Position numbers and translations under genes: made by a program | In this document: positions 1 through 64,000 of the stretch, in pieces | How positions within the stretch are numbered: position 1 is the first letter of the stretch | Layout: every line of letters starts with the position of its first letter | Assembly (NCBI GenBank): GCA_002070945.1 | Contig: MWEG01000109.1 | Coordinates: forward strand, 1 to 64,000 | Source: Lentisphaerae bacterium ADurb.Bin082 | GTDB lineage: Bacteria; Verrucomicrobiota; Lentisphaeria; Oligosphaerales; Oligosphaeraceae | Length of the DNA stretch: 64,000 nt | Direction of reading: 5' to 3' | The notes under the pieces: generated by a model | Told to the model about the DNA's origin: nothing | Databases searched by the model: none | What the model saw: the letters and a program-made list of their open reading frames with translations, nothing else

Positions 1-79
1 CTTAAAAAAATCGCATTATTTTTAGACGGTCACATGACCCCAGTGAACAATGGGCAAAAACTCGGTACTGTCAAGTAAT

Positions 80-108
80 CAGGTCGGAAAACAGAACCAG
101 CCGGCCTG
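80..108 (+). other. Hairpin in the leader of the SIS gene
   Basis: CAGGTCGG (80-87) pairs with CCGGCCTG (101-108) with one G-T wobble and a 13-nt loop. Further upstream, GGTCA-CA-TGACC (28-39) is a short inverted repeat. Either could be regulatory or chance; no promoter was assigned. Confidence 0.25.
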
Positions 109-173
109 ACTTGCTTCAGCTTTTCGCCGCCGTCTATGTCGACATCATCACATCACAACCAGGAAGGACAACT

Positions 174-920
174 ATGCTGGCACAACGACTCTTGAACAAT
201 TTTCGGGCTCAATTCGACCAATTGGAAAAAGAACAGCTGGGACGCATCGACCAGGCTGCGGCCATGGTCGCCGACTCTCTTCTCAACGGTGGCGCCTGGC
301 ATGTCCACGACACCGGCCACATCATCGACCGCGAGCTGATCAACCGCGGCGGCGGCCTGGCGTGCATCAAGGCTTTTTCCTGGACCTTCACCGTCAATGA
401 CGATGTTCCTGCCTGCCGCAAGGGGCGTCCGGCCGCTGATCCCGATTACGATGTTGCCCTGGAAACTGTGCGTCTGGCGGTGCGCGCCTCGAATGTCCGC
501 GCTGGTGATGTCATGGTGATTGGCTCTGTCAGCGGTAGGTCGCTGCCGACCGTAGAACTGGCCCTCGAATGTCGGCGTATCGGCTGCAAGGTCATCGTCA
601 TCTCATCCGAAAACTACTCCTCGCAGGTCGAATCGCGCCACCCCAGCGGCAAGCGGCTGTATGAATGCGCTGACCTGTTCATTGACAACCAAGCGCCACT
701 GGGGGACGGCCATATACAGCTTGAGGGCTACGACGTGCCGCTGTTCCCGCTGTCGGGAATCAACGCGGCTATGATCATGTGGATGATGGTGGCACAAGTG
801 ATTGAAAAAATGCAGGCGCAGGGCAAAATGCCGCAAATCTTGAAAAGCGCCAATATCGACGGCGGAGCTGAACGCAACCGGCGCCTGACAACGGAAATCG
901 TCAACGAGGTCGGATATTGA
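174..920 (+). CDS. SIS-domain phosphosugar-binding protein, UPF0309 type
   Basis: A 248-residue single-domain protein matching the UPF0309/SIS_2 group of sugar-phosphate isomerase-like proteins. Visible signatures are HVHDTGH near residue 43, the SIS phosphate-binding loop GSVSGRS at about 117-123, SRHPSGKRLYE at 154-164 and NIDGGAERNRR at 227-237; the last two are hallmarks of this group. The substrate is unknown. The ATG at 174 was chosen because AGGAAGG lies just upstream (161-167); an upstream TTG in frame at 111 has no such support. It stands alone, with no same-strand partner in the window. Family placement is confident, exact function is not. Confidence 0.85.
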   Translation: MLAQRLLNNFRAQFDQLEKEQLGRIDQAAAMVADSLLNGGAWHVHDTGHIIDRELINRGGGLACIKAFSWTFTVNDDVPACRKGRPAADPDYDVALETVRLAVRASNVRAGDVMVIGSVSGRSLPTVELALECRRIGCKVIVISSENYSSQVESRHPSGKRLYECADLFIDNQAPLGDGHIQLEGYDVPLFPLSGINAAMIMWMMVAQVIEKMQAQGKMPQILKSANIDGGAERNRRLTTEIVNEVGY

Positions 921-933
921 CGTGGGACGAGGG

Positions 934-985
934 GCTGAATGCTGAATGCTGAATGCTGAAGCGCATTTGTCATTCGTCATTCGTC
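934..985. repeat. Tandem heptamer repeats in the intergenic spacer
   Basis: Three copies of GCTGAAT followed by GCTGAAG occupy 934-961. They are followed by GTCATTC twice plus a partial copy (969-985) and then a GGGGCGA duplication. The tract separates the converging SIS and YggS genes. It codes for nothing credible and looks like slippage-prone spacer DNA. Confidence 0.7.
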
Positions 986-1102
986 AGGGGCGAGGGGCGA
1001 GGGGGCTACGTCCGTCGTGCCCACTCTACAGCTCTGCGGTTCGCGTGGACGAAGTACGGCCTGTACTACGTGCGGCAGGCATTGCTCACTGGCGACATAG
1101 GT

Positions 1103-1780
1103 TCACCGTCGTCCGAAAATCGCTGTTCCTACACGCACGATTGTCGCCCCTTCGGCGATCGCTGCTTCCAAGTCGCTTGACATGCCCATTGACAATTCTG
1201 GCAAAGGCATGCCCAGGCGGTCTTGCAGGCGGTCCCTCAGCTGCCGCAATCCGCCGAAGATGCTGTGCAGGGTTCCCTCGTCAGCTCCCAGCGGCGCCAT
1301 CGTCATCAGGCCGACGCACTCTGCCGGCCCGGCTGGCATCTCGGCCAAGGCAGCCTCGACCGCATCCGGCGCAAAGCCGATTTTGCTTTCTTCGCCGGAG
1401 ACATTCACTTCCAGCAGCAGCTTCGGTGCTGCGCCGACCTCATCTGCCAGGCGCTGGATGCGTTCGAGCAGCGCTGGCGAGTCAACCGAATGAATCCACG
1501 TCGCAAAGCCAAGAGCCTGTCGAACTTTATTCCTCTGCAAGTGTCCGATAAGATGCCATTCGCAGTCTGGCGGCAGCGCCGGCGCCTTAGCGGCCAGCTC
1601 TTGCACCCGGTTTTCCCCAAAGCTGCGCTGGCCAGCGCGATATGCCTCCTGGATCACTTCCGGCGTAAAGGTCTTGGTCACCGCCAGCAGGCGGGTCGTC
1701 CTCGGAGCGCGGCCAGCCCGAGCCAAAGCCTCTTCAATCCGTTCATTGACAGCTTTCAAATTATCTTGAATCACACTCAT
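1103..1780 (-). CDS. yggS: YggS/PROSC family PLP-binding protein
   Basis: A 225-residue PLP homeostasis protein with the fold of the alanine racemase N-terminal barrel. The PLP lysine is K36 in LLAVTK, followed by FGENRVQ and WHLIGHLQRNK, all diagnostic of YggS/PLPBP. The family binds pyridoxal phosphate and buffers its level rather than catalysing a known reaction. Start at ATG 1780, with GGAG about 7 nt upstream; a TTG four codons earlier (1792) is less likely. It is divergent from the dciA-like gene and is usually a stand-alone housekeeping gene. Confidence 0.93.
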   Translation of the reverse strand: MSVIQDNLKAVNERIEEALARAGRAPRTTRLLAVTKTFTPEVIQEAYRAGQRSFGENRVQELAAKAPALPPDCEWHLIGHLQRNKVRQALGFATWIHSVDSPALLERIQRLADEVGAAPKLLLEVNVSGEESKIGFAPDAVEAALAEMPAGPAECVGLMTMAPLGADEGTLHSIFGGLRQLRDRLQDRLGMPLPELSMGMSSDLEAAIAEGATIVRVGTAIFGRR

Positions 1781-1957
1781 ACCTGGCTCCAAGCCAAACC
1801 GGCGGCAACGGGTTGCGCCATCGCCGGGCTGGCGTTATGTTATTCATATTCATGCACCAACCAGCGTGGCTGGAGCAAAAACGACGTCACGACCTAACAA
1901 CGTATTGGCTGATGCTCCACCTGTCAACTTGCCGAGACGCTTTTTCGAGTTTTCCCA

Positions 1958-2452
1958 ATGTCCAGCGAAAAATCATCCAACCGATGGCTGTCGCGCTCGG
2001 AATACCGCCAAACCTTCCGGCATGGCCAGCCCAGCCGCCGAGAAGAGTCACGCGAGGAGGCTTTGGCTGACTGGGTCGGCGAGGATCGCAGACCCGGCGT
2101 GTTCGCCGACCTCCGGCCGGAAGCAAAAACTGCGGCTGACCTGGTTCAGGACGTACTCAACAGCGTCAAGAATCCCGACTTGGCGCTGCTGGAGAAAATC
2201 CAAGACGCCTGGACAGGGTTGGTTGGCGTTGACAATGCCCGATATTCGCAACCAACCCGCATCTACAAGGGTCGGCTTTACGTTGAGGTGCCTGACTCGT
2301 CTTGGCTCTTTGTGTTTAAAACCCAGCGCCAAGCCGACATCAGCGGTCGCGTCGCCACCTTCACCCAGAACGCCATCACCGGCATCCAATTTGTTCCGCC
2401 GGGCATCAACCCGGCTTCTTCCACGCACCATCCTCGCAAAGGCCAACCATGA
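1958..2452 (+). CDS. DciA-like protein (DUF721)
   Basis: A 164-residue protein. Its central part, about residues 50-150, has the DUF721 pattern: a helix ending in a W-x-x-L-V-G segment (DAWTGLVGVDNA), then PTRIYKGRLYVEV and a Ser/Trp strand, then a helix. DUF721 proteins include DciA, the ancestral loader of the replicative helicase DnaB. The N-terminus is charged and poorly conserved, as is common. The stop overlaps the next start as ATGA, so the downstream protease is probably translationally coupled. No clear Shine-Dalgarno precedes ATG 1958, so the start is uncertain. Confidence 0.7.
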   Translation: MSSEKSSNRWLSRSEYRQTFRHGQPSRREESREEALADWVGEDRRPGVFADLRPEAKTAADLVQDVLNSVKNPDLALLEKIQDAWTGLVGVDNARYSQPTRIYKGRLYVEVPDSSWLFVFKTQRQADISGRVATFTQNAITGIQFVPPGINPASSTHHPRKGQP

Positions 2453-4845
2453 CCAGCCATTTCCATGTTTGCCGCCGTCGTTCCCTTGCCGCGCTTGCCT
2501 TGAGCCTGGCCCTATTCCTCGTCTCAGGCAGCCCTGCCAGAGCTGAAACGCCGGAAGAACTTCTCGCCCACGTCCCGACCGTCCCGACTCCGCTGCTGCG
2601 CGAGCGACTGGTCAGCAAATACGTCGTCATTCTCCTGTCCAAGTACCACTACCACCCGCAGAACATCACCCCGGCCCTTTCGGCGGAATGGTTCAACGAA
2701 TACTTCAACAGCCTGGATTTCAACCGCAGCCTCTTCCTGGAGTCTGACTTGGAGGACTTCCGCTCGTTCGAAAGCGTGCTCTGGGATCAGCGGACCATGA
2801 CTGCCAACCTGGAATTCCCTTTCAAAGTCTATCAACGCTACCTCGAACGAGTCCGCCAACGAGCCCTCTTCTCCATTGAGGCCATTGACAACTCCCATGA
2901 CTTCTCTGTCCAGGAAACCATGAACACCGACTTCAAGGACCTCCCCTGGTGCAAAACCGTCGAGGAACTGGAAAACCTCTGGCGCCAGCAAGTCAAAAAC
3001 GCCCTTCTCGCCAACCGCCTGCAAGAGGAAAAAGACGCCGCCAAAAAGAAAAAAGCTGGCGAAGCCGACGACGATGGCGCAACGGCAAAAAAAGGCCATG
3101 ACGCCCCTGCGCCGGCAGAGCAGGCGGCGCCAGCAGAACAGGCGGCACCAGCAGAACAGGCGGCGCCAGCAGAACAGGCGGCACCGGCAGAGCAGGCGGC
3201 AGCAGTGCCGTCTACGGAGGCGGCGCCATTTCCCGAGCGACTGGCCAAGAACTATGCCCGCAGCTACCTGCGCCGGGCAGAAGTCGAAGCCATCAACATC
3301 CTGGAAACCTACCTGACCGCGCTGACCCGTGTCCTCGACCCCCACTCCGCCTACATGGCACCGGAAACCAAGGAGAATTTCGACATCAACATGCGCCTGT
3401 CCTTAGAGGGCATTGGCGCGACCCTGTCCACCAAGGATGCCTACACCGTCATCGTCGGCATTGTTCCTGGCGGCCCGGCTGACCGCGATGGGCGGCTCAA
3501 GGAAGGCGACCGCATCACGGCTGTCGCCCAGGAAGGCGAGGAGCCGATTGACGTAGTCGAAATGCCGCTCAACAAGGTCGTCGCCAAAATTCGCGGCCCG
3601 AAGGGAACGACCGTCCACCTCACTATCTTGGAGGAGGGTTCCAACACCCCTACCCTGGTCAGCATCGTCCGCGATGAAGTCAAGCTGACCGACCAGGAGG
3701 CCCAGTCGGAAACACGACAGCTTTCTCTGCCTGATGCTGATGATCCCGCCCATGTCCTGATCATCTACCTGCCCAGCTTCTATGCCGACTTCGCCGCCCG
3801 CGCCAAAGGCGATCCCGACTACAAAAGCTCTGCCCGCGACGTACGCAAGCTGATTGAAAAGGCCATGGCCGAACCGTCTCCCCCCGACGGCGTCATCCTC
3901 GACCTTCGCGGCAATGGCGGCGGTGCGCTTGACGAAGCCGTGGACCTGGCCGGGCTGTTCATTCCCTCCGGCCCGATCGTGCAGGTGCGCGACAGCAGCG
4001 GCAAGATTGACCGCAAGGAAGACACCAATCCAGCCGTGAGCTTTGCTGGCCCGCTGATCGTCATGGTTGACAAACTCAGCGCCTCGGCCTCTGAAATCGT
4101 CGCTGGTGCCTTGCAGGACTATGGCCGCGCCATCATTGTCGGCGACGCCAGCACCCACGGCAAAGGCACCGTGCAATCCGTCATCAACCTGGCCAATGTC
4201 CGCGCCCTGAGCCAGGCCAGCAGCCGCATGCCTGACCCTGAGCCAGGCTCGCTCAAAATCACCATATCCAAATTCTACCGCATCAACGGCAGCTCCACCC
4301 AGGTCAAAGGCATCACCTCGGACATCAGCTTCGCGTCTTTCCTCGATCTTTTGGACTTGGGAGAGGAAAAACTCCCCCATGTCCTGCCCTGGGATCAAAT
4401 CCAGCCGCTCAAGTATGAAAGCATGAACCAGACCGCCGATGTGCTTCCCGCCCTCTTGGAGGCTTCGCAGAAACGACGCCAGGAAAATCCTCTCTTCAGC
4501 GAATACCAGAAGGACATTGACTTCTACGCTGATTTCCGGGCTGACAAGCAGCTTCCCCTGGAATTGACTCAACGGCGGCAATACCAGGAAGACGAGGATA
4601 AAACCGTCCGCATGTTCCGCAAATTCCAGGCTCAGCGCAAAAATGCCCGCAAGCGGAACATTGCCCGGCCTGACGAGGACGACATCGACGTTGCAAACGC
4701 CCAGGACCTCATCCTGGAGGAAACCGTCAACATCATGGCTGACTACATCAGCGCCAGGCGCCAGCAAGCGGCTGGCCCTGCGGCAACGGCTGCGGCTGAC
4801 CCTCGGGATGACAACGCATTGCACAACAATGCATTGCAGAGATAA
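2449..4845 (+). CDS. prc: Carboxy-terminal processing (tail-specific) protease, S41A
   Basis: A 798-residue periplasmic S41A protease of the long Prc/Tsp type. An N-terminal signal peptide (about 1-32, ending ARA-E) is followed by the Prc N-terminal helical region, a PDZ domain near 310-410, the S41 core and a Prc-type C-terminal domain. The catalytic set is visible by alignment with E. coli Prc: S546 in LSASASE, D557 in QDYGR and K572 in HGKGTVQ. The oddity is a charged linker followed by five AAPAEQ-type hexapeptides (about 221-250) inserted before the PDZ domain. It overlaps the dciA-like stop by 4 bp. It likely trims or degrades envelope proteins and may process division synthases. Confidence 0.95.
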   Translation: MTSHFHVCRRRSLAALALSLALFLVSGSPARAETPEELLAHVPTVPTPLLRERLVSKYVVILLSKYHYHPQNITPALSAEWFNEYFNSLDFNRSLFLESDLEDFRSFESVLWDQRTMTANLEFPFKVYQRYLERVRQRALFSIEAIDNSHDFSVQETMNTDFKDLPWCKTVEELENLWRQQVKNALLANRLQEEKDAAKKKKAGEADDDGATAKKGHDAPAPAEQAAPAEQAAPAEQAAPAEQAAPAEQAAAVPSTEAAPFPERLAKNYARSYLRRAEVEAINILETYLTALTRVLDPHSAYMAPETKENFDINMRLSLEGIGATLSTKDAYTVIVGIVPGGPADRDGRLKEGDRITAVAQEGEEPIDVVEMPLNKVVAKIRGPKGTTVHLTILEEGSNTPTLVSIVRDEVKLTDQEAQSETRQLSLPDADDPAHVLIIYLPSFYADFAARAKGDPDYKSSARDVRKLIEKAMAEPSPPDGVILDLRGNGGGALDEAVDLAGLFIPSGPIVQVRDSSGKIDRKEDTNPAVSFAGPLIVMVDKLSASASEIVAGALQDYGRAIIVGDASTHGKGTVQSVINLANVRALSQASSRMPDPEPGSLKITISKFYRINGSSTQVKGITSDISFASFLDLLDLGEEKLPHVLPWDQIQPLKYESMNQTADVLPALLEASQKRRQENPLFSEYQKDIDFYADFRADKQLPLELTQRRQYQEDEDKTVRMFRKFQAQRKNARKRNIARPDEDDIDVANAQDLILEETVNIMADYISARRQQAAGPAATAAADPRDDNALHNNALQR
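3109..3198 (+). repeat. Five 18-bp tandem repeats within prc
   Basis: Five in-frame copies of an 18-bp unit encode A-P-A-E-Q-A. Copies differ mainly at silent third positions (GCG/GCA, CCG/CCA, GAG/GAA), suggesting an older expansion kept in frame. The tract forms a flexible linker between the helical N-terminus and the PDZ domain. Confidence 0.85.
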
Positions 4846-4922
4846 AGAAGCGCGGTTCTGTCCAGCCAGTCCATGCTTTTTCCTGCGCATGTCGATGACG
4901 GCGATGAGCCGCCGGGAAGCGT

Positions 4923-6176
4923 TTATTCGCCGTTCTCCAATGCGAGCGGCGTCCCGGCGACTAGCGGCGCCTTTTCACGCGGAGCGGGTGTGGAAACAAC
5001 CGCTATTGCCATGCTGCTGGCTTCCTCCTGCTTGTCCTCCCAGGCGCACCGTTCGACCAGGCCGATGATCAGCAAGGTCGTCAACAGCGAGCTGCCGCCA
5101 TAGCTGATCAGCGGCAGGTTGATGCCGGTCGTCGGCATCAAGCCGAGGTTAACGGCAAGATGCACGAACGCCTGCCCGGACAGCATGACGCCAGCACCTA
5201 AATACACCGGATAGGTCCAGCGCGAAGCATGGCGACCAGCCAGGTAACAGCAATAGCCGACCCACCCCAGGCAAAGCAAAATCAACGGCAAGACCCCTGC
5301 GACGCCGAGCAGCTCTGCCGCCGCCGCAAAGATAGAGTCATTGTAGCGATACGGGACATAGACAAAGCTGCTCGGTTCGGCAAACAGCCCGCCTGTCCAG
5401 CCGCCCTTAATCAAGCAGTCCCGCATCTGCATTGCCTGCCAGCAGACTGCGGACAAATCGCCGCCAGTCCCGAAAAAGGCCATGAATCGCCGCCTCACAT
5501 ACGGATGACGCGCCAGCGCCCAGCTGATTCCGGCCAGGGCCGGCACCAGGACGGCCAAGACCTGACGCCAGTTCATGCCCAGGCAATACAGCAAAACCAG
5601 GGTCGTAAGGGCGTAAATCATGGTCGTGCCCCAGTCTGGCTGCAATATGATGGGCAGCATCCACAGCCCGGCAAACAGCGCTCCAGCGGCAAAGCGCGCC
5701 TGGAACGGCCATTTTTCCGCCCATTTCCAGAACCAGGCGAAGGCGATCAGGAAGGCCGGCTTGGCCAGCTCGCTCGGCTGCATGCAAAATCCGTGGAAAC
5801 GGTACCAGCTCCTCGCGCCCTGAATTTTCGTCCCGAACAAGAGTACGCCCCACAGCAGGCCATAAACCAAGCTTAGTATAATGCCCAGGTGACGTTTGTA
5901 AAAGGAGCGGGGAAAAAGGAAGCAAGCGCCCAAAAAGGTCAATCCGAACAGCAACCATACCATCTGCAAGCGCGAAAAGCAGCTCTGCGACGCCATGCCC
6001 CTGGTCGCGCTTTGAATCAGCAGGCAGCCTGCGCTGCCCAGGGCGAGGAGCAGGGCTACCAGGCGAAAATACACGTGCAGCCGACCAGTGGCGTTGCCCA
6101 AGTCACGCCTAATCGCCCGCGCCTCTGCCGTCACCTTTTCATGGGCTAACCTCGCCAAGATGAATATCGTCGCCAT
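4923..6176 (-). CDS. SEDS glycosyltransferase, FtsW/RodA family
   Basis: A polytopic protein of about 417 residues, membrane-embedded from about residue 33. SEDS signatures are present: QPSELAK at about 133-139, QPDWGT near 179, and LISYGGSS at 356-363. The extracellular loop that normally reads PExHTDFIF is PYRYNDSIF here; the catalytic Asp (about D280) is kept but its neighbours are changed. These enzymes polymerise lipid II into peptidoglycan with a class B PBP partner. ATG 6176 has AGGGGG 9 nt upstream; ATG 6203 and GTG 6134 are alternatives. It overlaps the upstream PBP-pedestal gene, implying coupling. The position in an mraZ-led cluster favours an FtsW role, but FtsW versus RodA is not settled. 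Confidence 0.9.
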   Translation of the reverse strand: MATIFILARLAHEKVTAEARAIRRDLGNATGRLHVYFRLVALLLALGSAGCLLIQSATRGMASQSCFSRLQMVWLLFGLTFLGACFLFPRSFYKRHLGIILSLVYGLLWGVLLFGTKIQGARSWYRFHGFCMQPSELAKPAFLIAFAWFWKWAEKWPFQARFAAGALFAGLWMLPIILQPDWGTTMIYALTTLVLLYCLGMNWRQVLAVLVPALAGISWALARHPYVRRRFMAFFGTGGDLSAVCWQAMQMRDCLIKGGWTGGLFAEPSSFVYVPYRYNDSIFAAAAELLGVAGVLPLILLCLGWVGYCCYLAGRHASRWTYPVYLGAGVMLSGQAFVHLAVNLGLMPTTGINLPLISYGGSSLLTTLLIIGLVERCAWEDKQEEASSMAIAVVSTPAPREKAPLVAGTPLALENGE

Positions 6177-6900
6177 TCCCGCGTTCCCCCTCGCTCTTTT
6201 CATCCATCACCATTGCCTGCCTGCCGTCGGCAATCATCCGCAAGCACACCAGCCGACCGCGCAGCACTTGATCATACCGCTTCTCCAATCCGGAAACGCC
6301 GCGTTCCAGGCCATGTTCGTCATCCAGCTCCACTTCGCCTAGCAACGCTGACTCCGGTGCGCCCGGCAACGTCTGCCGAACGAAATACGCATGCAGCGAA
6401 ACCGTCGCTGGCGCCCATGCCGACACCGAATGCAAGATGTCATCCGACAGGGTCAGGTCATGTTCCAGGACGACCTCCCGGCCCAGGCAGGTCGGCAGTG
6501 CCGCCGCAGCCGGCAGCAACGGCGCAAGCTCCTGGATTTGCGCACATTCCGTCCGTTCGGCCAAGGCTTCCGACAATGTGTCAGGGACGCGCCAAAGAAG
6601 CCGGAAGCGGCGTTCGGACCAGGCCAGCACCCGGCCATCGGCGGCGACAATGCGCCCGCGCCGGCCGGGTATCCACAGCTCCTGGGAAACACGATGCTTG
6701 GCGCGCAGCGCTTCCTGCTGGCCTGAAACATGATGCGCCAACCAGGCAAGGCGACCGAACAACACAACGGCGCCAACCGCAAAGACAATCAATAAATGCC
6801 AGGCACGGCGTATGCGCCGCTCTTCCACGCTTCGCCGCATCGCGACCGCGCCAGGCATTGTTTGTACAATAGTTCCAGCCACGTCTCCACGCCCTCCCAC
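6139..6900 (-). CDS. Penicillin-binding-protein dimerization (pedestal) protein lacking transpeptidase domain
   Basis: About 253 residues. It has a basic N-terminus, one membrane helix (WHLLIVFAVGAVVLFGRLAW) and then two marks of the class B PBP dimerization domain: GRRGRIVAADGRVLAWS, and EHGLERGVSGLEKRYDQVLRGR near the end. It stops where a transpeptidase domain would start. No SxxK, SxN or KTG motif is present, and the next gene (SEDS) begins inside its 3' end, so there is no room for one. This looks like a stand-alone FtsI/PBP2 pedestal. The start is uncertain: GTG 6900 has GGGAG 5 nt upstream, TTG 6933 would overlap the previous stop as TTGA, and ATG 6840 is also possible. Confidence 0.7.
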   Translation of the reverse strand: MGGRGDVAGTIVQTMPGAVAMRRSVEERRIRRAWHLLIVFAVGAVVLFGRLAWLAHHVSGQQEALRAKHRVSQELWIPGRRGRIVAADGRVLAWSERRFRLLWRVPDTLSEALAERTECAQIQELAPLLPAAAALPTCLGREVVLEHDLTLSDDILHSVSAWAPATVSLHAYFVRQTLPGAPESALLGEVELDDEHGLERGVSGLEKRYDQVLRGRLVCLRMIADGRQAMVMDEKSEGERGNGDDIHLGEVSP

Positions 6901-6929
6901 CAATTCTCCCTTCCCTCTGCTTGACGCTG

Positions 6930-7172
6930 TCAAGGCGCGTCAACAGCACAAGCGCGCAACAAGGTGACGACATGGTCAGACGACAGCTGGGCGGACAGTT
7001 CGCCGCCCCTGCTCCTGCCCGCCAAGTCCACGGCCAGTCGCCGTACGTCAACAGCATGGCGGTTGCCTTCGCGGACAGTCGCCAGCGCGACGCCCATCAT
7101 GAACCAACAGACCAAGCCAAACATAACCCTGACAAACAACCGCCGCCCCCGCTCTGTGTAAAAATACGCCAT
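6930..7172 (-). CDS. Small FtsL-like single-pass membrane protein
   Basis: An 80-residue protein with a short basic cytoplasmic tail (YTERGRR), one membrane helix at about 12-32 and a periplasmic part of about 48 residues. Size, topology and position between mraZ and the PBP-like gene match FtsL. FtsL sequences diverge strongly, so the identity rests on context. The start is firm: ATG 7172 is preceded by AGAGGAGAGG. The periplasmic part is too short for the long coiled coil typical of FtsL. It could equally be another small SEDS/PBP accessory. Confidence 0.6.
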   Translation of the reverse strand: MAYFYTERGRRLFVRVMFGLVCWFMMGVALATVREGNRHAVDVRRLAVDLAGRSRGGELSAQLSSDHVVTLLRACAVDAP

Positions 7173-7343
7173 ACTGCCTCTCCTCTGAAATTGCCCCTGA
7201 CTTCATCCCCAAACCCGTGCACATCCACTTGCACCCTCTGCCATCAGAAAAAAGCGTCCTTTTTCACATTGCAACGCCTTTCCCTGTTTTAGCCGCACCT
7301 CCACATTGCCCTTAGTTGTGAACGACTGCTGGGAGAAATGTCC

Positions 7344-7781
7344 TCATGCTCTTCCGGGTTCGGACTCGCCCATAGCCTTCATTTCGCGTTCCCAATCTTC
7401 AACCTTCCAGACCTCAACCCAGGTCCTGGCGCCGACAATCATCATCTCATCACCAGCTTCAAAGCCAAAAAACTCCCGCATGCTGGTGGGAAGCGTCACT
7501 CTGCCCTGGTTGCTGATTACGTCGCTTTGGCTCATCGCCCCGATCCGTCGCCGCTGGCGACGCTGCGCAGGATCAGCCAAAACCATGTCTGACTCGCTGT
7601 CCATCTGCCGGCAGTAGACTTCCCACTGCTCCACCGGGAAAATCGCTATGCATCCCTCCGGCAGGCAGTAAAACACCACGCCCTGATTCCCGGTCGTGCC
7701 AAAGGCAAACATCATGTACGGCGGGAGCTTTATGCGCCCGTTAGCGTCAAGCGTGCATTTGTTCTGCCCATTGAAACGCAT
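7344..7781 (-). CDS. mraZ: Transcriptional regulator MraZ
   Basis: A 145-residue protein with two SpoVT/AbrB-like half-domains: DANGRIKLP near residue 12 and SNQGRVTLP near residue 85. MraZ is the DNA-binding regulator at the head of the division-cell wall (dcw) cluster. In the second motif the usual Asp is replaced by Ser (SNQGR). ATG 7781 gives the canonical MraZ N-terminus and has AGGAG 10 nt upstream; a longer frame to 7826 is not needed. In most bacteria rsmH follows. Here the next genes are an FtsL-like protein, a PBP-like pedestal and a SEDS protein, so the cluster is strongly reduced. Confidence 0.9.
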   Translation of the reverse strand: MRFNGQNKCTLDANGRIKLPPYMMFAFGTTGNQGVVFYCLPEGCIAIFPVEQWEVYCRQMDSESDMVLADPAQRRQRRRIGAMSQSDVISNQGRVTLPTSMREFFGFEAGDEMMIVGARTWVEVWKVEDWEREMKAMGESEPGRA

Positions 7782-7894
7782 CTGTACACGACTCCTGCTG
7801 GCTCTCACACCTGGCCAAAACGGCACAAGAGGAAATCCAAAACTTGTCTAAAGAAGACCATTATAGACCATATTATCCCATCCTGTTCCAAAAG

Positions 7895-7922
7895 AATATC
7901 GCATAGTATTCGCTCTTGTCAA
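7895..7922 (-). promoter_or_regulatory. Putative sigma-70 promoter of mraZ
   Basis: On the minus strand TTGACA (complement of 7917-7922) is followed after 16 nt by GATATT (complement of 7895-7900), about 115 bp before the mraZ start. A perfect TATAAT (complement of 7860-7865) lies closer but lacks a good -35. The repeated GTGGG boxes bound by MraZ in other bacteria were not seen. Confidence 0.35.
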
Positions 7923-8014
7923 ATCATTTCTTATAAAAAAACTAATTTTCTGTTTTTTGTGGCTGACGATAGGTTACGGCCCTGCGGACGCTCGCTGTGG
8001 GCATGGTCGACATA

Positions 8015-8060
8015 GTACTACTATCGGCCAACTTCTTGTTTTTGTGAAAGATTTTTGGAA
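8015..8060 (+). repeat. Dispersed intergenic repeat, copy 1
   Basis: Begins GTACTACTATCGGCC and continues ACTTCTTGTTTTTGTG, AAAGATTTTTGGAA. Near-identical copies occur at 47716-47761 (reverse orientation) and 50475-50514. All three are intergenic, and copies 1 and 2 extend further into the AAAGATTTT-(T/C)-GGA tail. No function is known. Confidence 0.75.
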
Positions 8061-8147
8061 AAACCAATCTACAACTCATTGGCATGCAATACATAACAAC
8101 AAATTTACGCAAAATCCAGACAACATGTTTTCTGCGCTAACAGTAGT

Positions 8148-8200
8148 GCCCCTGCGGGGCGCCACTTTTGGGGGCATGCCTCCCCCAGGCTAAAGCCTGG
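8148..8200 (+). other. Three stacked GC hairpins upstream of the DUF4838 gene
   Basis: GCCCC-tgc-GGGGC (8148-8160), a GGGGG/CCCCC pairing (about 8170-8186) and CCAGGCT-aa-AGCCTGG (8185-8200) lie in series, ending about 105 bp before the coding start. The second and third share bases, so they exclude each other. CCCCTGCGGGGC recurs at 42641-42652, suggesting a repeated spacer word rather than a gene-specific leader. Attenuation is possible but unsupported. Confidence 0.4.
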
Positions 8201-8305
8201 CTTGATATGTTCTGTTGTCGGCATATCTTAAAATCCTGTGCAGGCACGTTATGCAGCTTCTCCTGCCCGCCAAGTTGTTTTGTTACCCCAAAACCAGGAA
8301 AACAG

Positions 8306-11300
8306 ATGAAAATGCCTCTCTTCAGCCTCCTGACTGTCGCTGTGCTGCTGCTGAGCAGCTCCTTGCCGGCTGCGCCAATCGCCGTGGATTTCAATCCTCA
8401 CCCTCCCCGGCATGCCATCCTTGACGCTGAAAAGCCTCTGCTGCTGATCCAGGACGGCATTGCGAATCTGGAGATTGTGGTCGCGCCCGAGCTGCCTAGG
8501 CAGGTGAAGACCACTGCTGCGGATGAATTAAAGACATTTCTGGAGAAATCCTTCGGCGTCAGCATTCCGGTGGTGCCGCAGCCAAGCGGCGAGAAGGTCA
8601 GCCTAGTTCTGGGGCTGACCACCCTGACCCGCGACCTGGGCGTCGATGTAAGCGGCTATGTCCGGGACGCTTTTGTCATCAAGGCCTTTGGGAACATCAT
8701 CGTGCTGGCAGGCCAAGATGACCAGCGCGCTGTGGGCTGGTCTATGCAACGCGGGACAACCTTCGCGGTCTACGAATTTCTGGAACGCTTCCTGGGAGTC
8801 CGCTTCTATTTTCCCGGCGAACTGGGCTCCATCGTGCCTCAGCACCGCACCTTGAGCATCCCCTCCCCGGATATCCTGGAACGGCCGGACTTCCATGCCC
8901 GCAAGCACAGCAATGACGGCGCCTGGTTTCTGGACACTCCGACTGCGGGCCTGACTGCACAAGAGATTCAGGAGCAGCAGGAGGCGTCCGCCAAAGTGAA
9001 CCGCCCTCTGAACATCCTGCGCCAGCGCATGCAGACCCGCTACATCCCCAATTGCCACAGCCTGGAACGCTCAGGATACCTGGAGCGCTTCGGGGAAACG
9101 CATCCGGAATATTTCGCTTTGACGGCGCAGGGCAAACGCCTGACCGACAAGCGCGAATCCGTGCTGGCCGGCAATCTCTGCTTCCTGAATCCCGGCTTTC
9201 GGGAGACGCTCTACCAGGACGCCAAGGCTTTCCTGACAGGCGTCAGCGCCGAGGAGCGCGGGGTCTACATGAAGCGCTTCGACAAATGCGTCTGGGACCA
9301 AAGCGCTTTCCAGGAAGGCTTCTTCAACATCATGCCCATGGACTGGTTCACGCCCTGCCATTGTGATCTCTGCCGTGAACGCCACCAGCAGCCGGACAAA
9401 GGCGGAAACATCGTCTGGGAGCTGGGGGTGGAGGTCGCCCGACGCTTGCAGCAGGAAAACATCCCCGGCTACGTCACCATGATGTCCTACGGCCATTATA
9501 CTGCACCGCCGCCGATTGAATTCCCTAACAATCTCCTCGTGATGGTGGCAGTGAGCGGCCCTTGGGAGGAAGGCGGCCCCACCCAAGCGGCTTCCGATGC
9601 GCGCATCCGCGCTTGGCGAGACAAGATCGGCAAAAAAGTCTGGCTCTGGAATTATACCAATAAATACGGCGCGCGCGATCTTCCCGGCATACCTTGTTTT
9701 TCCCATCGGATTATCCCGCAGTATTATCAGCGCATGGCCAAAGAGGACTTGATTTTTGGTTCTTATCTGGAAAGCGAGGCAGACCGCTTCCTGTACCAGT
9801 ACCTGAATTATTACGTCTATGCCAAAGTCGCCTGGGACAACCAGGTTGATGTCCCGGCGCTATTGCAAGAGCATTTCCAGCTGATGTTCGAGCAAGGCGC
9901 GACGGAAATGCAGCAGTTCTTTGATCTGCTGGAAGACTTGTGGGTGCATAAAGTGGTGGCCAATATCGTCGAAACACCGGTCGGGCCGACCAGCATTCCT
10001 CCATCCAGCTATGACCTCTGGCACAAAGTCTATTCAGAAGAGATGATGAAGCACTTCACCGCCTTGCTAGATAGCGCTGAGGAAAAAACCAGCGGTCTGG
10101 CCCAACGCCGGGTGGCGCTGATGCGGGAACAGCTCCTGGTTCCCTTGCAGGCGGAGCGCGACAAATACCTGGCTGACAGCCAAGCCATCGGCGATTGGAG
10201 CTGTGAGGTCAAAGTAAAGAAAGGCCAGGCCGAGCTGGTTATTGACGGTCAGCTCGACGACCAACTCTGGCAGGAATGTCAGCCGGTGTATCTGCTGCCT
10301 GCCTTCAACCTCAAGAATATCAGTGATGTCTGCGAAGTCACCACCCAGGTTCGCGTTGCCCGCGATGATGAGTACCTCTATATCGCCTACGACTGCCGAG
10401 AGCCGCAGATGCCGCTGCTAGTCTGCGAAGAGCGCCAGCGGGACGACAACCGCACCTGGGCGGATTCCAGCCTGGAGATTTTTCTGTACCAGGAAGGCGG
10501 TGCCAGGCAGTTCTATTATCAATGGATCATCAATGCCATGGGCAGCATCTCGGATTATGAATACGAACGCATCGGCGCCAAGTCAATCGGCGACATCGGC
10601 TGGAACAGCAGCTGCCAGTACGCCGTGCAGCGCCTGGAAGACCGCTGGGCCGCCGAAGTAAAAATCCCCCTCGCGGAAATCTCCTTCAATCCCAGCCGCC
10701 CGCTGCGGGGGAATTTCAACCGCAGCCGTTATATCAAGACCGACGCCCCGTACACCAAGCTTTATACCTGGAGTTATTTTATCAAGGGATTCCACGCCAT
10801 TGACGCCTACGGGATTCTCAGCATGGAGCCGTTGCAGGACAACAACCTGCTGCAAAACGGCACCTTTGCCGCACCGCAAAAAGGGCGCGCCTTCGGCTCC
10901 TGGTATGCCCATCCTGAAGATGTCGCTTCTGACAACCCGCGTATCGCCCTTGACCAGAGCTTGTTTATCAAAGACGGCCAGAGCATCAAGCTTCACAACC
11001 CGGACCCCGAGCGTCGCCTGCTCATCACCCAGTACCTGGATGACAAGCTCAAAGAGAACACCACCTACCATATTTCCTTTATGGTCCGCCTGGAAAATGT
11101 CCAGCCCAGCAAAGCCGGCGGCGGTGTATTCATTAACCCGGTGTACAGCAAAAACAACTGGTTCCCCAAAAATCCCTATACTGGCGACATGCCTTGGACC
11201 AGACAGGGATTCACCTGGACCACTGGCAGCCGCAATGAAGAGCGACCCAATATCGCAACCAGAAGCTACGTCAGGCTCTATATGCTCAACGCCACTGGAA

Positions 11301-11341
11301 CGGCCTGGTTCGATGATGTCAGCATCACCGAAGTGAAATAA
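8306..11341 (+). CDS. Secreted DUF4838 glycosidase-like protein with carbohydrate-binding modules
   Basis: A 1011-residue exoprotein. It has a signal peptide (about 1-23, ending LPAAP), an N-terminal alpha-glucuronidase-like domain (about 40-150), a DUF4838 region with a TIM-barrel-like core (about 200-560), a CBM9-type module (about 641-795, opening with VIDGQLDDQLWQE) and a C-terminal CBM4/9-like jelly roll (about 847-1011, opening LLQNGTFA and ending DDVSI). DUF4838 proteins are frequent in saccharolytic Lentisphaerota and Bacteroidota and are presumed glycan hydrolases; the substrate is unknown. ATG 8306 has AGGAA upstream and creates the signal peptide; a longer frame from 8168 is discounted. 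No operon partner is evident. Confidence 0.85.
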   Translation: MKMPLFSLLTVAVLLLSSSLPAAPIAVDFNPHPPRHAILDAEKPLLLIQDGIANLEIVVAPELPRQVKTTAADELKTFLEKSFGVSIPVVPQPSGEKVSLVLGLTTLTRDLGVDVSGYVRDAFVIKAFGNIIVLAGQDDQRAVGWSMQRGTTFAVYEFLERFLGVRFYFPGELGSIVPQHRTLSIPSPDILERPDFHARKHSNDGAWFLDTPTAGLTAQEIQEQQEASAKVNRPLNILRQRMQTRYIPNCHSLERSGYLERFGETHPEYFALTAQGKRLTDKRESVLAGNLCFLNPGFRETLYQDAKAFLTGVSAEERGVYMKRFDKCVWDQSAFQEGFFNIMPMDWFTPCHCDLCRERHQQPDKGGNIVWELGVEVARRLQQENIPGYVTMMSYGHYTAPPPIEFPNNLLVMVAVSGPWEEGGPTQAASDARIRAWRDKIGKKVWLWNYTNKYGARDLPGIPCFSHRIIPQYYQRMAKEDLIFGSYLESEADRFLYQYLNYYVYAKVAWDNQVDVPALLQEHFQLMFEQGATEMQQFFDLLEDLWVHKVVANIVETPVGPTSIPPSSYDLWHKVYSEEMMKHFTALLDSAEEKTSGLAQRRVALMREQLLVPLQAERDKYLADSQAIGDWSCEVKVKKGQAELVIDGQLDDQLWQECQPVYLLPAFNLKNISDVCEVTTQVRVARDDEYLYIAYDCREPQMPLLVCEERQRDDNRTWADSSLEIFLYQEGGARQFYYQWIINAMGSISDYEYERIGAKSIGDIGWNSSCQYAVQRLEDRWAAEVKIPLAEISFNPSRPLRGNFNRSRYIKTDAPYTKLYTWSYFIKGFHAIDAYGILSMEPLQDNNLLQNGTFAAPQKGRAFGSWYAHPEDVASDNPRIALDQSLFIKDGQSIKLHNPDPERRLLITQYLDDKLKENTTYHISFMVRLENVQPSKAGGGVFINPVYSKNNWFPKNPYTGDMPWTRQGFTWTTGSRNEERPNIATRSYVRLYMLNATGTAWFDDVSITEVK

Positions 11342-11496
11342 CCGTGAAACGGCTCGGAGGGAATATCCCCCGCGCCGGAAGTCCGTGACCGGTCAGCGCA
11401 ACTCCCTGAGCCTCGCCCGGGGACGACCTCTGCCCAAAATCCACAGCACTATAGTCGAACGCCATCAATACCCACTGCGATTCCACCCAGCAGACC

Positions 11497-12606
11497 ATGC
11501 CTACCAGCAACTATTTTCAGCGCTTGAAGAAGATTCCCGCTGGCACGACCGTCATTGCCGGCCCTTGTTCGGCGGAGGATCAAGACCAGGTTTTAGTCAC
11601 CGCCCACGGTTTGCTGCGGCTTGACGTCGGCCTGTTCCGAGCCGGAGTCTGGAAACCGCGGACTCGGCCTGGCGCCTTCGAGGGTCGCGGCGAACTAGCC
11701 CTGTCCTGGCTGGTCAAGGCGAGGCAGGAGACCGGCATCCCAGTCGCCGTCGAAGTCGCCAATGCCAAGCATGTGGAAGCCGCCTTGCGGGCTCAGATCG
11801 ACGTACTCTGGATCGGTGCCCGAACCACCGTCAACCCATTCGCCGTCCAGGAAATCGCCGAGGCGCTCCGCGGCGTTGACATTCCCATCATGGTGAAAAA
11901 TCCGGTCAACCCGGAACTGATGCTCTGGCTCGGTGCCATTGAGCGACTGCAAGAAGCCGGCTGCCAGGACATCGCAGCCATCCTGCGGGGATTTTCCTGC
12001 CTGTCAACCGGACGGTGGCGCAACGAGCCGCTATGGCAAATCGCCATTGACCTGCGGCAGCACCTGCCCGGAATACCTCTCTTCTGCGACCCGAGCCATA
12101 TTGCTGGCCGCAGCGACGGCGTCGCTGAAATCGCCCAGGAAGCCCTCAACCTCGATTTTGACGGCCTGATGATTGAAGCGCATTGCTGCCCCGAACAGGC
12201 GGTCAGCGACGCAGCACAGCAGTTGCGGCCCGAAGAACTCGGCGCTATCCTGGCCAAGCTGGCCGTCCGCCAGCGCACCAGCGATCCCGGCAGCGCCTGC
12301 CAGCAACGCCTCCTGGAATTGCGCACGGAAATCGACAGCCTGGACGCCGCTTTAGTGACGACGATGGCCCGGCGCATGGCCGTCAGCCGCGCCATCGGCG
12401 ACTTGAAGCGCACCAACAACCTGACCGTCCTGCAACGTTCGCGCTGGGAGCAAGTTCTCAGCCGCGCCCGCGCCGAGGCCGAGCGCCTCGGCCTAAGCGT
12501 CAGGCTGACCGAGGACGTCTTCAAACTGCTGCATCAGGAGTCGATCGAGATCCAGCAGCAAATCCTGAAGAACGACGACGCCCCACAATCACCTCAGCAG
12601 CCCTGA
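11497..12606 (+). CDS. Bifunctional DAHP synthase / chorismate mutase
   Basis: A 369-residue fusion. Residues about 12-260 form a type I DAHP synthase of the KDOPS-like beta group (IAGPCSAED, GVWKPRTRPGAFEG, WIGARTTVNP, VKNPVNPE, CDPSHIAGR, IEAHCCPEQA). Residues about 272-355 are an AroQ-type chorismate mutase (LRTEIDSLDAALVTTMARRM). It makes DAHP from PEP and erythrose-4-phosphate and converts chorismate to prephenate. Fused mutase domains often sense prephenate and feedback-regulate the synthase. This domain order is known from Bacteroidota and relatives. The 3' end overlaps the convergent downstream gene by 86 bp. Confidence 0.92.
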   Translation: MPTSNYFQRLKKIPAGTTVIAGPCSAEDQDQVLVTAHGLLRLDVGLFRAGVWKPRTRPGAFEGRGELALSWLVKARQETGIPVAVEVANAKHVEAALRAQIDVLWIGARTTVNPFAVQEIAEALRGVDIPIMVKNPVNPELMLWLGAIERLQEAGCQDIAAILRGFSCLSTGRWRNEPLWQIAIDLRQHLPGIPLFCDPSHIAGRSDGVAEIAQEALNLDFDGLMIEAHCCPEQAVSDAAQQLRPEELGAILAKLAVRQRTSDPGSACQQRLLELRTEIDSLDAALVTTMARRMAVSRAIGDLKRTNNLTVLQRSRWEQVLSRARAEAERLGLSVRLTEDVFKLLHQESIEIQQQILKNDDAPQSPQQP

Positions 12607-13750
12607 CTAAAGTGACGGCCGCCAGCAAGCCCAGCGGCGGAACTAAGTACAGCGAAAAACGCCCGTCATTGTCATTGAAGGTCAGAGCCACGACCAAGGC
12701 ATGAGCCAGCACCAAGGCTATGGCGAGGCGGACTTCAAGCCGCCGCCGCCCCAGCCAAGCGCCGACAGCGCCGAGAAACGCCAAGGGCAAATATACGGCC
12801 AGCAGCACAGCGTTGTGAGCCGCTGAATAGCCCGGGCGAATCCGCAGGAAAAGCACGGCCAGACGCCGCAGCGCCAGATGGACGCACGCTACGGGATGAC
12901 GGGCAATGTAGGCGACAGCGCCGAGATACGAGCGGTCATCGCCATCCGGCGGCGGCATTGCCACCCGCCACAAATCTTCCTGCCAGACCACCTCGCCGGC
13001 ATAGAGCTTGTCAACCGGACTTTGCCCGGAGATGCCCTGCCGGAAGCCGCGTCCGCCAAAGGCCAACGCCAGAAACAGCAGGACTACGGCCGCAGCGCCG
13101 GCCAGCCGCCAGGGCCAGTGCCACTTGGCGTGGCCAATCCAGAACAGCGCCACTGCCGGCAACATGATCCAGCCCGAAGGCCGCAGCAAGGCGAACAAAA
13201 CGATAGCCGCAGTGGCCGGCACATAGCGCCAGGCACGCCCTGGCGGCATGGCCCACAAAGCCAGCCAAAGCGTCAAGCAGACAGCGGAAATGTACAGGGA
13301 CTCGGTCATGACAAACGTATGCCAGACCGGAAAATCGGGATTCAAGGCGAAGATGGCTCCGGTCACAGCTGCCAGGCCAGGTCCGCCGGCCTGCCGGGCG
13401 ACCGCCATCAGCGCCAACAGCGCCAACAGCGCCACCGCTATCTGCAAAACAACCAATCCGCGCAGGCCGACGCCGCTCCGCAAGCAGGCTGCTACCACCC
13501 AGACATAGCCGCGATAAGGAGTCTGTTCGGCAGTCAGCGGCTCGCCGACCAGAACTTGTTCGGCGCCGCTGATGTATCGATAGGAGTCGCCGCTGAAACG
13601 AATTCCGGCAGGGGTCGACTCCCGCCAAGACGCAGGCCCGACATAACCGCCAGCAGGGAACACGCCGGGATGCGTCAGCAAAAAGCACGTGGCCAGGATG
13701 ATGACCACCGCACACGCGACGAACGCAGCTGGATACAAATGCTTTGCCAT
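12521..13750 (-). CDS. Polytopic membrane protein, glycosyltransferase-like (GT39/ArnT type)
   Basis: About 409 residues with roughly nine hydrophobic segments. The early periplasmic loop has the GDSYRYISGAE pattern and is followed by HTFVMTESLYI, which resembles the EMY/TES-type loops of lipid-linked-sugar glycosyltransferases of the GT39/PMT fold. The likely role is moving a sugar from a polyprenyl phosphate to an envelope acceptor, but the substrate is unknown and the match is loose. The start is uncertain (ATG 13750 or ATG 13771, neither with a strong ribosome site). Its last 29 codons overlap the DAHP synthase gene on the other strand. Confidence 0.6.
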   Translation of the reverse strand: MAKHLYPAAFVACAVVIILATCFLLTHPGVFPAGGYVGPASWRESTPAGIRFSGDSYRYISGAEQVLVGEPLTAEQTPYRGYVWVVAACLRSGVGLRGLVVLQIAVALLALLALMAVARQAGGPGLAAVTGAIFALNPDFPVWHTFVMTESLYISAVCLTLWLALWAMPPGRAWRYVPATAAIVLFALLRPSGWIMLPAVALFWIGHAKWHWPWRLAGAAAVVLLFLALAFGGRGFRQGISGQSPVDKLYAGEVVWQEDLWRVAMPPPDGDDRSYLGAVAYIARHPVACVHLALRRLAVLFLRIRPGYSAAHNAVLLAVYLPLAFLGAVGAWLGRRRLEVRLAIALVLAHALVVALTFNDNDGRFSLYLVPPLGLLAAVTLVRAAEVIVGRRRSSGFAAGSRSTPDAAV

Positions 13751-13852
13751 GACTCGCTCGGCCAGATGCATAATCTCGCGCCAACAAACATACTCTGGCC
13801 AGGCCGCGCCCGCTGGCAGCAGCCTGGCGGGCGCGGACAGACGGCCGCACCG

Positions 13853-14905
13853 TCAATACAACAGAAGAGTCCCCAGGGTATTGTTCGGGTCTTCGATATG
13901 GGCGGTGACTGCGGTATCGATTTCCGCCAGCGGCAGGCGGTGCGTCGTCAAACACTTCACATCCAGCTTGCCTTCTGACATCAGGCGCAGAGCCAGTTCC
14001 ATGTTCGTCCTCGTGGTCCAGCGCATGAAGACGGCCGGATAGCTGGTCTCGCCCAGTTCCCAGGCGTCGTCATGGTAGCCCGGCCCCGTGCGGGCGCAGC
14101 AGCGCAAGTCGAGATTGCCGAGGGCAGCACCCCAGCCGCACAGCGTCTTCAAGCCGCCGACCATGGCGATGCGGCCCATGCGATGCGTGTCCGGACTCAG
14201 CTTCATGACACTGTTAACCTGCTCCAACGACTTCGTGCCGTCGCCGCCAAAAGCCATCACTGCCAGGTCAAAGCCGTAGCCGCGGGTGAACTCCTTGGCC
14301 TTGGCCTGGGCATCATCCGTCCCGATCAGGGTTGTGCCGTCAATGCCCCAGCGGCGTGCGACGTCCAACCGGAACTGGCTCATGTCCCAGCCCATAGCGT
14401 AAACACCGGCGATCTGCCCCAGCCGGGCGGCCATCTGGCCGACCAGACCCATGCCGACAACCAGCAAATACTCCCCGAACACCGGCTCAGCACGGCGCAG
14501 CGCGTGCATCGAGGTGATAGCCAAGTGGGCGTAGGCGCCTTCTTCGAAACTGACATTTTCCGGCAAAAGGCAGCAAAGATTCTGCGGCACGACTGCGATG
14601 TTGGTATGCTGGGCATAGCCGCCGCCCATGCAGGCGACGCGGTCGCCGGGCTTGAAGGCGGTCACGCCATCGCCAACCGCAGTGATTTCGCCGGCATTCT
14701 GATAACCGAATGGCCGCGGCGTGCCAACCTCGGTCTTACCTTCCCGACGGGCGGTCTTGGCGCCGCTCAATTCCGTCCCAGGGCTGATCAGCGATGCATG
14801 GACTTTGACTTCCACCATGCCCGGCTTCAATTCCGGAACATCCTGCTGAATAACCTGGCCATGCCCTGTCCCATCCAGGGCCCCGATGTAACGCTGTCTG
14901 CTCAT
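13853..14905 (-). CDS. MDR-family dehydrogenase without zinc ligands (paralogue 1)
   Basis: A 350-residue medium-chain dehydrogenase/reductase. The GroES-like N-terminal half carries LISPGTELSGAK where classical zinc ADHs have the catalytic Cys (GxCGTD), and GYQNAG where they have GHE. The structural-zinc Cys cluster is absent. The nucleotide-binding loop is VVGMGLVGQMAA. It probably oxidises a sugar or polyol derivative with NAD(P). ATG 14905 has AAGGA about 6 nt upstream; the frame extends to 15001 without support. Two paralogues occur at 19716 and 32577. Substrate unknown. Confidence 0.85.
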   Translation of the reverse strand: MSRQRYIGALDGTGHGQVIQQDVPELKPGMVEVKVHASLISPGTELSGAKTARREGKTEVGTPRPFGYQNAGEITAVGDGVTAFKPGDRVACMGGGYAQHTNIAVVPQNLCCLLPENVSFEEGAYAHLAITSMHALRRAEPVFGEYLLVVGMGLVGQMAARLGQIAGVYAMGWDMSQFRLDVARRWGIDGTTLIGTDDAQAKAKEFTRGYGFDLAVMAFGGDGTKSLEQVNSVMKLSPDTHRMGRIAMVGGLKTLCGWGAALGNLDLRCCARTGPGYHDDAWELGETSYPAVFMRWTTRTNMELALRLMSEGKLDVKCLTTHRLPLAEIDTAVTAHIEDPNNTLGTLLLY

Positions 14906-15060
14906 TGCTGTCCTTTTCCTGCTGATCAATGTATAACGATGTAACGCATGCCACGGCCCGGTTGTCATCCGGCGGTTCCGGTGTCTAACAAGATACTGCA
15001 AACAAGGGCGTTTGCAAATGTGCTTCCCAGAGAACGCAAAACCTGCCGTATGTAATAAAG

Positions 15061-15095
15061 GCCGTATGTAGTACAGGCTTTAGCCTGCCGTACGT
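15061..15095. repeat. Short palindromic intergenic word
   Basis: CAGGCT-tt-AGCCTG (15074-15087) lies between GTATGTAGTA and CCGTACGTA. Related wording occurs at about 1053-1082 (GTACGGCCTGTACTACGTGCGG), 8185-8200 and 60045-60075. It is followed by CCCCTCGCCCCTCGCCC, resembling the spacer after 985. Degenerate intergenic repeat of unknown role. Confidence 0.45.
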
Positions 15096-15115
15096 ATTCC
15101 CCTCGCCCCTCGCCC

Positions 15116-15889
15116 TTAAAATACCACAGATGGCATTTCCACATTCAGGATTCGGCAGGCGTTGGCCGTGGTCGCGGCTGCCAGCTCCTCGGTGGTCATG
15201 CCCTTCTCGCTGGCCACTCGCTGCCCGATGAGGGGCAGGTAGGCCGGGCAGTTACGCCGGCCACGCCAGGGCATTGGCGCCAGGTACGGCGAATCCGTCT
15301 CCAGCAACAGGCGTTCGACGGGGATAGCGGCCAACGATTCGCGGATGTTGACCGCCTTGTTGAAGGTGACCATGCCATTCATCGACAGCACCGCGCCCAT
15401 GGCCAGCCATTCCTCAGCCTCGTCTGGCGTCCCCGTGAAACTATGGATGATAAATGGAGTGCCTGGCCGCAAGCAGTCCTCAACCAGTTGGCGGCAATCT
15501 GCATACGCATCCCGGCAATGGATGACGGCAGGCTTGCCTAATTCAGACGCCAACTCCAAAAACACGGCAAAAACTTCCCGCTGGCGCTCTGGCGGCGAAA
15601 AATTGTAGTGATAGTCCAAGCCGATTTCGCCGACGGCGGCGACGCCCGGACGCTCCAGCAGGTCGCGAAACAACGACATGCCATCAAACGACGAGGCGAC
15701 GTGGGGATGCAGCCCGACCGCAGCATAGACGCCCTGGGCCGGGTCGGCCAAGGCAGCCGTTGCCTCGCAATCGTCCAAAGATGTCCCCTGGACGAAAAAG
15801 CCTCCGACTCCAACCGCCCGGGCTGCCGCTGTCATGGCGTCGAAATCATCATCGGGGTCGACATGCAAATGCGTATCAAACCAAAGCAA
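15116..15889 (-). CDS. TatD-family metal-dependent hydrolase
   Basis: A 257-residue amidohydrolase-fold protein. The motifs run in order: FDTHLHVD at the N-terminus (metal His pair), VGEIGLDYHYN (Glu/Asp), VIHCRDAY, FIIHSFTGT and LLLETDSPYLAPMPWRG. TatD proteins are Mg-dependent DNases/RNases or D-aminoacyl-tRNA-deacylase relatives; the exact role here is open. The start is a TTG at 15889, behind a purine-rich stretch. It lies 62 bp after tsaE on the same strand, so PPIase-tsaE-tatD may be one transcript. Confidence 0.9.
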   Translation of the reverse strand: MLWFDTHLHVDPDDDFDAMTAAARAVGVGGFFVQGTSLDDCEATAALADPAQGVYAAVGLHPHVASSFDGMSLFRDLLERPGVAAVGEIGLDYHYNFSPPERQREVFAVFLELASELGKPAVIHCRDAYADCRQLVEDCLRPGTPFIIHSFTGTPDEAEEWLAMGAVLSMNGMVTFNKAVNIRESLAAIPVERLLLETDSPYLAPMPWRGRRNCPAYLPLIGQRVASEKGMTTEELAAATTANACRILNVEMPSVVF

Positions 15890-15951
15890 AGGCCTGCCCT
15901 GACTTTCCTGTTGTCATCAAAATCCGTGTCCGCTCGTCTTTTCTGGCGGCT

Positions 15952-16407
15952 TCAGCGCTGACTAGTGGCCAGGTGCGCGCCGATGTCATCCGGCAGCTCC
16001 AACCAGCGCTGGTTTTCCCCGGCATGCGTCATCGTGATGTTCAACACCGCCCCGGGCGGCAGCAGGCCGCCAATTCTCTCTGGCCATTCGACCACGGCAA
16101 TCGCGTTGTCGGCGAACAGATATTCCTCGATGCCGAACGCCAGCGCCGCCTGTTCATCCGTGATTCTATACATGTCAAGGTGATAGAACCAAATACCGCC
16201 GGGCGTCCTATATTCCTGGACAACGGTAAAGGTCGGACTAGTCACCGGCTCGGCGATGCCCAGGCCGCGCGCCACCCCGCGGCTCAGCGCTGTCTTGCCT
16301 GCTCCGAGGTCGCCGTAAAGCGCCACCACCATGCCGGGACAAAGCAACTCCGCCAAGGCTTTCCCGAGGTTCAGCGTCTCTTCTTCACTATGGCTTCTGA
16401 TCTGCAT
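15952..16407 (-). CDS. tsaE: tRNA threonylcarbamoyladenosine biosynthesis ATPase TsaE
   Basis: A 151-residue P-loop ATPase with Walker A GDLGAGKT at 32-39, VTSPTFTVVQEY and FYHLDMYRI, then VVEWPERI, all hallmarks of TsaE. It works with TsaB/TsaD/TsaC to make t6A37 in ANN-decoding tRNAs. Length is typical. GGGGAGAG precedes ATG 16407. It sits between a PPIase gene (50 bp upstream) and tatD. The other Tsa genes are not in the window. Confidence 0.95.
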   Translation of the reverse strand: MQIRSHSEEETLNLGKALAELLCPGMVVALYGDLGAGKTALSRGVARGLGIAEPVTSPTFTVVQEYRTPGGIWFYHLDMYRITDEQAALAFGIEEYLFADNAIAVVEWPERIGGLLPPGAVLNITMTHAGENQRWLELPDDIGAHLATSQR

Positions 16408-16457
16408 GGATGCGTGGCTCTCCCCATCCTTCCCTGCGCCAGCTCAACGCCTTGGCT

Positions 16458-17423
16458 TCACAGACCTTCCATTCGCCGGACAGGATATTTCATGTGGAGT
16501 TCACGGATGAACTCGGTGTAGCGGCGCTCCTCCTCCTCTTTCTCCAGCTGCCGTCGAATCTGCTCCCGGAGTTCGTCGTTGAGCGTTGGCACGCCGCCGA
16601 GATCGGCCTCCAGGACGTGGATAAAATAGTAGCTCGAGCCGATTTCCACCGGCGCCAACGTCGTCTGGCCGGTCGTCATCGTCTTGACGACTTCCTCCAG
16701 CTTAGGGTTCATGTCCGTGAACCAGCCTTGGTCGCCGCCCTTGTCTGCACCCGGCCCCTCGGAATACTTGCCCGCCAATTCGGCAAAGGCGGTTCCTGCC
16801 GTCAGCTTCTCCTTGATCTCGCGGCACACTTCTGCCACGCGGCCGCCATGCCGGCCGCCCTTCAGAATCTGGATGATGGCCAGATGATAGCGCGGCTGTA
16901 TCGTCATAGACGACTTCTGCGCCTCGAAATACTTCTCCACATCGTGGTCAGTCACGATGTTGCCCCGGGAAATCCGTTCGCGGGTCAGAAGCTCGACCGC
17001 GATGTCCTTGTACAGACGTTCACGGAACTCGGTGATGGTCATGCCCTGGGTGTGCAGCTGCATCTCGAACTTGGCGATGTTGCCGCCAGCAGCGTTAGTG
17101 ATGACCTGGTTGAGGCGTTCCTGTAAATACGAAGTCGGCACCTTCGCTTGCAATTTCTGGAATTCAAGATAGATCAGCTCGCGCTCGATCAGCACATTCA
17201 ACGCCTTCTTGCGCACGGCGAGGAGCCGGTCAAGCAGTTCCTCGCCGATGTAGGAACGCCGCAGCTGCATTTCCTCCGACTGCGTCATTTCCATGATTTC
17301 ATGCGCCGTAATCACCTTGTCGCCGACAATGGCCAGCAGGGAGTCGCTATACTCAACCTGGCCTCGCGCCTGCGTCATGATGACCACCATCAAGCCAAAC
17401 AACAATCCGCGCCATCTAGTCAT
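16458..17423 (-). CDS. SurA-like periplasmic peptidyl-prolyl isomerase
   Basis: A 321-residue secreted protein: signal sequence (about 1-22, ending ARGQ), SurA-N-like helical chaperone region (about 25-170, with VLIERELIYLEF), one parvulin-type rotamase domain (about 180-290, with KYSEGPGADKGGDQGWF) and a C-terminal charged helix. One parvulin domain instead of SurA's two brings it closer to PrsA/PpiC-type foldases. It likely helps outer-membrane or exported proteins fold. ATG 17423 was chosen because it gives a signal peptide and has AAAGG upstream; the frame is open to 17600 without such features. Confidence 0.88.
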   Translation of the reverse strand: MTRWRGLLFGLMVVIMTQARGQVEYSDSLLAIVGDKVITAHEIMEMTQSEEMQLRRSYIGEELLDRLLAVRKKALNVLIERELIYLEFQKLQAKVPTSYLQERLNQVITNAAGGNIAKFEMQLHTQGMTITEFRERLYKDIAVELLTRERISRGNIVTDHDVEKYFEAQKSSMTIQPRYHLAIIQILKGGRHGGRVAEVCREIKEKLTAGTAFAELAGKYSEGPGADKGGDQGWFTDMNPKLEEVVKTMTTGQTTLAPVEIGSSYYFIHVLEADLGGVPTLNDELREQIRRQLEKEEEERRYTEFIRELHMKYPVRRMEGL

Positions 17424-17713
17424 AGAGCCAGCCTTTCGGTGGAAAAAATAAATCCGTCTGTTACATCGCATGTTTACTGTCAGCTTACTAATATATATTC
17501 CCAACTCCCAAAAAACAACGGCTTCACCCTCCACTACGAGCGCGAGTCCCGAGCCTGGGCCTGAACTATGACGGCCAACGGCTGCGCACCTCGGCGTCAT
17601 TCCGCCGTCAAAACGTTTGCCGAACCAGAATGCGGCATTACGTTAAAGCCAGCATTGTCCGCCCCCGTCGTTTCACGCCTATCCTGCATTGATCGTGACC
17701 AGGTAACTTGAAT

Positions 17714-18709
17714 ATGTCTAGCACCCGTCCAGACCGCCAAGCCATTCTGCAACGCGCCACTGAAGTCATCGACATCGAAATCGAGGGCCTGAAAGCCCTC
17801 CGCGACGGCTTAGGCGACCCCTACGTCGAACTGGTGGAACGTTGCCTCTGTACCCTCCGCGACGGCGGCAAGCTCGTGCTTTGCGGGGTTGGCAAAAGCG
17901 GCCATATCAGCAAGAAAATCGCTGCGACCTTGTCGAGCACCGGCTCGCAGGCCGTGTTTTTGCACCCGGTTGAGGCCATGCATGGGGACCTTGGCATGGT
18001 TTCCAGCCATGACCTGCTGCTGGCCGTCAGCTACAGTGGCGAGACCGACGAGCTGCTGGCCATGCTCCCGGCGATGAAGCGCCTGGGCATTTCCATCGCG
18101 GCTATCACCGGCAAGGCAGATTCGCGCCTGGGCGAGGTCGCTGACTTAGTCGTGCCCATGCCGGTGCCGCGCGAAGCCTGCCCGTTCAACCTGGCGCCGA
18201 CCACCACCACCACGGCCCTGGCCGCCCTTGGCGACGCCCTGGCCATGACCCTCCTGAACTGCCGGCGTTTCGGGCTGAACGACTACGCCAAACTGCACCC
18301 GGCCGGCGCCATCGGCCGCAGCATCACCCTGATTGTCAAAGACTTCATGCGCACTGGCCAGCACGCCCCTAGGGTAACCCCCGGCACCTCGGTCCGCGAC
18401 GGCCTGCTGGCCATGACCAACGCCCGCAGCGGCGCCGTCGCCATCGTCGACGCCAACGACGTCCTGCTCGGCATTTTCACTGACGGCGACTTCCGCCGCC
18501 AAATCACTCGCGACACCGCTGTCCTTGACGCTCCCATCGAATCGGTGATGACCCCCAACCCCATCACCATCAATGAAAACTGCCTCGCCGTCGAAATCAT
18601 GAAAATGCTGGAAAAACGCAAGATTGACGACATCCTCGTCGTGGATGACAACGGCCGTCTGACCGGCCTAGTCGACATCCAGGACCTGCCTAAATTCAAA
18701 GTGATGTGA
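17714..18709 (+). CDS. kdsD: D-arabinose-5-phosphate isomerase (KdsD/KpsF family)
   Basis: A 331-residue protein: SIS domain (GVGKSGHISKKIAATLSSTG, then HPVEAMHGDLGM) followed by two CBS domains (TPGTSVRDGL onwards to IQDLPKF). It converts ribulose-5-phosphate to arabinose-5-phosphate, the first step to KDO for LPS. This fits the LPS-core genes at 25-28 kb. ATG 17714 is preferred, with AGGT about 10 nt upstream; a TTG at 17708 is the alternative. Divergent from the PPIase gene across a 290-bp spacer in which nothing else was seen. Confidence 0.93.
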   Translation: MSSTRPDRQAILQRATEVIDIEIEGLKALRDGLGDPYVELVERCLCTLRDGGKLVLCGVGKSGHISKKIAATLSSTGSQAVFLHPVEAMHGDLGMVSSHDLLLAVSYSGETDELLAMLPAMKRLGISIAAITGKADSRLGEVADLVVPMPVPREACPFNLAPTTTTTALAALGDALAMTLLNCRRFGLNDYAKLHPAGAIGRSITLIVKDFMRTGQHAPRVTPGTSVRDGLLAMTNARSGAVAIVDANDVLLGIFTDGDFRRQITRDTAVLDAPIESVMTPNPITINENCLAVEIMKMLEKRKIDDILVVDDNGRLTGLVDIQDLPKFKVM

Positions 18710-18779
18710 CTCCGCCCCTGGCCCTGACGGCCACCATGACCCAAATCTGTCCTTCCGAGCAATTTTTTCGGAGTTCGAC

Positions 18780-19586
18780 ATGCCCGACCAGAAAGACACT
18801 TTCACCCAGGAAGAGCATTTTCACGACGAATGGGCGAAAAGCATTGACGTCGATGACATCGACGTGGATATGTTCTTTACCTGTCCGTCCTGCCCTGAGA
18901 ACAACATCATCCGCAGCTGGCTCGGCGACATCCGGGGAAAGCGCGTTCTCGAACTTGGCTGCGGTGCTGGCGAGGCTTCGGTGTTCCTCGCCAAACAGGG
19001 CGCCGAGGTGACGGCAACCGACATTTCCGGGGAAATGCTCCTGGTCGCCACTCGCCTGGCGCAAAAGAACGGCGTCACCATCGCCACCGAAAAAGCCCTG
19101 TCGCACGACTTGCCTTTTCCGGACAATTCTTTTGACATCGTCTATTGCGCCAACCTCCTGCACCATGTCGACTTGGAGGAGACCGTGTCCGAAGTCCGGA
19201 GGGTGCTGGTTGACGGCGGTGTTTTTGTCGCCTGGGAGCCGTTGGCGCACAATCCAGTCATCAACGTCTACCGCAAAATGGCCGACCAGATCCGCACCGC
19301 TGATGAACACCCGCTGACCATGTCCCAGATCAAAGCCATCAAAAAAACCTTCCAATCTGTCCAGGCCGAAATGACCTGGTTCTTCACCCTCGCCGTCTTT
19401 CTGAAATTCTACTTCATCGACCGCATCCATCCCAACCAGGAACGCTACTGGAAGAAGATCATCTACGACTTCGACAGCATTGCCAAACTCTATCTTTTTC
19501 TGGAAAAAATCGACCGGATTTTCCTGAAATGCTTCCCTTTCCTGAAACGATACTGCTGGAATGTCGTCCTGCGATGCCAAAAATAG
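18780..19586 (+). CDS. Class I SAM-dependent methyltransferase
   Basis: A 268-residue Methyltransf_11-type enzyme. SAM motif I is VLELGCGAGEASVFLA (about 56-71), motif II ends in TATDIS, and FDIVYCANLLHHVDLEE precedes the post-II region. The C-terminal 90 residues are hydrophobic/basic and differ from UbiE-type enzymes, hinting at membrane contact or a lipid-linked substrate. CGGAG lies 7 nt before ATG 18780. It follows kdsD by 70 bp and may share its transcript. Substrate unknown. Confidence 0.85.
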   Translation: MPDQKDTFTQEEHFHDEWAKSIDVDDIDVDMFFTCPSCPENNIIRSWLGDIRGKRVLELGCGAGEASVFLAKQGAEVTATDISGEMLLVATRLAQKNGVTIATEKALSHDLPFPDNSFDIVYCANLLHHVDLEETVSEVRRVLVDGGVFVAWEPLAHNPVINVYRKMADQIRTADEHPLTMSQIKAIKKTFQSVQAEMTWFFTLAVFLKFYFIDRIHPNQERYWKKIIYDFDSIAKLYLFLEKIDRIFLKCFPFLKRYCWNVVLRCQK

Positions 19587-19715
19587 GACGGCTGGCGCTA
19601 TCGGTCGGCTCGACACTATGCCGGACATGCCGCCGCTATCCTCCGCAACGCCGGACTCGACGTGGTCGCCTGAACCGCGACCTCCAACCCTAGGAGTTCG
19701 AGGTGGCAGCGCAAA

Positions 19716-20723
19716 TCATCCCTCGCTCCGCCAATCAAAGAGAACACCCAGAATCCCTGGGTCGCGGTTCATAAAGCGCTGATAGATTTCCGGAGCGCAC
19801 TCCGGAAGCACAATGTCCGTGATCAGGTCACGGGTGTTGATCCGCCCTGCCCCTGTGAGTTCCAGCAGCGTCCGCATATCCTCAACCATGGTCCAGCAGC
19901 CTGGATAGGAATCGTGTTTTGGTCGGACAAAGTTATGGGCGCCCAAGAGTTGAATTCCAGGGCGATGGACGTCGTGGTAAAAGTCGATTTCCTGGGTTGG
20001 CGTCCTGGAGCAGCCTACGAGGGCGATCCGTCCCTGTGGCGCCATGACTTTCAGTGCCAAGTGGATGGCGTCGCTCGAACCGGTCACTTCGACCAGGCCG
20101 TTGACACCTCGTCCACGGGTGGCGTCTTTAATGGCGCCAATCACCTCGGGCTGGCCTGGGGAATACGCGATGTCAGCTCCAAGCTTGCATGCCAGCTCGC
20201 GGCGAAGAGGGTTGTAGTCCATCGCCAGCAGTGGGAAGGCGCCGCTCAAGGCAGCCGTCTGCACGGCCAATTGCCCGAGGAGGCCAAGGCCCATCACCAG
20301 CATCGCCTCGCCCAGCTCTGGCCGGATTTTGCGCACGCCCTGGAATCCCATCGCGCCCACAACGGCGAAAATCGCCTCCTCGGAGGCCAGGCCAGCTGGG
20401 ATTTTGACGCAATCGGCCTTGTTCTTCAGCAAGAATTGCGAGTGGCTGCTATGATAGACCAAAACACGGTCGCCGGGCTGGAAGCCCGTAGCTTCCGCGC
20501 CGACCTGCAGAACAGTGGCCACCGCGCTGTAGCCCAAGCATTGCGGATAGTTCTTGTTGTCGGTTTTTCCCAGCAAGACGGCAAGTTCCGTGCCTGGTGA
20601 GATCAGCGTGTATTCCGTCCGCAGCACCAGATCGTCCCGGAACAGTGGCGTTGGCGCCGTGAAGTCCGACTCCAGGATAGCGACCTGCCCAATGCCAGTG
20701 AAACAGACTCTCCGGTTTTTCAC
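19716..20723 (-). CDS. MDR-family dehydrogenase without zinc ligands (paralogue 2)
   Basis: A 335-residue MDR protein, sister of the genes at 13853 and 32577. LISPGTELAVLLG replaces the catalytic Cys motif, and GYSAVATV replaces GHE, so no zinc site is expected. The nucleotide-binding loop is VMGLGLLGQLAV. The start is GTG 20723 with AAAGGAG about 10 nt upstream. It follows a Gfo/Idh oxidoreductase gene by 95 bp on the same strand, so the two probably act on the same sugar-type substrate. The pairing recalls fused 'bi-domain' oxidoreductases that join these two folds. Confidence 0.85.
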   Translation of the reverse strand: MKNRRVCFTGIGQVAILESDFTAPTPLFRDDLVLRTEYTLISPGTELAVLLGKTDNKNYPQCLGYSAVATVLQVGAEATGFQPGDRVLVYHSSHSQFLLKNKADCVKIPAGLASEEAIFAVVGAMGFQGVRKIRPELGEAMLVMGLGLLGQLAVQTAALSGAFPLLAMDYNPLRRELACKLGADIAYSPGQPEVIGAIKDATRGRGVNGLVEVTGSSDAIHLALKVMAPQGRIALVGCSRTPTQEIDFYHDVHRPGIQLLGAHNFVRPKHDSYPGCWTMVEDMRTLLELTGAGRINTRDLITDIVLPECAPEIYQRFMNRDPGILGVLFDWRSEG

Positions 20724-20818
20724 GTCAATGGTCTCCTTTCAGAGCAAGCGAATGCCCGCCTTCGATAACGCCGTTCTGGCCGGTGATGCCATCTCTGTCC
20801 TGCCCTTGCATCGCCTGC

Positions 20819-21832
20819 TCATGCCTCTTCCGGATAATCGCAGGCCGCCAGCAACGTCTGGTGGAGCAGAAGTTCATGCTGCAATGAATATGGATTTGCT
20901 ATTTTTCCATGAATGATATCCGCGAATTCTCGCAATTGAGCTCCGTACCGGCATCCCAGCGGCCCGCAATCAACCTGGTGCGTTCCGGATGAGTAGCCGC
21001 CGGCTGCCTTTTTCAAGGTCAGACGAACCAGCAGAGGGTCCGTGTAGTAGGACGACTTTTCAATGGGGCAAAGTTCAACGCTGCCGTCGGTTCCACAGAT
21101 GATGAAGCGCCGATGCCGCATGCCGTCGATTTCAACTACGGAGACCCGGATGGTCGCCGTGGCCCTGGCATATTCCAGCACAGCCAGGCCATTGTCGATC
21201 AACCCATCCTTTCGGGTCTGCTTCATAAAGGGCGTGACCTTGTCTGGCTTGCCGAGCATCAGGAGGACCTGGTCGATCAGGTAGCCAGCGAAAATGTACA
21301 TGGCCCCTCCCTTGAATTGAGCCAGCCAGCGCCGATAATCGGGGTTTTCGCTATCGTCACGGCTCATCACTGCGTGGATTTCAAAAACATCGCCCAGCCA
21401 GCCTTCTTGAACCGCCTTCAGGCAAAAACGCAAAGCCGGGTTGTAGCGATACACGTAGGCCTGTTGCAGGGCTAAAGACCGGCTGTCGCAAATACCCAGC
21501 AGGCGCCGGAAGTCTGCCAGCGATTCCCCGCCTGGCTTGTCCAAGTGGATATGCAACCCCTGGGCGGCGCACTGCATTGCCGTCGGAATCAACTCGGGGA
21601 CATCCTTTTCCACCAGAACCGCATCCAAACCGGGATACTGCAACACCTCCTCCTCCGCCAGAAAGGGAAGCCCGGTATATGATGACAAGCCGCTGCGCTT
21701 TTCCCTCCACACAGGATCACTTTCCGCGACGCCGACAATCTCAAAGAGTTCCGACAGATTGCGCAGAGCCGCCATTTTTGCCGCCCCGTGATTGTGGCCG
21801 ATTCCGAGCTGCCCAATTTTGATTCTTGACAT
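20819..21832 (-). CDS. Gfo/Idh/MocA family oxidoreductase
   Basis: About 337 residues. The N-terminal Rossmann fold begins IKIGQLGIGHNHGAAKMAAL, followed by LHIHLDKPGG, where the family's EKP motif reads DKP. The C-terminal part is the Gfo/Idh beta-sheet domain. These enzymes oxidise or reduce sugars with NAD(P). Two adjacent ATGs exist; AGGAG lies only 2 nt from the first (21835) and 5 nt from the second (21832), so the second is preferred. A good promoter and an inverted repeat lie upstream. Probable operon with the MDR gene at 19716. Confidence 0.88.
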   Translation of the reverse strand: MSRIKIGQLGIGHNHGAAKMAALRNLSELFEIVGVAESDPVWREKRSGLSSYTGLPFLAEEEVLQYPGLDAVLVEKDVPELIPTAMQCAAQGLHIHLDKPGGESLADFRRLLGICDSRSLALQQAYVYRYNPALRFCLKAVQEGWLGDVFEIHAVMSRDDSENPDYRRWLAQFKGGAMYIFAGYLIDQVLLMLGKPDKVTPFMKQTRKDGLIDNGLAVLEYARATATIRVSVVEIDGMRHRRFIICGTDGSVELCPIEKSSYYTDPLLVRLTLKKAAGGYSSGTHQVDCGPLGCRYGAQLREFADIIHGKIANPYSLQHELLLHQTLLAACDYPEEA

Positions 21833-21866
21833 CATGACTCCTTTCTTGATTGTTGACTGAATCTAA

Positions 21867-21895
21867 AATATATTGACACTTCCAGAGACTGCCAA
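21867..21895 (-). promoter_or_regulatory. Sigma-70-like promoter for the Gfo/Idh-MDR operon
   Basis: Minus strand: TTGGCA (complement of 21890-21895), a 17-nt spacer, then TATATT (complement of 21867-21872). Each hexamer matches the consensus at five of six positions. It lies about 35 bp upstream of the start codon, giving a short leader. Confidence 0.65.
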
Positions 21896-21896
21896 C

Positions 21897-21926
21897 GCAA
21901 TTCCCGTCAACGCGAACGGGAATTGC
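21897..21926. promoter_or_regulatory. Operator-like inverted repeat in the divergent control region
   Basis: GCAATTCCCGT (21897-21907) and ACGGGAATTGC (21916-21926) are perfect 11-bp arms around an 8-nt centre. The repeat sits directly upstream of the -35 box of the minus-strand promoter, a usual place for an activator or for a repressor serving both divergent units. No regulator gene is adjacent. Confidence 0.6.
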
Positions 21927-21991
21927 CATCCGTCATACTTGCCGAACAGATGCTCCGCTCCAGTTGTTTTTGCCTGTGTGCGTATTATTGT

Positions 21992-22004
21992 AGATACGGT
22001 ATCT
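21992..22004. promoter_or_regulatory. Small palindrome ahead of the plus-strand exoprotein gene
   Basis: AGATAC-g-GTATCT, arms of 6 bp around one base, lies 43 bp before the start codon at 22048. It may be an operator for the rightward unit, though short palindromes also arise by chance. Confidence 0.35.
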
Positions 22005-22047
22005 TGGGGAAAAACTTAGAAATCAACAAAACTTAGGAGAAGACACG

Positions 22048-24357
22048 ATGAGACAATGGTGGTTGGCAGCGATTTTTCTGCCCTTAGCAGTGTTGGCGGC
22101 CAAGCCGCGAATCGGCGTGGTGTACAGCGACTGGCCTGACGGGAAAAAAAGCTTCTTCAAGGAATTTGACAAAACCTTGGCGGAATTGGCATGGGCCCCG
22201 GAAAAGATAGAAAACACAGCGCTGCCGGAATTGAGCCAGCGCCTGGCTGACTTCGACCTGATCATCGCGTCCAGCGTCGCCAATTATACGCACACGGTCG
22301 ACATGGCCCCATACGCCAGTCAATGGCTGGATTATCTGAATCAAGGCGGCATGCTCCTGGTGGTTGACGCCAACTATGCCAGTGTGCTGAATGCCTGGGT
22401 GGCAAAATTCGGCCCTGACTTTGCCGCGACTACCGAGAACTGCTCTGCGTACAAGCTGAAGACTCCGGAAAGCCGGGCTGTGACCGTACACAATCATCCG
22501 TTCTTGCAGATGCCGTACGACTTGGCCGCTGCCTTGACCGTCAAAAACCACTGGGCCCATATAACGCGCATTTCCGACAGTTGGGAACGGCTCATCACCT
22601 GCTCCGATGACGAGGGGCTCCTCCTGCTCAAATCCGTTGGCAAGGGCCTCGTCGTTCTGTGCAGCTACGCCCAAATGGGCAGCGTGGACGGGAAAGAGGC
22701 CGGCATCGCCTTGCTCCAAAACATGTTCTTCTGGCGCCAATTCCAGCAGCACGGCCTGCGGATACTGGCGCTTGACAAGGGCACGGATCAAGTCGGCCGG
22801 AGCGCCTTCAACTTGCGCTTGCAAGGCACCCCGGAAAGCCTGAACGGACTCGTCGTCGAACTGACAGAGACAGCGCAAGGCCAAGCGCCGCGGCAACATT
22901 CAGCTACGGCTACGGTCGCGGGCGACCAGGCCACACTGACTGTGGCGCTGCCCGCCAAAACCCGCGGCCAGACAGCCTGGCGCCTGGCTCTGCGCCGAGG
23001 GAACGACAGCCTGGCCACCGCCGAGTGGCAGGAAAACCTCCCGCCTGTCATAGCCATCGCCTTGAAACGCAAACACTTATATCCGCGCAATCGCGAGCTG
23101 GCAGCTGATTTCACCTTGGTTCCGTGCCAGGCCGAACTGGCAGGAGCCGAATTGCGCTGGCGCCTGGACGACCGGCCCGCGACTATCCAGCCGCTGCGCA
23201 GCCGTCAGCTCCAGCAAACCATTGCAGTGTCCGGATTACCAGAAGGACGCCATGTCCTCAAAGCCGAATTCTGGGCGGACGGCGCCTGCCAGGGCCAGGC
23301 AGAAGCAGAATTCTTCACCCATCCCCAGCCGCTCTATGAAGTCCGGGACGACGGCGTCCTAACCGAAGCCGGCAAGCCATTTTTCCCGCTGGGATTCTAC
23401 CACGTCTCCTGGCCATTCACGCCAGCGCAGCGCCTGGACATGGCAAAGGCAGTCGCTGCCGCCGGCTACAACACAATTCATGTCGGCATCAAAGGCGACG
23501 AGAGGGACACCAACAGCTATGGCGATTTTCTGGACGCCTGCGCTGCCAACCGCCTGCGCGTCATCACCGAATTCGGCTATTCTGCGGAGGAAGTAATCAC
23601 CAAATATCGCGATTACCCTGCGGTCATGGGCTGGAACCCAGGTGATGAACCAGCGGCACAGGGCATCACGGCAGAGGAAATGTTCCGGCGCTATGACCGG
23701 TTCAAGCAGCTCGACTACAACCGTCTGGCCTATACCGTGATCTGCATCCCAGCGCAATACGGACGCTATGCCGGCGGAACCGACGTGCTGGCCCCAGACC
23801 CCTACCCAATGCCAAAACATGACGTTGACGATGTTTTCCGACGCTTCCAGGAAGCACGCCAGGAGGCGCTCAAGGTGGACACGACCGTCTGGGCCGTGCT
23901 GCAATGCTTCGGCGGCTACGGCGGATGGACGCGGCCGCCTACCCCCCAGGAATTCCGGGCTATGACTTACCTGGCTCTGCTGGCCCAAGTCAAGGGAATC
24001 ATCTACTACACCTACGCTGACGGCAGTTTCTTCCTGCCAGACTCCACCGAGCTTCATCAAGCGGCGCAAGCGCTGCCAGCAGAACTGAAAGACCTCCTGC
24101 CTATGGTCATGGACGGACATTTCGAACTGCATGCCGCTGACGTGGACCGAGTCTATATCGGCTCCTGGAACATGAACGAACGGCGACGCATCGTCATCGT
24201 CAATGCTGACAAGGAAAGAACAGTCCCCTTTGCTTATGAAGCCCGTGAACCCGGCCTGCCGACCGTCCTCTATGGCGAAGCAATCGGAATGCGGCGGGAG
24301 GATGCCATAATCCGGGCGGAAATCAAACCGCTGGAGAGAATCGTCCTGCTGGAGTAA
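22048..24357 (+). CDS. Secreted glycoside-hydrolase-like protein
   Basis: A 769-residue exoprotein with a signal peptide (about 1-18, ending VLAAK). The N-terminal domain resembles a glutamine-amidotransferase/trimerisation-like fold (about 20-230, with DFDLIIASSV and a glycine-rich MLLVVDANY). A beta-sandwich stretch follows, then a TIM-barrel-like domain from about residue 430 (TEAGKPFFPLGFYHV) with GWNPGDEPAA near 531, where the Glu is a candidate catalytic acid. The closing beta domain is typical of glycosidases. Family and substrate are not identified. AGGAGAAGACACG precedes the ATG. It is divergent from the Gfo/Idh-MDR pair, implying shared carbohydrate use. Confidence 0.7.
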   Translation: MRQWWLAAIFLPLAVLAAKPRIGVVYSDWPDGKKSFFKEFDKTLAELAWAPEKIENTALPELSQRLADFDLIIASSVANYTHTVDMAPYASQWLDYLNQGGMLLVVDANYASVLNAWVAKFGPDFAATTENCSAYKLKTPESRAVTVHNHPFLQMPYDLAAALTVKNHWAHITRISDSWERLITCSDDEGLLLLKSVGKGLVVLCSYAQMGSVDGKEAGIALLQNMFFWRQFQQHGLRILALDKGTDQVGRSAFNLRLQGTPESLNGLVVELTETAQGQAPRQHSATATVAGDQATLTVALPAKTRGQTAWRLALRRGNDSLATAEWQENLPPVIAIALKRKHLYPRNRELAADFTLVPCQAELAGAELRWRLDDRPATIQPLRSRQLQQTIAVSGLPEGRHVLKAEFWADGACQGQAEAEFFTHPQPLYEVRDDGVLTEAGKPFFPLGFYHVSWPFTPAQRLDMAKAVAAAGYNTIHVGIKGDERDTNSYGDFLDACAANRLRVITEFGYSAEEVITKYRDYPAVMGWNPGDEPAAQGITAEEMFRRYDRFKQLDYNRLAYTVICIPAQYGRYAGGTDVLAPDPYPMPKHDVDDVFRRFQEARQEALKVDTTVWAVLQCFGGYGGWTRPPTPQEFRAMTYLALLAQVKGIIYYTYADGSFFLPDSTELHQAAQALPAELKDLLPMVMDGHFELHAADVDRVYIGSWNMNERRRIVIVNADKERTVPFAYEAREPGLPTVLYGEAIGMRREDAIIRAEIKPLERIVLLE

Positions 24358-24428
24358 GCAGGCGCAGCGGGATTGCGGCGCCCTTGCCCAACTGCGCTTC
24401 TTCGTACATCCAGCCAGGAGAAACCACT

Positions 24429-25247
24429 ATGATATCAGTAAACGCCGAACTATGCACTCGCTGCGGGCAATGCCTTCGCGTCTGCACCACGGAAATCTTC
24501 GAGATGCGAGACGGTCTGCCAGCGATGACCGAGGGCGGCGAAGACTACTGCATCCAATGCCAGCACTGCCTCGCAGTCTGCCCGGTCGGAGCCATCACCC
24601 TCAATGATAAAAAGCCGGCTGACTGCGCACCGATTGGCCCGCTGCCCAGCCCCGAGCAGATGCTCAATCTCCTGCGCCAACGCCGCAGCATCCGGCGCTT
24701 CCAGGCGACACCAGTGGAACCGGACATCCTGGCAAAGCTGCAAAACGCCCTGGCCTGGAGCCCGACTGGCTGCAACGACCACCGACTCTACGCCGTCTTA
24801 GTCCATGGACATGACGCCATGGCAAGCTTCCGCGAACCAACCCTGCGACTGCTCCGATGCATCGTGAAAACGCGAATCCCGCAGCTGATCAACCGAAGAC
24901 TCAACCGCGTCCTGAAAGACATTCTCGACGGCGAAGACGTCATTTTCCGCCAAGCCCCGCATGCGGTCGTAGTCGCAACGCCGAAAAATGCACCCTGCGC
25001 TGACATTGATCCAACGATAGCGCTAGCTCAATTCGAACTGTACGCGCAGACTTTTGGCCTGGGAACATTGTGGTGCGGATTTGCCTTCTTTGCATTCCGC
25101 ATATTCCGGCATCTGCGCCGTCCTCTTGACCTGCCTAAAGGCTATCGGGTCGGCGGCGTCCTCCTCTTCGGCTATCCTGACATCACCTTCCACCGGGCGA
25201 CCTGCCCAGACCCGGTCCTGGCCAAAAACATTCCGCCAACGCCATAA
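24429..25247 (+). CDS. Ferredoxin-nitroreductase fusion
   Basis: A 272-residue protein. The first 60 residues form a 2[4Fe-4S] ferredoxin (CTRCGQCLRVCT and CIQCQHCLAVCPVGA). From residue about 75 it is an FMN-binding nitroreductase (RRSIRRFQATPVE, WSPTGCNDH, and the C-terminal GVLLFGYPD). Such fusions reduce unknown organic electron acceptors, with electrons delivered through the clusters. ATG 24429 has CAGGAG 9 nt upstream; a TTG frame from 24384 is unlikely. It follows the exoprotein by 71 bp, and 38 bp later an LPS-kinase-like gene starts. Confidence 0.88.
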   Translation: MISVNAELCTRCGQCLRVCTTEIFEMRDGLPAMTEGGEDYCIQCQHCLAVCPVGAITLNDKKPADCAPIGPLPSPEQMLNLLRQRRSIRRFQATPVEPDILAKLQNALAWSPTGCNDHRLYAVLVHGHDAMASFREPTLRLLRCIVKTRIPQLINRRLNRVLKDILDGEDVIFRQAPHAVVVATPKNAPCADIDPTIALAQFELYAQTFGLGTLWCGFAFFAFRIFRHLRRPLDLPKGYRVGGVLLFGYPDITFHRATCPDPVLAKNIPPTP

Positions 25248-25285
25248 AACGCATTCCAAAACGAGCCAAAGCAGACCCATTTCCC

Positions 25286-26131
25286 ATGTCTTCTATCCAG
25301 CCATATCGCAGCGGCAGCTGGCGTGGCGTCGTCCACCCGCAATGGCAAGAACCTCTGTCGGACTTTGACCAGTGGCTGCGTGACCATCCTGGCGCCAAGG
25401 TCCTTGCCAAGAAAGCCCGCACTGTCTCGCGCGTGGAAACGCCCAACGGCGTCATCTACGTGAAAATCATCCACCGCTTGCAGGAACGAGGCTCGGCTTG
25501 GAAAATGCTTTTCTCGGGCATCAAGTGGCTCTTCCGCCCGTCCCGCGCCGCCGCCACCTTCCGAATCACCGACGCCATGCTGGCCAAGGGCATCGGCTGC
25601 CCTGAGCCCATCCTCGCCGCCCGCCGCCGCAATGCTGTCGGCTGGCCGGAAGACATCTTCATCTGCCGCGAAGTGCCATACCCGTCTCTCTCTTCGCTGC
25701 TTAAAGCCGCCGACAACGCGGCCGCCCGTGACGCCATCATCGCCAATGCCGCCCAGGGCATCGCTGCCCTCCACAACAAGGGCTTCATCCACGGCGATTG
25801 CATTCCTGGCAATCTCTGCCTGGCGCCGGATCAGTCCGTCTTCTTCCTGGACAACGACCGCACTTGTCCCATTCCCCTGCTGGGAAAGCGTCGCGCCCGC
25901 CTGGCCAACGTCATCCAATTCCTCACCAGACTGCCGCTGCCCATGCAGCAGAACGACATCTTTGCGCTTTTCCTGGACAGCTATCGGCAGGCTTCCGCCG
26001 GCACCAGCCCTATCGACGCTGACGCCATGACTCGGTTAGCCCGGAAACTCCAACGCCGCCTGACCTTCCTCGCTGAAAGACGCGCCCAAAAAGCCCGCGC
26101 CTGTATACTCGCCGAAAATCCCAAGCAATAA
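25286..26131 (+). CDS. LPS-core kinase-like protein (Kdo/heptose kinase family)
   Basis: A 281-residue protein of the lipopolysaccharide kinase clan (PF06293-like). The ATP lysine is in VIYVKIIHR, the catalytic loop is IHGDCIPGNLC (HxD...N) and the metal loop is FFLDNDRT in place of DFG. It is predicted to phosphorylate an inner-core LPS sugar in the cytoplasm. It is followed by a second kinase and a WaaG-like transferase on the same strand, forming an LPS-core locus. The upstream ribosome site is weak (CCCATTTCCC); ATG 25286 is the first good start. Confidence 0.75.
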   Translation: MSSIQPYRSGSWRGVVHPQWQEPLSDFDQWLRDHPGAKVLAKKARTVSRVETPNGVIYVKIIHRLQERGSAWKMLFSGIKWLFRPSRAAATFRITDAMLAKGIGCPEPILAARRRNAVGWPEDIFICREVPYPSLSSLLKAADNAAARDAIIANAAQGIAALHNKGFIHGDCIPGNLCLAPDQSVFFLDNDRTCPIPLLGKRRARLANVIQFLTRLPLPMQQNDIFALFLDSYRQASAGTSPIDADAMTRLARKLQRRLTFLAERRAQKARACILAENPKQ

Positions 26132-26243
26132 CGCCTGCATGAACGGGCCGTCAACCCGAATTATATTACTGCCACAGGGCATTGTTCGCCAACACGGCGT
26201 CAGCTTCACTTCGCCAACATATTCGCTTGCACAGGAATGAACC

Positions 26244-26900
26244 ATGTATCTGCACATCAAGCCTGAATGGCGTGACACGCTCCAAAAAAACCGCCTTGGC
26301 AGTATGGAGAGCCTTCTCCAATACTACGGCGGCACCTGCTTATCCAGCCACAGTCGCAGCGCGATCTGGCGCCATACCTTGCACGATGGACGCATTGTCT
26401 TTGTCAAACGTGACTTCTTCACCAGAATGACGATCATCCTGCGGTATCTTCTGCGAGGCCGCAAACCAGTTTGCAACACTGAAAAGGAACGCCGCGCCTT
26501 TGCCTTGGCCGCTCAACATGGCTTCACCGTCCCCGAGGTCATCGCCTGGGGCGAACAACGACGCTTCGGCCTTCCCCATGCCGGTGTCATGATCATGCTC
26601 CCCGTCGCCGGCGTGCCCGTCGACCGCTTCGTAGCCGACCCTGAAAATCAAGACAAGGCGCGCGAGGCCATCGCACAAGCCGAGCGCACCCTCGCCCTTC
26701 TCCAGGATTGCCGCCTTGACTGGAAAACTGACTGCAAACCCGAGCATTTCTTCGTCCGCCCCGACGGTTCCATCGCCCTGATCGACTTAGAGCGCCTCAG
26801 GCTCCGCAAGCAGCCCCTGACTCAGGACTACCGCGCCATGCAGCTCCAGCGTTTCCGCTCACTCCTTCCGGAACCATACCGCAGCCAGCCCGCGCCATGA
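26244..26900 (+). CDS. WaaP-like LPS heptose kinase
   Basis: A 218-residue protein. The P-loop lysine is in IVFVKRDFF, the catalytic loop is KTDCKPEHFFV and the metal loop is IALIDLERLRL. WaaP (RfaP) has the pattern HRDCYxxHFLL and IDLHR, so this gene is closer to WaaP than to the preceding kinase. The family's usual first His is Lys here (KTD), while the Asp is kept. It likely adds phosphate to a core heptose, stabilising the outer membrane. GGAATGAACC precedes ATG 26244. No gene is seen in the 249-bp gap to the next one. Confidence 0.75.
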   Translation: MYLHIKPEWRDTLQKNRLGSMESLLQYYGGTCLSSHSRSAIWRHTLHDGRIVFVKRDFFTRMTIILRYLLRGRKPVCNTEKERRAFALAAQHGFTVPEVIAWGEQRRFGLPHAGVMIMLPVAGVPVDRFVADPENQDKAREAIAQAERTLALLQDCRLDWKTDCKPEHFFVRPDGSIALIDLERLRLRKQPLTQDYRAMQLQRFRSLLPEPYRSQPAP

Positions 26901-27149
26901 CAGCTCATGCATAGTCGCAGCAAGCTCCTTATCTTGCGCCAAGTGCTTCCGCGACAATCGACAACACTATGTTTCCAAGCTCCACCGCATCACCCCAGCT
27001 GTTCCCCCTCATATCATGCAAAACCCATGCCCATCATTATGCTGCGTAGGCAAAAACAACGGCACCGCCCCATGCATCATTTCTCGGGAAAAGATTCTGC
27101 TGGAAGCTCCAGGTCAGGCTACTAGCTGCTCACAATTCTGAACCACCCC

Positions 27150-28295
27150 ATGCGTCTTGCTTTCACCATCTTCAAGTACTTCCCATACGGCGGCGCCCAA
27201 AAAGACATGCTGGCCATCGCCCGCGCCTGCAAACAACGCGGGCACGACATCACGCTCTTCTGCTATGAGTTCCAGGGCGAGCGACCGGGTTGGCTGGAAG
27301 TCCAGCTTCTGCCCGCCAGGGGACTCAGCAACCACCGCCGCGCCCTGCATTTCCAAGAACTCGCCCTGGCCGCCATCGCCGCCGCTCGCTTCGACGGCGT
27401 CATCGGCTTCAGCCGCATGGCTGGCCTTGATGTCTATTTTGCCGCCGATGACTGCCTGGCTGCGCAGCTGGCCACACGCTGCGCCCTCATCCGCATGCTG
27501 CCCCGCGCCCGCTGCTTCGCCGCTATGGAAAGGGCAACCATCGGTCCAACCGGGGCAAAAACGATTTTAACCCTTACCCAGTGCCAGGAAAAAGACTTCC
27601 AACACTACTACGGCTGCGCCTACGAGCGCTTTTCCCGCCTGCCGCCACTGGTGCCCGACGCATTCCGCGACCTTGACGCCCTGCGGAGCAAACGCAAGGC
27701 GCTGAGACAAGAGCTGAGGGCTGGGGAAGACGACCTCGTCCTGGTGCAAGTCGCCTCCAGTTACCACACCAAAGGCGTTGACCGCAGCCTGTACGCGCTT
27801 GCCGCCCTACCCGGCAATTCCCGTCCCCGTCTGTGGCTCGTCGGCGCAGAAAAACATCCCGAAAGCATGCAGCGTTTGGCCAGGAGTCTCGACATCGCCT
27901 CCCTGGTGACCTTCTGCGGTGCTCGCAATGACGTCCCTGCCATCCTTGCTGCCGCCGATATCATGATCCATCCTGCCAGGCGGGAATCCGCCGGCGCTGT
28001 CCTTGTCGAGGCTCTCGCCGCCGGCTTGCCCGTAATCACCAGCGGCATCTGCGGCTACGCCGAACACGTTGGCAACGCCAGCGCCGGCGCCGTCTTGGGC
28101 GAGCCTTTCCAGCAGCAACAATTCAATCAGCAGCTCGCGTCATTGCTGGCAGACTCCGAACGCAGACACGCTTGCGCCGAAAAGGCCCGCGCTTATGCCG
28201 ACAGCCACGACTTCTACGCACGAGCCAGCATCGCCGCCAAAGCTATCGAACAGGCTATCGCGGCCGAAAATGCCGAAAAGCCCCGGCAAGCTTAA
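27150..28295 (+). CDS. GT4 glycosyltransferase, WaaG-like
   Basis: A 381-residue GT-B enzyme. The N-terminus reads LAFTIFKYFPYGGAQKDM, and the donor-binding segment is the GT4 pattern VLVEALAAGLPVITSGICGYAEHV (given here as VLVEALAAG and GICGYAEHV). WaaG transfers glucose to the LPS inner core from UDP-glucose. The start region and the downstream order kinase-kinase-WaaG support LPS-core assembly. ATG 27150 lacks a strong ribosome site, and the frame has no better start. The gene ends before a large bidirectional hairpin. Confidence 0.85.
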   Translation: MRLAFTIFKYFPYGGAQKDMLAIARACKQRGHDITLFCYEFQGERPGWLEVQLLPARGLSNHRRALHFQELALAAIAAARFDGVIGFSRMAGLDVYFAADDCLAAQLATRCALIRMLPRARCFAAMERATIGPTGAKTILTLTQCQEKDFQHYYGCAYERFSRLPPLVPDAFRDLDALRSKRKALRQELRAGEDDLVLVQVASSYHTKGVDRSLYALAALPGNSRPRLWLVGAEKHPESMQRLARSLDIASLVTFCGARNDVPAILAAADIMIHPARRESAGAVLVEALAAGLPVITSGICGYAEHVGNASAGAVLGEPFQQQQFNQQLASLLADSERRHACAEKARAYADSHDFYARASIAAKAIEQAIAAENAEKPRQA

Positions 28296-28382
28296 GCGCG
28301 CTGCTTAGCGCCTGCCCGGCCTGGCCGCAACATCCGGCAGCGGCAACACCCTGGATTGAAAAGGGATAGGTGGGGGAAGCGC

Positions 28383-28421
28383 GAGGGGGAGGAAAGAGCC
28401 TGCGACCCTTTCCTCCCCCTC
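28383..28421. terminator. Bidirectional hairpin terminator between convergent genes
   Basis: A perfect 14-bp stem, GAGGGGGAGGAAAG (28383-28396) with CTTTCCTCCCCCTC (28408-28421), has an 11-nt loop. It lies between the ends of the WaaG-like (+) and porin (-) genes. There is no U-run, so classic intrinsic termination is uncertain. A homologous hairpin is at 47762-47813, also between convergent genes. Confidence 0.6.
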
Positions 28422-28469
28422 ACAAAGACCAACTATACTTTGCAGAAGAATCACCCTGTGGCTCTGCAC

Positions 28470-29813
28470 TCAAAACGTCAGCGTCGCCTGGAGCCGACCC
28501 CAGACGCTGTCCTGGCCATTGACATAATAGTCTCCGGCCTTGAAATGAGCCGCTTCCGCCGACAGCGCAAGATTGTCAAACAATTTATAATCGAGAAAGG
28601 CGCTGAACAACGTGCCCAGATAATGGCCGCCACCCGAGCTGAAGTCCGTCTCATTGGCCACCAAGGCTGCCAGGGCACCGGTGAACGTCAACTTCTTGGT
28701 CAGCTTGAGGACAACATCACCGCGGTACATGTTGAGATTGGTCCAAACCCCGTTGTACATGATCGGAAGCAGCTCCTCGCGCCAGAGCGGACATTCCGTC
28801 ATCAGCGAATTCCAGCCTTCGCTCTTCCTGGTGTCTGACTTGTCGCCGGTCAGCGACAGCAACTCAAAGCCCAGCGAAGGCGTGAACATGATTTCCTGGG
28901 GCAGATGATACCGCAGCCGGGCGTCGACCATCATGCCCTGGTTATGTCTGCCCTGGTTGTTGCGTCCGCCCTGGCGAGCGATTTCCAGGCTGTAATCGAA
29001 ATTATCGTTGAGACGGCCGAAGATGCGTCCGCCTACCGTATGCAGGCTGAGATTGGCGTCGGTCGGATGATTGCGCTCGCAGGATTCGCGGCTATCCGGA
29101 TAATCGTCATGGACATCGTTGTACATATAATACGCATCAACGTTGAGCCGCGCTTCGAAGCTGTGCGTCCAGTACGCTCCGAGGGTGAAGATGTCGCCGG
29201 AGCGAAGCCGCCGGTTCTGGTCATTGATGAACACGAGGCGGTCTTTCCACTCGTTGTAAAAGGAGAAGAGCGTGACCACGTCAGTCTCAGTTTTATAACG
29301 CAGGACAGCGCCGTCGTGATAAACCGTGCGCCCCTGGTCGTATGGCGTCCCCTCGGCAAGCAGCATGCCATTGCCGAAGCCAAGCTCCTGACGCCCAAGC
29401 GTCAGACTCAAGCCGCTCACCAGCAAATCGGCAAAGTGAATGTTCAACAAGTCGAGAACGACTTCATCCGGAAACTCCCAGGTGGCAGCGCCGTTGTCAT
29501 TAGGGTCGTTGAAATGGCTGCTGACCTTGTGCGAACGATTCACAAACCGGACATTCAAGCTGATGCCTTCAGGCATTTCCAGGCGCATCCAGGCGCGCGT
29601 CCGAACCCGCAAATACTCCACCGCCGGCCCAGCCTTAGCCGTGCCGTCAACCCAAATCACGTCCCGATTGAAACCTTCATAGCGCGCCCGCACATCTCCG
29701 CCCAGGGTCAAGCGAAAATCGTCGCCAAGCGCAAAACTGCGCTCGCAAAACGCCCACTGACCCGAAAACAAGACAACGAACAAAAGCAAAACAGGCAACT
29801 TCTTCGTTTCCAT
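28470..29813 (-). CDS. Outer-membrane beta-barrel, alginate-export (AlgE-like) family
   Basis: A 447-residue protein with a signal peptide (about 1-24, ending AFCE). Alternating beta strands follow throughout, with typical openings (TLGGDVRARYEGF, LRVRTRAWM, LTLGRQELGFGNGM), and the protein ends in an aromatic residue (LQATLTF), as outer-membrane barrels do. Members of the alginate-export family (PF13372-like) are anionic-polysaccharide channels or general porins. GGAGAAAGG precedes ATG 29813. A perfect 18-bp palindrome lies upstream. It may import the products of the secreted hydrolases in this window. Confidence 0.8.
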   Translation of the reverse strand: METKKLPVLLLFVVLFSGQWAFCERSFALGDDFRLTLGGDVRARYEGFNRDVIWVDGTAKAGPAVEYLRVRTRAWMRLEMPEGISLNVRFVNRSHKVSSHFNDPNDNGAATWEFPDEVVLDLLNIHFADLLVSGLSLTLGRQELGFGNGMLLAEGTPYDQGRTVYHDGAVLRYKTETDVVTLFSFYNEWKDRLVFINDQNRRLRSGDIFTLGAYWTHSFEARLNVDAYYMYNDVHDDYPDSRESCERNHPTDANLSLHTVGGRIFGRLNDNFDYSLEIARQGGRNNQGRHNQGMMVDARLRYHLPQEIMFTPSLGFELLSLTGDKSDTRKSEGWNSLMTECPLWREELLPIMYNGVWTNLNMYRGDVVLKLTKKLTFTGALAALVANETDFSSGGGHYLGTLFSAFLDYKLFDNLALSAEAAHFKAGDYYVNGQDSVWGRLQATLTF

Positions 29814-29882
29814 AACCTTTCTCCGTGAACAAATGACCTGGATGACCCCCAAAACCCTCCAACCAAGCGATAATATACACGT

Positions 29883-29900
29883 GTTCTAATTAATTAGAAC
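29883..29900. promoter_or_regulatory. Perfect 18-bp palindromic operator upstream of the porin gene
   Basis: GTTCTAATTAATTAGAAC is a perfect palindrome 70 bp before the porin start. It abuts ACACGTGT (29877-29884). On the minus strand it overlaps a plausible promoter (TTGTTC or TTCTAA as -35, TATATT as -10), so a bound dimer would block RNA polymerase. The cognate regulator is not identified. Confidence 0.6.
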
Positions 29901-30014
29901 AAGGAAAGGCACTTTTTTTGACGTTTTGGCAAATTTTGTCGTTTTGACTGTCTGTTTGTGTCTTTGGAGTGCTGTTTCTGGCGTTTTTTTGCTTTGGTCA
30001 AGCCTTGTGGCTGG

Positions 30015-31157
30015 TCAGAAGCTCGTCTTCCACTCCTGGTCCCACGGATAATACATGGTCATCACTTCGCCATTTCGTCGGGCTGATTCTTCCGCATAGA
30101 TTCCTGGCAATGTCATGCGCAGTCCTTCGCGCAGGTCGGTCGGGACGGTTCTGCTTCCTGCCAGCAAGGCTTTGAACAGCTTATCCAGCATGGCGTAATC
30201 GATTCCGCCGTGTCCGACCGCCCTCGGATTGCCTGCGTACTCGTGCGGCATGTATTCATCCAAGGGCAGCGTCGTCAGCTGGCGGGCGCCGTACAGCACG
30301 TCGGAATTGAACCTGATCTTGACCGGGTCGCCGCCCTTGGGGGCGATCTTCTCAAAATAGCCCTTGGTGCAGAAGACCCGGTAGGAATGATGGCCGATGC
30401 GCGCCCGGCAGGCGCCATTGCGGAGCAGGCGCACCACCACGCCGGATTCCGTCCGGAACTGCGCCGCCTGCATGTCATCCTTGCGACTCACCCTGCCTGG
30501 AATCTGGCAGTGCATGCCTGTGCCAAAGCATGAGACGTGGCGCAGGTCTTCGCGGAGAATGCGCAGCAGCGGCCCCAGCGAATGCGTGCAATACCGGATC
30601 GGCGAAAGATAGCGGCGCCATTCGCTATGCGCAGTCAAATTCTTGGTCATCGCCCCTTCGGACCAGTGGATGTATTCCGCCTCCATGTAGTACGGCTCGC
30701 CGAGCAAGCCGCGCTGATGCAAATCCACCAGCGCGTTGGCCCAGCCAGCCTCGTTCGGATTGGCGCCGACCATGATCACACCGCGAGAAGCATGGGCGGA
30801 ACGCCACAGCGCGTCAGCCTCGGCCAGGGAAGCAACGACCGGAATGTCAGACAAAACATGAATGCCCCGATCCAAAGCCTGGCAGCAGAACTCAGCATGG
30901 ATGTCTGCCCCGGTTTCGACGATGACCAAGTCAGGCTTGAGTTCCTCAAGCATCTGCTGGTAATCCAGGAAAAACGCCGGCTCGGGCAGAATCTCGGCCA
31001 TGGGCTTGTCCTGGTCCCACTGTTTTTGATACCAGACGTCGCGATCTATGTCGCAGACGCCGACGACGTCGGTGCAATCAAAGCCACGTGCCGCCAATTT
31101 GGCTATATGGCGCCCGCGATGCCCAAGACCAACCACCACGATGCGGATGCGTTCCAT
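30015..31157 (-). CDS. Gfo/Idh/MocA family oxidoreductase
   Basis: About 380 residues: Rossmann start RIRIVVVGLGHRGRHIAKLA, then LVIVETGADIHAE and HVLSDIPVVAS, where the usual EKP is SDIP. The C-terminal domain is large and the chain ends in YYPWDQEWKTSF. NAD(P)-dependent conversion of a sugar or glycoside is the family role; the substrate is unknown. ATG 31157 with AAAGGC upstream is chosen over an extension to 31268 that has no start support. It stands alone between the porin gene and the small membrane protein. Two CAAACCGT copies (31210, 31223) lie in its leader. Confidence 0.85.
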   Translation of the reverse strand: MERIRIVVVGLGHRGRHIAKLAARGFDCTDVVGVCDIDRDVWYQKQWDQDKPMAEILPEPAFFLDYQQMLEELKPDLVIVETGADIHAEFCCQALDRGIHVLSDIPVVASLAEADALWRSAHASRGVIMVGANPNEAGWANALVDLHQRGLLGEPYYMEAEYIHWSEGAMTKNLTAHSEWRRYLSPIRYCTHSLGPLLRILREDLRHVSCFGTGMHCQIPGRVSRKDDMQAAQFRTESGVVVRLLRNGACRARIGHHSYRVFCTKGYFEKIAPKGGDPVKIRFNSDVLYGARQLTTLPLDEYMPHEYAGNPRAVGHGGIDYAMLDKLFKALLAGSRTVPTDLREGLRMTLPGIYAEESARRNGEVMTMYYPWDQEWKTSF

Positions 31158-31454
31158 CTTGACTTGCCTTTCTGACTGTGAAATGTACTCGTTCCCTGCC
31201 GCACGACGGCAAACCGTGACTCCAAACCGTAATATATACGCCGACGGGATATTTGACTCCGCACCCAAAGATGTTTTGAGCCTTGGGCGGAGCCAAACAA
31301 ATTTTCCCCTGCCTGCGTTTTTTTTGCGGTTCGCTGTAGATTTTGCGATTGTGATTGCGTACTAAAGGGCAGACAGGAACATCTGAAAACCTCATCTCAC
31401 CTTCTTCATAAACTATCATCCCCCCTCAACCGTCTCATCCTAAGGAGTATGCCC

Positions 31455-31607
31455 ATGAACGCTATGTTTGCCTACATCGACGCCGGTACCGGTAGCCTGC
31501 TTCTGCAAGGGGTTGTCGCTGGACTCTTCACAGTCATCCTGTTCTTCCGCCAAATCAAATTCAGGCTGCGCAGCCTGCTGCACGGCAAAAACAACAAAAT
31601 GCAATGA
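31455..31607 (+). CDS. Small membrane protein with DAGTGSLLLQ motif
   Basis: A 50-residue protein: a short N-terminus with YIDAGTGSLLLQ, one membrane helix (about 16-31) and a basic tail (RQIKFRLRSLLHGKNNK). Tiny proteins with a Y-I-D-x-G-T-G-S start and one or two helices occur in many bacteria; no function is known to me. The start is very clear: AAGGAG (31442-31447) sits 7 nt before ATG 31455. The EF-hand gene follows 44 bp later, so the two may be cotranscribed. Confidence 0.75.
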   Translation: MNAMFAYIDAGTGSLLLQGVVAGLFTVILFFRQIKFRLRSLLHGKNNKMQ

Positions 31608-31651
31608 TCTCAGAACGCCTCTAAAGACAAACTGACAGTACGGATACGACT

Positions 31652-32416
31652 ATGAAAAAACTACTTGCAGCTTTAGCCATCCTCGCCTTGGGTTCCTTGG
31701 TTGTCGCCCAGGAAGCACCTGCGGCTGACGCGCCAGAAGCCAACGCGCCCGCAGCCGCTGAAGAAAAAGTCTCAGAAGCTGATGCCGCATGGCAGGCGGC
31801 CTTGAAAGCGATTGACCAAGACGGCGACGGCAAATGCACCCCCGCCGAATGCAATGACTTCGTGGAAAAAACGGAAATCGCCCTGGCCGAGCTGCGCCGA
31901 CAGAATACGCTGGCCAGAATCGTGCGCCTGGACCAGAACCAGGACGGCGCCGTCTCCAAGGATGAACTCCCCGAAAGCAACGACCAAGTCAGCATGCTCT
32001 TCAATCGGATGGACGTCAACAAGGACGGCAAACTCGACCAAGACGAAATGAAGGCTATCTTTGCCGCCGCTGGCAATCGCCCCCGCGGAGAACGCCGGCA
32101 GCGCGGGCCAGAGGCAAGAGAACGCCGTGGTCCAGAGGCAAGAGAACGCCGCGGACAGGCTGGCGAACGCCGCGAAGGCCAAGCTCCAGGCGCTGGCTTA
32201 GCCCGTTTTGACAAAAACCAGGACGGCGTCGTCACCCGTGACGAACTTCCGGCTGACCGACCGCGCATGGCCGAGATGTTCGACCGGCTTGATGCCAACA
32301 AGGACGGCAAGCTCGACCAGGATGAACTGAAGGGCGGCCGCGCCCCTGGAAACCGCGGCGGCGAAAGACGGCGCCATCAGGCTGAGGGCGAACCGGCCGG
32401 CATCAAAGCCGACTAA
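31652..32416 (+). CDS. Secreted EF-hand calcium-binding protein
   Basis: A 254-residue protein with a signal peptide (about 1-19, ending VVAQ) and an Ala/Pro/Glu-rich segment. Five EF-hand calcium loops follow: DQDGDGKCTPAE, DQNQDGAVSKDE, DVNKDGKLDQDE, DKNQDGVVTRDE and DANKDGKLDQDE. An Arg-rich insert of repeated GPEARERR units separates loops three and four. The role is unknown; such periplasmic or surface calcium binders are common in the PVC group. A ribosome site is not obvious. A strong terminator follows, so transcription ends here. Confidence 0.85.
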   Translation: MKKLLAALAILALGSLVVAQEAPAADAPEANAPAAAEEKVSEADAAWQAALKAIDQDGDGKCTPAECNDFVEKTEIALAELRRQNTLARIVRLDQNQDGAVSKDELPESNDQVSMLFNRMDVNKDGKLDQDEMKAIFAAAGNRPRGERRQRGPEARERRGPEARERRGQAGERREGQAPGAGLARFDKNQDGVVTRDELPADRPRMAEMFDRLDANKDGKLDQDELKGGRAPGNRGGERRRHQAEGEPAGIKAD

Positions 32417-32447
32417 GACGTCCTCCTGCACAGCCTAAACACCCTCC

Positions 32448-32484
32448 AGCCAGGCTCGATTCACGAGCCTGGCTCTTTTGTTTC
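32448..32484 (+). terminator. Rho-independent terminator after the EF-hand gene
   Basis: AGCCAGGCTCG (48-58 within 32448-32458) pairs perfectly with CGAGCCTGGCT (32464-32474) around a 5-nt loop, followed by CTTTTGTTT. It lies 32 bp after the EF-hand stop codon. Confidence 0.9.
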
Positions 32485-32576
32485 CTGGTCGGACGCGGTT
32501 TTTCTCAGGAGTATCCGCCGCCCGCCCGGAAAACCCATGCTTTATCCTGCCCTTCCTTGCCTATCTACGACACTTG

Positions 32577-33584
32577 TCACCGCAGCGCCCGCCAATCAAA
32601 CGCGATGCCAAGCGGCGGCTGGCTGTCTTCCGCCAGTCGCGCATACACTGCCGGAGCTTCGACCGGCGACACCACCTCCGAGATCACCGGCAGCACTTGC
32701 AGTTTCTTGGCGGCGACCAGCTTCATGAAGACCCGATAGTCGTCCTGCTCCGTCCATTGGCCAGGCGCAGACTCCACTACCGGACGGGTGTGCGTATGCG
32801 AGCCGACAATGGTGATGCCGCGGCGATGCACATATTTATAGTAGTCGATCGGCGCATCAGACACCCTGGTGCAGCCGAGGAGCGACACGCGACCGCCAAA
32901 GGCGATGTATTCCAGCGCCTGCTTCAAGGCGGCGGCGGCACCTGTGACCTCGACCACGGCATTCACGCCCTTGCCGTCGGTGATGTCCAAAATTTTCTGC
33001 TTGAAATCGGGGTCATCCGGTGAAAGTGCCAAGTCAACGCCCAGGCGGCTGGCCAATTCGCGCCGTTTCGGGTCGAAATCCGCAGCCAGCACTGGTTGTC
33101 CGCCGCTCAGGCAAGCAATCTGCGCGGCAAAAACGCCAAGAATGCCCAAGCCAGCTACCATCACCGACTCGCCGATCTCGATCCGCAGTTTCCGTACTCC
33201 CAGGAAGGGAAAGGAGGCAATGACGGCAAACGACGCTTCCAGCGGCTCCACGCCCGGTATGACCTTGACCAGGCCAGCCGCCTTTTTCAGTGCATGTGAG
33301 CGGTGCCCAGTCCAATTGTTCACGACTAGGTCACCCAGCTGCAAGCCCTCTACGCCATCGCCGACCTCAATGATGCGGCCGACCGCGCTGTAGCCAGGAA
33401 TAAACGGAAAACCGCTCGCTGTACTTGTGTTCGGCAGTCCGACTAGGTTGGCGCGTTCAGTGCCAGCGCTGACCGCGCTGAAATCGTTCTCAATGAGCAC
33501 CTCGCCCGGACCAGGCGCGCGGAGTTCAAAATCAGCCAGGACGGCCTGGCCCTTGGCTTCAAAACGAATGACTTTGGCCTGCAT
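32577..33584 (-). CDS. MDR-family dehydrogenase without zinc ligands (paralogue 3)
   Basis: A 335-residue MDR protein. AVSAGTERANLVG replaces the catalytic Cys motif and PGYSAVG replaces GHE; the nucleotide loop is VAGLGILGVFAA. It is homologous to the genes at 13853 and 19716 but clearly diverged. AGGAATT precedes ATG 33584. It is monocistronic by context, convergent with the EF-hand gene. Likely a sugar/polyol dehydrogenase; substrate unknown. Confidence 0.85.
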   Translation of the reverse strand: MQAKVIRFEAKGQAVLADFELRAPGPGEVLIENDFSAVSAGTERANLVGLPNTSTASGFPFIPGYSAVGRIIEVGDGVEGLQLGDLVVNNWTGHRSHALKKAAGLVKVIPGVEPLEASFAVIASFPFLGVRKLRIEIGESVMVAGLGILGVFAAQIACLSGGQPVLAADFDPKRRELASRLGVDLALSPDDPDFKQKILDITDGKGVNAVVEVTGAAAALKQALEYIAFGGRVSLLGCTRVSDAPIDYYKYVHRRGITIVGSHTHTRPVVESAPGQWTEQDDYRVFMKLVAAKKLQVLPVISEVVSPVEAPAVYARLAEDSQPPLGIAFDWRALR

Positions 33585-33746
33585 AATTCCTGTTCTCCAT
33601 CATCTGCTCGTAGGCTTCACGTCATCGGAACCGCCGATGACAAAGCACCTAAAATCCAAATTTTGACAAAAACTAACGTACTACTGACCGCCGCTGATGT
33701 CAACCGCAGCCAGCGTCGGCATAGCCTAATTCCAGCCGCACCGCCT

Positions 33747-34634
33747 CTATCCGACCGCCTCCTGGCCTTCGGGTTCTTGGCCGCGAATCTGCGCACGATG
33801 GCTGCAAATCATGTTGGCGAGGATGGAGGTAATCACCACGACTCCGCCGACTATGGCCAAGGGGCCAGGCCGTTCACCAATAAAAAGCGCCACCCAGACC
33901 GGACTGAACAACGGCTCCACCGCTGACAGCAGCGAACAAACCAAGGGCGAGCAATGCTCAACAGCGTTGCTCAGCAAAATGTACGGCAGGCCTGATTGCA
34001 CTACGCCTAAAATCAACAGGAAACCGACCGCTTCCCCAGTGATGTGGTTCTCGGTGAAAAACACGAAAGGCAACCCAACAGCCGCCGTGATGGCGTGACC
34101 CAACAGTACGCCGCACATCCGCTCAGAGCGCACTGACTGGCGAATCGCGATGAAGGACGCAGCCATAAACACCCCGGAACACAAAGCCAGCAGATTGCCG
34201 AACAGGCCGCCCAGAGCCAACTCGCCGACGAAAAACAGCGAAATGCCGCATAGAGTCGTGGCGACCGTGACGCCGTCCGCCAGCCGAATGGGCTGCTTGT
34301 ACAACAGCCGCATAATCAGCAAAATGAAAATCGGCGACGTGTAGTGCAGCACGATGGTGTTGGCCGCAGTGGTGAGCTTGTTGGCGCTGACAAACGTGAT
34401 GAAGGTGCCAGACCAGAACAGGCCGCTCCAGACGACCTGCCGAGTGATAACCACCGGTATGCCGCGAAACAGCAGAAACAGCCGCACGACCAGGCAGGCG
34501 CAGATGGCCCGTGCTCCGGCAATCACCATTGGGTGGCAGTCAATCTTCTTGATGAACAGCCCGGCAATGCTCCAGAGCAGGCCGCACAACAACATCTGCA
34601 AAACCGCAAAACGCCTATTTTGCGCTGGTGTCAT
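33747..34634 (-). CDS. EamA/DMT-family transporter
   Basis: A 295-residue membrane protein with about ten hydrophobic segments in two EamA repeats (LLCGLLWSIAGLFIKK at the start; YILLSNAVEHCSPLVCSLLSAVEPLF style motif near the second repeat's end, seen as SAVEPLFSPVWVAL). DMT transporters export amino acids, nucleotide sugars or metabolites. It starts inside the 3' end of lon (20-bp overlap) and is probably coupled to it. Substrate unknown. Confidence 0.87.
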   Translation of the reverse strand: MTPAQNRRFAVLQMLLCGLLWSIAGLFIKKIDCHPMVIAGARAICACLVVRLFLLFRGIPVVITRQVVWSGLFWSGTFITFVSANKLTTAANTIVLHYTSPIFILLIMRLLYKQPIRLADGVTVATTLCGISLFFVGELALGGLFGNLLALCSGVFMAASFIAIRQSVRSERMCGVLLGHAITAAVGLPFVFFTENHITGEAVGFLLILGVVQSGLPYILLSNAVEHCSPLVCSLLSAVEPLFSPVWVALFIGERPGPLAIVGGVVVITSILANMICSHRAQIRGQEPEGQEAVG

Positions 34635-37134
34635 CGTTGTCGCCCTCCGCCCGGGTTCGGGAGACCGCCCGCCGCTGCCCCGGGAACATCAGGTCAAACA
34701 CCTCGGAAAAATCCTGGACGTAATGAATGTTCAATCCGTCCTTGACATAATCGGGAATTTCCGCCATGTCCTTGAAATTGGCCTTTGGCAAAATCAGGTC
34801 GCGCACTTCAGCGCGCTTGGCTGCGATCATCTTCTCCTTGATGCCGCCCACTGCCAGAACCCGGCCGGTCAACGTCAGCTCGCCAGTCATTGCCCAGTGC
34901 GGCGGCACCGCCCGATGCAACGCCAGCGAAATCAACGAGGTCGCCACTGTGATGCCCGCTGACGGGCCGTCCTTAGGCGTGGAACCAGCCGGGACATGCA
35001 CATGAATCGTGTGCTTACGGAAAAACTTCGCCTCAATGCCGTATTCGGCGGCATTAGCTTCCGCCAGAGTGTAGGCAATCTGGGTTGACTCCTTCAGAAT
35101 TTCGCCGAGCTTCCCGGTCTGCTTAAACCCGGCCGGCCCAGGCACAGCCAGCGTCTCGACATACAGCTTGGACCCGCCCAGCGGCGTCCAAGCCAAGCCC
35201 ATGACCACGCCTGGCCGCGACTCGCGCATCAGCTGGTCGTCCTCATAGCGACGCGGGCCAAGATAGTCAGTCAAATTCCTCTGGGTTATTTTGACGGGTT
35301 CGGTAACAGTCCCCTCAGCGATGCTGGCCGCGACTTTGCGCATGCAGGCGCCAAGCGACTTTTCAAACGCCCGCACCCCGGCCTCGCGCGCATATCCGAG
35401 GATGATGTCCCGCAAGGCAGCGTCGGTAAAACTCAGGTCCTTCTTAGTCAACCCGTTCCGGGGCAACAACTTGGGAATCAAATGGCGTTTGCCGATGCAA
35501 AGTTTTTCCTCGGTGATGTAGCCAGACAGGGTGATGATTTCCATGCGGTCCAGAAGCGGAGGCGGAATGGTGTCCTGCATATTCGCGGTGGCGATGAACA
35601 GCACCCTTGACAAGTCAAACGGAACGTCAAGATAATGGTCGCGGAAACTGTTGTTCTGCTCAGGGTCAAGGACTTCCAGCAGAGCGGAGGCCGGGTCGCC
35701 ATGCAGCGATGCCTGCCCGATTTTGTCAATCTCGTCCAGCATAATCACAGGATTGCAGGATTTGCAAATCTTGATCGCGTTGATGATCTTTCCTGGCAGG
35801 GCGCCGATATACGTCCGCCGATGGCCTTTAATCTCGGCCTCGTCCCGCATGCCGCCCAAGGAGAAACGGAAGAATTTCCGTCCCAGGGTCTCGGCGATGC
35901 TCCGTCCCAGGGAGGTCTTGCCGACCCCGGGCGGACCAACCAGGCACAAAATCGAACCGTCAACCGACCCTTTCAGCTTGGCCACCCCGATGAATTCCAG
36001 GATGCGCTTCTTGACGTCTTCCAAACCATAATGGTCGCGCTCCAGAATTTTGCGAGCCGCAGCCACGTCGAGCTTGTCTTCGGTCGCTACGTCCCAAGGC
36101 AGCTCAGTCAGCCAATCCAGATAGGTGCGGGCAATCGCATAATCAGGGGACTGAGGATGCATGCCCGTGAGCTTGTCAACCTCGTCCTCGACCCGCTTGA
36201 TGGCTTCTGGATTTGCATGGGGCCGAATGACTTCCAGCCGTTTGAGGTAGCGATCCACCTCTTCCTCGCGGGTATCGCGCTCCATGCCCAGCTCCGCCTT
36301 CACCAAATGCAGCTGCTCACGCAAAAAAAACTCGCGCTGGCTTTTGTTCATCTTGGCTTCGACTTTGTTGGACAAGTCCTCCTTGAGCTTGCTCAGCTCG
36401 CCTTCACGCTTCAACAGCCAAAGGGCTTTTTCCAGCCTAGCCTGAACCCGCAATTCATTGAGGACATCCTGCAATTCGACGCCCTCGGCGCTGGTGAGCG
36501 TGACTGCAAAATCGGCCAGGCTGCCTGGCGCATTCCAGCTGTAGCGCTGAATCACGGCCTTGGCATCGTCTGTGAAAATAGGACTTCGACTGACGATTTC
36601 GTACATGGCGTCCTTGATCGCCAGGCAGAGAGCCTTGACTTCCTCCTCGACCCCGGGGATGTCCTGCGGGTACTCTATTTTCGCCATGACCCGTCCGTCC
36701 GTCACCTTGACCTGTTTCAGGATGATCCGAAAACGCGCCTGGCAGAAAATATTCAAATGCCCTTCCGTGGTTTCCTCTGAACGGCGGATAAAAGCCGCTG
36801 TGCCGACCCGGAACAGCTTCAGTTCCTTCTTCTTGTTCCCGCCCACCGCCTCTGACCCCGGCTCATGCATCGCAAAGCCAATCAGGCGGTCGTGCGCGGC
36901 CATAGCAGCCCGCGCCGCTGAAATGTCTGCATCCTCCGTCAACAAAACGGGAAACACCATGCCGGGAAACACCGGCTTCTGAATGCCGGACAGGATGGGC
37001 AGCTCCTTGGGAAGCTTGCCGTTCGCCGCTACCGAAGAACCGTCCGCATCTGCAGAATCGACTTCTTCCAAAGCGGCGATCACAATATCCATCTTGGACT
37101 TGGCGTCCGTTGAACTTGTTTTTTTCTTAGTCAT
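34615..37134 (-). CDS. lon: ATP-dependent protease Lon
   Basis: An 839-residue Lon protease: N-terminal substrate-binding domain (PILSGIQKPVFPGMVFPVLL), coiled-coil region, AAA+ module (Walker A GPPGVGKTS, Walker B VIMLDEIDKIG, GGMRDEAEIKGHRRTYIG as sensor context) and the protease domain with catalytic Ser in PKDGPSAG and Lys in VGGIKEKM. It degrades misfolded and regulatory proteins. ATG 37134 is fixed by GAGGAG 5 nt upstream; the frame runs open to 37185. The C-terminal tail is acidic. The EamA gene follows with an overlap. Confidence 0.96.
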   Translation of the reverse strand: MTKKKTSSTDAKSKMDIVIAALEEVDSADADGSSVAANGKLPKELPILSGIQKPVFPGMVFPVLLTEDADISAARAAMAAHDRLIGFAMHEPGSEAVGGNKKKELKLFRVGTAAFIRRSEETTEGHLNIFCQARFRIILKQVKVTDGRVMAKIEYPQDIPGVEEEVKALCLAIKDAMYEIVSRSPIFTDDAKAVIQRYSWNAPGSLADFAVTLTSAEGVELQDVLNELRVQARLEKALWLLKREGELSKLKEDLSNKVEAKMNKSQREFFLREQLHLVKAELGMERDTREEEVDRYLKRLEVIRPHANPEAIKRVEDEVDKLTGMHPQSPDYAIARTYLDWLTELPWDVATEDKLDVAAARKILERDHYGLEDVKKRILEFIGVAKLKGSVDGSILCLVGPPGVGKTSLGRSIAETLGRKFFRFSLGGMRDEAEIKGHRRTYIGALPGKIINAIKICKSCNPVIMLDEIDKIGQASLHGDPASALLEVLDPEQNNSFRDHYLDVPFDLSRVLFIATANMQDTIPPPLLDRMEIITLSGYITEEKLCIGKRHLIPKLLPRNGLTKKDLSFTDAALRDIILGYAREAGVRAFEKSLGACMRKVAASIAEGTVTEPVKITQRNLTDYLGPRRYEDDQLMRESRPGVVMGLAWTPLGGSKLYVETLAVPGPAGFKQTGKLGEILKESTQIAYTLAEANAAEYGIEAKFFRKHTIHVHVPAGSTPKDGPSAGITVATSLISLALHRAVPPHWAMTGELTLTGRVLAVGGIKEKMIAAKRAEVRDLILPKANFKDMAEIPDYVKDGLNIHYVQDFSEVFDLMFPGQRRAVSRTRAEGDNDDTSAK

Positions 37135-37230
37135 CTCACTCCTCATGCTGGCTGCTTGGCAGTGCCCTAAGCCCCGGCTTAACATCGAGGTTTAGGGCGT
37201 CGCCCCCGACCGTCCCGCAGGACTACGCTT

Positions 37231-37953
37231 TTAACGGATGGCAGCCAACAGTTCAGGCGCCCGGTTGCTGCAAATCTTGTCCACGCCGAGCTTAGCATAT
37301 TCCTGAGCCAATTCTAGTTTATCCACGGTCCAAACATTCACCTTGATACCGTGCGCATGAGCCGCCAGCACCATGTCACGGGTGACGCCTTCATGGTGAA
37401 CATGCACCCACGAAAAGCTATGCTTCTTGGCCAATTCCAACAAAGCTACGCCGTCACTCCCTAAGATGGCCAGCGGCAACCCGGCATCAGCTGCACGGAC
37501 TTGCAGCAAGGCATCCAAGTCAAACGAGGAAACAATGTGCGTGCCCTGGCGCGGCGCATGTCGGCGCAGCATCGCCGTCAGCTTCTCCGCCGACCGGACC
37601 GGGTCGCTGAAACGCTTGACTTCGACATTAAAGACGACTGGGCTGGAATCGGACAGGGCCAGGGTCTCCTCCAGGCTGGGAATGCGCTCGCCGGCAAACG
37701 TCGGCGACTTCCATGAGCCGGCGTCCAGGCGCTGCAATTCTGTCCAAGACAGATTCGCTATCGCGCCCGTGCCATTGGTAGTGCGGTCGACGGTCGCGTC
37801 GTGCATCACGACCAGCTCGCCGTCAGCGGAAACGTGTATGTCCAGCTCAATCGACGGCGCTCCAGCTGCTATGGCCTGGCGAAACGCCAACAGGGTGTTT
37901 TCCGGATACGCAGCGCTATAGCCGCGATGTGCTTCAATAATCGGTGTTGACAT
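37231..37953 (-). CDS. Glycerophosphodiester phosphodiesterase
   Basis: A 240-residue GDPD-family enzyme with EAHRGYSAAYPENTL (catalytic His, Glu) at the N-terminus and ELDIHVSADGELVVMHD (metal Glu/Asp, second His), ending in VNVWTVDKLE and GVDKICSNRAP. It hydrolyses glycerophosphodiesters from membrane lipids to glycerol-3-phosphate and an alcohol. No signal peptide is seen, so it is cytosolic (UgpQ-like). AAAGGCAGACC precedes the ATG. It lies 15 bp after the flavodoxin-like gene. Confidence 0.92.
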   Translation of the reverse strand: MSTPIIEAHRGYSAAYPENTLLAFRQAIAAGAPSIELDIHVSADGELVVMHDATVDRTTNGTGAIANLSWTELQRLDAGSWKSPTFAGERIPSLEETLALSDSSPVVFNVEVKRFSDPVRSAEKLTAMLRRHAPRQGTHIVSSFDLDALLQVRAADAGLPLAILGSDGVALLELAKKHSFSWVHVHHEGVTRDMVLAAHAHGIKVNVWTVDKLELAQEYAKLGVDKICSNRAPELLAAIR

Positions 37954-37968
37954 GGTCTGCCTTTCTTA

Positions 37969-38652
37969 TTACGATGGCCGATTACCGGCAGTGTAGGAGA
38001 ATTTCATCGGCGTTGTCCCGCCGACCACAGTTTTTCCAGCTTTAATCAGCGAGGCGACTTCAAAGATGCGCCGGATAGTCTGTTCGCCCTGTTCGAGGCC
38101 CCATTCATCGGTGAGGATGTGTTCAGGCGGGCCGGCCCAGGCCATGGTTCCATACTGGCAGGTCTGATCGCCATTGCCGACAATCAGGCAGCCGTTTCGG
38201 ATGAACGGCAGCCACGTGGCCATGATCGCCGTCTCAGCGCCCCCGGAACGACGCCCAGCAATCGCCATGACGCCCACCGGCTTGTTCGCCAACTTGAAAT
38301 CCTGGTGCCGAAGCACACGCGTACGCATGATAAATTTGCTGAACAAGTCAGACGGCAAGCCAAAGTAGACCGGCGTCGCTACGACGATGCCGTCTGCTTC
38401 GCACATCTTGGCCAGGATTTCGGTCATGTCGTCTTTAATCGCGCAGGGGATGTATTCCTCGCGGTCTTTGCGCTTGCCGCAGACGCCGCAGGCCAGGCAA
38501 TGGAGGATATTCTTGTCCTTCAAATGAATGACTTCATGCTCAATCTGGCCGCCGAGCTTGGCGTTGGCCGCAGCAAAAGAATGCTCCAGCAAGGCCGCGC
38601 AGTTGCTCTTAGTCCGCGGGCTGCAATTCAGACCGAGAATTTTAATCGTCAT
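37969..38652 (-). CDS. Flavodoxin-fold NAD(P)H-dependent reductase (iron-sulfur flavoprotein type)
   Basis: A 227-residue protein. The flavin phosphate loop is LGLNCSPRTKSNCAAL, and CLACGVCGKRKDREEYIPC gives four closely spaced Cys, as in archaeal/anaerobic iron-sulfur flavoproteins. ATPVYFGLPSDLFSKFIMR is the FMN-site strand. It is presumably an electron-transfer or quinone-reducing enzyme of an anaerobic metabolism. It overlaps the regulator gene by 11 bp and is followed closely by GDPD, so these genes form an operon. GGAGACGAAGG lies upstream. Confidence 0.85.
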   Translation of the reverse strand: MTIKILGLNCSPRTKSNCAALLEHSFAAANAKLGGQIEHEVIHLKDKNILHCLACGVCGKRKDREEYIPCAIKDDMTEILAKMCEADGIVVATPVYFGLPSDLFSKFIMRTRVLRHQDFKLANKPVGVMAIAGRRSGGAETAIMATWLPFIRNGCLIVGNGDQTCQYGTMAWAGPPEHILTDEWGLEQGEQTIRRIFEVASLIKAGKTVVGGTTPMKFSYTAGNRPS

Positions 38653-40060
38653 CCTTCGTCTCCGTGTTGCTGCTCGGCTTCAGGCCGGCTTCTTCCATCA
38701 TCCGATGCAAGGCATTGCGATGCACCCCCAGCCGGGCGGCCGCTCTGGTCTGGTTGCCCTGGCACTCGCGCAGCGCCCTTGCAACAATCAAATTCTGCAA
38801 TTCAGACAGTGCGTCCCGCAAACAGCTGCCACCTGTCCAGGACAGCGCATCGACATATTGTTCCAGGTGCCAGCGCCTCTGGTCGGTCGGCGTTGCCTCT
38901 GGCACCTGCGGCTGCATGCACTGCTCCAGGCACGCTTTGGTGATCACGGGCCCGCCGCCCCTGGCGGCCGCCTGCCAGATGACATTGCGCAACTCGCGGA
39001 CATTCCCCGGCCAATCCCGGCCAGCCAGGGCCTCACAAGCATCTGCCGCCAAGCTCAACTCAGAGTTGACCTGGGCGAGAAAATAACGCGCCAGCACTGG
39101 CACGTCCTCGGGGTGTTCGCGGAGAAGCGGGGTTCGGATCGGCAAGACGGCCAGCCGATAGTACAAGTCAGCCCGGAAACTGCCTTGACGGACAGCGACC
39201 TCCAAATCACGATTCGTCGCCGCGAGGACCCGGACATCGACCGGCTGCGGCTTCACCGACCCGATGCGCTCGACCTGGTGCTGATCCAAAAAACGCAGCA
39301 GCTTGACCTGGGTCGGCAAGGGCAGCTCCCCGACCTCGTCCAGAAACAGGACGCCGCCATCTGCTGCTTCACACAGCCCCGGCTTGTCTTCGCCAGCGCC
39401 AGTAAAGGCGCCCCGGCAATGCCCAAACAACTCGCTCTCCACTAAATTATCCGGCAAAGCGCCGCAGTTCACGCCGACAAAGGGGCCATGACGACGACGG
39501 CTGCGGGCGTGGATCATCCGGGCTGCCAGCTCCTTGCCAGTGCCGGTGGCGCCAGTGATCAGCACCGGCACGTCGTCCATGGCCGCCACTCGCAAGAGCT
39601 GCTTGAACAATTCCTGCATGACCGCCGACTCGCCGACAAAGCCCTCCGCAGCGGCTGGCGCTGGCGTAGTCGGCGCGGCCGACGTCGACGCCAAGGCCTG
39701 GAGAACGAGCTGCTCGGCCTGGGTCATGTCAACCGGCTTCGTCACATAGTCAAACACCTGGCTGGCCATGGCTCGGTTGACTGTCTCCAAGGTTCCATAC
39801 GCCGTCATCACCACTACGGGCAACTGGGGCCGTTCCTGCCGGATTTGAGCCAGGATGTCCAGTCCGTCAGCATCGCCAAGGCGAACGTCAAGGAACACCA
39901 TGTCTGGTTTTTGGCTCAGGCATTGCTGCAAGCCCTCTGCGCCGCGGCTGCTGGTCAGCACATCATAGCCGCGCTTTTCAAAATAGCGCCGAAACGCAAA
40001 GCAGATCGACGCTTCATCGTCGATGATTTGCAATGTGCCTTTACGTTTCGCATTAGCCAT
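38642..40060 (-). CDS. Sigma-54-dependent response regulator, NtrC family
   Basis: A 472-residue three-domain regulator: receiver domain with phospho-acceptor near D58 (FLDVRLGDADG) and output Lys in VTKPVD; AAA+ activator domain with Walker A GATGTGKE (about 170-177), sigma-54 loop GAFTGA (about 217-222) and Walker B GGVLFLDE (about 235-242); and a Fis-type helix-turn-helix (GNQTRAAARLGVHRNALHRMM). Its sensor kinase is not in the window. Targets are unknown. It is not clear which start is used (ATG 40060 or GTG 40072). The stop overlaps the following reductase gene. Confidence 0.93.
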   Translation of the reverse strand: MANAKRKGTLQIIDDEASICFAFRRYFEKRGYDVLTSSRGAEGLQQCLSQKPDMVFLDVRLGDADGLDILAQIRQERPQLPVVVMTAYGTLETVNRAMASQVFDYVTKPVDMTQAEQLVLQALASTSAAPTTPAPAAAEGFVGESAVMQELFKQLLRVAAMDDVPVLITGATGTGKELAARMIHARSRRRHGPFVGVNCGALPDNLVESELFGHCRGAFTGAGEDKPGLCEAADGGVLFLDEVGELPLPTQVKLLRFLDQHQVERIGSVKPQPVDVRVLAATNRDLEVAVRQGSFRADLYYRLAVLPIRTPLLREHPEDVPVLARYFLAQVNSELSLAADACEALAGRDWPGNVRELRNVIWQAAARGGGPVITKACLEQCMQPQVPEATPTDQRRWHLEQYVDALSWTGGSCLRDALSELQNLIVARALRECQGNQTRAAARLGVHRNALHRMMEEAGLKPSSNTETKDDD

Positions 40061-40130
40061 GAAAGCGCTCACTCAAAGTCCGTTGTTCGTTTGCAGCCGC
40101 GCCCGTCCACGCGCCCCTTTCCGGCTTGGT

Positions 40131-41438
40131 TCACGGCAGGAATGGATAAGCCGCAGCCGCCATCGCGGGCCTGGTCGGCGGCGTCTCCACCGGCATTGGC
40201 GCCACTCGGTCCACAGTTCCCCAGCGGCGGGAAAAGGGCCACCAGACAAAGCACGCCGTGCCGACTAAGTTGCGGCGCGGCACCGTGCCCCAGTAGCGGC
40301 TGTCCTTGCTGTTCTCGCTGTTGTCACCTAACATGAAATACTCGCCTGCCGGGACTTCAAAGGTGTCTTCATTATTCGTAAGATACTGCGTGTTTGGCAT
40401 GTGAGCATAGCCGCGATAACCGCCTGTGAAGCTGTGGATACGGTCAAAGCCAGGATCGTCCGCGCCATCCAGGAGCCGGAAATCCGCTGCTCCAGCTGGC
40501 TTGACATACAGCCGGTGGTCGGTGATCCGCAGAGTGTCCCCAGGAAGGCCGACCAGCCGCTTGATGTAAAACCGACCGCCAAAGCCAATGCCGTCCGGAT
40601 CGACTAGCCCGTCCGTCACAAACACCATCACGTCACCGCGGCGAGGTTCCCGGAAACACAGCGACGTCCGATTCACGAACAGATGGTCGCCAAGCTCCAG
40701 GTAGCCGCGCAAGAAAACTTCTTCGCGGGCAAAAAGGCTTGTATCGCGCTTGCCAGCGTATTGGTCGTAAATCGTCCGCAGCACCGTATCTGGAGTGCCA
40801 GGGACAGCGTACTGGCGCGATCCGATCGGCACGGAGGACGTCGGAAAAAAGGGCATGGAGGGCAGAGCCGTCACCCGGGACAAGTCGACCGCGCCTGATT
40901 CTTCGGCGACTACGTCAACGCCCCGACGTGAATAATTCACATAGGCGAAAAAACGCTGCAAAAAGTTCTTTGGCGGCGGTGTCTCCTGCTCGACAAAATG
41001 GATGCCGTACAGCGTCGGCTGCATGCTCCCGGTCGGAATCTTGAACGGTTGCAGGAAAAGCGCCCGAATGCCAAAAGCCAGGCCCAGGGCGACTACCAAC
41101 ACCTCTAAATGCTCACGAATCCACGCATACGACGGCGTTGCTGGCGCCCTGCCGCCGGTGCGGCCGCTAGCCAGGTTTGACAGGCAGGAAGACACTGCGC
41201 CGTCGTCTCCGGAAAGACGCACCTGGCGAATTTCCTCGATCAGGCTGCGCAGCTGCGCCTGGTTCTCCTCGGTGAGCAAGTCCTCATCCCGCCGCAGCCG
41301 ACTCTTGAAATGCTTTTCAAAATCGCGCAGCAACGTCCGCCGTCGCTGGCGCGGCCGTTGCGCCAGGCGCAGAATCTGGCTGCCAAAGAAAAAAAACAAG
41401 ATTAGTATGTCCAACAGCAGGACGAAGTAAATCGGCAT
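40131..41438 (-). CDS. lepB: Signal peptidase I
   Basis: A 435-residue enzyme, longer than most. One N-terminal membrane segment and a charged coiled-coil-like cytoplasmic region (about 30-80) are followed by the second anchor (about 110-130), and the catalytic Ser is S138 in PTGSMQPTL. The catalytic Lys is K293 in FYIKRLVGLPGD, and the GDNSENSKDSRYWG box follows. The stretch between Ser and Lys (about 155 residues) is unusually long because of an insertion. It removes signal peptides from exported proteins, of which this window has many. AAGGAGAGG precedes ATG 41438. Confidence 0.94.
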   Translation of the reverse strand: MPIYFVLLLDILILFFFFGSQILRLAQRPRQRRRTLLRDFEKHFKSRLRRDEDLLTEENQAQLRSLIEEIRQVRLSGDDGAVSSCLSNLASGRTGGRAPATPSYAWIREHLEVLVVALGLAFGIRALFLQPFKIPTGSMQPTLYGIHFVEQETPPPKNFLQRFFAYVNYSRRGVDVVAEESGAVDLSRVTALPSMPFFPTSSVPIGSRQYAVPGTPDTVLRTIYDQYAGKRDTSLFAREEVFLRGYLELGDHLFVNRTSLCFREPRRGDVMVFVTDGLVDPDGIGFGGRFYIKRLVGLPGDTLRITDHRLYVKPAGAADFRLLDGADDPGFDRIHSFTGGYRGYAHMPNTQYLTNNEDTFEVPAGEYFMLGDNSENSKDSRYWGTVPRRNLVGTACFVWWPFSRRWGTVDRVAPMPVETPPTRPAMAAAAYPFLP

Positions 41439-41568
41439 GACCTCTCCTTGCTCGCTCTCTATTTCCGCGCATCGCCTTAGCCGGGTGGCTCATAATTTTC
41501 CCGATGCCGTGCAAATCGCGCGTCCCGGGAAGCGCGCCTGCCGCTGCTTCCCGGACGGCCTGCCGGCT

Positions 41569-42570
41569 TCAGACCAGCAGCTCCGCGATTTGCACGGCAT
41601 TGAGGGCCGCGCCTTTCAGAAGCTGGTCGCCGCACACGAACAGCGCCAGGCCGTTAGCGCAGCTGAGGTCTTCGCGAATCCGGCCGACCAGGACGTCATA
41701 TTGGTCGTTGCTCTCGTTCGGCATGGGGAAATGGTTGGCCGCGCGGTCGTCGACGACCTTGATGCCAGGCGCTTTGGACAGAGCCGCCAGAGCCTCGTCA
41801 ACCGACACTTTGCGGGCTTGCTCCACGACTATGCTCTCGGCATGCGAACGCAGCACCGGCACCCGCACACAGGTCGGACACACCTGGATGGTGTCGTCGT
41901 GCATGATCTTCCGTGTCTCATTGACCATCTTCATCTCTTCTTCGTTGTAGCCATTCTCGCCAATCGTCGTGTTATGGCTGAAAAGATTGAAGGCATACGG
42001 ATGCTGGAAAGTCACCGGCTTGGCTGGCTTGCCGGCCAGGACGTCCGCCGTCTGCGTCCACAATTCTTCCATGCCCTTGGCGCCGGCGCCGCTCGCGCTC
42101 TGGTAGGTGCTCACCACAATCCGGCGGATAGGCGAGATGTCGTACAACGGCTTCACCGCCACCAGCATGATGGTCGTCGTACAATTCGGGTTGGCGATAA
42201 TCCCCTGGTGCTTGCGAACGTCCTCGCCGTTGACCTCCGGCACCACCAGCGGAACCTTCGGATCCATCCGGAACGCACTCGAATTGTCCACCACCACTGC
42301 GCCAGCCGCAACTGCCGCCGCTGCAAACTCACGTGACCGCGCCGCGCCAGCGCAGAACAGGGCCACGTCAATGCCCTGGAAAGAATCTGCGCTCAAGACC
42401 TCCACCGGGAGTTCTTCGTCGCGAAAGAGCAGCCGACGGTTCTCTGAGCGCGCCGAGGCCAAAAGACGCAGGCCTTTGAGAGGAAAATTGCGCTTATCCA
42501 GAGTCTTGAGTACCTCGACGCCGACTGCGCCCGTTGCTCCAACTACCGCCACATTCATCTTTTTTCCCAT
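41569..42570 (-). CDS. asd: Aspartate-semialdehyde dehydrogenase
   Basis: A 333-residue enzyme. The NADP loop is VVGATGAVG (about 9-17), the catalytic Cys is C130 in ANPNCTTT, and RSHAES carries the catalytic His. It reduces aspartyl phosphate to the semialdehyde, leading to lysine/diaminopimelate, threonine and methionine. ATG 42570 is chosen (AGGAG about 10 nt upstream), with ATG 42558 as alternative; an open frame to 42717 has no good start. It lies downstream of a 343-bp divergent spacer. Confidence 0.94.
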   Translation of the reverse strand: MGKKMNVAVVGATGAVGVEVLKTLDKRNFPLKGLRLLASARSENRRLLFRDEELPVEVLSADSFQGIDVALFCAGAARSREFAAAAVAAGAVVVDNSSAFRMDPKVPLVVPEVNGEDVRKHQGIIANPNCTTTIMLVAVKPLYDISPIRRIVVSTYQSASGAGAKGMEELWTQTADVLAGKPAKPVTFQHPYAFNLFSHNTTIGENGYNEEEMKMVNETRKIMHDDTIQVCPTCVRVPVLRSHAESIVVEQARKVSVDEALAALSKAPGIKVVDDRAANHFPMPNESNDQYDVLVGRIREDLSCANGLALFVCGDQLLKGAALNAVQIAELLV

Positions 42571-42913
42571 CTTCTCGTGACTCCTGCATTTGCGGGCCTC
42601 CGCCCTCGCTTCTCTATCTGGTGCGCCATTCCAGCTCGCCCCCCTGCGGGGCAGGTATAACGCTTGTACGCAAATCTCATAATATAGCCGATATTTATCC
42701 CGCCGACGTCTCTTCAAACCGCATTTTCAACTTCCGCCAGGAAAAATCAGCCGTTTTCGCGTGTCTTACTGCCGACTCTTTCCCGCCACCATCGCTGTTG
42801 GACGCCCAAGCTGATTTGCAATAGTTGCCGGTCATGCTAAAATAATAATTGGTCGAAAGTCTCCCATGCCATGATTTTTGCGCCCTTTCACCCACAATCC
42901 TAAAGGAATCACC
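42571..42913. other. Divergent spacer between asd and the beta-helix exoprotein gene
   Basis: 343 bp. It contains the repeated word CCCCTGCGGGGC (42641-42652), AT-rich patches and a plausible rightward promoter (42816-42843). No lysine riboswitch-like structure or other RNA element was recognised. Confidence 0.6.
42816..42843 (+). promoter_or_regulatory. Putative promoter of the beta-helix exoprotein gene
   Basis: TTGCAA (42816-42821), a 16-nt spacer, then TAAAAT (42838-42843), about 70 bp before the start codon. The -10 matches five of six positions and the -35 four. Confidence 0.45.
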
Positions 42914-44926
42914 ATGACTTTCCGCAGCCTCAGCGTCTTTCTCTGCGCCGCTGGCCTTGGCGTAACTCTTGCCACAGCCCAGCAGGCCAACCCGGAAAAA
43001 GTGGCTCAAGTTGCCGCCGGCACCCTCACCGAAGCCCGCGTCTCCTGGTGGGGCTTTAACCCTGCCGACTCGACCGCATTTCTGCAACAAGCCATCAATT
43101 CCAAAGTCCCCAAGCTGATCATCGACAAGATGCCGTCGCCCTGGTACACCAACAAGTTGACGGCAGTCAGCAACCAGGAAATCATCTTTGAGGAAGGCGT
43201 CGAGCTGGTCGCCCTGAAAGGCCAGTTCCAGGGACTTACCGACGCCCTGATAACTATCCGCCAGCAGGAAAACGTGACTCTCCGCGGACTCGGCAAAGGC
43301 GCCACCCTCCGCATGCACAAGGCTGACTACCATACCGACGCCTACAAAAAATCGGAGTGGCGGCACGGCATCAGCATTTTGAGCTCGCTCGGGGTCAACA
43401 TCATCAATCTCAACATTGTCGACACCGGCGGTGACGGCATCTATCTGGGCATCGCCAAACGCGGCGTGCCTCCGACTGACATCCTGATCAAAAACGTTGT
43501 CTGCGACGGTAACAACCGCCAGGGCATCAGCGTCATCGCCGCCGTCAACATGCTCATCGAAGACACCAAGTTGATCAACACCAGCGGCACCGCGCCGGAA
43601 GCCGGCATTGACTTTGAACCCAACCTGCCGGACGAGCCAATCCGCAACTGCGTCATGCGCAACTGCTACAGCGAAAACAACAACGGCGGCGGATACGTCT
43701 TCTATCTGCCTAACATGGTAAGCGACATCAGCCCGCTGGAAGTGACCCTCGAAAACTGCATCTCCATCAACGACAAGCGTTCTCCGCTGGCGCTCCATAC
43801 TGGCAACGGCCCTGGCCGCACCTTGCAGGGACATTTCAAAGTCATCAACTGTACATTCACCAATGCCGGCAATCCGATCAGCCTAGTCGGCAATGACGCT
43901 GACGGCGTCAAAATCGAATTTGTCAACGTGACGATTGACAACTGCGGCCACACCCAGCCCGAGAAGGCGGTCATCAACATGAGCAACCGCGCCCAGGACG
44001 AGTCGGCCGGCGGCAACCTGTTCTTCCGCAACGTCACGGTCAAAGACCCCAACGAAGGCCGCCCGCTGTTCAACTTCACTGATGGCGGCATGAATGGCGG
44101 CGGCTTGCGCAACATCAGCGGTGAAATCACCTACATCGCCAATGGCAAGGCCACAAAGCAGGTCTTCAGCGACGAATGGGCCAAGGCCACCTTCCCGCCT
44201 CTCCAAATCAAAAGAGTCCCGTATTATCCGATGGACGGCGCCCGCTTCCAGCCCTACCAGGCCAACGCTGTCATTCCCGACCAGGACCTTCCTAACTTGC
44301 AGCCGCGCGGCTTAGGGAAATTCTGGCTGTATGCCAACCAAGGCGAAGACATCCGCCTGGCAGTTCTCTACGGCCAGCTCGGCAACTACTCCGGCACCAG
44401 GGCGGCAGTCAACCTCATCACTCCCTCCGGGAAAAAAATCGGCCTTGGCGGCGCCCAATTCCAGGAAGTGACTGAACTGGCCTTGGCTGAAGCGCCGGAA
44501 ACTGGCATCTACCAGGTCGAAATATCTGCTGGTGCCAACTGGTCTTCGATCAAGCGCAGCAACCGCGCCATTGTCCTGCCCGCCTATCCCAAGGCCGCCC
44601 ACCTGGCCGCAGGCGGCGGCGACTACTTCTTCCTCGTCCCGCCCGGCTCCGGCGAATTCAGCATCCGTTTCTGGGGCGAAGGCGCCGAGGGTCTCAAAGC
44701 GACCGTCTTTGACCCGGCCGGCAATCAGGTTTGGCAGAAGGACGATATTTCGGCCATTGAACAGTTCGTCGGCACACCTGAGCAAGGCAAGGCTGGCGGC
44801 GTCTGGAAGCTGCGAGTGGAAAAACCGACCAACTTGCCGGTCATTGAAGACCACTACATCCGGATTTACGGCATCCCGCCATTCATCGGCCTGGCCCCAG
44901 AACTGCTCCTCGCGCCAGCCCAGTAA
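42914..44926 (+). CDS. Secreted right-handed beta-helix protein (pectate-lyase fold)
   Basis: A 670-residue exoprotein: signal peptide (about 1-23, ending ATAQ), then parallel beta-helix repeats (about 60-400) with stacked Asn/Val/Ile rungs and many N-x-x-x-D/G turns (NIINLNIVDTGGDGIYLG-like rungs). The C-terminal third looks like two beta-sandwich modules that may bind glycans. It resembles NosD/pectate-lyase-superfamily proteins and may be a polysaccharide lyase or an adhesin; catalytic residues were not identified. AAAGGAATCACC precedes ATG 42914. A strong terminator follows. Confidence 0.75.
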   Translation: MTFRSLSVFLCAAGLGVTLATAQQANPEKVAQVAAGTLTEARVSWWGFNPADSTAFLQQAINSKVPKLIIDKMPSPWYTNKLTAVSNQEIIFEEGVELVALKGQFQGLTDALITIRQQENVTLRGLGKGATLRMHKADYHTDAYKKSEWRHGISILSSLGVNIINLNIVDTGGDGIYLGIAKRGVPPTDILIKNVVCDGNNRQGISVIAAVNMLIEDTKLINTSGTAPEAGIDFEPNLPDEPIRNCVMRNCYSENNNGGGYVFYLPNMVSDISPLEVTLENCISINDKRSPLALHTGNGPGRTLQGHFKVINCTFTNAGNPISLVGNDADGVKIEFVNVTIDNCGHTQPEKAVINMSNRAQDESAGGNLFFRNVTVKDPNEGRPLFNFTDGGMNGGGLRNISGEITYIANGKATKQVFSDEWAKATFPPLQIKRVPYYPMDGARFQPYQANAVIPDQDLPNLQPRGLGKFWLYANQGEDIRLAVLYGQLGNYSGTRAAVNLITPSGKKIGLGGAQFQEVTELALAEAPETGIYQVEISAGANWSSIKRSNRAIVLPAYPKAAHLAAGGGDYFFLVPPGSGEFSIRFWGEGAEGLKATVFDPAGNQVWQKDDISAIEQFVGTPEQGKAGGVWKLRVEKPTNLPVIEDHYIRIYGIPPFIGLAPELLLAPAQ

Positions 44927-45077
44927 AGTCACCCCGACGCCCGACATCCGGCTATTTGCCGCAGCACAAAGGCGGACTATGGGTGCTCCGGGACAACCTT
45001 CACATGGGCTTTGACATCCTCCTGCTGCATGCATAACAGCCTAAGCTGGAATGATGTTCAAGGAGCGTGTCCGCAAC

Positions 45078-45128
45078 AAAAGCCATCCGGGGCGCAAAGA
45101 GCGCTGCGGATGGCTTTTTGCCTTTTTG
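45078..45128 (+). terminator. Rho-independent terminator
   Basis: AAAAGCCATCCG (45078-45089) pairs with CGGATGGCTTTT (45107-45118) around a 17-nt loop, followed by TGCCTTTTT. It lies about 150 bp after the beta-helix gene and 57 bp before the racemase gene. The stem is symmetric in A/T runs, so it could also work leftwards. Confidence 0.85.
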
Positions 45129-45184
45129 CCGACACACTCTTGACGCTCAGGCCTAACATCACTTTTCCAAGGAAGGATTATTTC

Positions 45185-46294
45185 ATGTACATCAAGCATG
45201 TCAGCATCCGACGCATCTGCAATCCGATCAAACGGCCCTACCGGACCGCTTTCGGCAGCCAGAACGCCTTTAATTCCATCCTGGTTTCGTTGAACAGCGG
45301 CGATTATACCGGCTGGGGCGAGGCATCTCCTGGCGGGGGTCCCTTCTTCTCGTCGGAATATGACCTCACCGAGTATTGTGTCAGCCGCGATTTTATTGTT
45401 CCGCAACTGCTTGGCAAAGACATTCCTTCCGGCGAAGACTTACAGAATATCCTTGCTCCGATCCGCGGTCATCGTTTTGCCAAGGCTGCATTTGATGTGG
45501 CATGGTGGGATTTGCACAGCCAGCTGCAGAAAATCCCTCTGTACCGGGCGCTGGGTTCTACCAGCAACACCTGCCATATCGGGTACACCTTCGGGGTCAT
45601 GGACAGCTTTGATGAACTGCTCGCTGGCATCGAGCAGGTAACTCGCCTGGGCTATCCCAGGGTCAAACTGAAATTCTGTCCAGGCTGGGAATTGGACATG
45701 CTGGCGGCAGTGCGCTCCACTTTTCCGAACCTGACCATTCATATCGACTGCAACAGCGCCTATACCTTGAGCGATCTTGCCATGCTGAAAAAACTGGATC
45801 AATTCCAGCTGGCGATGATCGAGCAGCCCCTGCAACACGATGATCTGATTGACCACGCCACTCTGCAAAGCAAAATCGGCACCCCGGTCTGCCTCGACGA
45901 AAGCATCACCACACCAGAGCAGGCTCAACAGGCTATCAGCATCAAAGCCTGCCAATACATCAATATCAAATATGGACGTGTAGGCGGAATAACCCCTGCC
46001 CTGCAAATTCATCAGCTCTGCGCAGACCATGGCATCGGCTGCTGGCTCGGCGGCATGGGCGAATCCTCCCTGGGAACTACCGTTGTCGCCAGCCTGGCTA
46101 CCCTGCCCCATATCAACTACCCATCCGATATCTCACCATCAGAAAAATTCTATGTGCAAAATTTAGGCAAGCCGGTATTGACGACCAACCAGCCTGGCAC
46201 TTACCAGCTTCGTGACAATCCCGGGCTGGATGTCGTGCCCGACCCTGACGCCCTGCATAAATTCACGGTAGAGAAGGAAGACTTTTATGCTTGA
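45185..46294 (+). CDS. Enolase-superfamily racemase/synthase (NSAR/MenC type)
   Basis: A 369-residue enzyme with the full catalytic set of the N-succinylamino-acid racemase / o-succinylbenzoate synthase group: KLK (K161, K163), metal ligands D188, E213 and D238, and the second base K262 in NIKYGRVGG. It abstracts the alpha proton of a carboxylate. The 8-bp overlap with an M20 deacylase suggests racemisation of N-acyl amino acids rather than menaquinone synthesis; MenC is the alternative and no other men gene is nearby. AAGGAAGGA precedes ATG 45185. Confidence 0.85.
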   Translation: MYIKHVSIRRICNPIKRPYRTAFGSQNAFNSILVSLNSGDYTGWGEASPGGGPFFSSEYDLTEYCVSRDFIVPQLLGKDIPSGEDLQNILAPIRGHRFAKAAFDVAWWDLHSQLQKIPLYRALGSTSNTCHIGYTFGVMDSFDELLAGIEQVTRLGYPRVKLKFCPGWELDMLAAVRSTFPNLTIHIDCNSAYTLSDLAMLKKLDQFQLAMIEQPLQHDDLIDHATLQSKIGTPVCLDESITTPEQAQQAISIKACQYINIKYGRVGGITPALQIHQLCADHGIGCWLGGMGESSLGTTVVASLATLPHINYPSDISPSEKFYVQNLGKPVLTTNQPGTYQLRDNPGLDVVPDPDALHKFTVEKEDFYA

Positions 46295-47597
46295 CCTAAA
46301 AAACCAAATCCGCTCGGCTGTTGACGCCAGCCGGGCGCGCATTATTGCCATTGCTGAGCAGATTCTACACCATCCCGAACTTGGCTATCGCGAGTTTCAA
46401 GCCTCCAAGCTGATGCGTGGTCTTTTTATCGAACTCGGGCTGCCAGTGCAGGAAAACCTGGCCATTACTGGCTGTCGTGCAGTGTTGGACAGCGGTCGTC
46501 CAGGACCAACAGTTGCCCTGCTCGGTGAATTTGACGCGCTGCCAGTGCCGACTCATCCGCTGGCTGATCCATCCACCGGCGCCGCACATGCTTGTGGCCA
46601 TCACGCACAGAGCGCCGCCCTGGCAGGAGCCGCCATCGCGTTGACTGCAAGCAAGGCCATTGAAAAGCTTTCCGGAAAAATTGTCTTCATCGCCTGCCCC
46701 GCCGAGGAGTTCCAGGCGCTGGACTTCTGCCGCAAACTGATTGCCGAAAAGAAACTGGTATATTGCGGCGGTAAGGCAGAATTGATCCGGACAGGAGCCT
46801 TTGATGATGTCGACGTCGCCATGCTGATTCATGGAGGCAGCGACCATTTTTCACCGGCCAGCTTCAATGGCTTCGTGATGAAAAAAATTGTTTTTACCGG
46901 CAAAGCATCGCATGCCGGCTTGAAACCGCAGCTGGGAATCAACGCATTGAGCATGGCTCGACAGGCACTGAATTTGATTGATGCCCAGCGCGACACCTTT
47001 GATGATCAGGACTCTGTTCGCATTCATGGCATTGTCACCAACGGCGGCGCCGCAGTCAATGTCGTTCCTGACCGGGTCGAATTGGAGTTGCAAATTCGCG
47101 CCAAAACCCCCGCTGCCATCCAGGACGCCGCCGTAAAAGTCGAACGCTGCTTGCAGGCCGCAGCCATGGCCTTTGCCGGCGCCGTCCAAGTTGAAACGCT
47201 GCCAGGTTATATGCCTTTCAAAAGCTGCCCGGAACTTGAACAGCTGCACGCCGCCAATCTCAAAAGCCTCGCTCCGGAAGTGGCTTTTTCCACCGGAACT
47301 CATCGCGGCTCTTCGACGGATATGGGCGATGTCAGCATGATCATCCCATCACTGCATGCTTACAACGGTGGATTCACCGGAACTCCGCACAGCACAGACT
47401 TCCTGGTCACAGACCCGGAAAAGGCATATATTCAAGCCGCAGCACTGCTAGCCATGAATGCTGTAGACCTCCTCTTTGGCGATGCCGCCACCGGAAAAAG
47501 CATAGCCGCACAGCCAACCACACTAAGCCGCGAAGAATATCGCAAGTTAATGCAAGAAACGTCACGCCCGTCCAAATGGGATTACAGAAAAAAATAA
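46287..47597 (+). CDS. M20-family amidohydrolase (N-acyl-amino-acid deacylase type)
   Basis: A 436-residue M20D-like metallohydrolase. The metal and active-site motifs are GEFDALPVPTHP, ACGHHAQSAAL, ACPAEEFQ and, near the end, THRGSSTDMGDVS with the C-terminal His in FTGTPHSTDF. The dimerisation domain has FTGKASHAG. It hydrolyses an N-acyl or similar amide from an amino acid. The start overlaps the racemase gene by 8 bp and the stop is 165 bp before a hairpin terminator. The two enzymes probably act in series on N-acyl-D-amino acids. Confidence 0.88.
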   Translation: MLDLKNQIRSAVDASRARIIAIAEQILHHPELGYREFQASKLMRGLFIELGLPVQENLAITGCRAVLDSGRPGPTVALLGEFDALPVPTHPLADPSTGAAHACGHHAQSAALAGAAIALTASKAIEKLSGKIVFIACPAEEFQALDFCRKLIAEKKLVYCGGKAELIRTGAFDDVDVAMLIHGGSDHFSPASFNGFVMKKIVFTGKASHAGLKPQLGINALSMARQALNLIDAQRDTFDDQDSVRIHGIVTNGGAAVNVVPDRVELELQIRAKTPAAIQDAAVKVERCLQAAAMAFAGAVQVETLPGYMPFKSCPELEQLHAANLKSLAPEVAFSTGTHRGSSTDMGDVSMIIPSLHAYNGGFTGTPHSTDFLVTDPEKAYIQAAALLAMNAVDLLFGDAATGKSIAAQPTTLSREEYRKLMQETSRPSKWDYRKK

Positions 47598-47715
47598 CGC
47601 TGTATGAGCCCCGTCTGCCACTATGGGCCAGGTCAAGAAAATGCGCTACTATCCTGGACGGAAATAACGATGCGATCATCAAGGTACTATAAACAAAGCG
47701 CAAATTGCGGCACTT

Positions 47716-47761
47716 CCGGAAAATCTTTCACAAAAAACAAGAAGTCGGCCGATAATAGTAC
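47716..47761 (-). repeat. Dispersed intergenic repeat, copy 2 (reverse orientation)
   Basis: Reads on the minus strand GTACTATTATCGGCC, GACTTCTTGTTTTTTGTG, AAAGATTTTCCGG. It is near-identical to 8015-8060, with an extra T in the T-run and a few substitutions. It directly abuts the hairpin at 47762-47813. Confidence 0.75.
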
Positions 47762-47813
47762 AAAAGAAAGGGGGGAGGAAAAGGCTCGCGGCCCCTTCCT
47801 CCCCCTTTCTTTT
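47762..47813. terminator. Large bidirectional hairpin between convergent genes
   Basis: AAAAGAAAGGGGGGAGGAA (47762-47780) pairs with TTCCTCCCCCTTTCTTTT (47796-47813), 18 bp with one bulged G and a 15-nt loop. It ends in TTTCTTTT on the plus strand and starts in an A-run, so it can stop both the M20 (+) and thioredoxin (-) transcripts. It is homologous in stem and loop wording to 28383-28421. Confidence 0.75.
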
Positions 47814-47827
47814 CGCCAGGACGTCAC

Positions 47828-48328
47828 TCACTCCGTCGGCATTGGTCTTAGCTTCTTCAGCTGCTCCTGCTTCAACAGGTCTTTCAGGTGCTCAACGTAT
47901 TTTTCCGCACCACCGGGCTTATAGCCGGTTCTGCCGATGATCTGGCCGTCGGCGCCAACCAGGTAAATAGTCGGAAAGCCGCGCACCTTGAATTCATCGG
48001 CCAATTTCTTGTTCTGGGCCTTCACTTCCTCCGTCAGCTCAATTTTCTTGGGGAAGTCGATTTTCATCAGCACCAGGTTCTTTTCGGCGTAGTCCAGGAA
48101 AGCCTTCTGGGAAAAGACCTCCTTGTCGAGCTTGACGCACCACCCGCACCAATCGGAGCCGGTGAAATTCAGCAGTATCGGGAGTTTCTTTTCAGCCGCG
48201 ACCGCCTTGGCCTTAGCGTAATCATCAAGCCAGCCTGCATCAGCAGCTTTGGCAGCCTCATCAGCGGCCCGGAGAGCCATGCACCCCAGACACAGCAAGG
48301 TCAACATCGTCAGCAATGTCTTTTTCAT
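47828..48328 (-). CDS. Secreted thioredoxin-fold protein
   Basis: A 166-residue protein: signal peptide (about 1-22, ending LRAA), then a single thioredoxin domain with FTGSDWCGWCVKLD (redox CGWC), KIDFPKK and the cis-Pro strand GFPTIYLV. It belongs to the Thioredoxin_7/DsbD-gamma-like periplasmic group that reduces or protects exported proteins. ATG 48328 is preferred over 48334: AAAGGA lies 9 nt from the former and only 3 nt from the latter. The neighbouring nagBA genes lie upstream on the same strand. Confidence 0.88.
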   Translation of the reverse strand: MKKTLLTMLTLLCLGCMALRAADEAAKAADAGWLDDYAKAKAVAAEKKLPILLNFTGSDWCGWCVKLDKEVFSQKAFLDYAEKNLVLMKIDFPKKIELTEEVKAQNKKLADEFKVRGFPTIYLVGADGQIIGRTGYKPGGAEKYVEHLKDLLKQEQLKKLRPMPTE

Positions 48329-48403
48329 AGTCATTTTTCCTTTCTGTGAGTTCAACAATCATTTTTCTGGCAACAGTGGCGCTCGCCGTTTTCACAACCT
48401 GTT

Positions 48404-49570
48404 TCAGAGGCGTTTTTGGCCGGCGACCCAGGCTTGCTTCGGCTCTAAATCAGCCGACATTCGCACCAGGTCGGCCCGGAAGCCAGGCTCGATTTTCCCG
48501 CGGTCGGAAAATCCCAGCGACCGAGCCTGGTTCCATGCCGTAGTTTTGACCAGCTGCGCCAAGGGAAGTTGCGTCAGCCGGCGGACTCTTTGCAAGCCCT
48601 GGTGAAAAAGCAGCGTACTTCCGGCCACTCGGCCATTGGCGATGCGGGCGCAGCCATCGCGAACCGTCACCGGCAATCCGCCGAGCTCATAGTCGCCATC
48701 CGGCATGCCAGCGGCGCGCATCGAATCTGTGATCAGCATGATGCGCTCGCAGCCGATAACCTCAAACAAAAGCTGAATCATCTCTGGACACAAGTGCACG
48801 CCATCGCAAATCAGCTCCACGAACATGTCCTTGTGCAGCATCCCGCCGCCGACCAGGCCAAAATTCAGATGATGCAAGGGCGACATGACATTGCAGAAAT
48901 GCGACATGTGCCGCATGCCGAGCAGACGCGACTGCGTGAATTGCTCGTAGGTCGCCTGCGAATGCGCCACCGCTGGCATGATGCCGCGCTCAACCAACTG
49001 CCGCACGAACGACAAATCATGGTCGAGTTCAATGGAATACGATGCCTTGCTGATGGGAAACCAGGAGGCGAGTCGGTCAACCATGTCAATATCGGGTTGA
49101 CGCAGATAATCAGGGTTCTGCGCCCCAGCGCAATCCGGGGCAATGAAGGGGCCTTCCAGATGGATAGCCGGCAAGTCGGCGCCATCGTGATTTTCGCGCT
49201 GGAACATCTGAGCATGGGCAAAGACTTCGTCCAGCCGCTCCTCAGGCAGAGTCAGGGTCGTGCCTAAAAACGAGGTCACTCCCTGGGTCAGCTTGTGCCG
49301 GGCCATGGCCGCCATAGCCTCTTGAGTGGCGTCGCAAAAATCATGATTAGCGCAGCCGTGCGTATGAATGTCAAAAAAACCTGGCAAAAGCAGATCGCCT
49401 CCCAAATCAATGTACTCCACGGGGCCGTACACCGGCTCAAGAGCGCTCTTCGGAATGGCCTCGCCTGGCAGATACAAAGCGGTTATGACGCCATCTTTGA
49501 CCACCAGGGAAGCATCAGGGACATCGACATCCGGCGAAACAATATGCGCCCGCTGAAAAACTGTTGTCAT
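48404..49570 (-). CDS. nagA: N-acetylglucosamine-6-phosphate deacetylase
   Basis: A 388-residue amidohydrolase-fold enzyme. Metal-site motifs are PGFFDIHTHG at the barrel start, HLEGPFIAPDCAGAQ (typical NagA Glu), AHSQATYEQF, HFCNVMSPLHH and the catalytic Asp in LITDSMRAAGM. It converts GlcNAc-6-P to glucosamine-6-P for NagB. It follows nagB on the same strand by 56 bp. ATG 49570 matches the family start; the frame extends to 49630. Confidence 0.94.
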   Translation of the reverse strand: MTTVFQRAHIVSPDVDVPDASLVVKDGVITALYLPGEAIPKSALEPVYGPVEYIDLGGDLLLPGFFDIHTHGCANHDFCDATQEAMAAMARHKLTQGVTSFLGTTLTLPEERLDEVFAHAQMFQRENHDGADLPAIHLEGPFIAPDCAGAQNPDYLRQPDIDMVDRLASWFPISKASYSIELDHDLSFVRQLVERGIMPAVAHSQATYEQFTQSRLLGMRHMSHFCNVMSPLHHLNFGLVGGGMLHKDMFVELICDGVHLCPEMIQLLFEVIGCERIMLITDSMRAAGMPDGDYELGGLPVTVRDGCARIANGRVAGSTLLFHQGLQRVRRLTQLPLAQLVKTTAWNQARSLGFSDRGKIEPGFRADLVRMSADLEPKQAWVAGQKRL

Positions 49571-49626
49571 GGCATGTTCTTTCCCGGCCGCATTAGGCCG
49601 CGCATCAAGGGTGCTTCGCTCTTGCC

Positions 49627-50403
49627 TCAAGACAGGGCAATAACGTCGGTCGTATAGGCGATTTCAGCCTTTGGATGACGATTCAGATAGGATGCCGGCA
49701 GCTCAGGGGTGACTTTGCCGGCCTGCACGCGCCGCAGCGGCGCCGCCTGCTCCTTAAAGCACGCCAGCAGAAGGATTTCATCAGCGGCAAGGATAGGCTT
49801 CAGGCCCATGGTCACTGCTTGGCGCGGCATCATTGATTCGTCGTTACCGGCGGTCAGGCGCGCATTAGTCGCGATAGTCAAGGGCGCCAGGTCGATGATC
49901 CGGCTGGGAAGCTCCCCATAATCGTCAACGCTGATCTCGGTTTCGGACATAGGCTCATTGAAGGCGATATGGCCATTGAAGCCAATGCCTAGGAGCTGCA
50001 AGTCCAGGCCGCCGACGTCCGCGATCTGCTGGTCGTAGGACGCAGCATCGGTCGCTGGCGGATAATATGCTGACGCGTCAGCAAAGCCACGCTCCGGCGC
50101 CAGGCGGGAAAACAAGTTTTTCCGCATATAGGCCCGGTAGCTCAAGGGGTGGTCAGCTGGCACTTCGCGGCCATTGGGGGCGACATATTCGTCCAGGTTG
50201 AACGTGCTCAACCCCCGCAGGTCCGTGCCTGCCGCGTTGAACTTTTCCGCGAGCAGCTCGTACAGACGCAACATGGTATTGCCAGTCGCCAGCCCAAGGT
50301 TGCATTTTCCGGACGTTGCCAAGCAACGGCTCGCCACCTGGAAAATCCGCTCGGCGCCATACTGGCTCATGGCCTCATAATCTTTGACCTTTGTCCACTT
50401 CAT
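49627..50403 (-). CDS. nagB: Glucosamine-6-phosphate deaminase
   Basis: A 258-residue NagB/SugarP isomerase-fold enzyme: LGLATGNTMLRLYELL (phosphate loop), STFNLDEYV (catalytic Asp), LLGIGFNGHIAFNEP (His/Glu triad) and LTAGNDESMMPRQAVTMG. It deaminates glucosamine-6-P to fructose-6-P. AAAGGATG precedes ATG 50403. With nagA it forms an operon for amino-sugar use, including recycled peptidoglycan or dietary chitin/mucin sugars. No NagC-type regulator is nearby. Confidence 0.95.
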   Translation of the reverse strand: MKWTKVKDYEAMSQYGAERIFQVASRCLATSGKCNLGLATGNTMLRLYELLAEKFNAAGTDLRGLSTFNLDEYVAPNGREVPADHPLSYRAYMRKNLFSRLAPERGFADASAYYPPATDAASYDQQIADVGGLDLQLLGIGFNGHIAFNEPMSETEISVDDYGELPSRIIDLAPLTIATNARLTAGNDESMMPRQAVTMGLKPILAADEILLLACFKEQAAPLRRVQAGKVTPELPASYLNRHPKAEIAYTTDVIALS

Positions 50404-50716
50404 GATTCCACATCCTTTGTTTTTAACCCATGTTGCGGAGGCGACGCGCAGTTCCGCAGCCGTCGCCCTCTTCTGTACTACTATCTCCCAACTTCTTGTT
50501 TTTGCGAAAGATTATCCTCAAATCAGCGCATAAATGTCACCCCGCCGGGACTCAAAATTATTATACACCTCACCCAGGGCTTCGCTGCGCTCACCCTGGG
50601 CTTTTATGTTTTAGCCCTGCTGGTCTTCTGCCGCTTCGCGGCTGATTTCCCTATACAACAATCCTATAAAAATCCATGTTTATCTGTGTTCATCCGTGGT
50701 TAAAACCAGGAAAATT
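50404..50716. other. Intergenic region between the rib operon and nagB
   Basis: 313 bp without a gene. It holds the third copy of the dispersed repeat (50475-50514), a CCCAGGG/CCCTGGG hairpin near 50575-50602, and at 50668-50705 a stretch reading AATCCATGTTTATCTGTG then TTCATCCGTGGTTAAAA, a phrase that looks like repeated spacer DNA. A similar phrase (AATCTGCGGATAA) is near 60164. Confidence 0.6.
50475..50514 (+). repeat. Dispersed intergenic repeat, copy 3
   Basis: Reads GTACTACTATCTCCC, AACTTCTTGTTTTTGCG, AAAGATTA. It matches copy 1 over the first 38 or so bases with four changes, then diverges. Confidence 0.7.
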
Positions 50717-51364
50717 TCACAGAAAGCCGGCTTTCTCCAGCTGCTCCAGGCTGACTTTCGAGCTGCTTCCTTCCGCCTGGACTTCCAATCGGCGGAGGAC
50801 ATACCGGCCGATCATGTCAACCTCCAGGTTAACCAGGTCGCCGCGGCGCAGACGCGACAGGTTCGTATGGGTCCAGGTGTGCGGGATAATGCAGACTCCG
50901 AACCGGTCCCGCTCCAAGCGGGCGACAGTCAAAGAAACGCCGTTGACTGCTATGCTGCCTTTCATAATCACCAATTCCCGCAAATCGTCTGGCAGGCCCA
51001 CGCTCAGCACCAGGTCGTCGCCTTCCTGGCCGACCTGGATAACCGGCGCCGTAGCGTCGACATGTCCGCTGACCAGGTGCCCGCCCAAGCGGTCGCCAAC
51101 CCGCAAGGCGCGCTCCAGGTTCAGCGCCGTCCCTGCTGTCGCCTGGCCCAGATTCGTCCGGCTCAACGTCTCTTGCAGCGCATGAAAATGGATGACGTTG
51201 CCCTCGTGCGCTTCTACTGTCAGACAGGCGCCGTTGACCGCTATGCTGTCGCCGAGCGCTATCTCCGAGACTGGCAGCTGCGTCCGCACACTCAATTTCG
51301 CTGCTTTTCCGGTCACGGCGATTCTCACCAGCGCGCCTACATCCTCAATCAATCCCGTAAACAT
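50717..51364 (-). CDS. ribE: Riboflavin synthase, alpha chain
   Basis: A 215-residue enzyme made of two lumazine-binding halves: MFTGLIEDVG at the start, DSIAVNGACLTV in the first half, and GSIAVNGVSLTVARLE in the second. It dismutates two 6,7-dimethyl-8-ribityllumazine to riboflavin. ATG 51364 gives the canonical MFTG start. Its start overlaps the ribD stop by 20 bp. The 3' end is followed by the repeat-rich spacer. Confidence 0.95.
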   Translation of the reverse strand: MFTGLIEDVGALVRIAVTGKAAKLSVRTQLPVSEIALGDSIAVNGACLTVEAHEGNVIHFHALQETLSRTNLGQATAGTALNLERALRVGDRLGGHLVSGHVDATAPVIQVGQEGDDLVLSVGLPDDLRELVIMKGSIAVNGVSLTVARLERDRFGVCIIPHTWTHTNLSRLRRGDLVNLEVDMIGRYVLRRLEVQAEGSSSKVSLEQLEKAGFL

Positions 51365-52403
51365 TGCTGCAATATCCTGTGATGAGAAGGTCTTGTCCAA
51401 TTCTACGCACTTGCCGGTCTGTGAGTTCAATGGCTTCGCTCAAAGCTGCCGGCGACGCGCCGCCCACAACCGGGCGGCTGTCCCGACCGCCCAGTATCTT
51501 CGGGGCAACGAAGAAGGCGATTTTATTGACCACGCCGGCTTGCAAGGCAGCTGCAGCCAATTCACCGCCGCCTTCCAGGAGCAGCGCCATCACTCCGCGT
51601 TCCCCTAAGTTGCTAAGGAATTCCAGCCACTGCGTCGTCGTCGTCGGCTTGGCGAACATCGGCGGCTGGTCGGGAACAGCGCTCCAAATGCGAGCTTCAG
51701 CGGGAAAGTCAGGCCGCGACGTCCACACAATCCGGAGAGGCTGACGCGGCCAGTTGGCTGGCGAACGCACCGTCAGGGCGGCGTTGTCAAAACGAACCGT
51801 GTCGCCGCCGACCATCACCGCGTCTGCCCATCGGCGCAGACGCTGGACCATGCGCCGAGCTGGCGGCCCGCTGATCCACTGCGACTGGCCTCCAGCCGTG
51901 GCGATGCGCCCATCCAGGGTCATGGCCATTTTCAACAGCACAAAGGGACGACGGTGGTTAATCCACCAGAAAAAAGCCTCATTCAAGCGCATACACTCGG
52001 CTTCCAGGACGCCGGACGTCACCTCAATGCCTGCGTCAGACAAAATGGCGATGGCTGCACCACGATGCGCGGGGTTAGCGTCAAGGCAGCCGACGACGAC
52101 GCGCCGGACGCCAGACGCAAGCACTCGCTCGGTGCAGGGCGGCGTCCTGCCCCAGGTGGAACACGGCTCCAGGGTGACATAGAGAACGCCGCCGCGAGCA
52201 GCGTCGCCAGCGTCATCCAGAGCCATAGGTTCCGCATGCGGACACCCGGCCCGGCGATGATAGCCGCGACCGACGATTCGACCAGAGCAATCGGTCACAA
52301 CGGCGCCGACCAGGGGATTGGGCGAACAGCGCCCCCAGCCACGCAACGCCTGCTGGAAGGCCAGTCGCATCATTTGCTTGTCATGAAAATCACTGGTCGT
52401 CAT
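51345..52403 (-). CDS. ribD: Riboflavin biosynthesis bifunctional deaminase/reductase RibD
   Basis: A 352-residue two-domain enzyme. The N-terminal deaminase has zinc ligands in HAEPMAL and PCSTWGRTPPC. The C-terminal reductase (about 150-350) has FVLLKMAMTLDGRIA and LLLEGGGELAAAAL. It carries out deamination and NADPH reduction in riboflavin synthesis. ATG 52403 is chosen; a TTG at 52406 is in frame. It lies 48 bp after the helicase gene, and ribBA/ribH are missing from the window. Confidence 0.95.
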   Translation of the reverse strand: MTTSDFHDKQMMRLAFQQALRGWGRCSPNPLVGAVVTDCSGRIVGRGYHRRAGCPHAEPMALDDAGDAARGGVLYVTLEPCSTWGRTPPCTERVLASGVRRVVVGCLDANPAHRGAAIAILSDAGIEVTSGVLEAECMRLNEAFFWWINHRRPFVLLKMAMTLDGRIATAGGQSQWISGPPARRMVQRLRRWADAVMVGGDTVRFDNAALTVRSPANWPRQPLRIVWTSRPDFPAEARIWSAVPDQPPMFAKPTTTTQWLEFLSNLGERGVMALLLEGGGELAAAALQAGVVNKIAFFVAPKILGGRDSRPVVGGASPAALSEAIELTDRQVRRIGQDLLITGYCSNVYGID

Positions 52404-52451
52404 CAAGCGTTATTCTCACCTTGAGTTGCCGGCCGTTCCCTAACGACCGCG

Positions 52452-55124
52452 CTAAAAGTCAAACATCAGCTGCTGGGGTTTGGTTGCCGGGTCTGGCGGC
52501 AGGCTGGCCGGAGCGGAATCGGCTTCGGTCTCGGTCTCGGGGTCACGTTCCGAATCGCCATCAACGCCAGGTTCGTGGTCGGCGGGCGCATCAGCATCAG
52601 CCGCTGCAACGGCCAGCATGGCGGCCAGGCTGTCAGCAGTCAAATCCTCAATCACGCCATCGCGCCGAAAAGCGCGTTCCATGCGGGCGAAAATACGGTT
52701 GTGGGCATAATGCTTCAAATGCTCCAGGTCGCCGATGACGATCATTTCACGGCGGCAGCGGGTATGGGTGACATTGACCCGGTTCGGGTCGTCCACAAAA
52801 CCGATGCCCTTGCCGCCGGAGCGCACATACGAGATGATCACCACGTCGCTCTCCCCGCCCTGGAAGCTGTCAACGGTCGATATCCGGTTATGCCGGAAGT
52901 CGTTCCAAGTCTGCTTGTCAACGTCAGCTGGGACGGTACGCAACAATTTGCGCAGCAATCTCGCCTGCCGCCGATAGGGCGTGATCAGAGTGATTTCCGA
53001 CAATGGAAAGCGCTGCCGGCATTCATGCAGCGCCGCGACCGCGATCTTGGCCTCCAGGGGGTTTTCGATTCCAGGCTGGCCGGTCAAGGTCAACTGCTCC
53101 TGGCGCTGTTTCGCTGGCAGGCCCGCCGTGTTCAGGAAACGCAGGGTGGAAGCGTGATAGCGCTCTTGGCGCTCGCGGTAGCCGAGATGATAGTATTCCG
53201 CTGTCGGGCTGGTGGTGACCTGGGCATTGTAAAACAAGTTGGCCGCAAAACGCATCAGGCGCGGATTCTGGCAGCGGTAGCTGTTGCGCAAGAGCAGCTC
53301 TGGCAGCTGCCGATGATACTGCAGCCAGCCCAGGAAACTGCCGCCGATGAAACAGCGCTGCTCCTGGTTCAAAACACCAAACTGCTGGGCCAGGCCGCGC
53401 CAGGCTTCCGGCGCCAGCGGAAAAGGCGGCAGCTGCTGCGGATCGCCGAAAAACACGGCCCGGCGGCTCAGGCAAAGGCACAGCAGCGTCTCTCCAGCAC
53501 TGGCCATGCCAGCCTCGTCAAACAAAATCACGTCAAAAGGGCCGTCCTTCTCGGCTGCCGCAGCCAGGTAAGGCGAACGCAACAGGCCAATGTGGGTGCT
53601 GGCATGAATTTCGCCAGGGCGGGCGGCGCTTGCGGCCGCGAATGCCTTGAGTACGTCATCATCGCCATGCCAGCAGGCAGCCGCAATCTCGGGCTGGACA
53701 ACGTCGCGGTTGCTGCCGTGCCGCAGCAGGGGCAAGCCCAGCAAGCGGCGGCAGATATTGTCAACAGCAGCGTTCGAGGGAGCGGTGATCAAAATCCTGG
53801 CGCCCGCCTGGCAGAGTTCGCGCGCCAGCTGTTCCAAGACCTTAGTCTTGCCAGTTCCTGGCGGGCCTTGGATGACCACAACCGGGTTTTCGCTGTCCAA
53901 GCCAGCGGCGAGCGCCGTTGCCTGCGATGCGTCAAGGCCGCCTTCAGCCGGTCTCATGGCGTGCCGATAACGCAACGGCAACAGGCCAAGAACACGGCGC
54001 ACCACTTCCTGGCCTGACAGTGCCTGGTCAAGAATCGAACTGCGCAGCGTTTCCAGCGACTTAGCCAAATACTCCAGCGGACTGCGTCGTGGCTGGGCGC
54101 ACAAGTGATCATCAATGGGCGAAGTCTGGCCTGGGTCATCCCAAGTAATCGTACCAATCAATTCGCCGGAATCAAACAAATCAAGGCTAAGTTCGCCGAG
54201 TTTCTCCTTGGGTCTGCCATGCCGGAACAGGAAAAGCCGGTCGCCCTCCCGCACGGGCAGCGAGTCGGAATCCATCGGCAAAGGCATCCGGATCACACAG
54301 CCACGCCCCTCCTGCGAACTGAGGACAGCGGCGTTGCCCAGCGTCAGCAGAAAGGAATCCTCCAGCTGAACTAAGAGGCGTGCGCATTCCACCAGCAAAT
54401 CAAGGTCCTGGACGACTTCCCAGCGGCTGCGCGCTGGCAGCTCCACCGGCAGCACGGCTGCCGGGGCGGGCGCGGCGACATGGCCTTCGGGCGCGTCTCC
54501 GAAATCAAAGCAGAGCTGGGAGCTGAGTTCGTCGGCTGCCATGTCGCCCAGGACTTTTTGCAGCAAGGCCCGCTTGACTTGGGCGCTGCTTTTGAGGACG
54601 CTGTCCAAAATGGCCGGGTCAACCTCGGCGCGAAGGCTCTCCAAAGCTTCCCTGAGAACGGCATTGCTGACCTTGCTTAAGTCAAGATGAGCGTAACGGG
54701 CCCTGACCGCAGCCACTGCATCCGCCATCAATTCAACGCGCTCGCCGTACGTATTGTCCTGGAGGGGGTTCGGCATTGGCGGCTGGGGCTTGAAGACGGC
54801 GCCGTCAGGCGTCAGGCAAATGGCGACCATCTGGGTCGTCTCCAGCGTCTCCACCGCCAAGCATGGACACTGCTCGCTGACGCTCCAAGTGAAATAGCCG
54901 ACCCTGTCGCCCTGCTCTTCTTCAGCCGGCCTGACCACCTGCTGGCGGTTCAAGACCAGCCCATCCGCCGGAATCGCAAACGGACGAGGCTTGCAGCTGT
55001 CCATCCATAAACAAAAAAAATTCCGGCTGCTGACCAGGACTTGGTTCTTTTCCCACAGCTTGGCCGCCTCGCTCAGCAGCAAATGCAGTTTTTCAAATTC
55101 TGGGTTCGACTTTGTCATGACCAT
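52452..55124 (-). CDS. SF1 (UPF1/DNA2-like) helicase
   Basis: An 890-residue protein. The first ~400 residues are unlike known domains; then come SF1B motifs: Walker A QGPPGTGKTK near 420, Walker B ILFDEAGMAS, motif III FFGDPQQLPPF, the Q/R-type TVDSFQGGESDVVII and VNVTHTRCRREMIVIGD. The tail is acidic and ends with KPQQLMFDF. It likely unwinds or remodels nucleic acid; substrate (RNA or DNA) and pathway are unknown. ATG 55118 is an alternative start. It is upstream of ribD on the same strand. A QQLxFDF-type C-terminus resembles sliding-clamp-binding motifs. Confidence 0.85.
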   Translation of the reverse strand: MVMTKSNPEFEKLHLLLSEAAKLWEKNQVLVSSRNFFCLWMDSCKPRPFAIPADGLVLNRQQVVRPAEEEQGDRVGYFTWSVSEQCPCLAVETLETTQMVAICLTPDGAVFKPQPPMPNPLQDNTYGERVELMADAVAAVRARYAHLDLSKVSNAVLREALESLRAEVDPAILDSVLKSSAQVKRALLQKVLGDMAADELSSQLCFDFGDAPEGHVAAPAPAAVLPVELPARSRWEVVQDLDLLVECARLLVQLEDSFLLTLGNAAVLSSQEGRGCVIRMPLPMDSDSLPVREGDRLFLFRHGRPKEKLGELSLDLFDSGELIGTITWDDPGQTSPIDDHLCAQPRRSPLEYLAKSLETLRSSILDQALSGQEVVRRVLGLLPLRYRHAMRPAEGGLDASQATALAAGLDSENPVVVIQGPPGTGKTKVLEQLARELCQAGARILITAPSNAAVDNICRRLLGLPLLRHGSNRDVVQPEIAAACWHGDDDVLKAFAAASAARPGEIHASTHIGLLRSPYLAAAAEKDGPFDVILFDEAGMASAGETLLCLCLSRRAVFFGDPQQLPPFPLAPEAWRGLAQQFGVLNQEQRCFIGGSFLGWLQYHRQLPELLLRNSYRCQNPRLMRFAANLFYNAQVTTSPTAEYYHLGYRERQERYHASTLRFLNTAGLPAKQRQEQLTLTGQPGIENPLEAKIAVAALHECRQRFPLSEITLITPYRRQARLLRKLLRTVPADVDKQTWNDFRHNRISTVDSFQGGESDVVIISYVRSGGKGIGFVDDPNRVNVTHTRCRREMIVIGDLEHLKHYAHNRIFARMERAFRRDGVIEDLTADSLAAMLAVAAADADAPADHEPGVDGDSERDPETETEADSAPASLPPDPATKPQQLMFDF

Positions 55125-55413
55125 CGCTTTTTACTTCACGACATGAGACCGCATCAAGCATCGCCGACGTCGCCCAAGTAGCGGCGGGCCAAAGCCGGAG
55201 ACCCCTGCGGATCGTCATTCTTCGAGGCAAGGACGGACGCACCGCGCCGACAAGTCGGAACGGCAGCCAAACGCGAAAAGCCTTGTCTCCATCAACAGAA
55301 AAAACAGCGGTGCGCCGACATGACGGCCGGGCCGCTGAAAATCGCACTAAAGGCGTCGCTTCCGCCCTGGCTGGCATCATCTTCACCAGGGTTCGTGGCC
55401 GGCCTGGACGCGC

Positions 55414-56109
55414 TCATTCCTCCAGGGGACGGAATGCCTCCTGGTCAAACTGCGGGCTGCCCTTTTCATCATATTTCAAAACCATGATATATTTCTGGGG
55501 TCGCTTGTTCGGACCAAGATAACTGACCCCGGCATGGAATTTAGAGCTGCACTCAGCATACTGCCGGATTTGCACCAGCTGCGTCTGCATCGCTACTATC
55601 CGTGACCCCAACGACGCCACTTTGGCCAGCAACCCGCCGCACAGCACCAGCAACGCCACATTCAACACCAAAACCAAAATAAGGAGAGGGCTGCTGGCCG
55701 GTCGCGCTCTGGCAGCCATCGGCACGGCGGCTGGCGCCGTCGACGGTCGCACCCCGGTGGTGCTAGAGGCCAGGGCGGGCGCCCTGCCTGCGGCAGCCGT
55801 CGAGCGCGCCGTTGTCGCACTCGCGTCCTGTGAAAGGACCGGCGCACGCGAAGCCTGGGTGGCAGCTACTCTGCCGCCTGAGCCAGCTCCCATGCGCCCC
55901 CCAACAGGACGGCCGCCGCCGACACCCCGGCCAGTACGGCCACCAAAGCCAGGCTTGCCAGCACCGGCTGCAGGCGCAGCGCCAGCTGGCGCGTCTTCAG
56001 TCGGCGCGCTTTCAGCCGACTGCTCTTCCGGCGCCGACTCTTCTTCCGGCTTCTTGCTGTTGTCATCGCCAAAAGCGGCAAGGATAGCGTCTTTCAGGTC
56101 ATCGCTCAT
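55414..56109 (-). CDS. Low-complexity single-pass membrane protein of unknown function
   Basis: A 231-residue protein with an acidic N-terminus (MSDDLKDAILAAFGDD), a long Ala/Pro/Gly/Arg-rich disordered segment (about 35-140), one membrane helix (about 141-163) and a periplasmic domain of about 65 residues ending in YIMVLKYDEKGSPQFDQEAF. No family is recognised. AAGGGGG lies 6 nt before ATG 56109. It is on the same strand as the helicase, about 290 bp upstream of it; nothing was seen in that gap. The disordered part is AC/GC-rich but open, and the start with a strong ribosome site supports a real gene. Confidence 0.65.
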   Translation of the reverse strand: MSDDLKDAILAAFGDDNSKKPEEESAPEEQSAESAPTEDAPAGAAPAAGAGKPGFGGRTGRGVGGGRPVGGRMGAGSGGRVAATQASRAPVLSQDASATTARSTAAAGRAPALASSTTGVRPSTAPAAVPMAARARPASSPLLILVLVLNVALLVLCGGLLAKVASLGSRIVAMQTQLVQIRQYAECSSKFHAGVSYLGPNKRPQKYIMVLKYDEKGSPQFDQEAFRPLEE

Positions 56110-56204
56110 CGGTATCCCCCTTTTATAAGAACAACAAGCCCCCTGACTCTGGACGGACTCTTTGTGCAGGCACATATTTTAGTGTAGTCTTCACGGGCCG
56201 GTTG

Positions 56205-57266
56205 TCAAGCCATCCAAGCCGTTTTTCGGCCTGATGCTGCCTGCTTCCGCGCCATTTCCCGTCCCCACAGCAGCAGTTGCCGCATGCCGTCTTCTGGCGT
56301 GACCAAGGGCTGGTAGCCAAAATCACGCGAGGCAGCCGCATGGGAAAAGGAATGCGAACGCGCCAGCTGGTCCACGACAAAGCGCGTCATCGGCAATGGT
56401 TCTCCAAACGGCCGTACGGCGTTGAACAGTTCACAGACCCGGCCCAGAAGTTGGGCCAGGCGATGGCTGATGCGGCGCTTCACCGGCGACAAACCCAACT
56501 CAACCAGGAGAGCATTGACCCATTCCCACAACTGCACCGGCTCGGTGTCGTTGATGAAATACGCCCGACCCGCACAGCGCCCCTGGCCACGCAATTCGTC
56601 TGCCGCCTGCAAATGCCCGTGGGCCGCGTTTTCAACGTAGGTCAGGCTGACCTGGTTGCGGCCCTCGCCGACCATGCGCAGGCGCCCTTGCAGCGCTCCC
56701 TGAAACAGCTTGGGAATGATGTGCGGATCGCCGGGACCCCAAATCAGATGCGGCCGCAGCGCACACGTCCGCAGCCGGAACGCATCGCTTCCGCCCTGGC
56801 CGCCCCCGGCGTTGGCCGCCAGCACCATCTGCTCGGCCGTCGCCTTGGTCTCAGGATAGGGCGCTGTGAAGCGAGGCGGATAAGGCAGAGACTCATCCCC
56901 CGCGATGATGTCCTCCTGCCCGACGACGACGCTGGGCGTGCTGGTGTAAACCAAATGGCGAACCTTTGCCTCCAAACAGGCGCGGATGACATTCTTGGTG
57001 CCAAGGACGTTGACCTCATAGTAGCGCCGACGCGGCCGCACGATGTCGCAAATGGCGACCGTATGGAAAACCGTGTCGCTGCCCTCGCAGGCCGAGCGCA
57101 CGGCCGCGTAGTCGACGATGTCCCCTTGGACGCATTCAGCGCCGAGCGCGGTCAGGGCAGGATAGGCGCGGCGGTTGAACACGCGCACAGATTCCCCCCG
57201 CGCCAGCAGCATCCTGGTGATGTGCTGACCAAGGAATCCACCGCCGCCAAGTACTGTGCTGCGCAT
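56205..57266 (-). CDS. NAD-dependent epimerase / 3-beta-HSD family protein
   Basis: About 353 residues of an extended SDR. The N-terminal loop is VLGGGGFLGQHITRML, then the active-site Tyr/Lys pair in PYPETKATAEQ, with NVLGTKNVIRACLE and YTSTPSVV. The C-terminal half resembles 3-beta-hydroxysteroid dehydrogenase/isomerase-like enzymes, including OleD of beta-lactone/olefin biosynthesis. It follows the acyl-ligase fusion gene by 34 bp, so its substrate is probably a beta-keto or hydroxy acyl lipid. ATG 57266 is preferred to a TTG at 57281. Confidence 0.82.
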   Translation of the reverse strand: MRSTVLGGGGFLGQHITRMLLARGESVRVFNRRAYPALTALGAECVQGDIVDYAAVRSACEGSDTVFHTVAICDIVRPRRRYYEVNVLGTKNVIRACLEAKVRHLVYTSTPSVVVGQEDIIAGDESLPYPPRFTAPYPETKATAEQMVLAANAGGGQGGSDAFRLRTCALRPHLIWGPGDPHIIPKLFQGALQGRLRMVGEGRNQVSLTYVENAAHGHLQAADELRGQGRCAGRAYFINDTEPVQLWEWVNALLVELGLSPVKRRISHRLAQLLGRVCELFNAVRPFGEPLPMTRFVVDQLARSHSFSHAAASRDFGYQPLVTPEDGMRQLLLWGREMARKQAASGRKTAWMA

Positions 57267-57300
57267 GACAGGACTCTTCAATCTTCCAACAGGGGTTGAA

Positions 57301-59796
57301 TCAGGCTTGCTCGGAAGGCGTCTTGCCCAGCACCGTCTTCAGGGCGGCCAGCACCTTGTCGACCAGGCTGTTGTAGTCGTCGCCGGCTACCGGCAGGATC
57401 GGAGGCAGGAAGGTGACCTTGACCGGCTGGAAAAACCGCGGCACAAGCCGTGTCCTGGGCAGGGCTTCGTAGGCGCCCTGCAAGGCCACCGGCACAATCG
57501 GCACGCCCAGCTCCTGCCCCAAGATGGCAAACGACTGCTTGAAGCTCCCCAGCTGGCCGTCCAGGGTACGCGTGCCTTCCGGAAAAATGATGACTTTCTT
57601 GCCGGCCTGGAGAACGCTGGCCAGCTTCTGCAGAGACAGCTTCAGGTCGCTGTTCACGTCCATCACAATGATGTTGTGCCGATTCGCCAAAAAACGCTGC
57701 CAACGCCGTTTCAGATGCTCGGCCTTGGCATAGAAAAACGTATCCTTGAAGACATCCTTCTTGAGAAAGGCGGAAATCAAAAAGCCGTCTAAATAGCTTT
57801 GATGGTTGGGCGCGAAGATGCAGGGGCCTTCCGGCACATTCTCCATGCCTTCGCCGCCCAGGCGGAAAGCGCAGCGCAGAAGCGTCCGCGAACAAAAATT
57901 TGCCCAATGGTGCGCAAACCAGCTTTTCGGCAGTTTCACCGCGACCTTCTCCCGCAGGATATCACCCCATTTCAGGCCCTGGCGGCGGGCAATGGTGGCC
58001 CCGGCCTCGTGCAGGTAGGTCGCCAGCAAGGCCGGAGTCGAATGCTCAGCCAGCTCCGGCTCCTTGATGTCCAGGCCAAAGGTGACGTTGAGAAACGCCA
58101 GGAAGGACACTTTGCGCAAAGAGTCCAGGCCGAGGTCGATTTCAAAATGGTCGTCTGGATGGACTGCCGTCTCCGCCTCGCCAACTAGGTATTCCTTGAT
58201 GACCCGGTATTCCTCCAGGTCGGGCTCTGGCTTGGCAGCCTTGACTGTCTTCTGGCCGCAGGCGGCTGCCAGGGCGGGAAGCTCATGGCGCTTCAACTTG
58301 CCCAGCCTGGTTCGGGGCAAAGACTCGCTGACAAAGGTGCATTTCAAAATGCGCTTATAACTGGAAGTCTGGGCGTTGTAGCTGTTAATCACCTGCTGAC
58401 GAATTGTATCTTCGATGTTGAGGATGCCAGCGTCGGCCAAGGCTTTCATGTTCGGCAAAATCAGCGCTTGCAGGGCGTCGCCCGACTCCAGCACCGCGAC
58501 TTCCGCCACCAAGTCGCTTATCCCGAGTACCTTCTGCTCCACCTCGTCAGGATTGATGTTCTTGCCGTTAGGCAGGATGATGATTTCCTTTTTTCGGCCA
58601 GTGATGTAGATATAGTCGTCCTGGTCGACATGGCCGAGGTCACCGGTGTAGAGCCAGCCGTCCTTCATGACGGCCGCTGTCTCGTCCTCACGCTTGTAGT
58701 AGCCGCGCATCACATTGCCGCCGCGCACGGTAATTTCGCCGTCGACAATGCGCACCTCGTTGCAGGTGACCAGCTGGCCTGCCGACCCAAGGCGCGTCCC
58801 GCTCGGGCGTGTAAAGGAAATCATCGGCGCTGTTTCCGTCATGCCGTAGCCGACTAAAATTTCAAATCCCAAGGCCCGGAAATCCTTGATCACCTGCGGG
58901 TCCAACGCCGCCCCGCCGCAGGGCATGTACTTGATCGCCCCGCCGAACTTCTTCTGCACCGCCCTGAACACCAGCCGCGAAAAAGCCAGCGAATCGACCC
59001 GCGACGTCAGCAAGAACAAAAATCGAGTGATGGCTCGCTGGCGAATCCGGCTGAGCAGGCCGTCCCGCAGCAGGATGAAAAGCCGCGGCACGCCGACAAA
59101 GATGGTGACTGGTTGCCGTGACACCGCCTCCAGAATGTCCGCCGCAGCCAGGGAGGTGACCATGACGCAGGCGGCATGAATCGTCAGCGGCATGATGACC
59201 GTGCCCTGGAGAGGCAAAACGTGGTGCAGAGGCAGCAGCACCAGCACACGGCTGTCCGGACGGTAGATCGGCACCTCGTCCGACACTGCCGTCAGATTGG
59301 CGTACAAATTGGCGAACGACAGCATCACGCCCTTGGGACTGCCCGTGGTTCCGGAAGTATAGATGATGACCGCGATGTCGTCCATCGGACTGTCCGGGAA
59401 ATCGCCATCGCCGGGCGCGGCCTCTGCTGGCGCGGGATGGTCTTCAAGGATGATCACGCGAGCGTCGCAACCGGCCTTGGCCGCTGCGGCTTGCAGGTTC
59501 GGCGCAACCGTCTTGGACGTGAAAATCGCCGACGGCTGGCAGTCCTTGAGGACGTAGGCGATTTCATCAACCGTCGCGGTGACGTCTACCGGCACAGGGA
59601 TGGACTGCGTGCGCCAAGCCGAATAAAAGGCGGCGACCCATCCAGGCTGGTTTTCCGCGCAGATGACGACGCGCTCCTCGGAGCCAGCACCATGCTGGCG
59701 AGCCAAAGACGCCGTCCACCCAATCAGGGTCCGATAACTGATCTCATCGCCGCGGCAATACAAAGCGATTTTGTCGCTGCTGGTCAAAAACTTCAT
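57301..59796 (-). CDS. Acyl-activating ligase-ACP-acyltransferase fusion
   Basis: An 831-residue protein of three parts. (1) An AMP-forming acyl-adenylate ligase (1-510): YTSGTTGSPKG at 146-156, GYGMTE at 316-321, and the catalytic Lys K500 in TRLGK. (2) An acyl-carrier domain with the phosphopantetheine Ser in LGLDSL (555-560). (3) A PlsC-like 1-acylglycerol-phosphate acyltransferase with NHQSYLD (HX4D, 664-670) and FPEGTR (738-743). The layout suggests that an acid is activated, loaded on the internal ACP and moved to a glycerol-phosphate or other acceptor. This resembles Aas but with an internal ACP. A reductase gene follows 34 bp later. Confidence 0.88.
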   Translation of the reverse strand: MKFLTSSDKIALYCRGDEISYRTLIGWTASLARQHGAGSEERVVICAENQPGWVAAFYSAWRTQSIPVPVDVTATVDEIAYVLKDCQPSAIFTSKTVAPNLQAAAAKAGCDARVIILEDHPAPAEAAPGDGDFPDSPMDDIAVIIYTSGTTGSPKGVMLSFANLYANLTAVSDEVPIYRPDSRVLVLLPLHHVLPLQGTVIMPLTIHAACVMVTSLAAADILEAVSRQPVTIFVGVPRLFILLRDGLLSRIRQRAITRFLFLLTSRVDSLAFSRLVFRAVQKKFGGAIKYMPCGGAALDPQVIKDFRALGFEILVGYGMTETAPMISFTRPSGTRLGSAGQLVTCNEVRIVDGEITVRGGNVMRGYYKREDETAAVMKDGWLYTGDLGHVDQDDYIYITGRKKEIIILPNGKNINPDEVEQKVLGISDLVAEVAVLESGDALQALILPNMKALADAGILNIEDTIRQQVINSYNAQTSSYKRILKCTFVSESLPRTRLGKLKRHELPALAAACGQKTVKAAKPEPDLEEYRVIKEYLVGEAETAVHPDDHFEIDLGLDSLRKVSFLAFLNVTFGLDIKEPELAEHSTPALLATYLHEAGATIARRQGLKWGDILREKVAVKLPKSWFAHHWANFCSRTLLRCAFRLGGEGMENVPEGPCIFAPNHQSYLDGFLISAFLKKDVFKDTFFYAKAEHLKRRWQRFLANRHNIIVMDVNSDLKLSLQKLASVLQAGKKVIIFPEGTRTLDGQLGSFKQSFAILGQELGVPIVPVALQGAYEALPRTRLVPRFFQPVKVTFLPPILPVAGDDYNSLVDKVLAALKTVLGKTPSEQA

Positions 59797-60496
59797 ATCT
59801 GCAAATATCTGTCTGGGTTATTCTGCTGTTTAAAATTGGGCATAGCCCCTTAGGCGTGCGCCTTTCGCCTAAGCAAGGCCGTTGTCAACCCTTATAATAT
59901 ACCTGCTTAAATCATTCTTGCCCGCCGCGCCGACCAAGGACAATGAGCTGCAACGCCATCGATCAGCCATTGACAATGGCCATCCCGACAGCGTGTTTTC
60001 AGTACTTCTGCCGCTCCGCAAAATGGGCAGGGTGGACGTCGGCTGCGGCATCGTATGTAGTTCAAGCTTCGGCTTGCCATAATTTTCGCGCTTTTAGCGT
60101 TTCTGCCGCTGCATGGCTAGTTTCCCAGTACGACACACCCTAAAAAAATCTGCGCCGTCAGCGTAATCTGCGGATAATACAACAGTTTCTCGCTCCTCGC
60201 CCTTAGCGTCAATCGGGAACCGCCTACTCCGCAATCCTGTGATCCGCAAAGGCAAAGCATTGCGAACAGAGGAAATAGAGTTACATTAAATCGTTCAGCT
60301 GAAAGCCCCCCTTCAAGGTCGGCAGTGCCACTAGTCCATCGATAGCCACCTGCGGATAAATGCCGCAGCGTCTTTCACGCCACGCCCTGAGCCGGCCAGT
60401 GTTACGCCTGAAAAAGCGCCAGAAGCCACAGCTGCACCTTGCCTTGTTCTGGCGTTTTGTTCTGATTTATTGCCTAGTCCCAGGAAACCGATTAAG
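59797..60496. other. 700-bp intergenic region at the left edge of the AT-richer polysaccharide locus
   Basis: Divergent spacer with no convincing gene. It contains GTATGTAGTTCAAGCTTCGG-type words (60045-60075, related to 15061-15095), AATCTGCG/GTAATCTGCGGATAA (60151-60177) and a TATAATATACC stretch at 59894-59904. Several short frames cross it but none has a ribosome site. It looks like eroded or repeat-filled DNA. Confidence 0.6.
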
Positions 60497-61474
60497 ATGC
60501 CAGAACAGCCTTACATTCCCATGGTGTCGCTCATCACTCCCTGCTACAACTGCAGTGCCTATCTACCACGTTTGCTCGAATCTGTGCTGGCTCAAAATTA
60601 TCCCAGACTCGAGCATGTTTTTATCGATGACGGCAGCACAGACGACACCCATAAAGTCATTGAGTCCTATCGCAGTCAATACGAAGCCAAAGGCATTTCA
60701 ATGGTCTGTCGTCAACAGGAAAATCAAGGCCCCGGTGGAGCCGTGAATCATGGCCTGAAATTATTCACTGGTGAGTTTGTATCAATGCCAGATTCCGATG
60801 ATTTTTTTTACCCTAATGCAATTTCCAAGGCAGTACAATATTTCCAGCTAAATCCTGAATGCGGCATCTTGCAAATAAATAATGACCTGTTTTGGGAAAA
60901 CGATTTGCAAAGACCAGTTGGAACAACGTTTCAACGGCGGAAATATGACAATATTAACGATAAATCGGCTCTGCTGGAAGGCTATCTTCTAGAGAAATAT
61001 CAGGTGATGGCATCTACCGGGTTGATGTTCAGAGCCAGCGCATTCCTAAGCATCAACCCCAAGCGGGAAATTTATCCCAGCAGAAGCGGCCAAAATTGGC
61101 AAGTCATGCTGCCGCTGATATATTTCACGGAACTAGGTCTGCTCGAAGAAGCCCAAGGAGCAATCCTTATCCGTCATAATAGCCATTCGCACGCCTTGCC
61201 CACAACAAAAGACCGCATCCAAAGAGGCATCGAACATGAAAAAATTTTACAGGAGACCTTAAACTCCATGTGTCTGCCTCCAGACCAGGACCTACATTTC
61301 AGGCGTTTGCTGGCCATAAAGTACCACCGCATTCGGGCTAAACTCTACGCAAAAATTGGGGCATGGCAAAAAATGCGGCAAAATCTGTCCGCATTGAAAA
61401 AACTATCGGCAAGCCAATTCACTGATTATGGCGCATACCTGTATTTTCTGCGCTCGCTGGTGTATAAAAAATAA
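60497..61474 (+). CDS. GT2-family glycosyltransferase
   Basis: A 325-residue GT-A enzyme: VSLITPCYNCSAYLPRLLES at the start, VFIDDGSTDDT as nucleotide-binding Asp, then MPDSDDFFYPNA as the DxD region. It transfers a sugar to a surface glycan, probably in the cytoplasm or at the inner membrane. ATG 60497 has AGGAAA about 10 nt upstream. Base composition is visibly more AT-rich than the preceding 60 kb, suggesting acquisition. It is convergent with the FrhB-type gene. Confidence 0.88.
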   Translation: MPEQPYIPMVSLITPCYNCSAYLPRLLESVLAQNYPRLEHVFIDDGSTDDTHKVIESYRSQYEAKGISMVCRQQENQGPGGAVNHGLKLFTGEFVSMPDSDDFFYPNAISKAVQYFQLNPECGILQINNDLFWENDLQRPVGTTFQRRKYDNINDKSALLEGYLLEKYQVMASTGLMFRASAFLSINPKREIYPSRSGQNWQVMLPLIYFTELGLLEEAQGAILIRHNSHSHALPTTKDRIQRGIEHEKILQETLNSMCLPPDQDLHFRRLLAIKYHRIRAKLYAKIGAWQKMRQNLSALKKLSASQFTDYGAYLYFLRSLVYKK

Positions 61475-61506
61475 ACAGGCAATGCCCCTTGGCAATCTTA
61501 CTATAA

Positions 61507-61548
61507 ACCTACAGTCTTTGTGGTGGATTTAGAGCTGTAGGTGTTTCT
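61507..61548. terminator. Hairpin between convergent genes
   Basis: ACCTACAG (61507-61514) pairs with CTGTAGGT (61535-61542), extended by TCT/AGA with one bulge, followed by GTTTCT. It lies between the GT2 (+) and FrhB-type (-) stops and may terminate one or both. Confidence 0.45.
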
Positions 61549-61585
61549 GTTTAAGGAGCGATAATGCGCCAAGGCGAATTATAGC

Positions 61586-62776
61586 TCACTCAAGAGCAGA
61601 ATAACTTTTGATTGCCTCCAATCTTCGTTGCTGCAGCATTTTTTTAAACAGACAAAGAATTTTCTCCATCCGGGTATGTTTTTTCGCATACCATCGTATC
61701 AAGCTGGAAAACTCAACCAGCGGATAATCTATAAAAAACGTCTTGCGCGCAAGGGGCATCGACACAGACTTGATTGCCGGCGGATTTTTTTTCAGGCTGA
61801 ACTTCAGATCGACATCCTGCCAGTTCAACTCTTCTGCGATAGCCGACAAGAACTCTACGCCTTTCGAGCTATGCGCAAAAATGAGCGAGGTGCCTCGATC
61901 ATCGTCCAGACCCGGATACTTTTTCCAGACGCCCCAGAAATCGCCCAAGGTGATATCAGCAATGTGCCCCAATGTTTTATACTGGCAATTGTAGCAGGTC
62001 AAACGCAGGCAGCAATTAGAGACAAACAGCCGGAAGTATAGGTCATCCCTATGGTCTTGCACCAGTTTCCGACCGTCTGCAAACTGCATGGCAAATGAAA
62101 ATGCCCGCCAGCCATGCTCCTTGTCACGAAAAGAACATCCTGTAACAGGAGAATGGTATTTTTGCTTCAGCCAGGCAAGATAATCGCGCCACAATTTAGG
62201 CGATGGAACACCATGGCATATAAAATCCACGCATAAAAGACGTGTAACATCCATCGAGGCTAAATAACTGCGCAACGCAGCGACCTGACAAGGAGCGCCG
62301 GCAAACAACACCCAACGGCTATTCAATAAATCTTCTTTAACTTGGCTAAAAATGTTGCCGAGATCGCTTTGCACATATTTCGAACCGAATAACCTCTGGC
62401 AGTCGACCCAAGTCTCGGCACGTATATGTGCAACTGACAAACTCGAAGTAAAAGCTGCACCAAAGACAACACCGCCCCTTGATAAAACCTGCTTGGCTAA
62501 CAGTGGAAATATGGCGCCAGAGGAGGCCTGCTTGAGCAAATCAGGATCACGAGCACTACCTCCACGTACCAGCAATGGGGCCCTGTTTGCATCCTTACGG
62601 ATGGATAATTGCGGGCAGGACTGCCGGCATTTCCCGCAATCCACGCAGCGGCTACCGTCAATCACAGGTTGAAGAAAACCTTCAGCATCTTCCTGCATGG
62701 ATATGCATTGTCGGGGGCAAACAGCTATGCAAACGCCACAGCCAATGCATTTATTGGCTCCGATCACTTCTTTCAT
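61586..62776 (-). CDS. FrhB/FdhB-type ferredoxin-flavoprotein (coenzyme F420 hydrogenase beta-subunit family)
   Basis: A 396-residue protein. The N-terminal 2[4Fe-4S] motifs are CIGCGVCIAVCP and CVDCGKCRQSCP; then come the FrhB family segments WVLFAGAPCQVAAL, VDFICHGVPSPKLW and ITLGDFWGVW, plus CCLRLTCYNCQYK with extra Cys. Members of this family often lie in surface-polysaccharide clusters beside pyruvyl transferases and glycosyltransferases; their exact reaction there is not known. ATG 62776 is inside the 3' end of the kinase gene (26-bp overlap). Confidence 0.9.
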   Translation of the reverse strand: MKEVIGANKCIGCGVCIAVCPRQCISMQEDAEGFLQPVIDGSRCVDCGKCRQSCPQLSIRKDANRAPLLVRGGSARDPDLLKQASSGAIFPLLAKQVLSRGGVVFGAAFTSSLSVAHIRAETWVDCQRLFGSKYVQSDLGNIFSQVKEDLLNSRWVLFAGAPCQVAALRSYLASMDVTRLLCVDFICHGVPSPKLWRDYLAWLKQKYHSPVTGCSFRDKEHGWRAFSFAMQFADGRKLVQDHRDDLYFRLFVSNCCLRLTCYNCQYKTLGHIADITLGDFWGVWKKYPGLDDDRGTSLIFAHSSKGVEFLSAIAEELNWQDVDLKFSLKKNPPAIKSVSMPLARKTFFIDYPLVEFSSLIRWYAKKHTRMEKILCLFKKMLQQRRLEAIKSYSALE

Positions 62777-63623
62777 TCACTAGCTCCTGAAAAAAAGTTG
62801 CATTGATTTCGTTTCTTGCCGGATATAAAAGTAACGCAATCTGCATTATTTTGTTGAGTTTTTTATCGATAGTTTGCCGCATGCCGGGCATCTGCAAAAA
62901 ATAGCCTTGCAGAAAAGCCTTCCAGGCCACCATGTTCAACTTGCACGGCGCCAAATGATAAATGCCTCCTAACACCTGGGCGACATTGCGCAGCATCAAA
63001 CGTTCGGGCAGGCGCCACAAAATGCGTACGTCATCACAATCTATGAGGGTTACCTTCCCGTCTTCATCCACAACAAAATTGCTCGGTTTCAAATCATTGT
63101 GAAATACATGCAAGCGATGAAGGTTCCCGCAGATCAGCCCGGCCTGATAAAACGCATTGCTGACTTTCTCAACAACGCACTGACGCCTCCGAAAAGTCAA
63201 ATCATGCTCGCCGACATCGGCAAAAAATAAAAAACCTGTCTTTTCGGAAGAATTGCGGTACCAGCCCAAGCATTGAGCAGTGCCATGCAAGCGCCAACTT
63301 CCCAACCACCCTAGTGCATCAGGGGAAAAACGCAGCCAGGTCCGCGTACGACGGTATTCTTTGACAATGATTTTTCGGCCTCCAGGCAATTTCACACGGG
63401 ACAGGCAACGCTTGTCATCATATTTCAGGCATTCCCGTTTATGTTTATGATTTTCATGGGCCTGCAATAAATGATCCAATTCTTCTTCCGTCATCCGCCC
63501 CAGCCTGGCCATGCCGTCGGCACGCACAAGCTTCCTGATGTCCCCGCCACCCTCCAGCAGCTGCCTGCGTCTCTTTCGCCATGCGGCGCCAGTTATTATA
63601 CAAATTCTGTTTTCAGCAATCAT
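62751..63623 (-). CDS. LPS-kinase-like / sugar kinase protein
   Basis: A 290-residue protein kinase-fold enzyme: ATP lysine in GRKIIVKEY, catalytic loop HNDLKPSNFVV (HxDxxxxN) and metal loop VTLIDCDDVR, with DD in place of DFG. This fits the lipopolysaccharide kinase/RIO-like clan. Its position between a pyruvyl transferase and an FrhB-type gene suggests phosphorylation of a surface-glycan sugar. The ATG overlaps the preceding stop as ATGA. More AT-rich than the rest of the window. Confidence 0.75.
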   Translation of the reverse strand: MIAENRICIITGAAWRKRRRQLLEGGGDIRKLVRADGMARLGRMTEEELDHLLQAHENHKHKRECLKYDDKRCLSRVKLPGGRKIIVKEYRRTRTWLRFSPDALGWLGSWRLHGTAQCLGWYRNSSEKTGFLFFADVGEHDLTFRRRQCVVEKVSNAFYQAGLICGNLHRLHVFHNDLKPSNFVVDEDGKVTLIDCDDVRILWRLPERLMLRNVAQVLGGIYHLAPCKLNMVAWKAFLQGYFLQMPGMRQTIDKKLNKIMQIALLLYPARNEINATFFQELVNERSDRSQ

Positions 63624-64000
63624 TTGTCAGCCAACCCTTGTCTCAACAAATCCAAGGATTGTTGCCTTTCCACAGCCAGACGGGTGTGTGCCGCAGGAAA
63701 ATCAATCGCAGCCGCACAGCATTCCACGGTCATAGCTTCCGGGTTTAATGCCAACCGCTCATTCAGTTGCAGTTTGCCCAAAAACGATGTAAAGCGGGAC
63801 AGCCCTCGCGTATAATTTGCAATCGTAATAAATGGCCGCTGAAACAAAATGGCAAAAATAGTCCCGTGGAAAGAATCTGTCACAATAAACTTGGCAGTGC
63901 GAAACGCTGCCAGCCAATCCTCCATCCGCGGCTGGACTTTTCCATCGCAGGGTTTGGTCGAAAAATCCTGTCTGCCGGAAAACTGCCCGGAGCGGAACAG
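63620..64000 (-). CDS. Polysaccharide pyruvyl transferase, C-terminal part (gene continues beyond the window)
   Basis: The frame is open from 63620 to the window edge, with no start found. The visible about 126 residues include FIVTDSFHGTIFAILFQRPF and NYTRGLSRFTSFL, the recognised C-terminal signature of WcaK/CsaB-type pyruvyl transferases (the TDSFHG motif). Such enzymes add ketal-linked pyruvate to surface polysaccharides. It is the first gene of a coupled minus-strand set with the kinase (4-bp overlap) and FrhB-type gene. Confidence 0.85.
   Translation of the reverse strand: MFRSGQFSGRQDFSTKPCDGKVQPRMEDWLAAFRTAKFIVTDSFHGTIFAILFQRPFITIANYTRGLSRFTSFLGKLQLNERLALNPEAMTVECCAAAIDFPAAHTRLAVERQQSLDLLRQGLADK

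Follow-up and report, generated by a model that had tools for sequence, protein, structure and literature searches.

A locus on the minus strand of contig MWEG01000109.1 of Lentisphaerae bacterium ADurb.Bin082 (assembly GCA_002070945.1) probably encodes a third, dedicated SEDS-type peptidoglycan synthase, in which a transpeptidase-free relative of the class B PBPs, here called PED, activates the SEDS glycosyltransferase SEDS3 and any cross-linking falls to other enzymes. Binding, activation, substrate and cross-linker are all inferred, there being no biochemical, expression or interaction data. In the SEDS polymerases that have been studied, the class B PBP partner, to our knowledge, both activates the polymerase and cross-links its product. 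Here, as far as sequences can tell, the cross-linking domain of such a partner has been permanently lost in a whole bacterial class, the Lentisphaeria, and the activating half, anchor plus pedestal, is kept beside a polymerase whose catalytic residues are intact. In what follows, ‘the window’ is the whole stretch of DNA analysed, 64,000 nt (positions 1 to 64,000 of the contig).

Reading of the open frames together with Pfam annotation gives the minus-strand order mraZ2, a small single-TM ORF, PED and SEDS3. This is the gene order of the original prediction, and Pfam supports its mraZ, its ORF with a PBP_dimer domain only, and its SEDS gene. mraZ2 (7344..7781, minus strand, ATG at 7781), the genome’s second MraZ paralogue, matches MraZ PF02381 with E=1.9e-15. 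It is followed by a gene for a small bitopic membrane protein of 80 aa with one TM segment (6930..7172, minus strand), assigned by size and position and without a Pfam family, then by PED (6139..6840, minus strand, ATG at 6840), a TM helix plus pedestal without a transpeptidase domain (PBP_dimer PF03717, E=8.8e-6), and by SEDS3 (4923..6203, minus strand), a third SEDS glycosyltransferase (FTSW_RODA_SPOVE PF01098, E=2.7e-55). Alternative PED starts at 6858 or 6933 are possible. The SEDS gene had been said to begin within the 3′ end of the PBP-like gene, and it does: the last 65 nt of PED (6139-6203) overlap the SEDS3 ORF in a different frame. Since the DNA needed for a PED transpeptidase domain encodes SEDS3, no frameshift joins such a domain to PED.

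A class B PBP should have an N-terminal TM anchor, a pedestal and a C-terminal transpeptidase domain (SxxK, SxN, KTG); PED meets the first two and not the third. It matches PF03717 above the cut-off, and PF00905 was absent both from PED and from the rest of the window in Pfam annotation and in a whole-genome PF00905 search, which confined transpeptidase domains to other contigs, so the predicted lack of this domain stands. The pedestal motifs that had been reported are also present (RGxI..DGxxLA and GxSGxE), and the alignment shows conservation of R61, G62, L72, A73, G181, G184 and E186. The best PDB match of the PED profile is P. aeruginosa FtsI, residues 13-225 (E=6e-24). An AF2 model (pLDDT 85) has a long TM helix (2-48) and a PBP pedestal, and Foldseek matches it to PBP pedestals. 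In the pedestal tree PED forms its own clade beside FtsI and PBP2 (100/99). Because PF00905 is absent and all relatives stop before it, we call PED a pedestal-only relative, not a PBP.

Within the order, PED occurs in 26 of 48 genomes and 18 of 29 genera, with every open frame between 232 and 364 aa; the 25 genomes other than the window’s own all have it without a transpeptidase domain. Within the class it was found in 81 of the 132 genomes sampled, in open frames of only ~190-390 aa. The class was named Lentisphaeria from named MAGs matched by a related profile, almost all of which are Lentisphaerae, Lentisphaeria or Victivallales. The aligned PEDs all end at the G-x-D-V/I strand, the one by which ordinary PBPs pass into their transpeptidase domain, with a median of 7 and a maximum of 23 residues past the profile end (66 PEDs). 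No natural PED-SEDS fusion was found among the relatives’ loci. Across 388 genomes of the phylum, a search with the profile gave strong matches to short frames only in the window’s class, the matches elsewhere being PBPs of about 600 aa. Three exceptions to this pattern, two outside the class and one inside, were inspected individually. Two of the three were rejected as full-length PBPs truncated where the contig stops, and the other as a 350-aa frame already running into the transpeptidase domain.

These distributions bear on the trivial explanation that decay or misassembly of a dcw copy produced the locus, the missing domain being the mark of a pseudogene or an assembly artefact. Nothing speaks for it beyond the missing domain itself. 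The same architecture recurs in 81 independently assembled genomes, some of them single-contig (G024, G161 and G194); the C-terminus is uniform; an operator upstream, described below, is conserved; and dN/dS within the genus is 0.12-0.24 over all four genes (0.12-0.23 for mraZ2, 0.14-0.24 for the small TM protein), indicating purifying selection. We regard this explanation as practically ruled out. The two findings that would have refuted the original prediction are thus both lacking: a frameshift or assembly error is excluded by the shared architecture and by the SEDS3-coding overlap, and in relatives near and far the homologues lack a transpeptidase domain, none carrying the full PBP. On this comparison of sequences PED is not degraded, and the transpeptidase-less form is its only form in Lentisphaeria.

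The partner gene encodes a polymerase of its own kind. The SEDS proteins of the class fall into three clades, FtsW, RodA and SEDS3 (100/100), with the same grouping when more rows are used, and a SEDS3 profile scores 300-495 bits within the clade and at most 271 elsewhere. Against the curated models TIGR02614 and TIGR02210 the window’s SEDS3 scores 198 and 188 bits, nearly equal and both below cut-off, unlike the SEDS proteins on contigs C51 and C21, which are clearly FtsW- and RodA-like. By tree and profile, then, SEDS3 is an orthologue of neither FtsW nor RodA. Its predicted catalytic residues are retained: Asp289, equivalent to E. coli FtsW D297 and RodA D262, in 53 of 55 rows, and W133, Q142, E145 and K148 in 53-55 of 55, with P143, D190, G192, Y368, G369 and G370 also kept. 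Substitution of W138, Q147, D297, Y379, G380 or G381 inactivates FtsW (PMC8765783), and the SEDS3 equivalents of these residues are kept; substitution of RodA D262 inactivates RodA-PBP2 (PMC10449877). The AF2 model of SEDS3 (pLDDT 84, pTM 0.85) is matched by Foldseek to FtsW and RodA, best to FtsW 8bh1_A (TM 0.72/0.81). By alignment and model the polymerase is intact; its activity on lipid II is untested.

Two residues are invariant in SEDS3 specifically: Ser290, where FtsW and most RodA have Phe, and His348, in place of Asn. Such changes close to the active site (Asp-Ser for Asp-Phe at 289-290, His for Asn at 348), together with the separate clade and the GT-C fold that SEDS proteins share with O-antigen ligases (PMC10449877), leave room for a different substrate. 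SEDS3-PED might handle something other than lipid II, such as a modified, uncross-linked wall glycan, an exopolymer or another undecaprenyl-linked sugar, and hence need no transpeptidase. We think this improbable: the lipid II-handling residues tested in FtsW and RodA are kept, the fold is closest to FtsW and RodA, and the operon has dcw gene types in dcw order behind an MraZ-type operator.

The locus had been described as a reduced mraZ cluster, with the usual dcw genes missing. The second half of this description is correct, as there is no rsmH, mur or mraY gene at the locus, and the set by which a dcw cluster is recognised (mraZ, rsmH, ftsL, ftsI and mur genes) is not met there. The first half is misleading, because a canonical dcw start, mraZ-rsmH-ftsL-ftsI-murE, with RsmH confirmed, sits on another contig (C19) of the same genome (5.1 Mb, 126 contigs, 91.5% complete). 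The mraZ2-PED-SEDS3 locus is therefore an additional, paralogous operon and not the dcw cluster of this genome. Other class B PBPs and L,D-transpeptidases, for which a genome search had been proposed, both turned up, along with a PBP1C. PF00905 identifies four transpeptidase-domain proteins in the genome. C111 carries a PBP2 that passes the curated threshold, C117 a PBP2-like protein and C93 PBP1C; the L,D-transpeptidase family has one protein. Four SEDS proteins are clear, and C26 gives a further match that is weak and very divergent; of the clear ones, those outside the window are FtsW-like on C51 and RodA-like on C21 and C95.

A stand-alone transpeptidase was considered as a partner and rejected: the PF00905 proteins of 277-335 aa found in some genomes (G194, G056, G066, G191, G229, G272) are patchy and absent from several PED genomes. 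They look like class D beta-lactamases, that of G194 having an STFK motif.

mraZ2 lies upstream of PED in every locus of the order whose upstream region is on the contig. In the window it is preceded by a sigma-70-like promoter (7893..7922, minus strand; TTGACA, 18 nt, TATTCT), recognised by consensus match only (10 of 12 positions), and directly downstream of the -10 element by an MraZ-box-like operator of four TGG repeats with a 10-bp period (7858..7890, minus strand). This array is the only match of its pattern in the 64-kb window, where 0.05 are expected; at least three such TGG repeats precede mraZ2 in 32 of 42 relatives, vs 0.04% in mononucleotide shuffles. Known MraZ sites are 10-bp-period repeats just downstream of the -10 box (PMC7761207), and the canonical mraZ paralogue on C19 has TTAGG repeats before it instead, as read from its sequence. 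The locus thus meets the description of an MraZ-regulated operon, 10-bp direct repeats near the promoter before mraZ, and MraZ2 probably acts on the TGG array to control its own operon, although there are no binding data. Between mraZ2 and PED a single-TM ORF of 72-108 aa is found in most of the 42 loci having both. It had been called FtsL-like, which holds for its position, size and single TM segment and only for these, because the six members searched match no Pfam family worth naming and no FtsL profile. From position and topology alone, an FtsL-like regulatory role is probable.

The two central genes are usually adjacent on one strand. Loci of the order with enough flanking sequence read mraZ2, small TM protein, PED, SEDS3, with another gene after PED in two (L064 and L066), and in 40 further loci of the class SEDS3 directly follows PED in most, with mraZ2 adjoining in many. 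Of the 132 genomes of the class, 77 encode PED together with SEDS3, three SEDS3 only, four PED only and 48 neither. Two of the SEDS3-only genomes have a divergent PED beside SEDS3 and in the third the contig ends within PED; in one PED-only genome the contig likewise ends within SEDS3, leaving G003, G093 and G345, the last two in one family. In 25 of the 28 genomes compared, some with PED and some without, there are as many SEDS proteins as full class B PBPs and PED taken together; the exceptions are G003, G093 and G235 (a PF00905 match was counted as class B if it was full-length and scored 150 bits or more). SEDS and pedestal trees share their three-clade shape, and PED distances correlate with those of SEDS3 (partial r 0.51) vs 0.13 with MraZ2. 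Co-occurrence, the 1:1 count and the distance statistics are uncorrected for shared ancestry.

The pairing has gaps. G093 (3 contigs) and G003 (80 contigs) are good assemblies in which PED is present and SEDS3 was not found, and PED may therefore have a use without SEDS3. Nor do PED and SEDS3 lie side by side in family f14 and in a few lineages besides; in G170, G066 and G235 PED is unlinked, with a SEDS3-clade gene elsewhere in the genome. Such cases would suit a PED that acts as a non-catalytic competitor or modulator of FtsW-FtsI or RodA-PBP2, occupying the SEDS docking site and damping or redirecting synthesis. Set against them, PED and SEDS3 co-occur in 77 genomes vs 7 with only one of the two, and are usually adjacent and overlapping; the numbers of SEDS proteins and pedestals agree 1:1 (in 25 of 28 genomes) only when PED is included among the SEDS partners; and PED-SEDS3 distances co-vary. 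A role in the canonical complexes is accordingly unlikely as the explanation of PED.

In the preferred reading, a dedicated SEDS3-PED synthase, SEDS3 would polymerise lipid II with PED as its obligate partner. In RodA-PBP2 and FtsW-FtsI the PBP TM helix binds at TM8-9 of the SEDS protein, and extracellular loop 4 (ECL4) is where the pedestal acts to switch the polymerase on (PMC8078798), and RodA fused to the PBP2 TM helix alone is already stimulated in vitro (PMC10449877). The PED TM helix would dock on SEDS3 in the same way and its pedestal would contact loop 4, activating polymerisation in the way that RodA is activated by PBP2 and FtsW by FtsI. PED retains exactly the parts for docking and activating. 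The complex would build glycan strands without cross-linking them; because PED has lost the transpeptidase domain, it should be able neither to cross-link nor to be hit by beta-lactams. Cross-links, if made, would come in trans from FtsI, PBP2, PBP1C or the L,D-transpeptidase. In E. coli treated with mecillinam, uncoupled polymerisation is toxic and leads to futile cycling (PMC6207328), and we therefore expect SEDS3-PED to be under special, tight control, transcriptionally through MraZ2 and perhaps also through the small TM protein. The mechanism originally inferred, a stand-alone pedestal activating a SEDS polymerase, is supported by its fit to the class-wide pairing with a separate, apparently catalytically intact SEDS clade and to published pedestal activation; it remains an inference, no activity having been measured.

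Strand building and strand cross-linking seem, then, to have been separated by evolution. PED would be a natural minimal activator, suited to asking whether a pedestal alone turns on a SEDS enzyme, and the locus points to a wall-synthesis route beyond the direct reach of beta-lactams. A more far-reaching proposal is that Lentisphaeria run a third, beta-lactam-blind synthase driven by a transpeptidase-free activator, whose strands, uncross-linked or cross-linked only in trans, serve a separate envelope layer or process under its own MraZ regulator; we offer it tentatively, at somewhat short of an even chance. SEDS-class B PBP synthases are of a known kind. A transpeptidase-less class B PBP as a stable SEDS partner was not described in the open-access literature that we could find (subscription papers were outside the search), and a SEDS activator without a transpeptidase domain, fixed throughout a bacterial class, appears to be new.

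Among known systems, FtsW-FtsI and the dcw cluster are echoed in the order mraZ, small bitopic protein, PBP, SEDS (compare mraZ-ftsL-ftsI...ftsW), in the MraZ-type operator in front, and in the match of the pedestal profile to P. aeruginosa FtsI; they differ in that our locus has no rsmH, mur, mraY or transpeptidase domain, and a full FtsI is encoded in the real dcw cluster elsewhere. SpoVE-SpoVD (PMC10693644) is likewise a duplicated, specialised extra SEDS-class B PBP pair beside the division and elongation pairs, but SpoVD retains its transpeptidase domain and belongs to another phylum.

In B. subtilis PBP2B and S. aureus PBP1 the transpeptidase activity is dispensable and the protein is not (PMC8078798), the essential role of these class B PBPs, as proposed for PED, being to activate the SEDS partner and not to cross-link; both retain an active transpeptidase domain, whereas in Lentisphaeria that of PED is gone class-wide. 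The RodA-PBP2 (MrdB-MrdA) elongasome synthase differs in having a transpeptidase domain, which PED lacks, in the locus order (here mraZ, small TM protein, PED, SEDS), and in that SEDS3 and PED lie in separate clades. It resembles our pair in combining a SEDS polymerase with a one-TM class B PBP that has an activating pedestal, in the same folds, and in the catalytic Asp, Glu and Lys and the QPSE motif, all kept in SEDS3.

The two mraZ paralogues differ in the repeats that precede them: TTAGG repeats with a 10-bp period lie ahead of the canonical mraZ of the dcw cluster (L017:6860-7028, contig C19 of the same assembly), versus TGG repeats before mraZ2, the second paralogue. Judged from these repeats alone, it is as if each MraZ had a separate operator.

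SEDS3, of the third SEDS glycosyltransferase clade, is convergent with a plus-strand gene for a carboxy-terminal processing protease (window 2449-4845), whose window copy contains an (APAEQ)n repeat; this protease also adjoins SEDS3 in relatives of genus g6 (L051-L053) and at L129. In some gut lineages (L107, L112, L123, L126) the neighbours of PED, the class B PBP reduced to TM helix and pedestal, include a gene for an MFS transporter and one resembling HAMP/histidine-kinase genes. A Lentisphaeria-type PED locus, L142, occurs in record JAIPIM010000078, titled Candidatus Paceibacterota and probably a misnamed MAG.

The family f14 genome G093 (2.0 Mb, three contigs) encodes FtsI, PBP2 and PED, yet just one SEDS protein, of the RodA clade, was detected in it, and no FtsW. 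The window's own genome encodes a fifth, very divergent SEDS-like protein (L022:2239-3693, contig C26; 485 aa, 31 bits to PF01098). It may represent a further polymerase or a ligase, and it is left out of the 1:1 tally of SEDS proteins against full class B PBPs plus PED.

Transpeptidase-like domains also occur alone, patchily distributed among gut Lentisphaeria: the PF00905 matches in G194, G056, G066, G191, G229 and G272 are proteins of 277-335 aa consisting of that domain only. The G194 protein (L189:1354-2190), with its STFK motif, looks from its sequence like a class D beta-lactamase.
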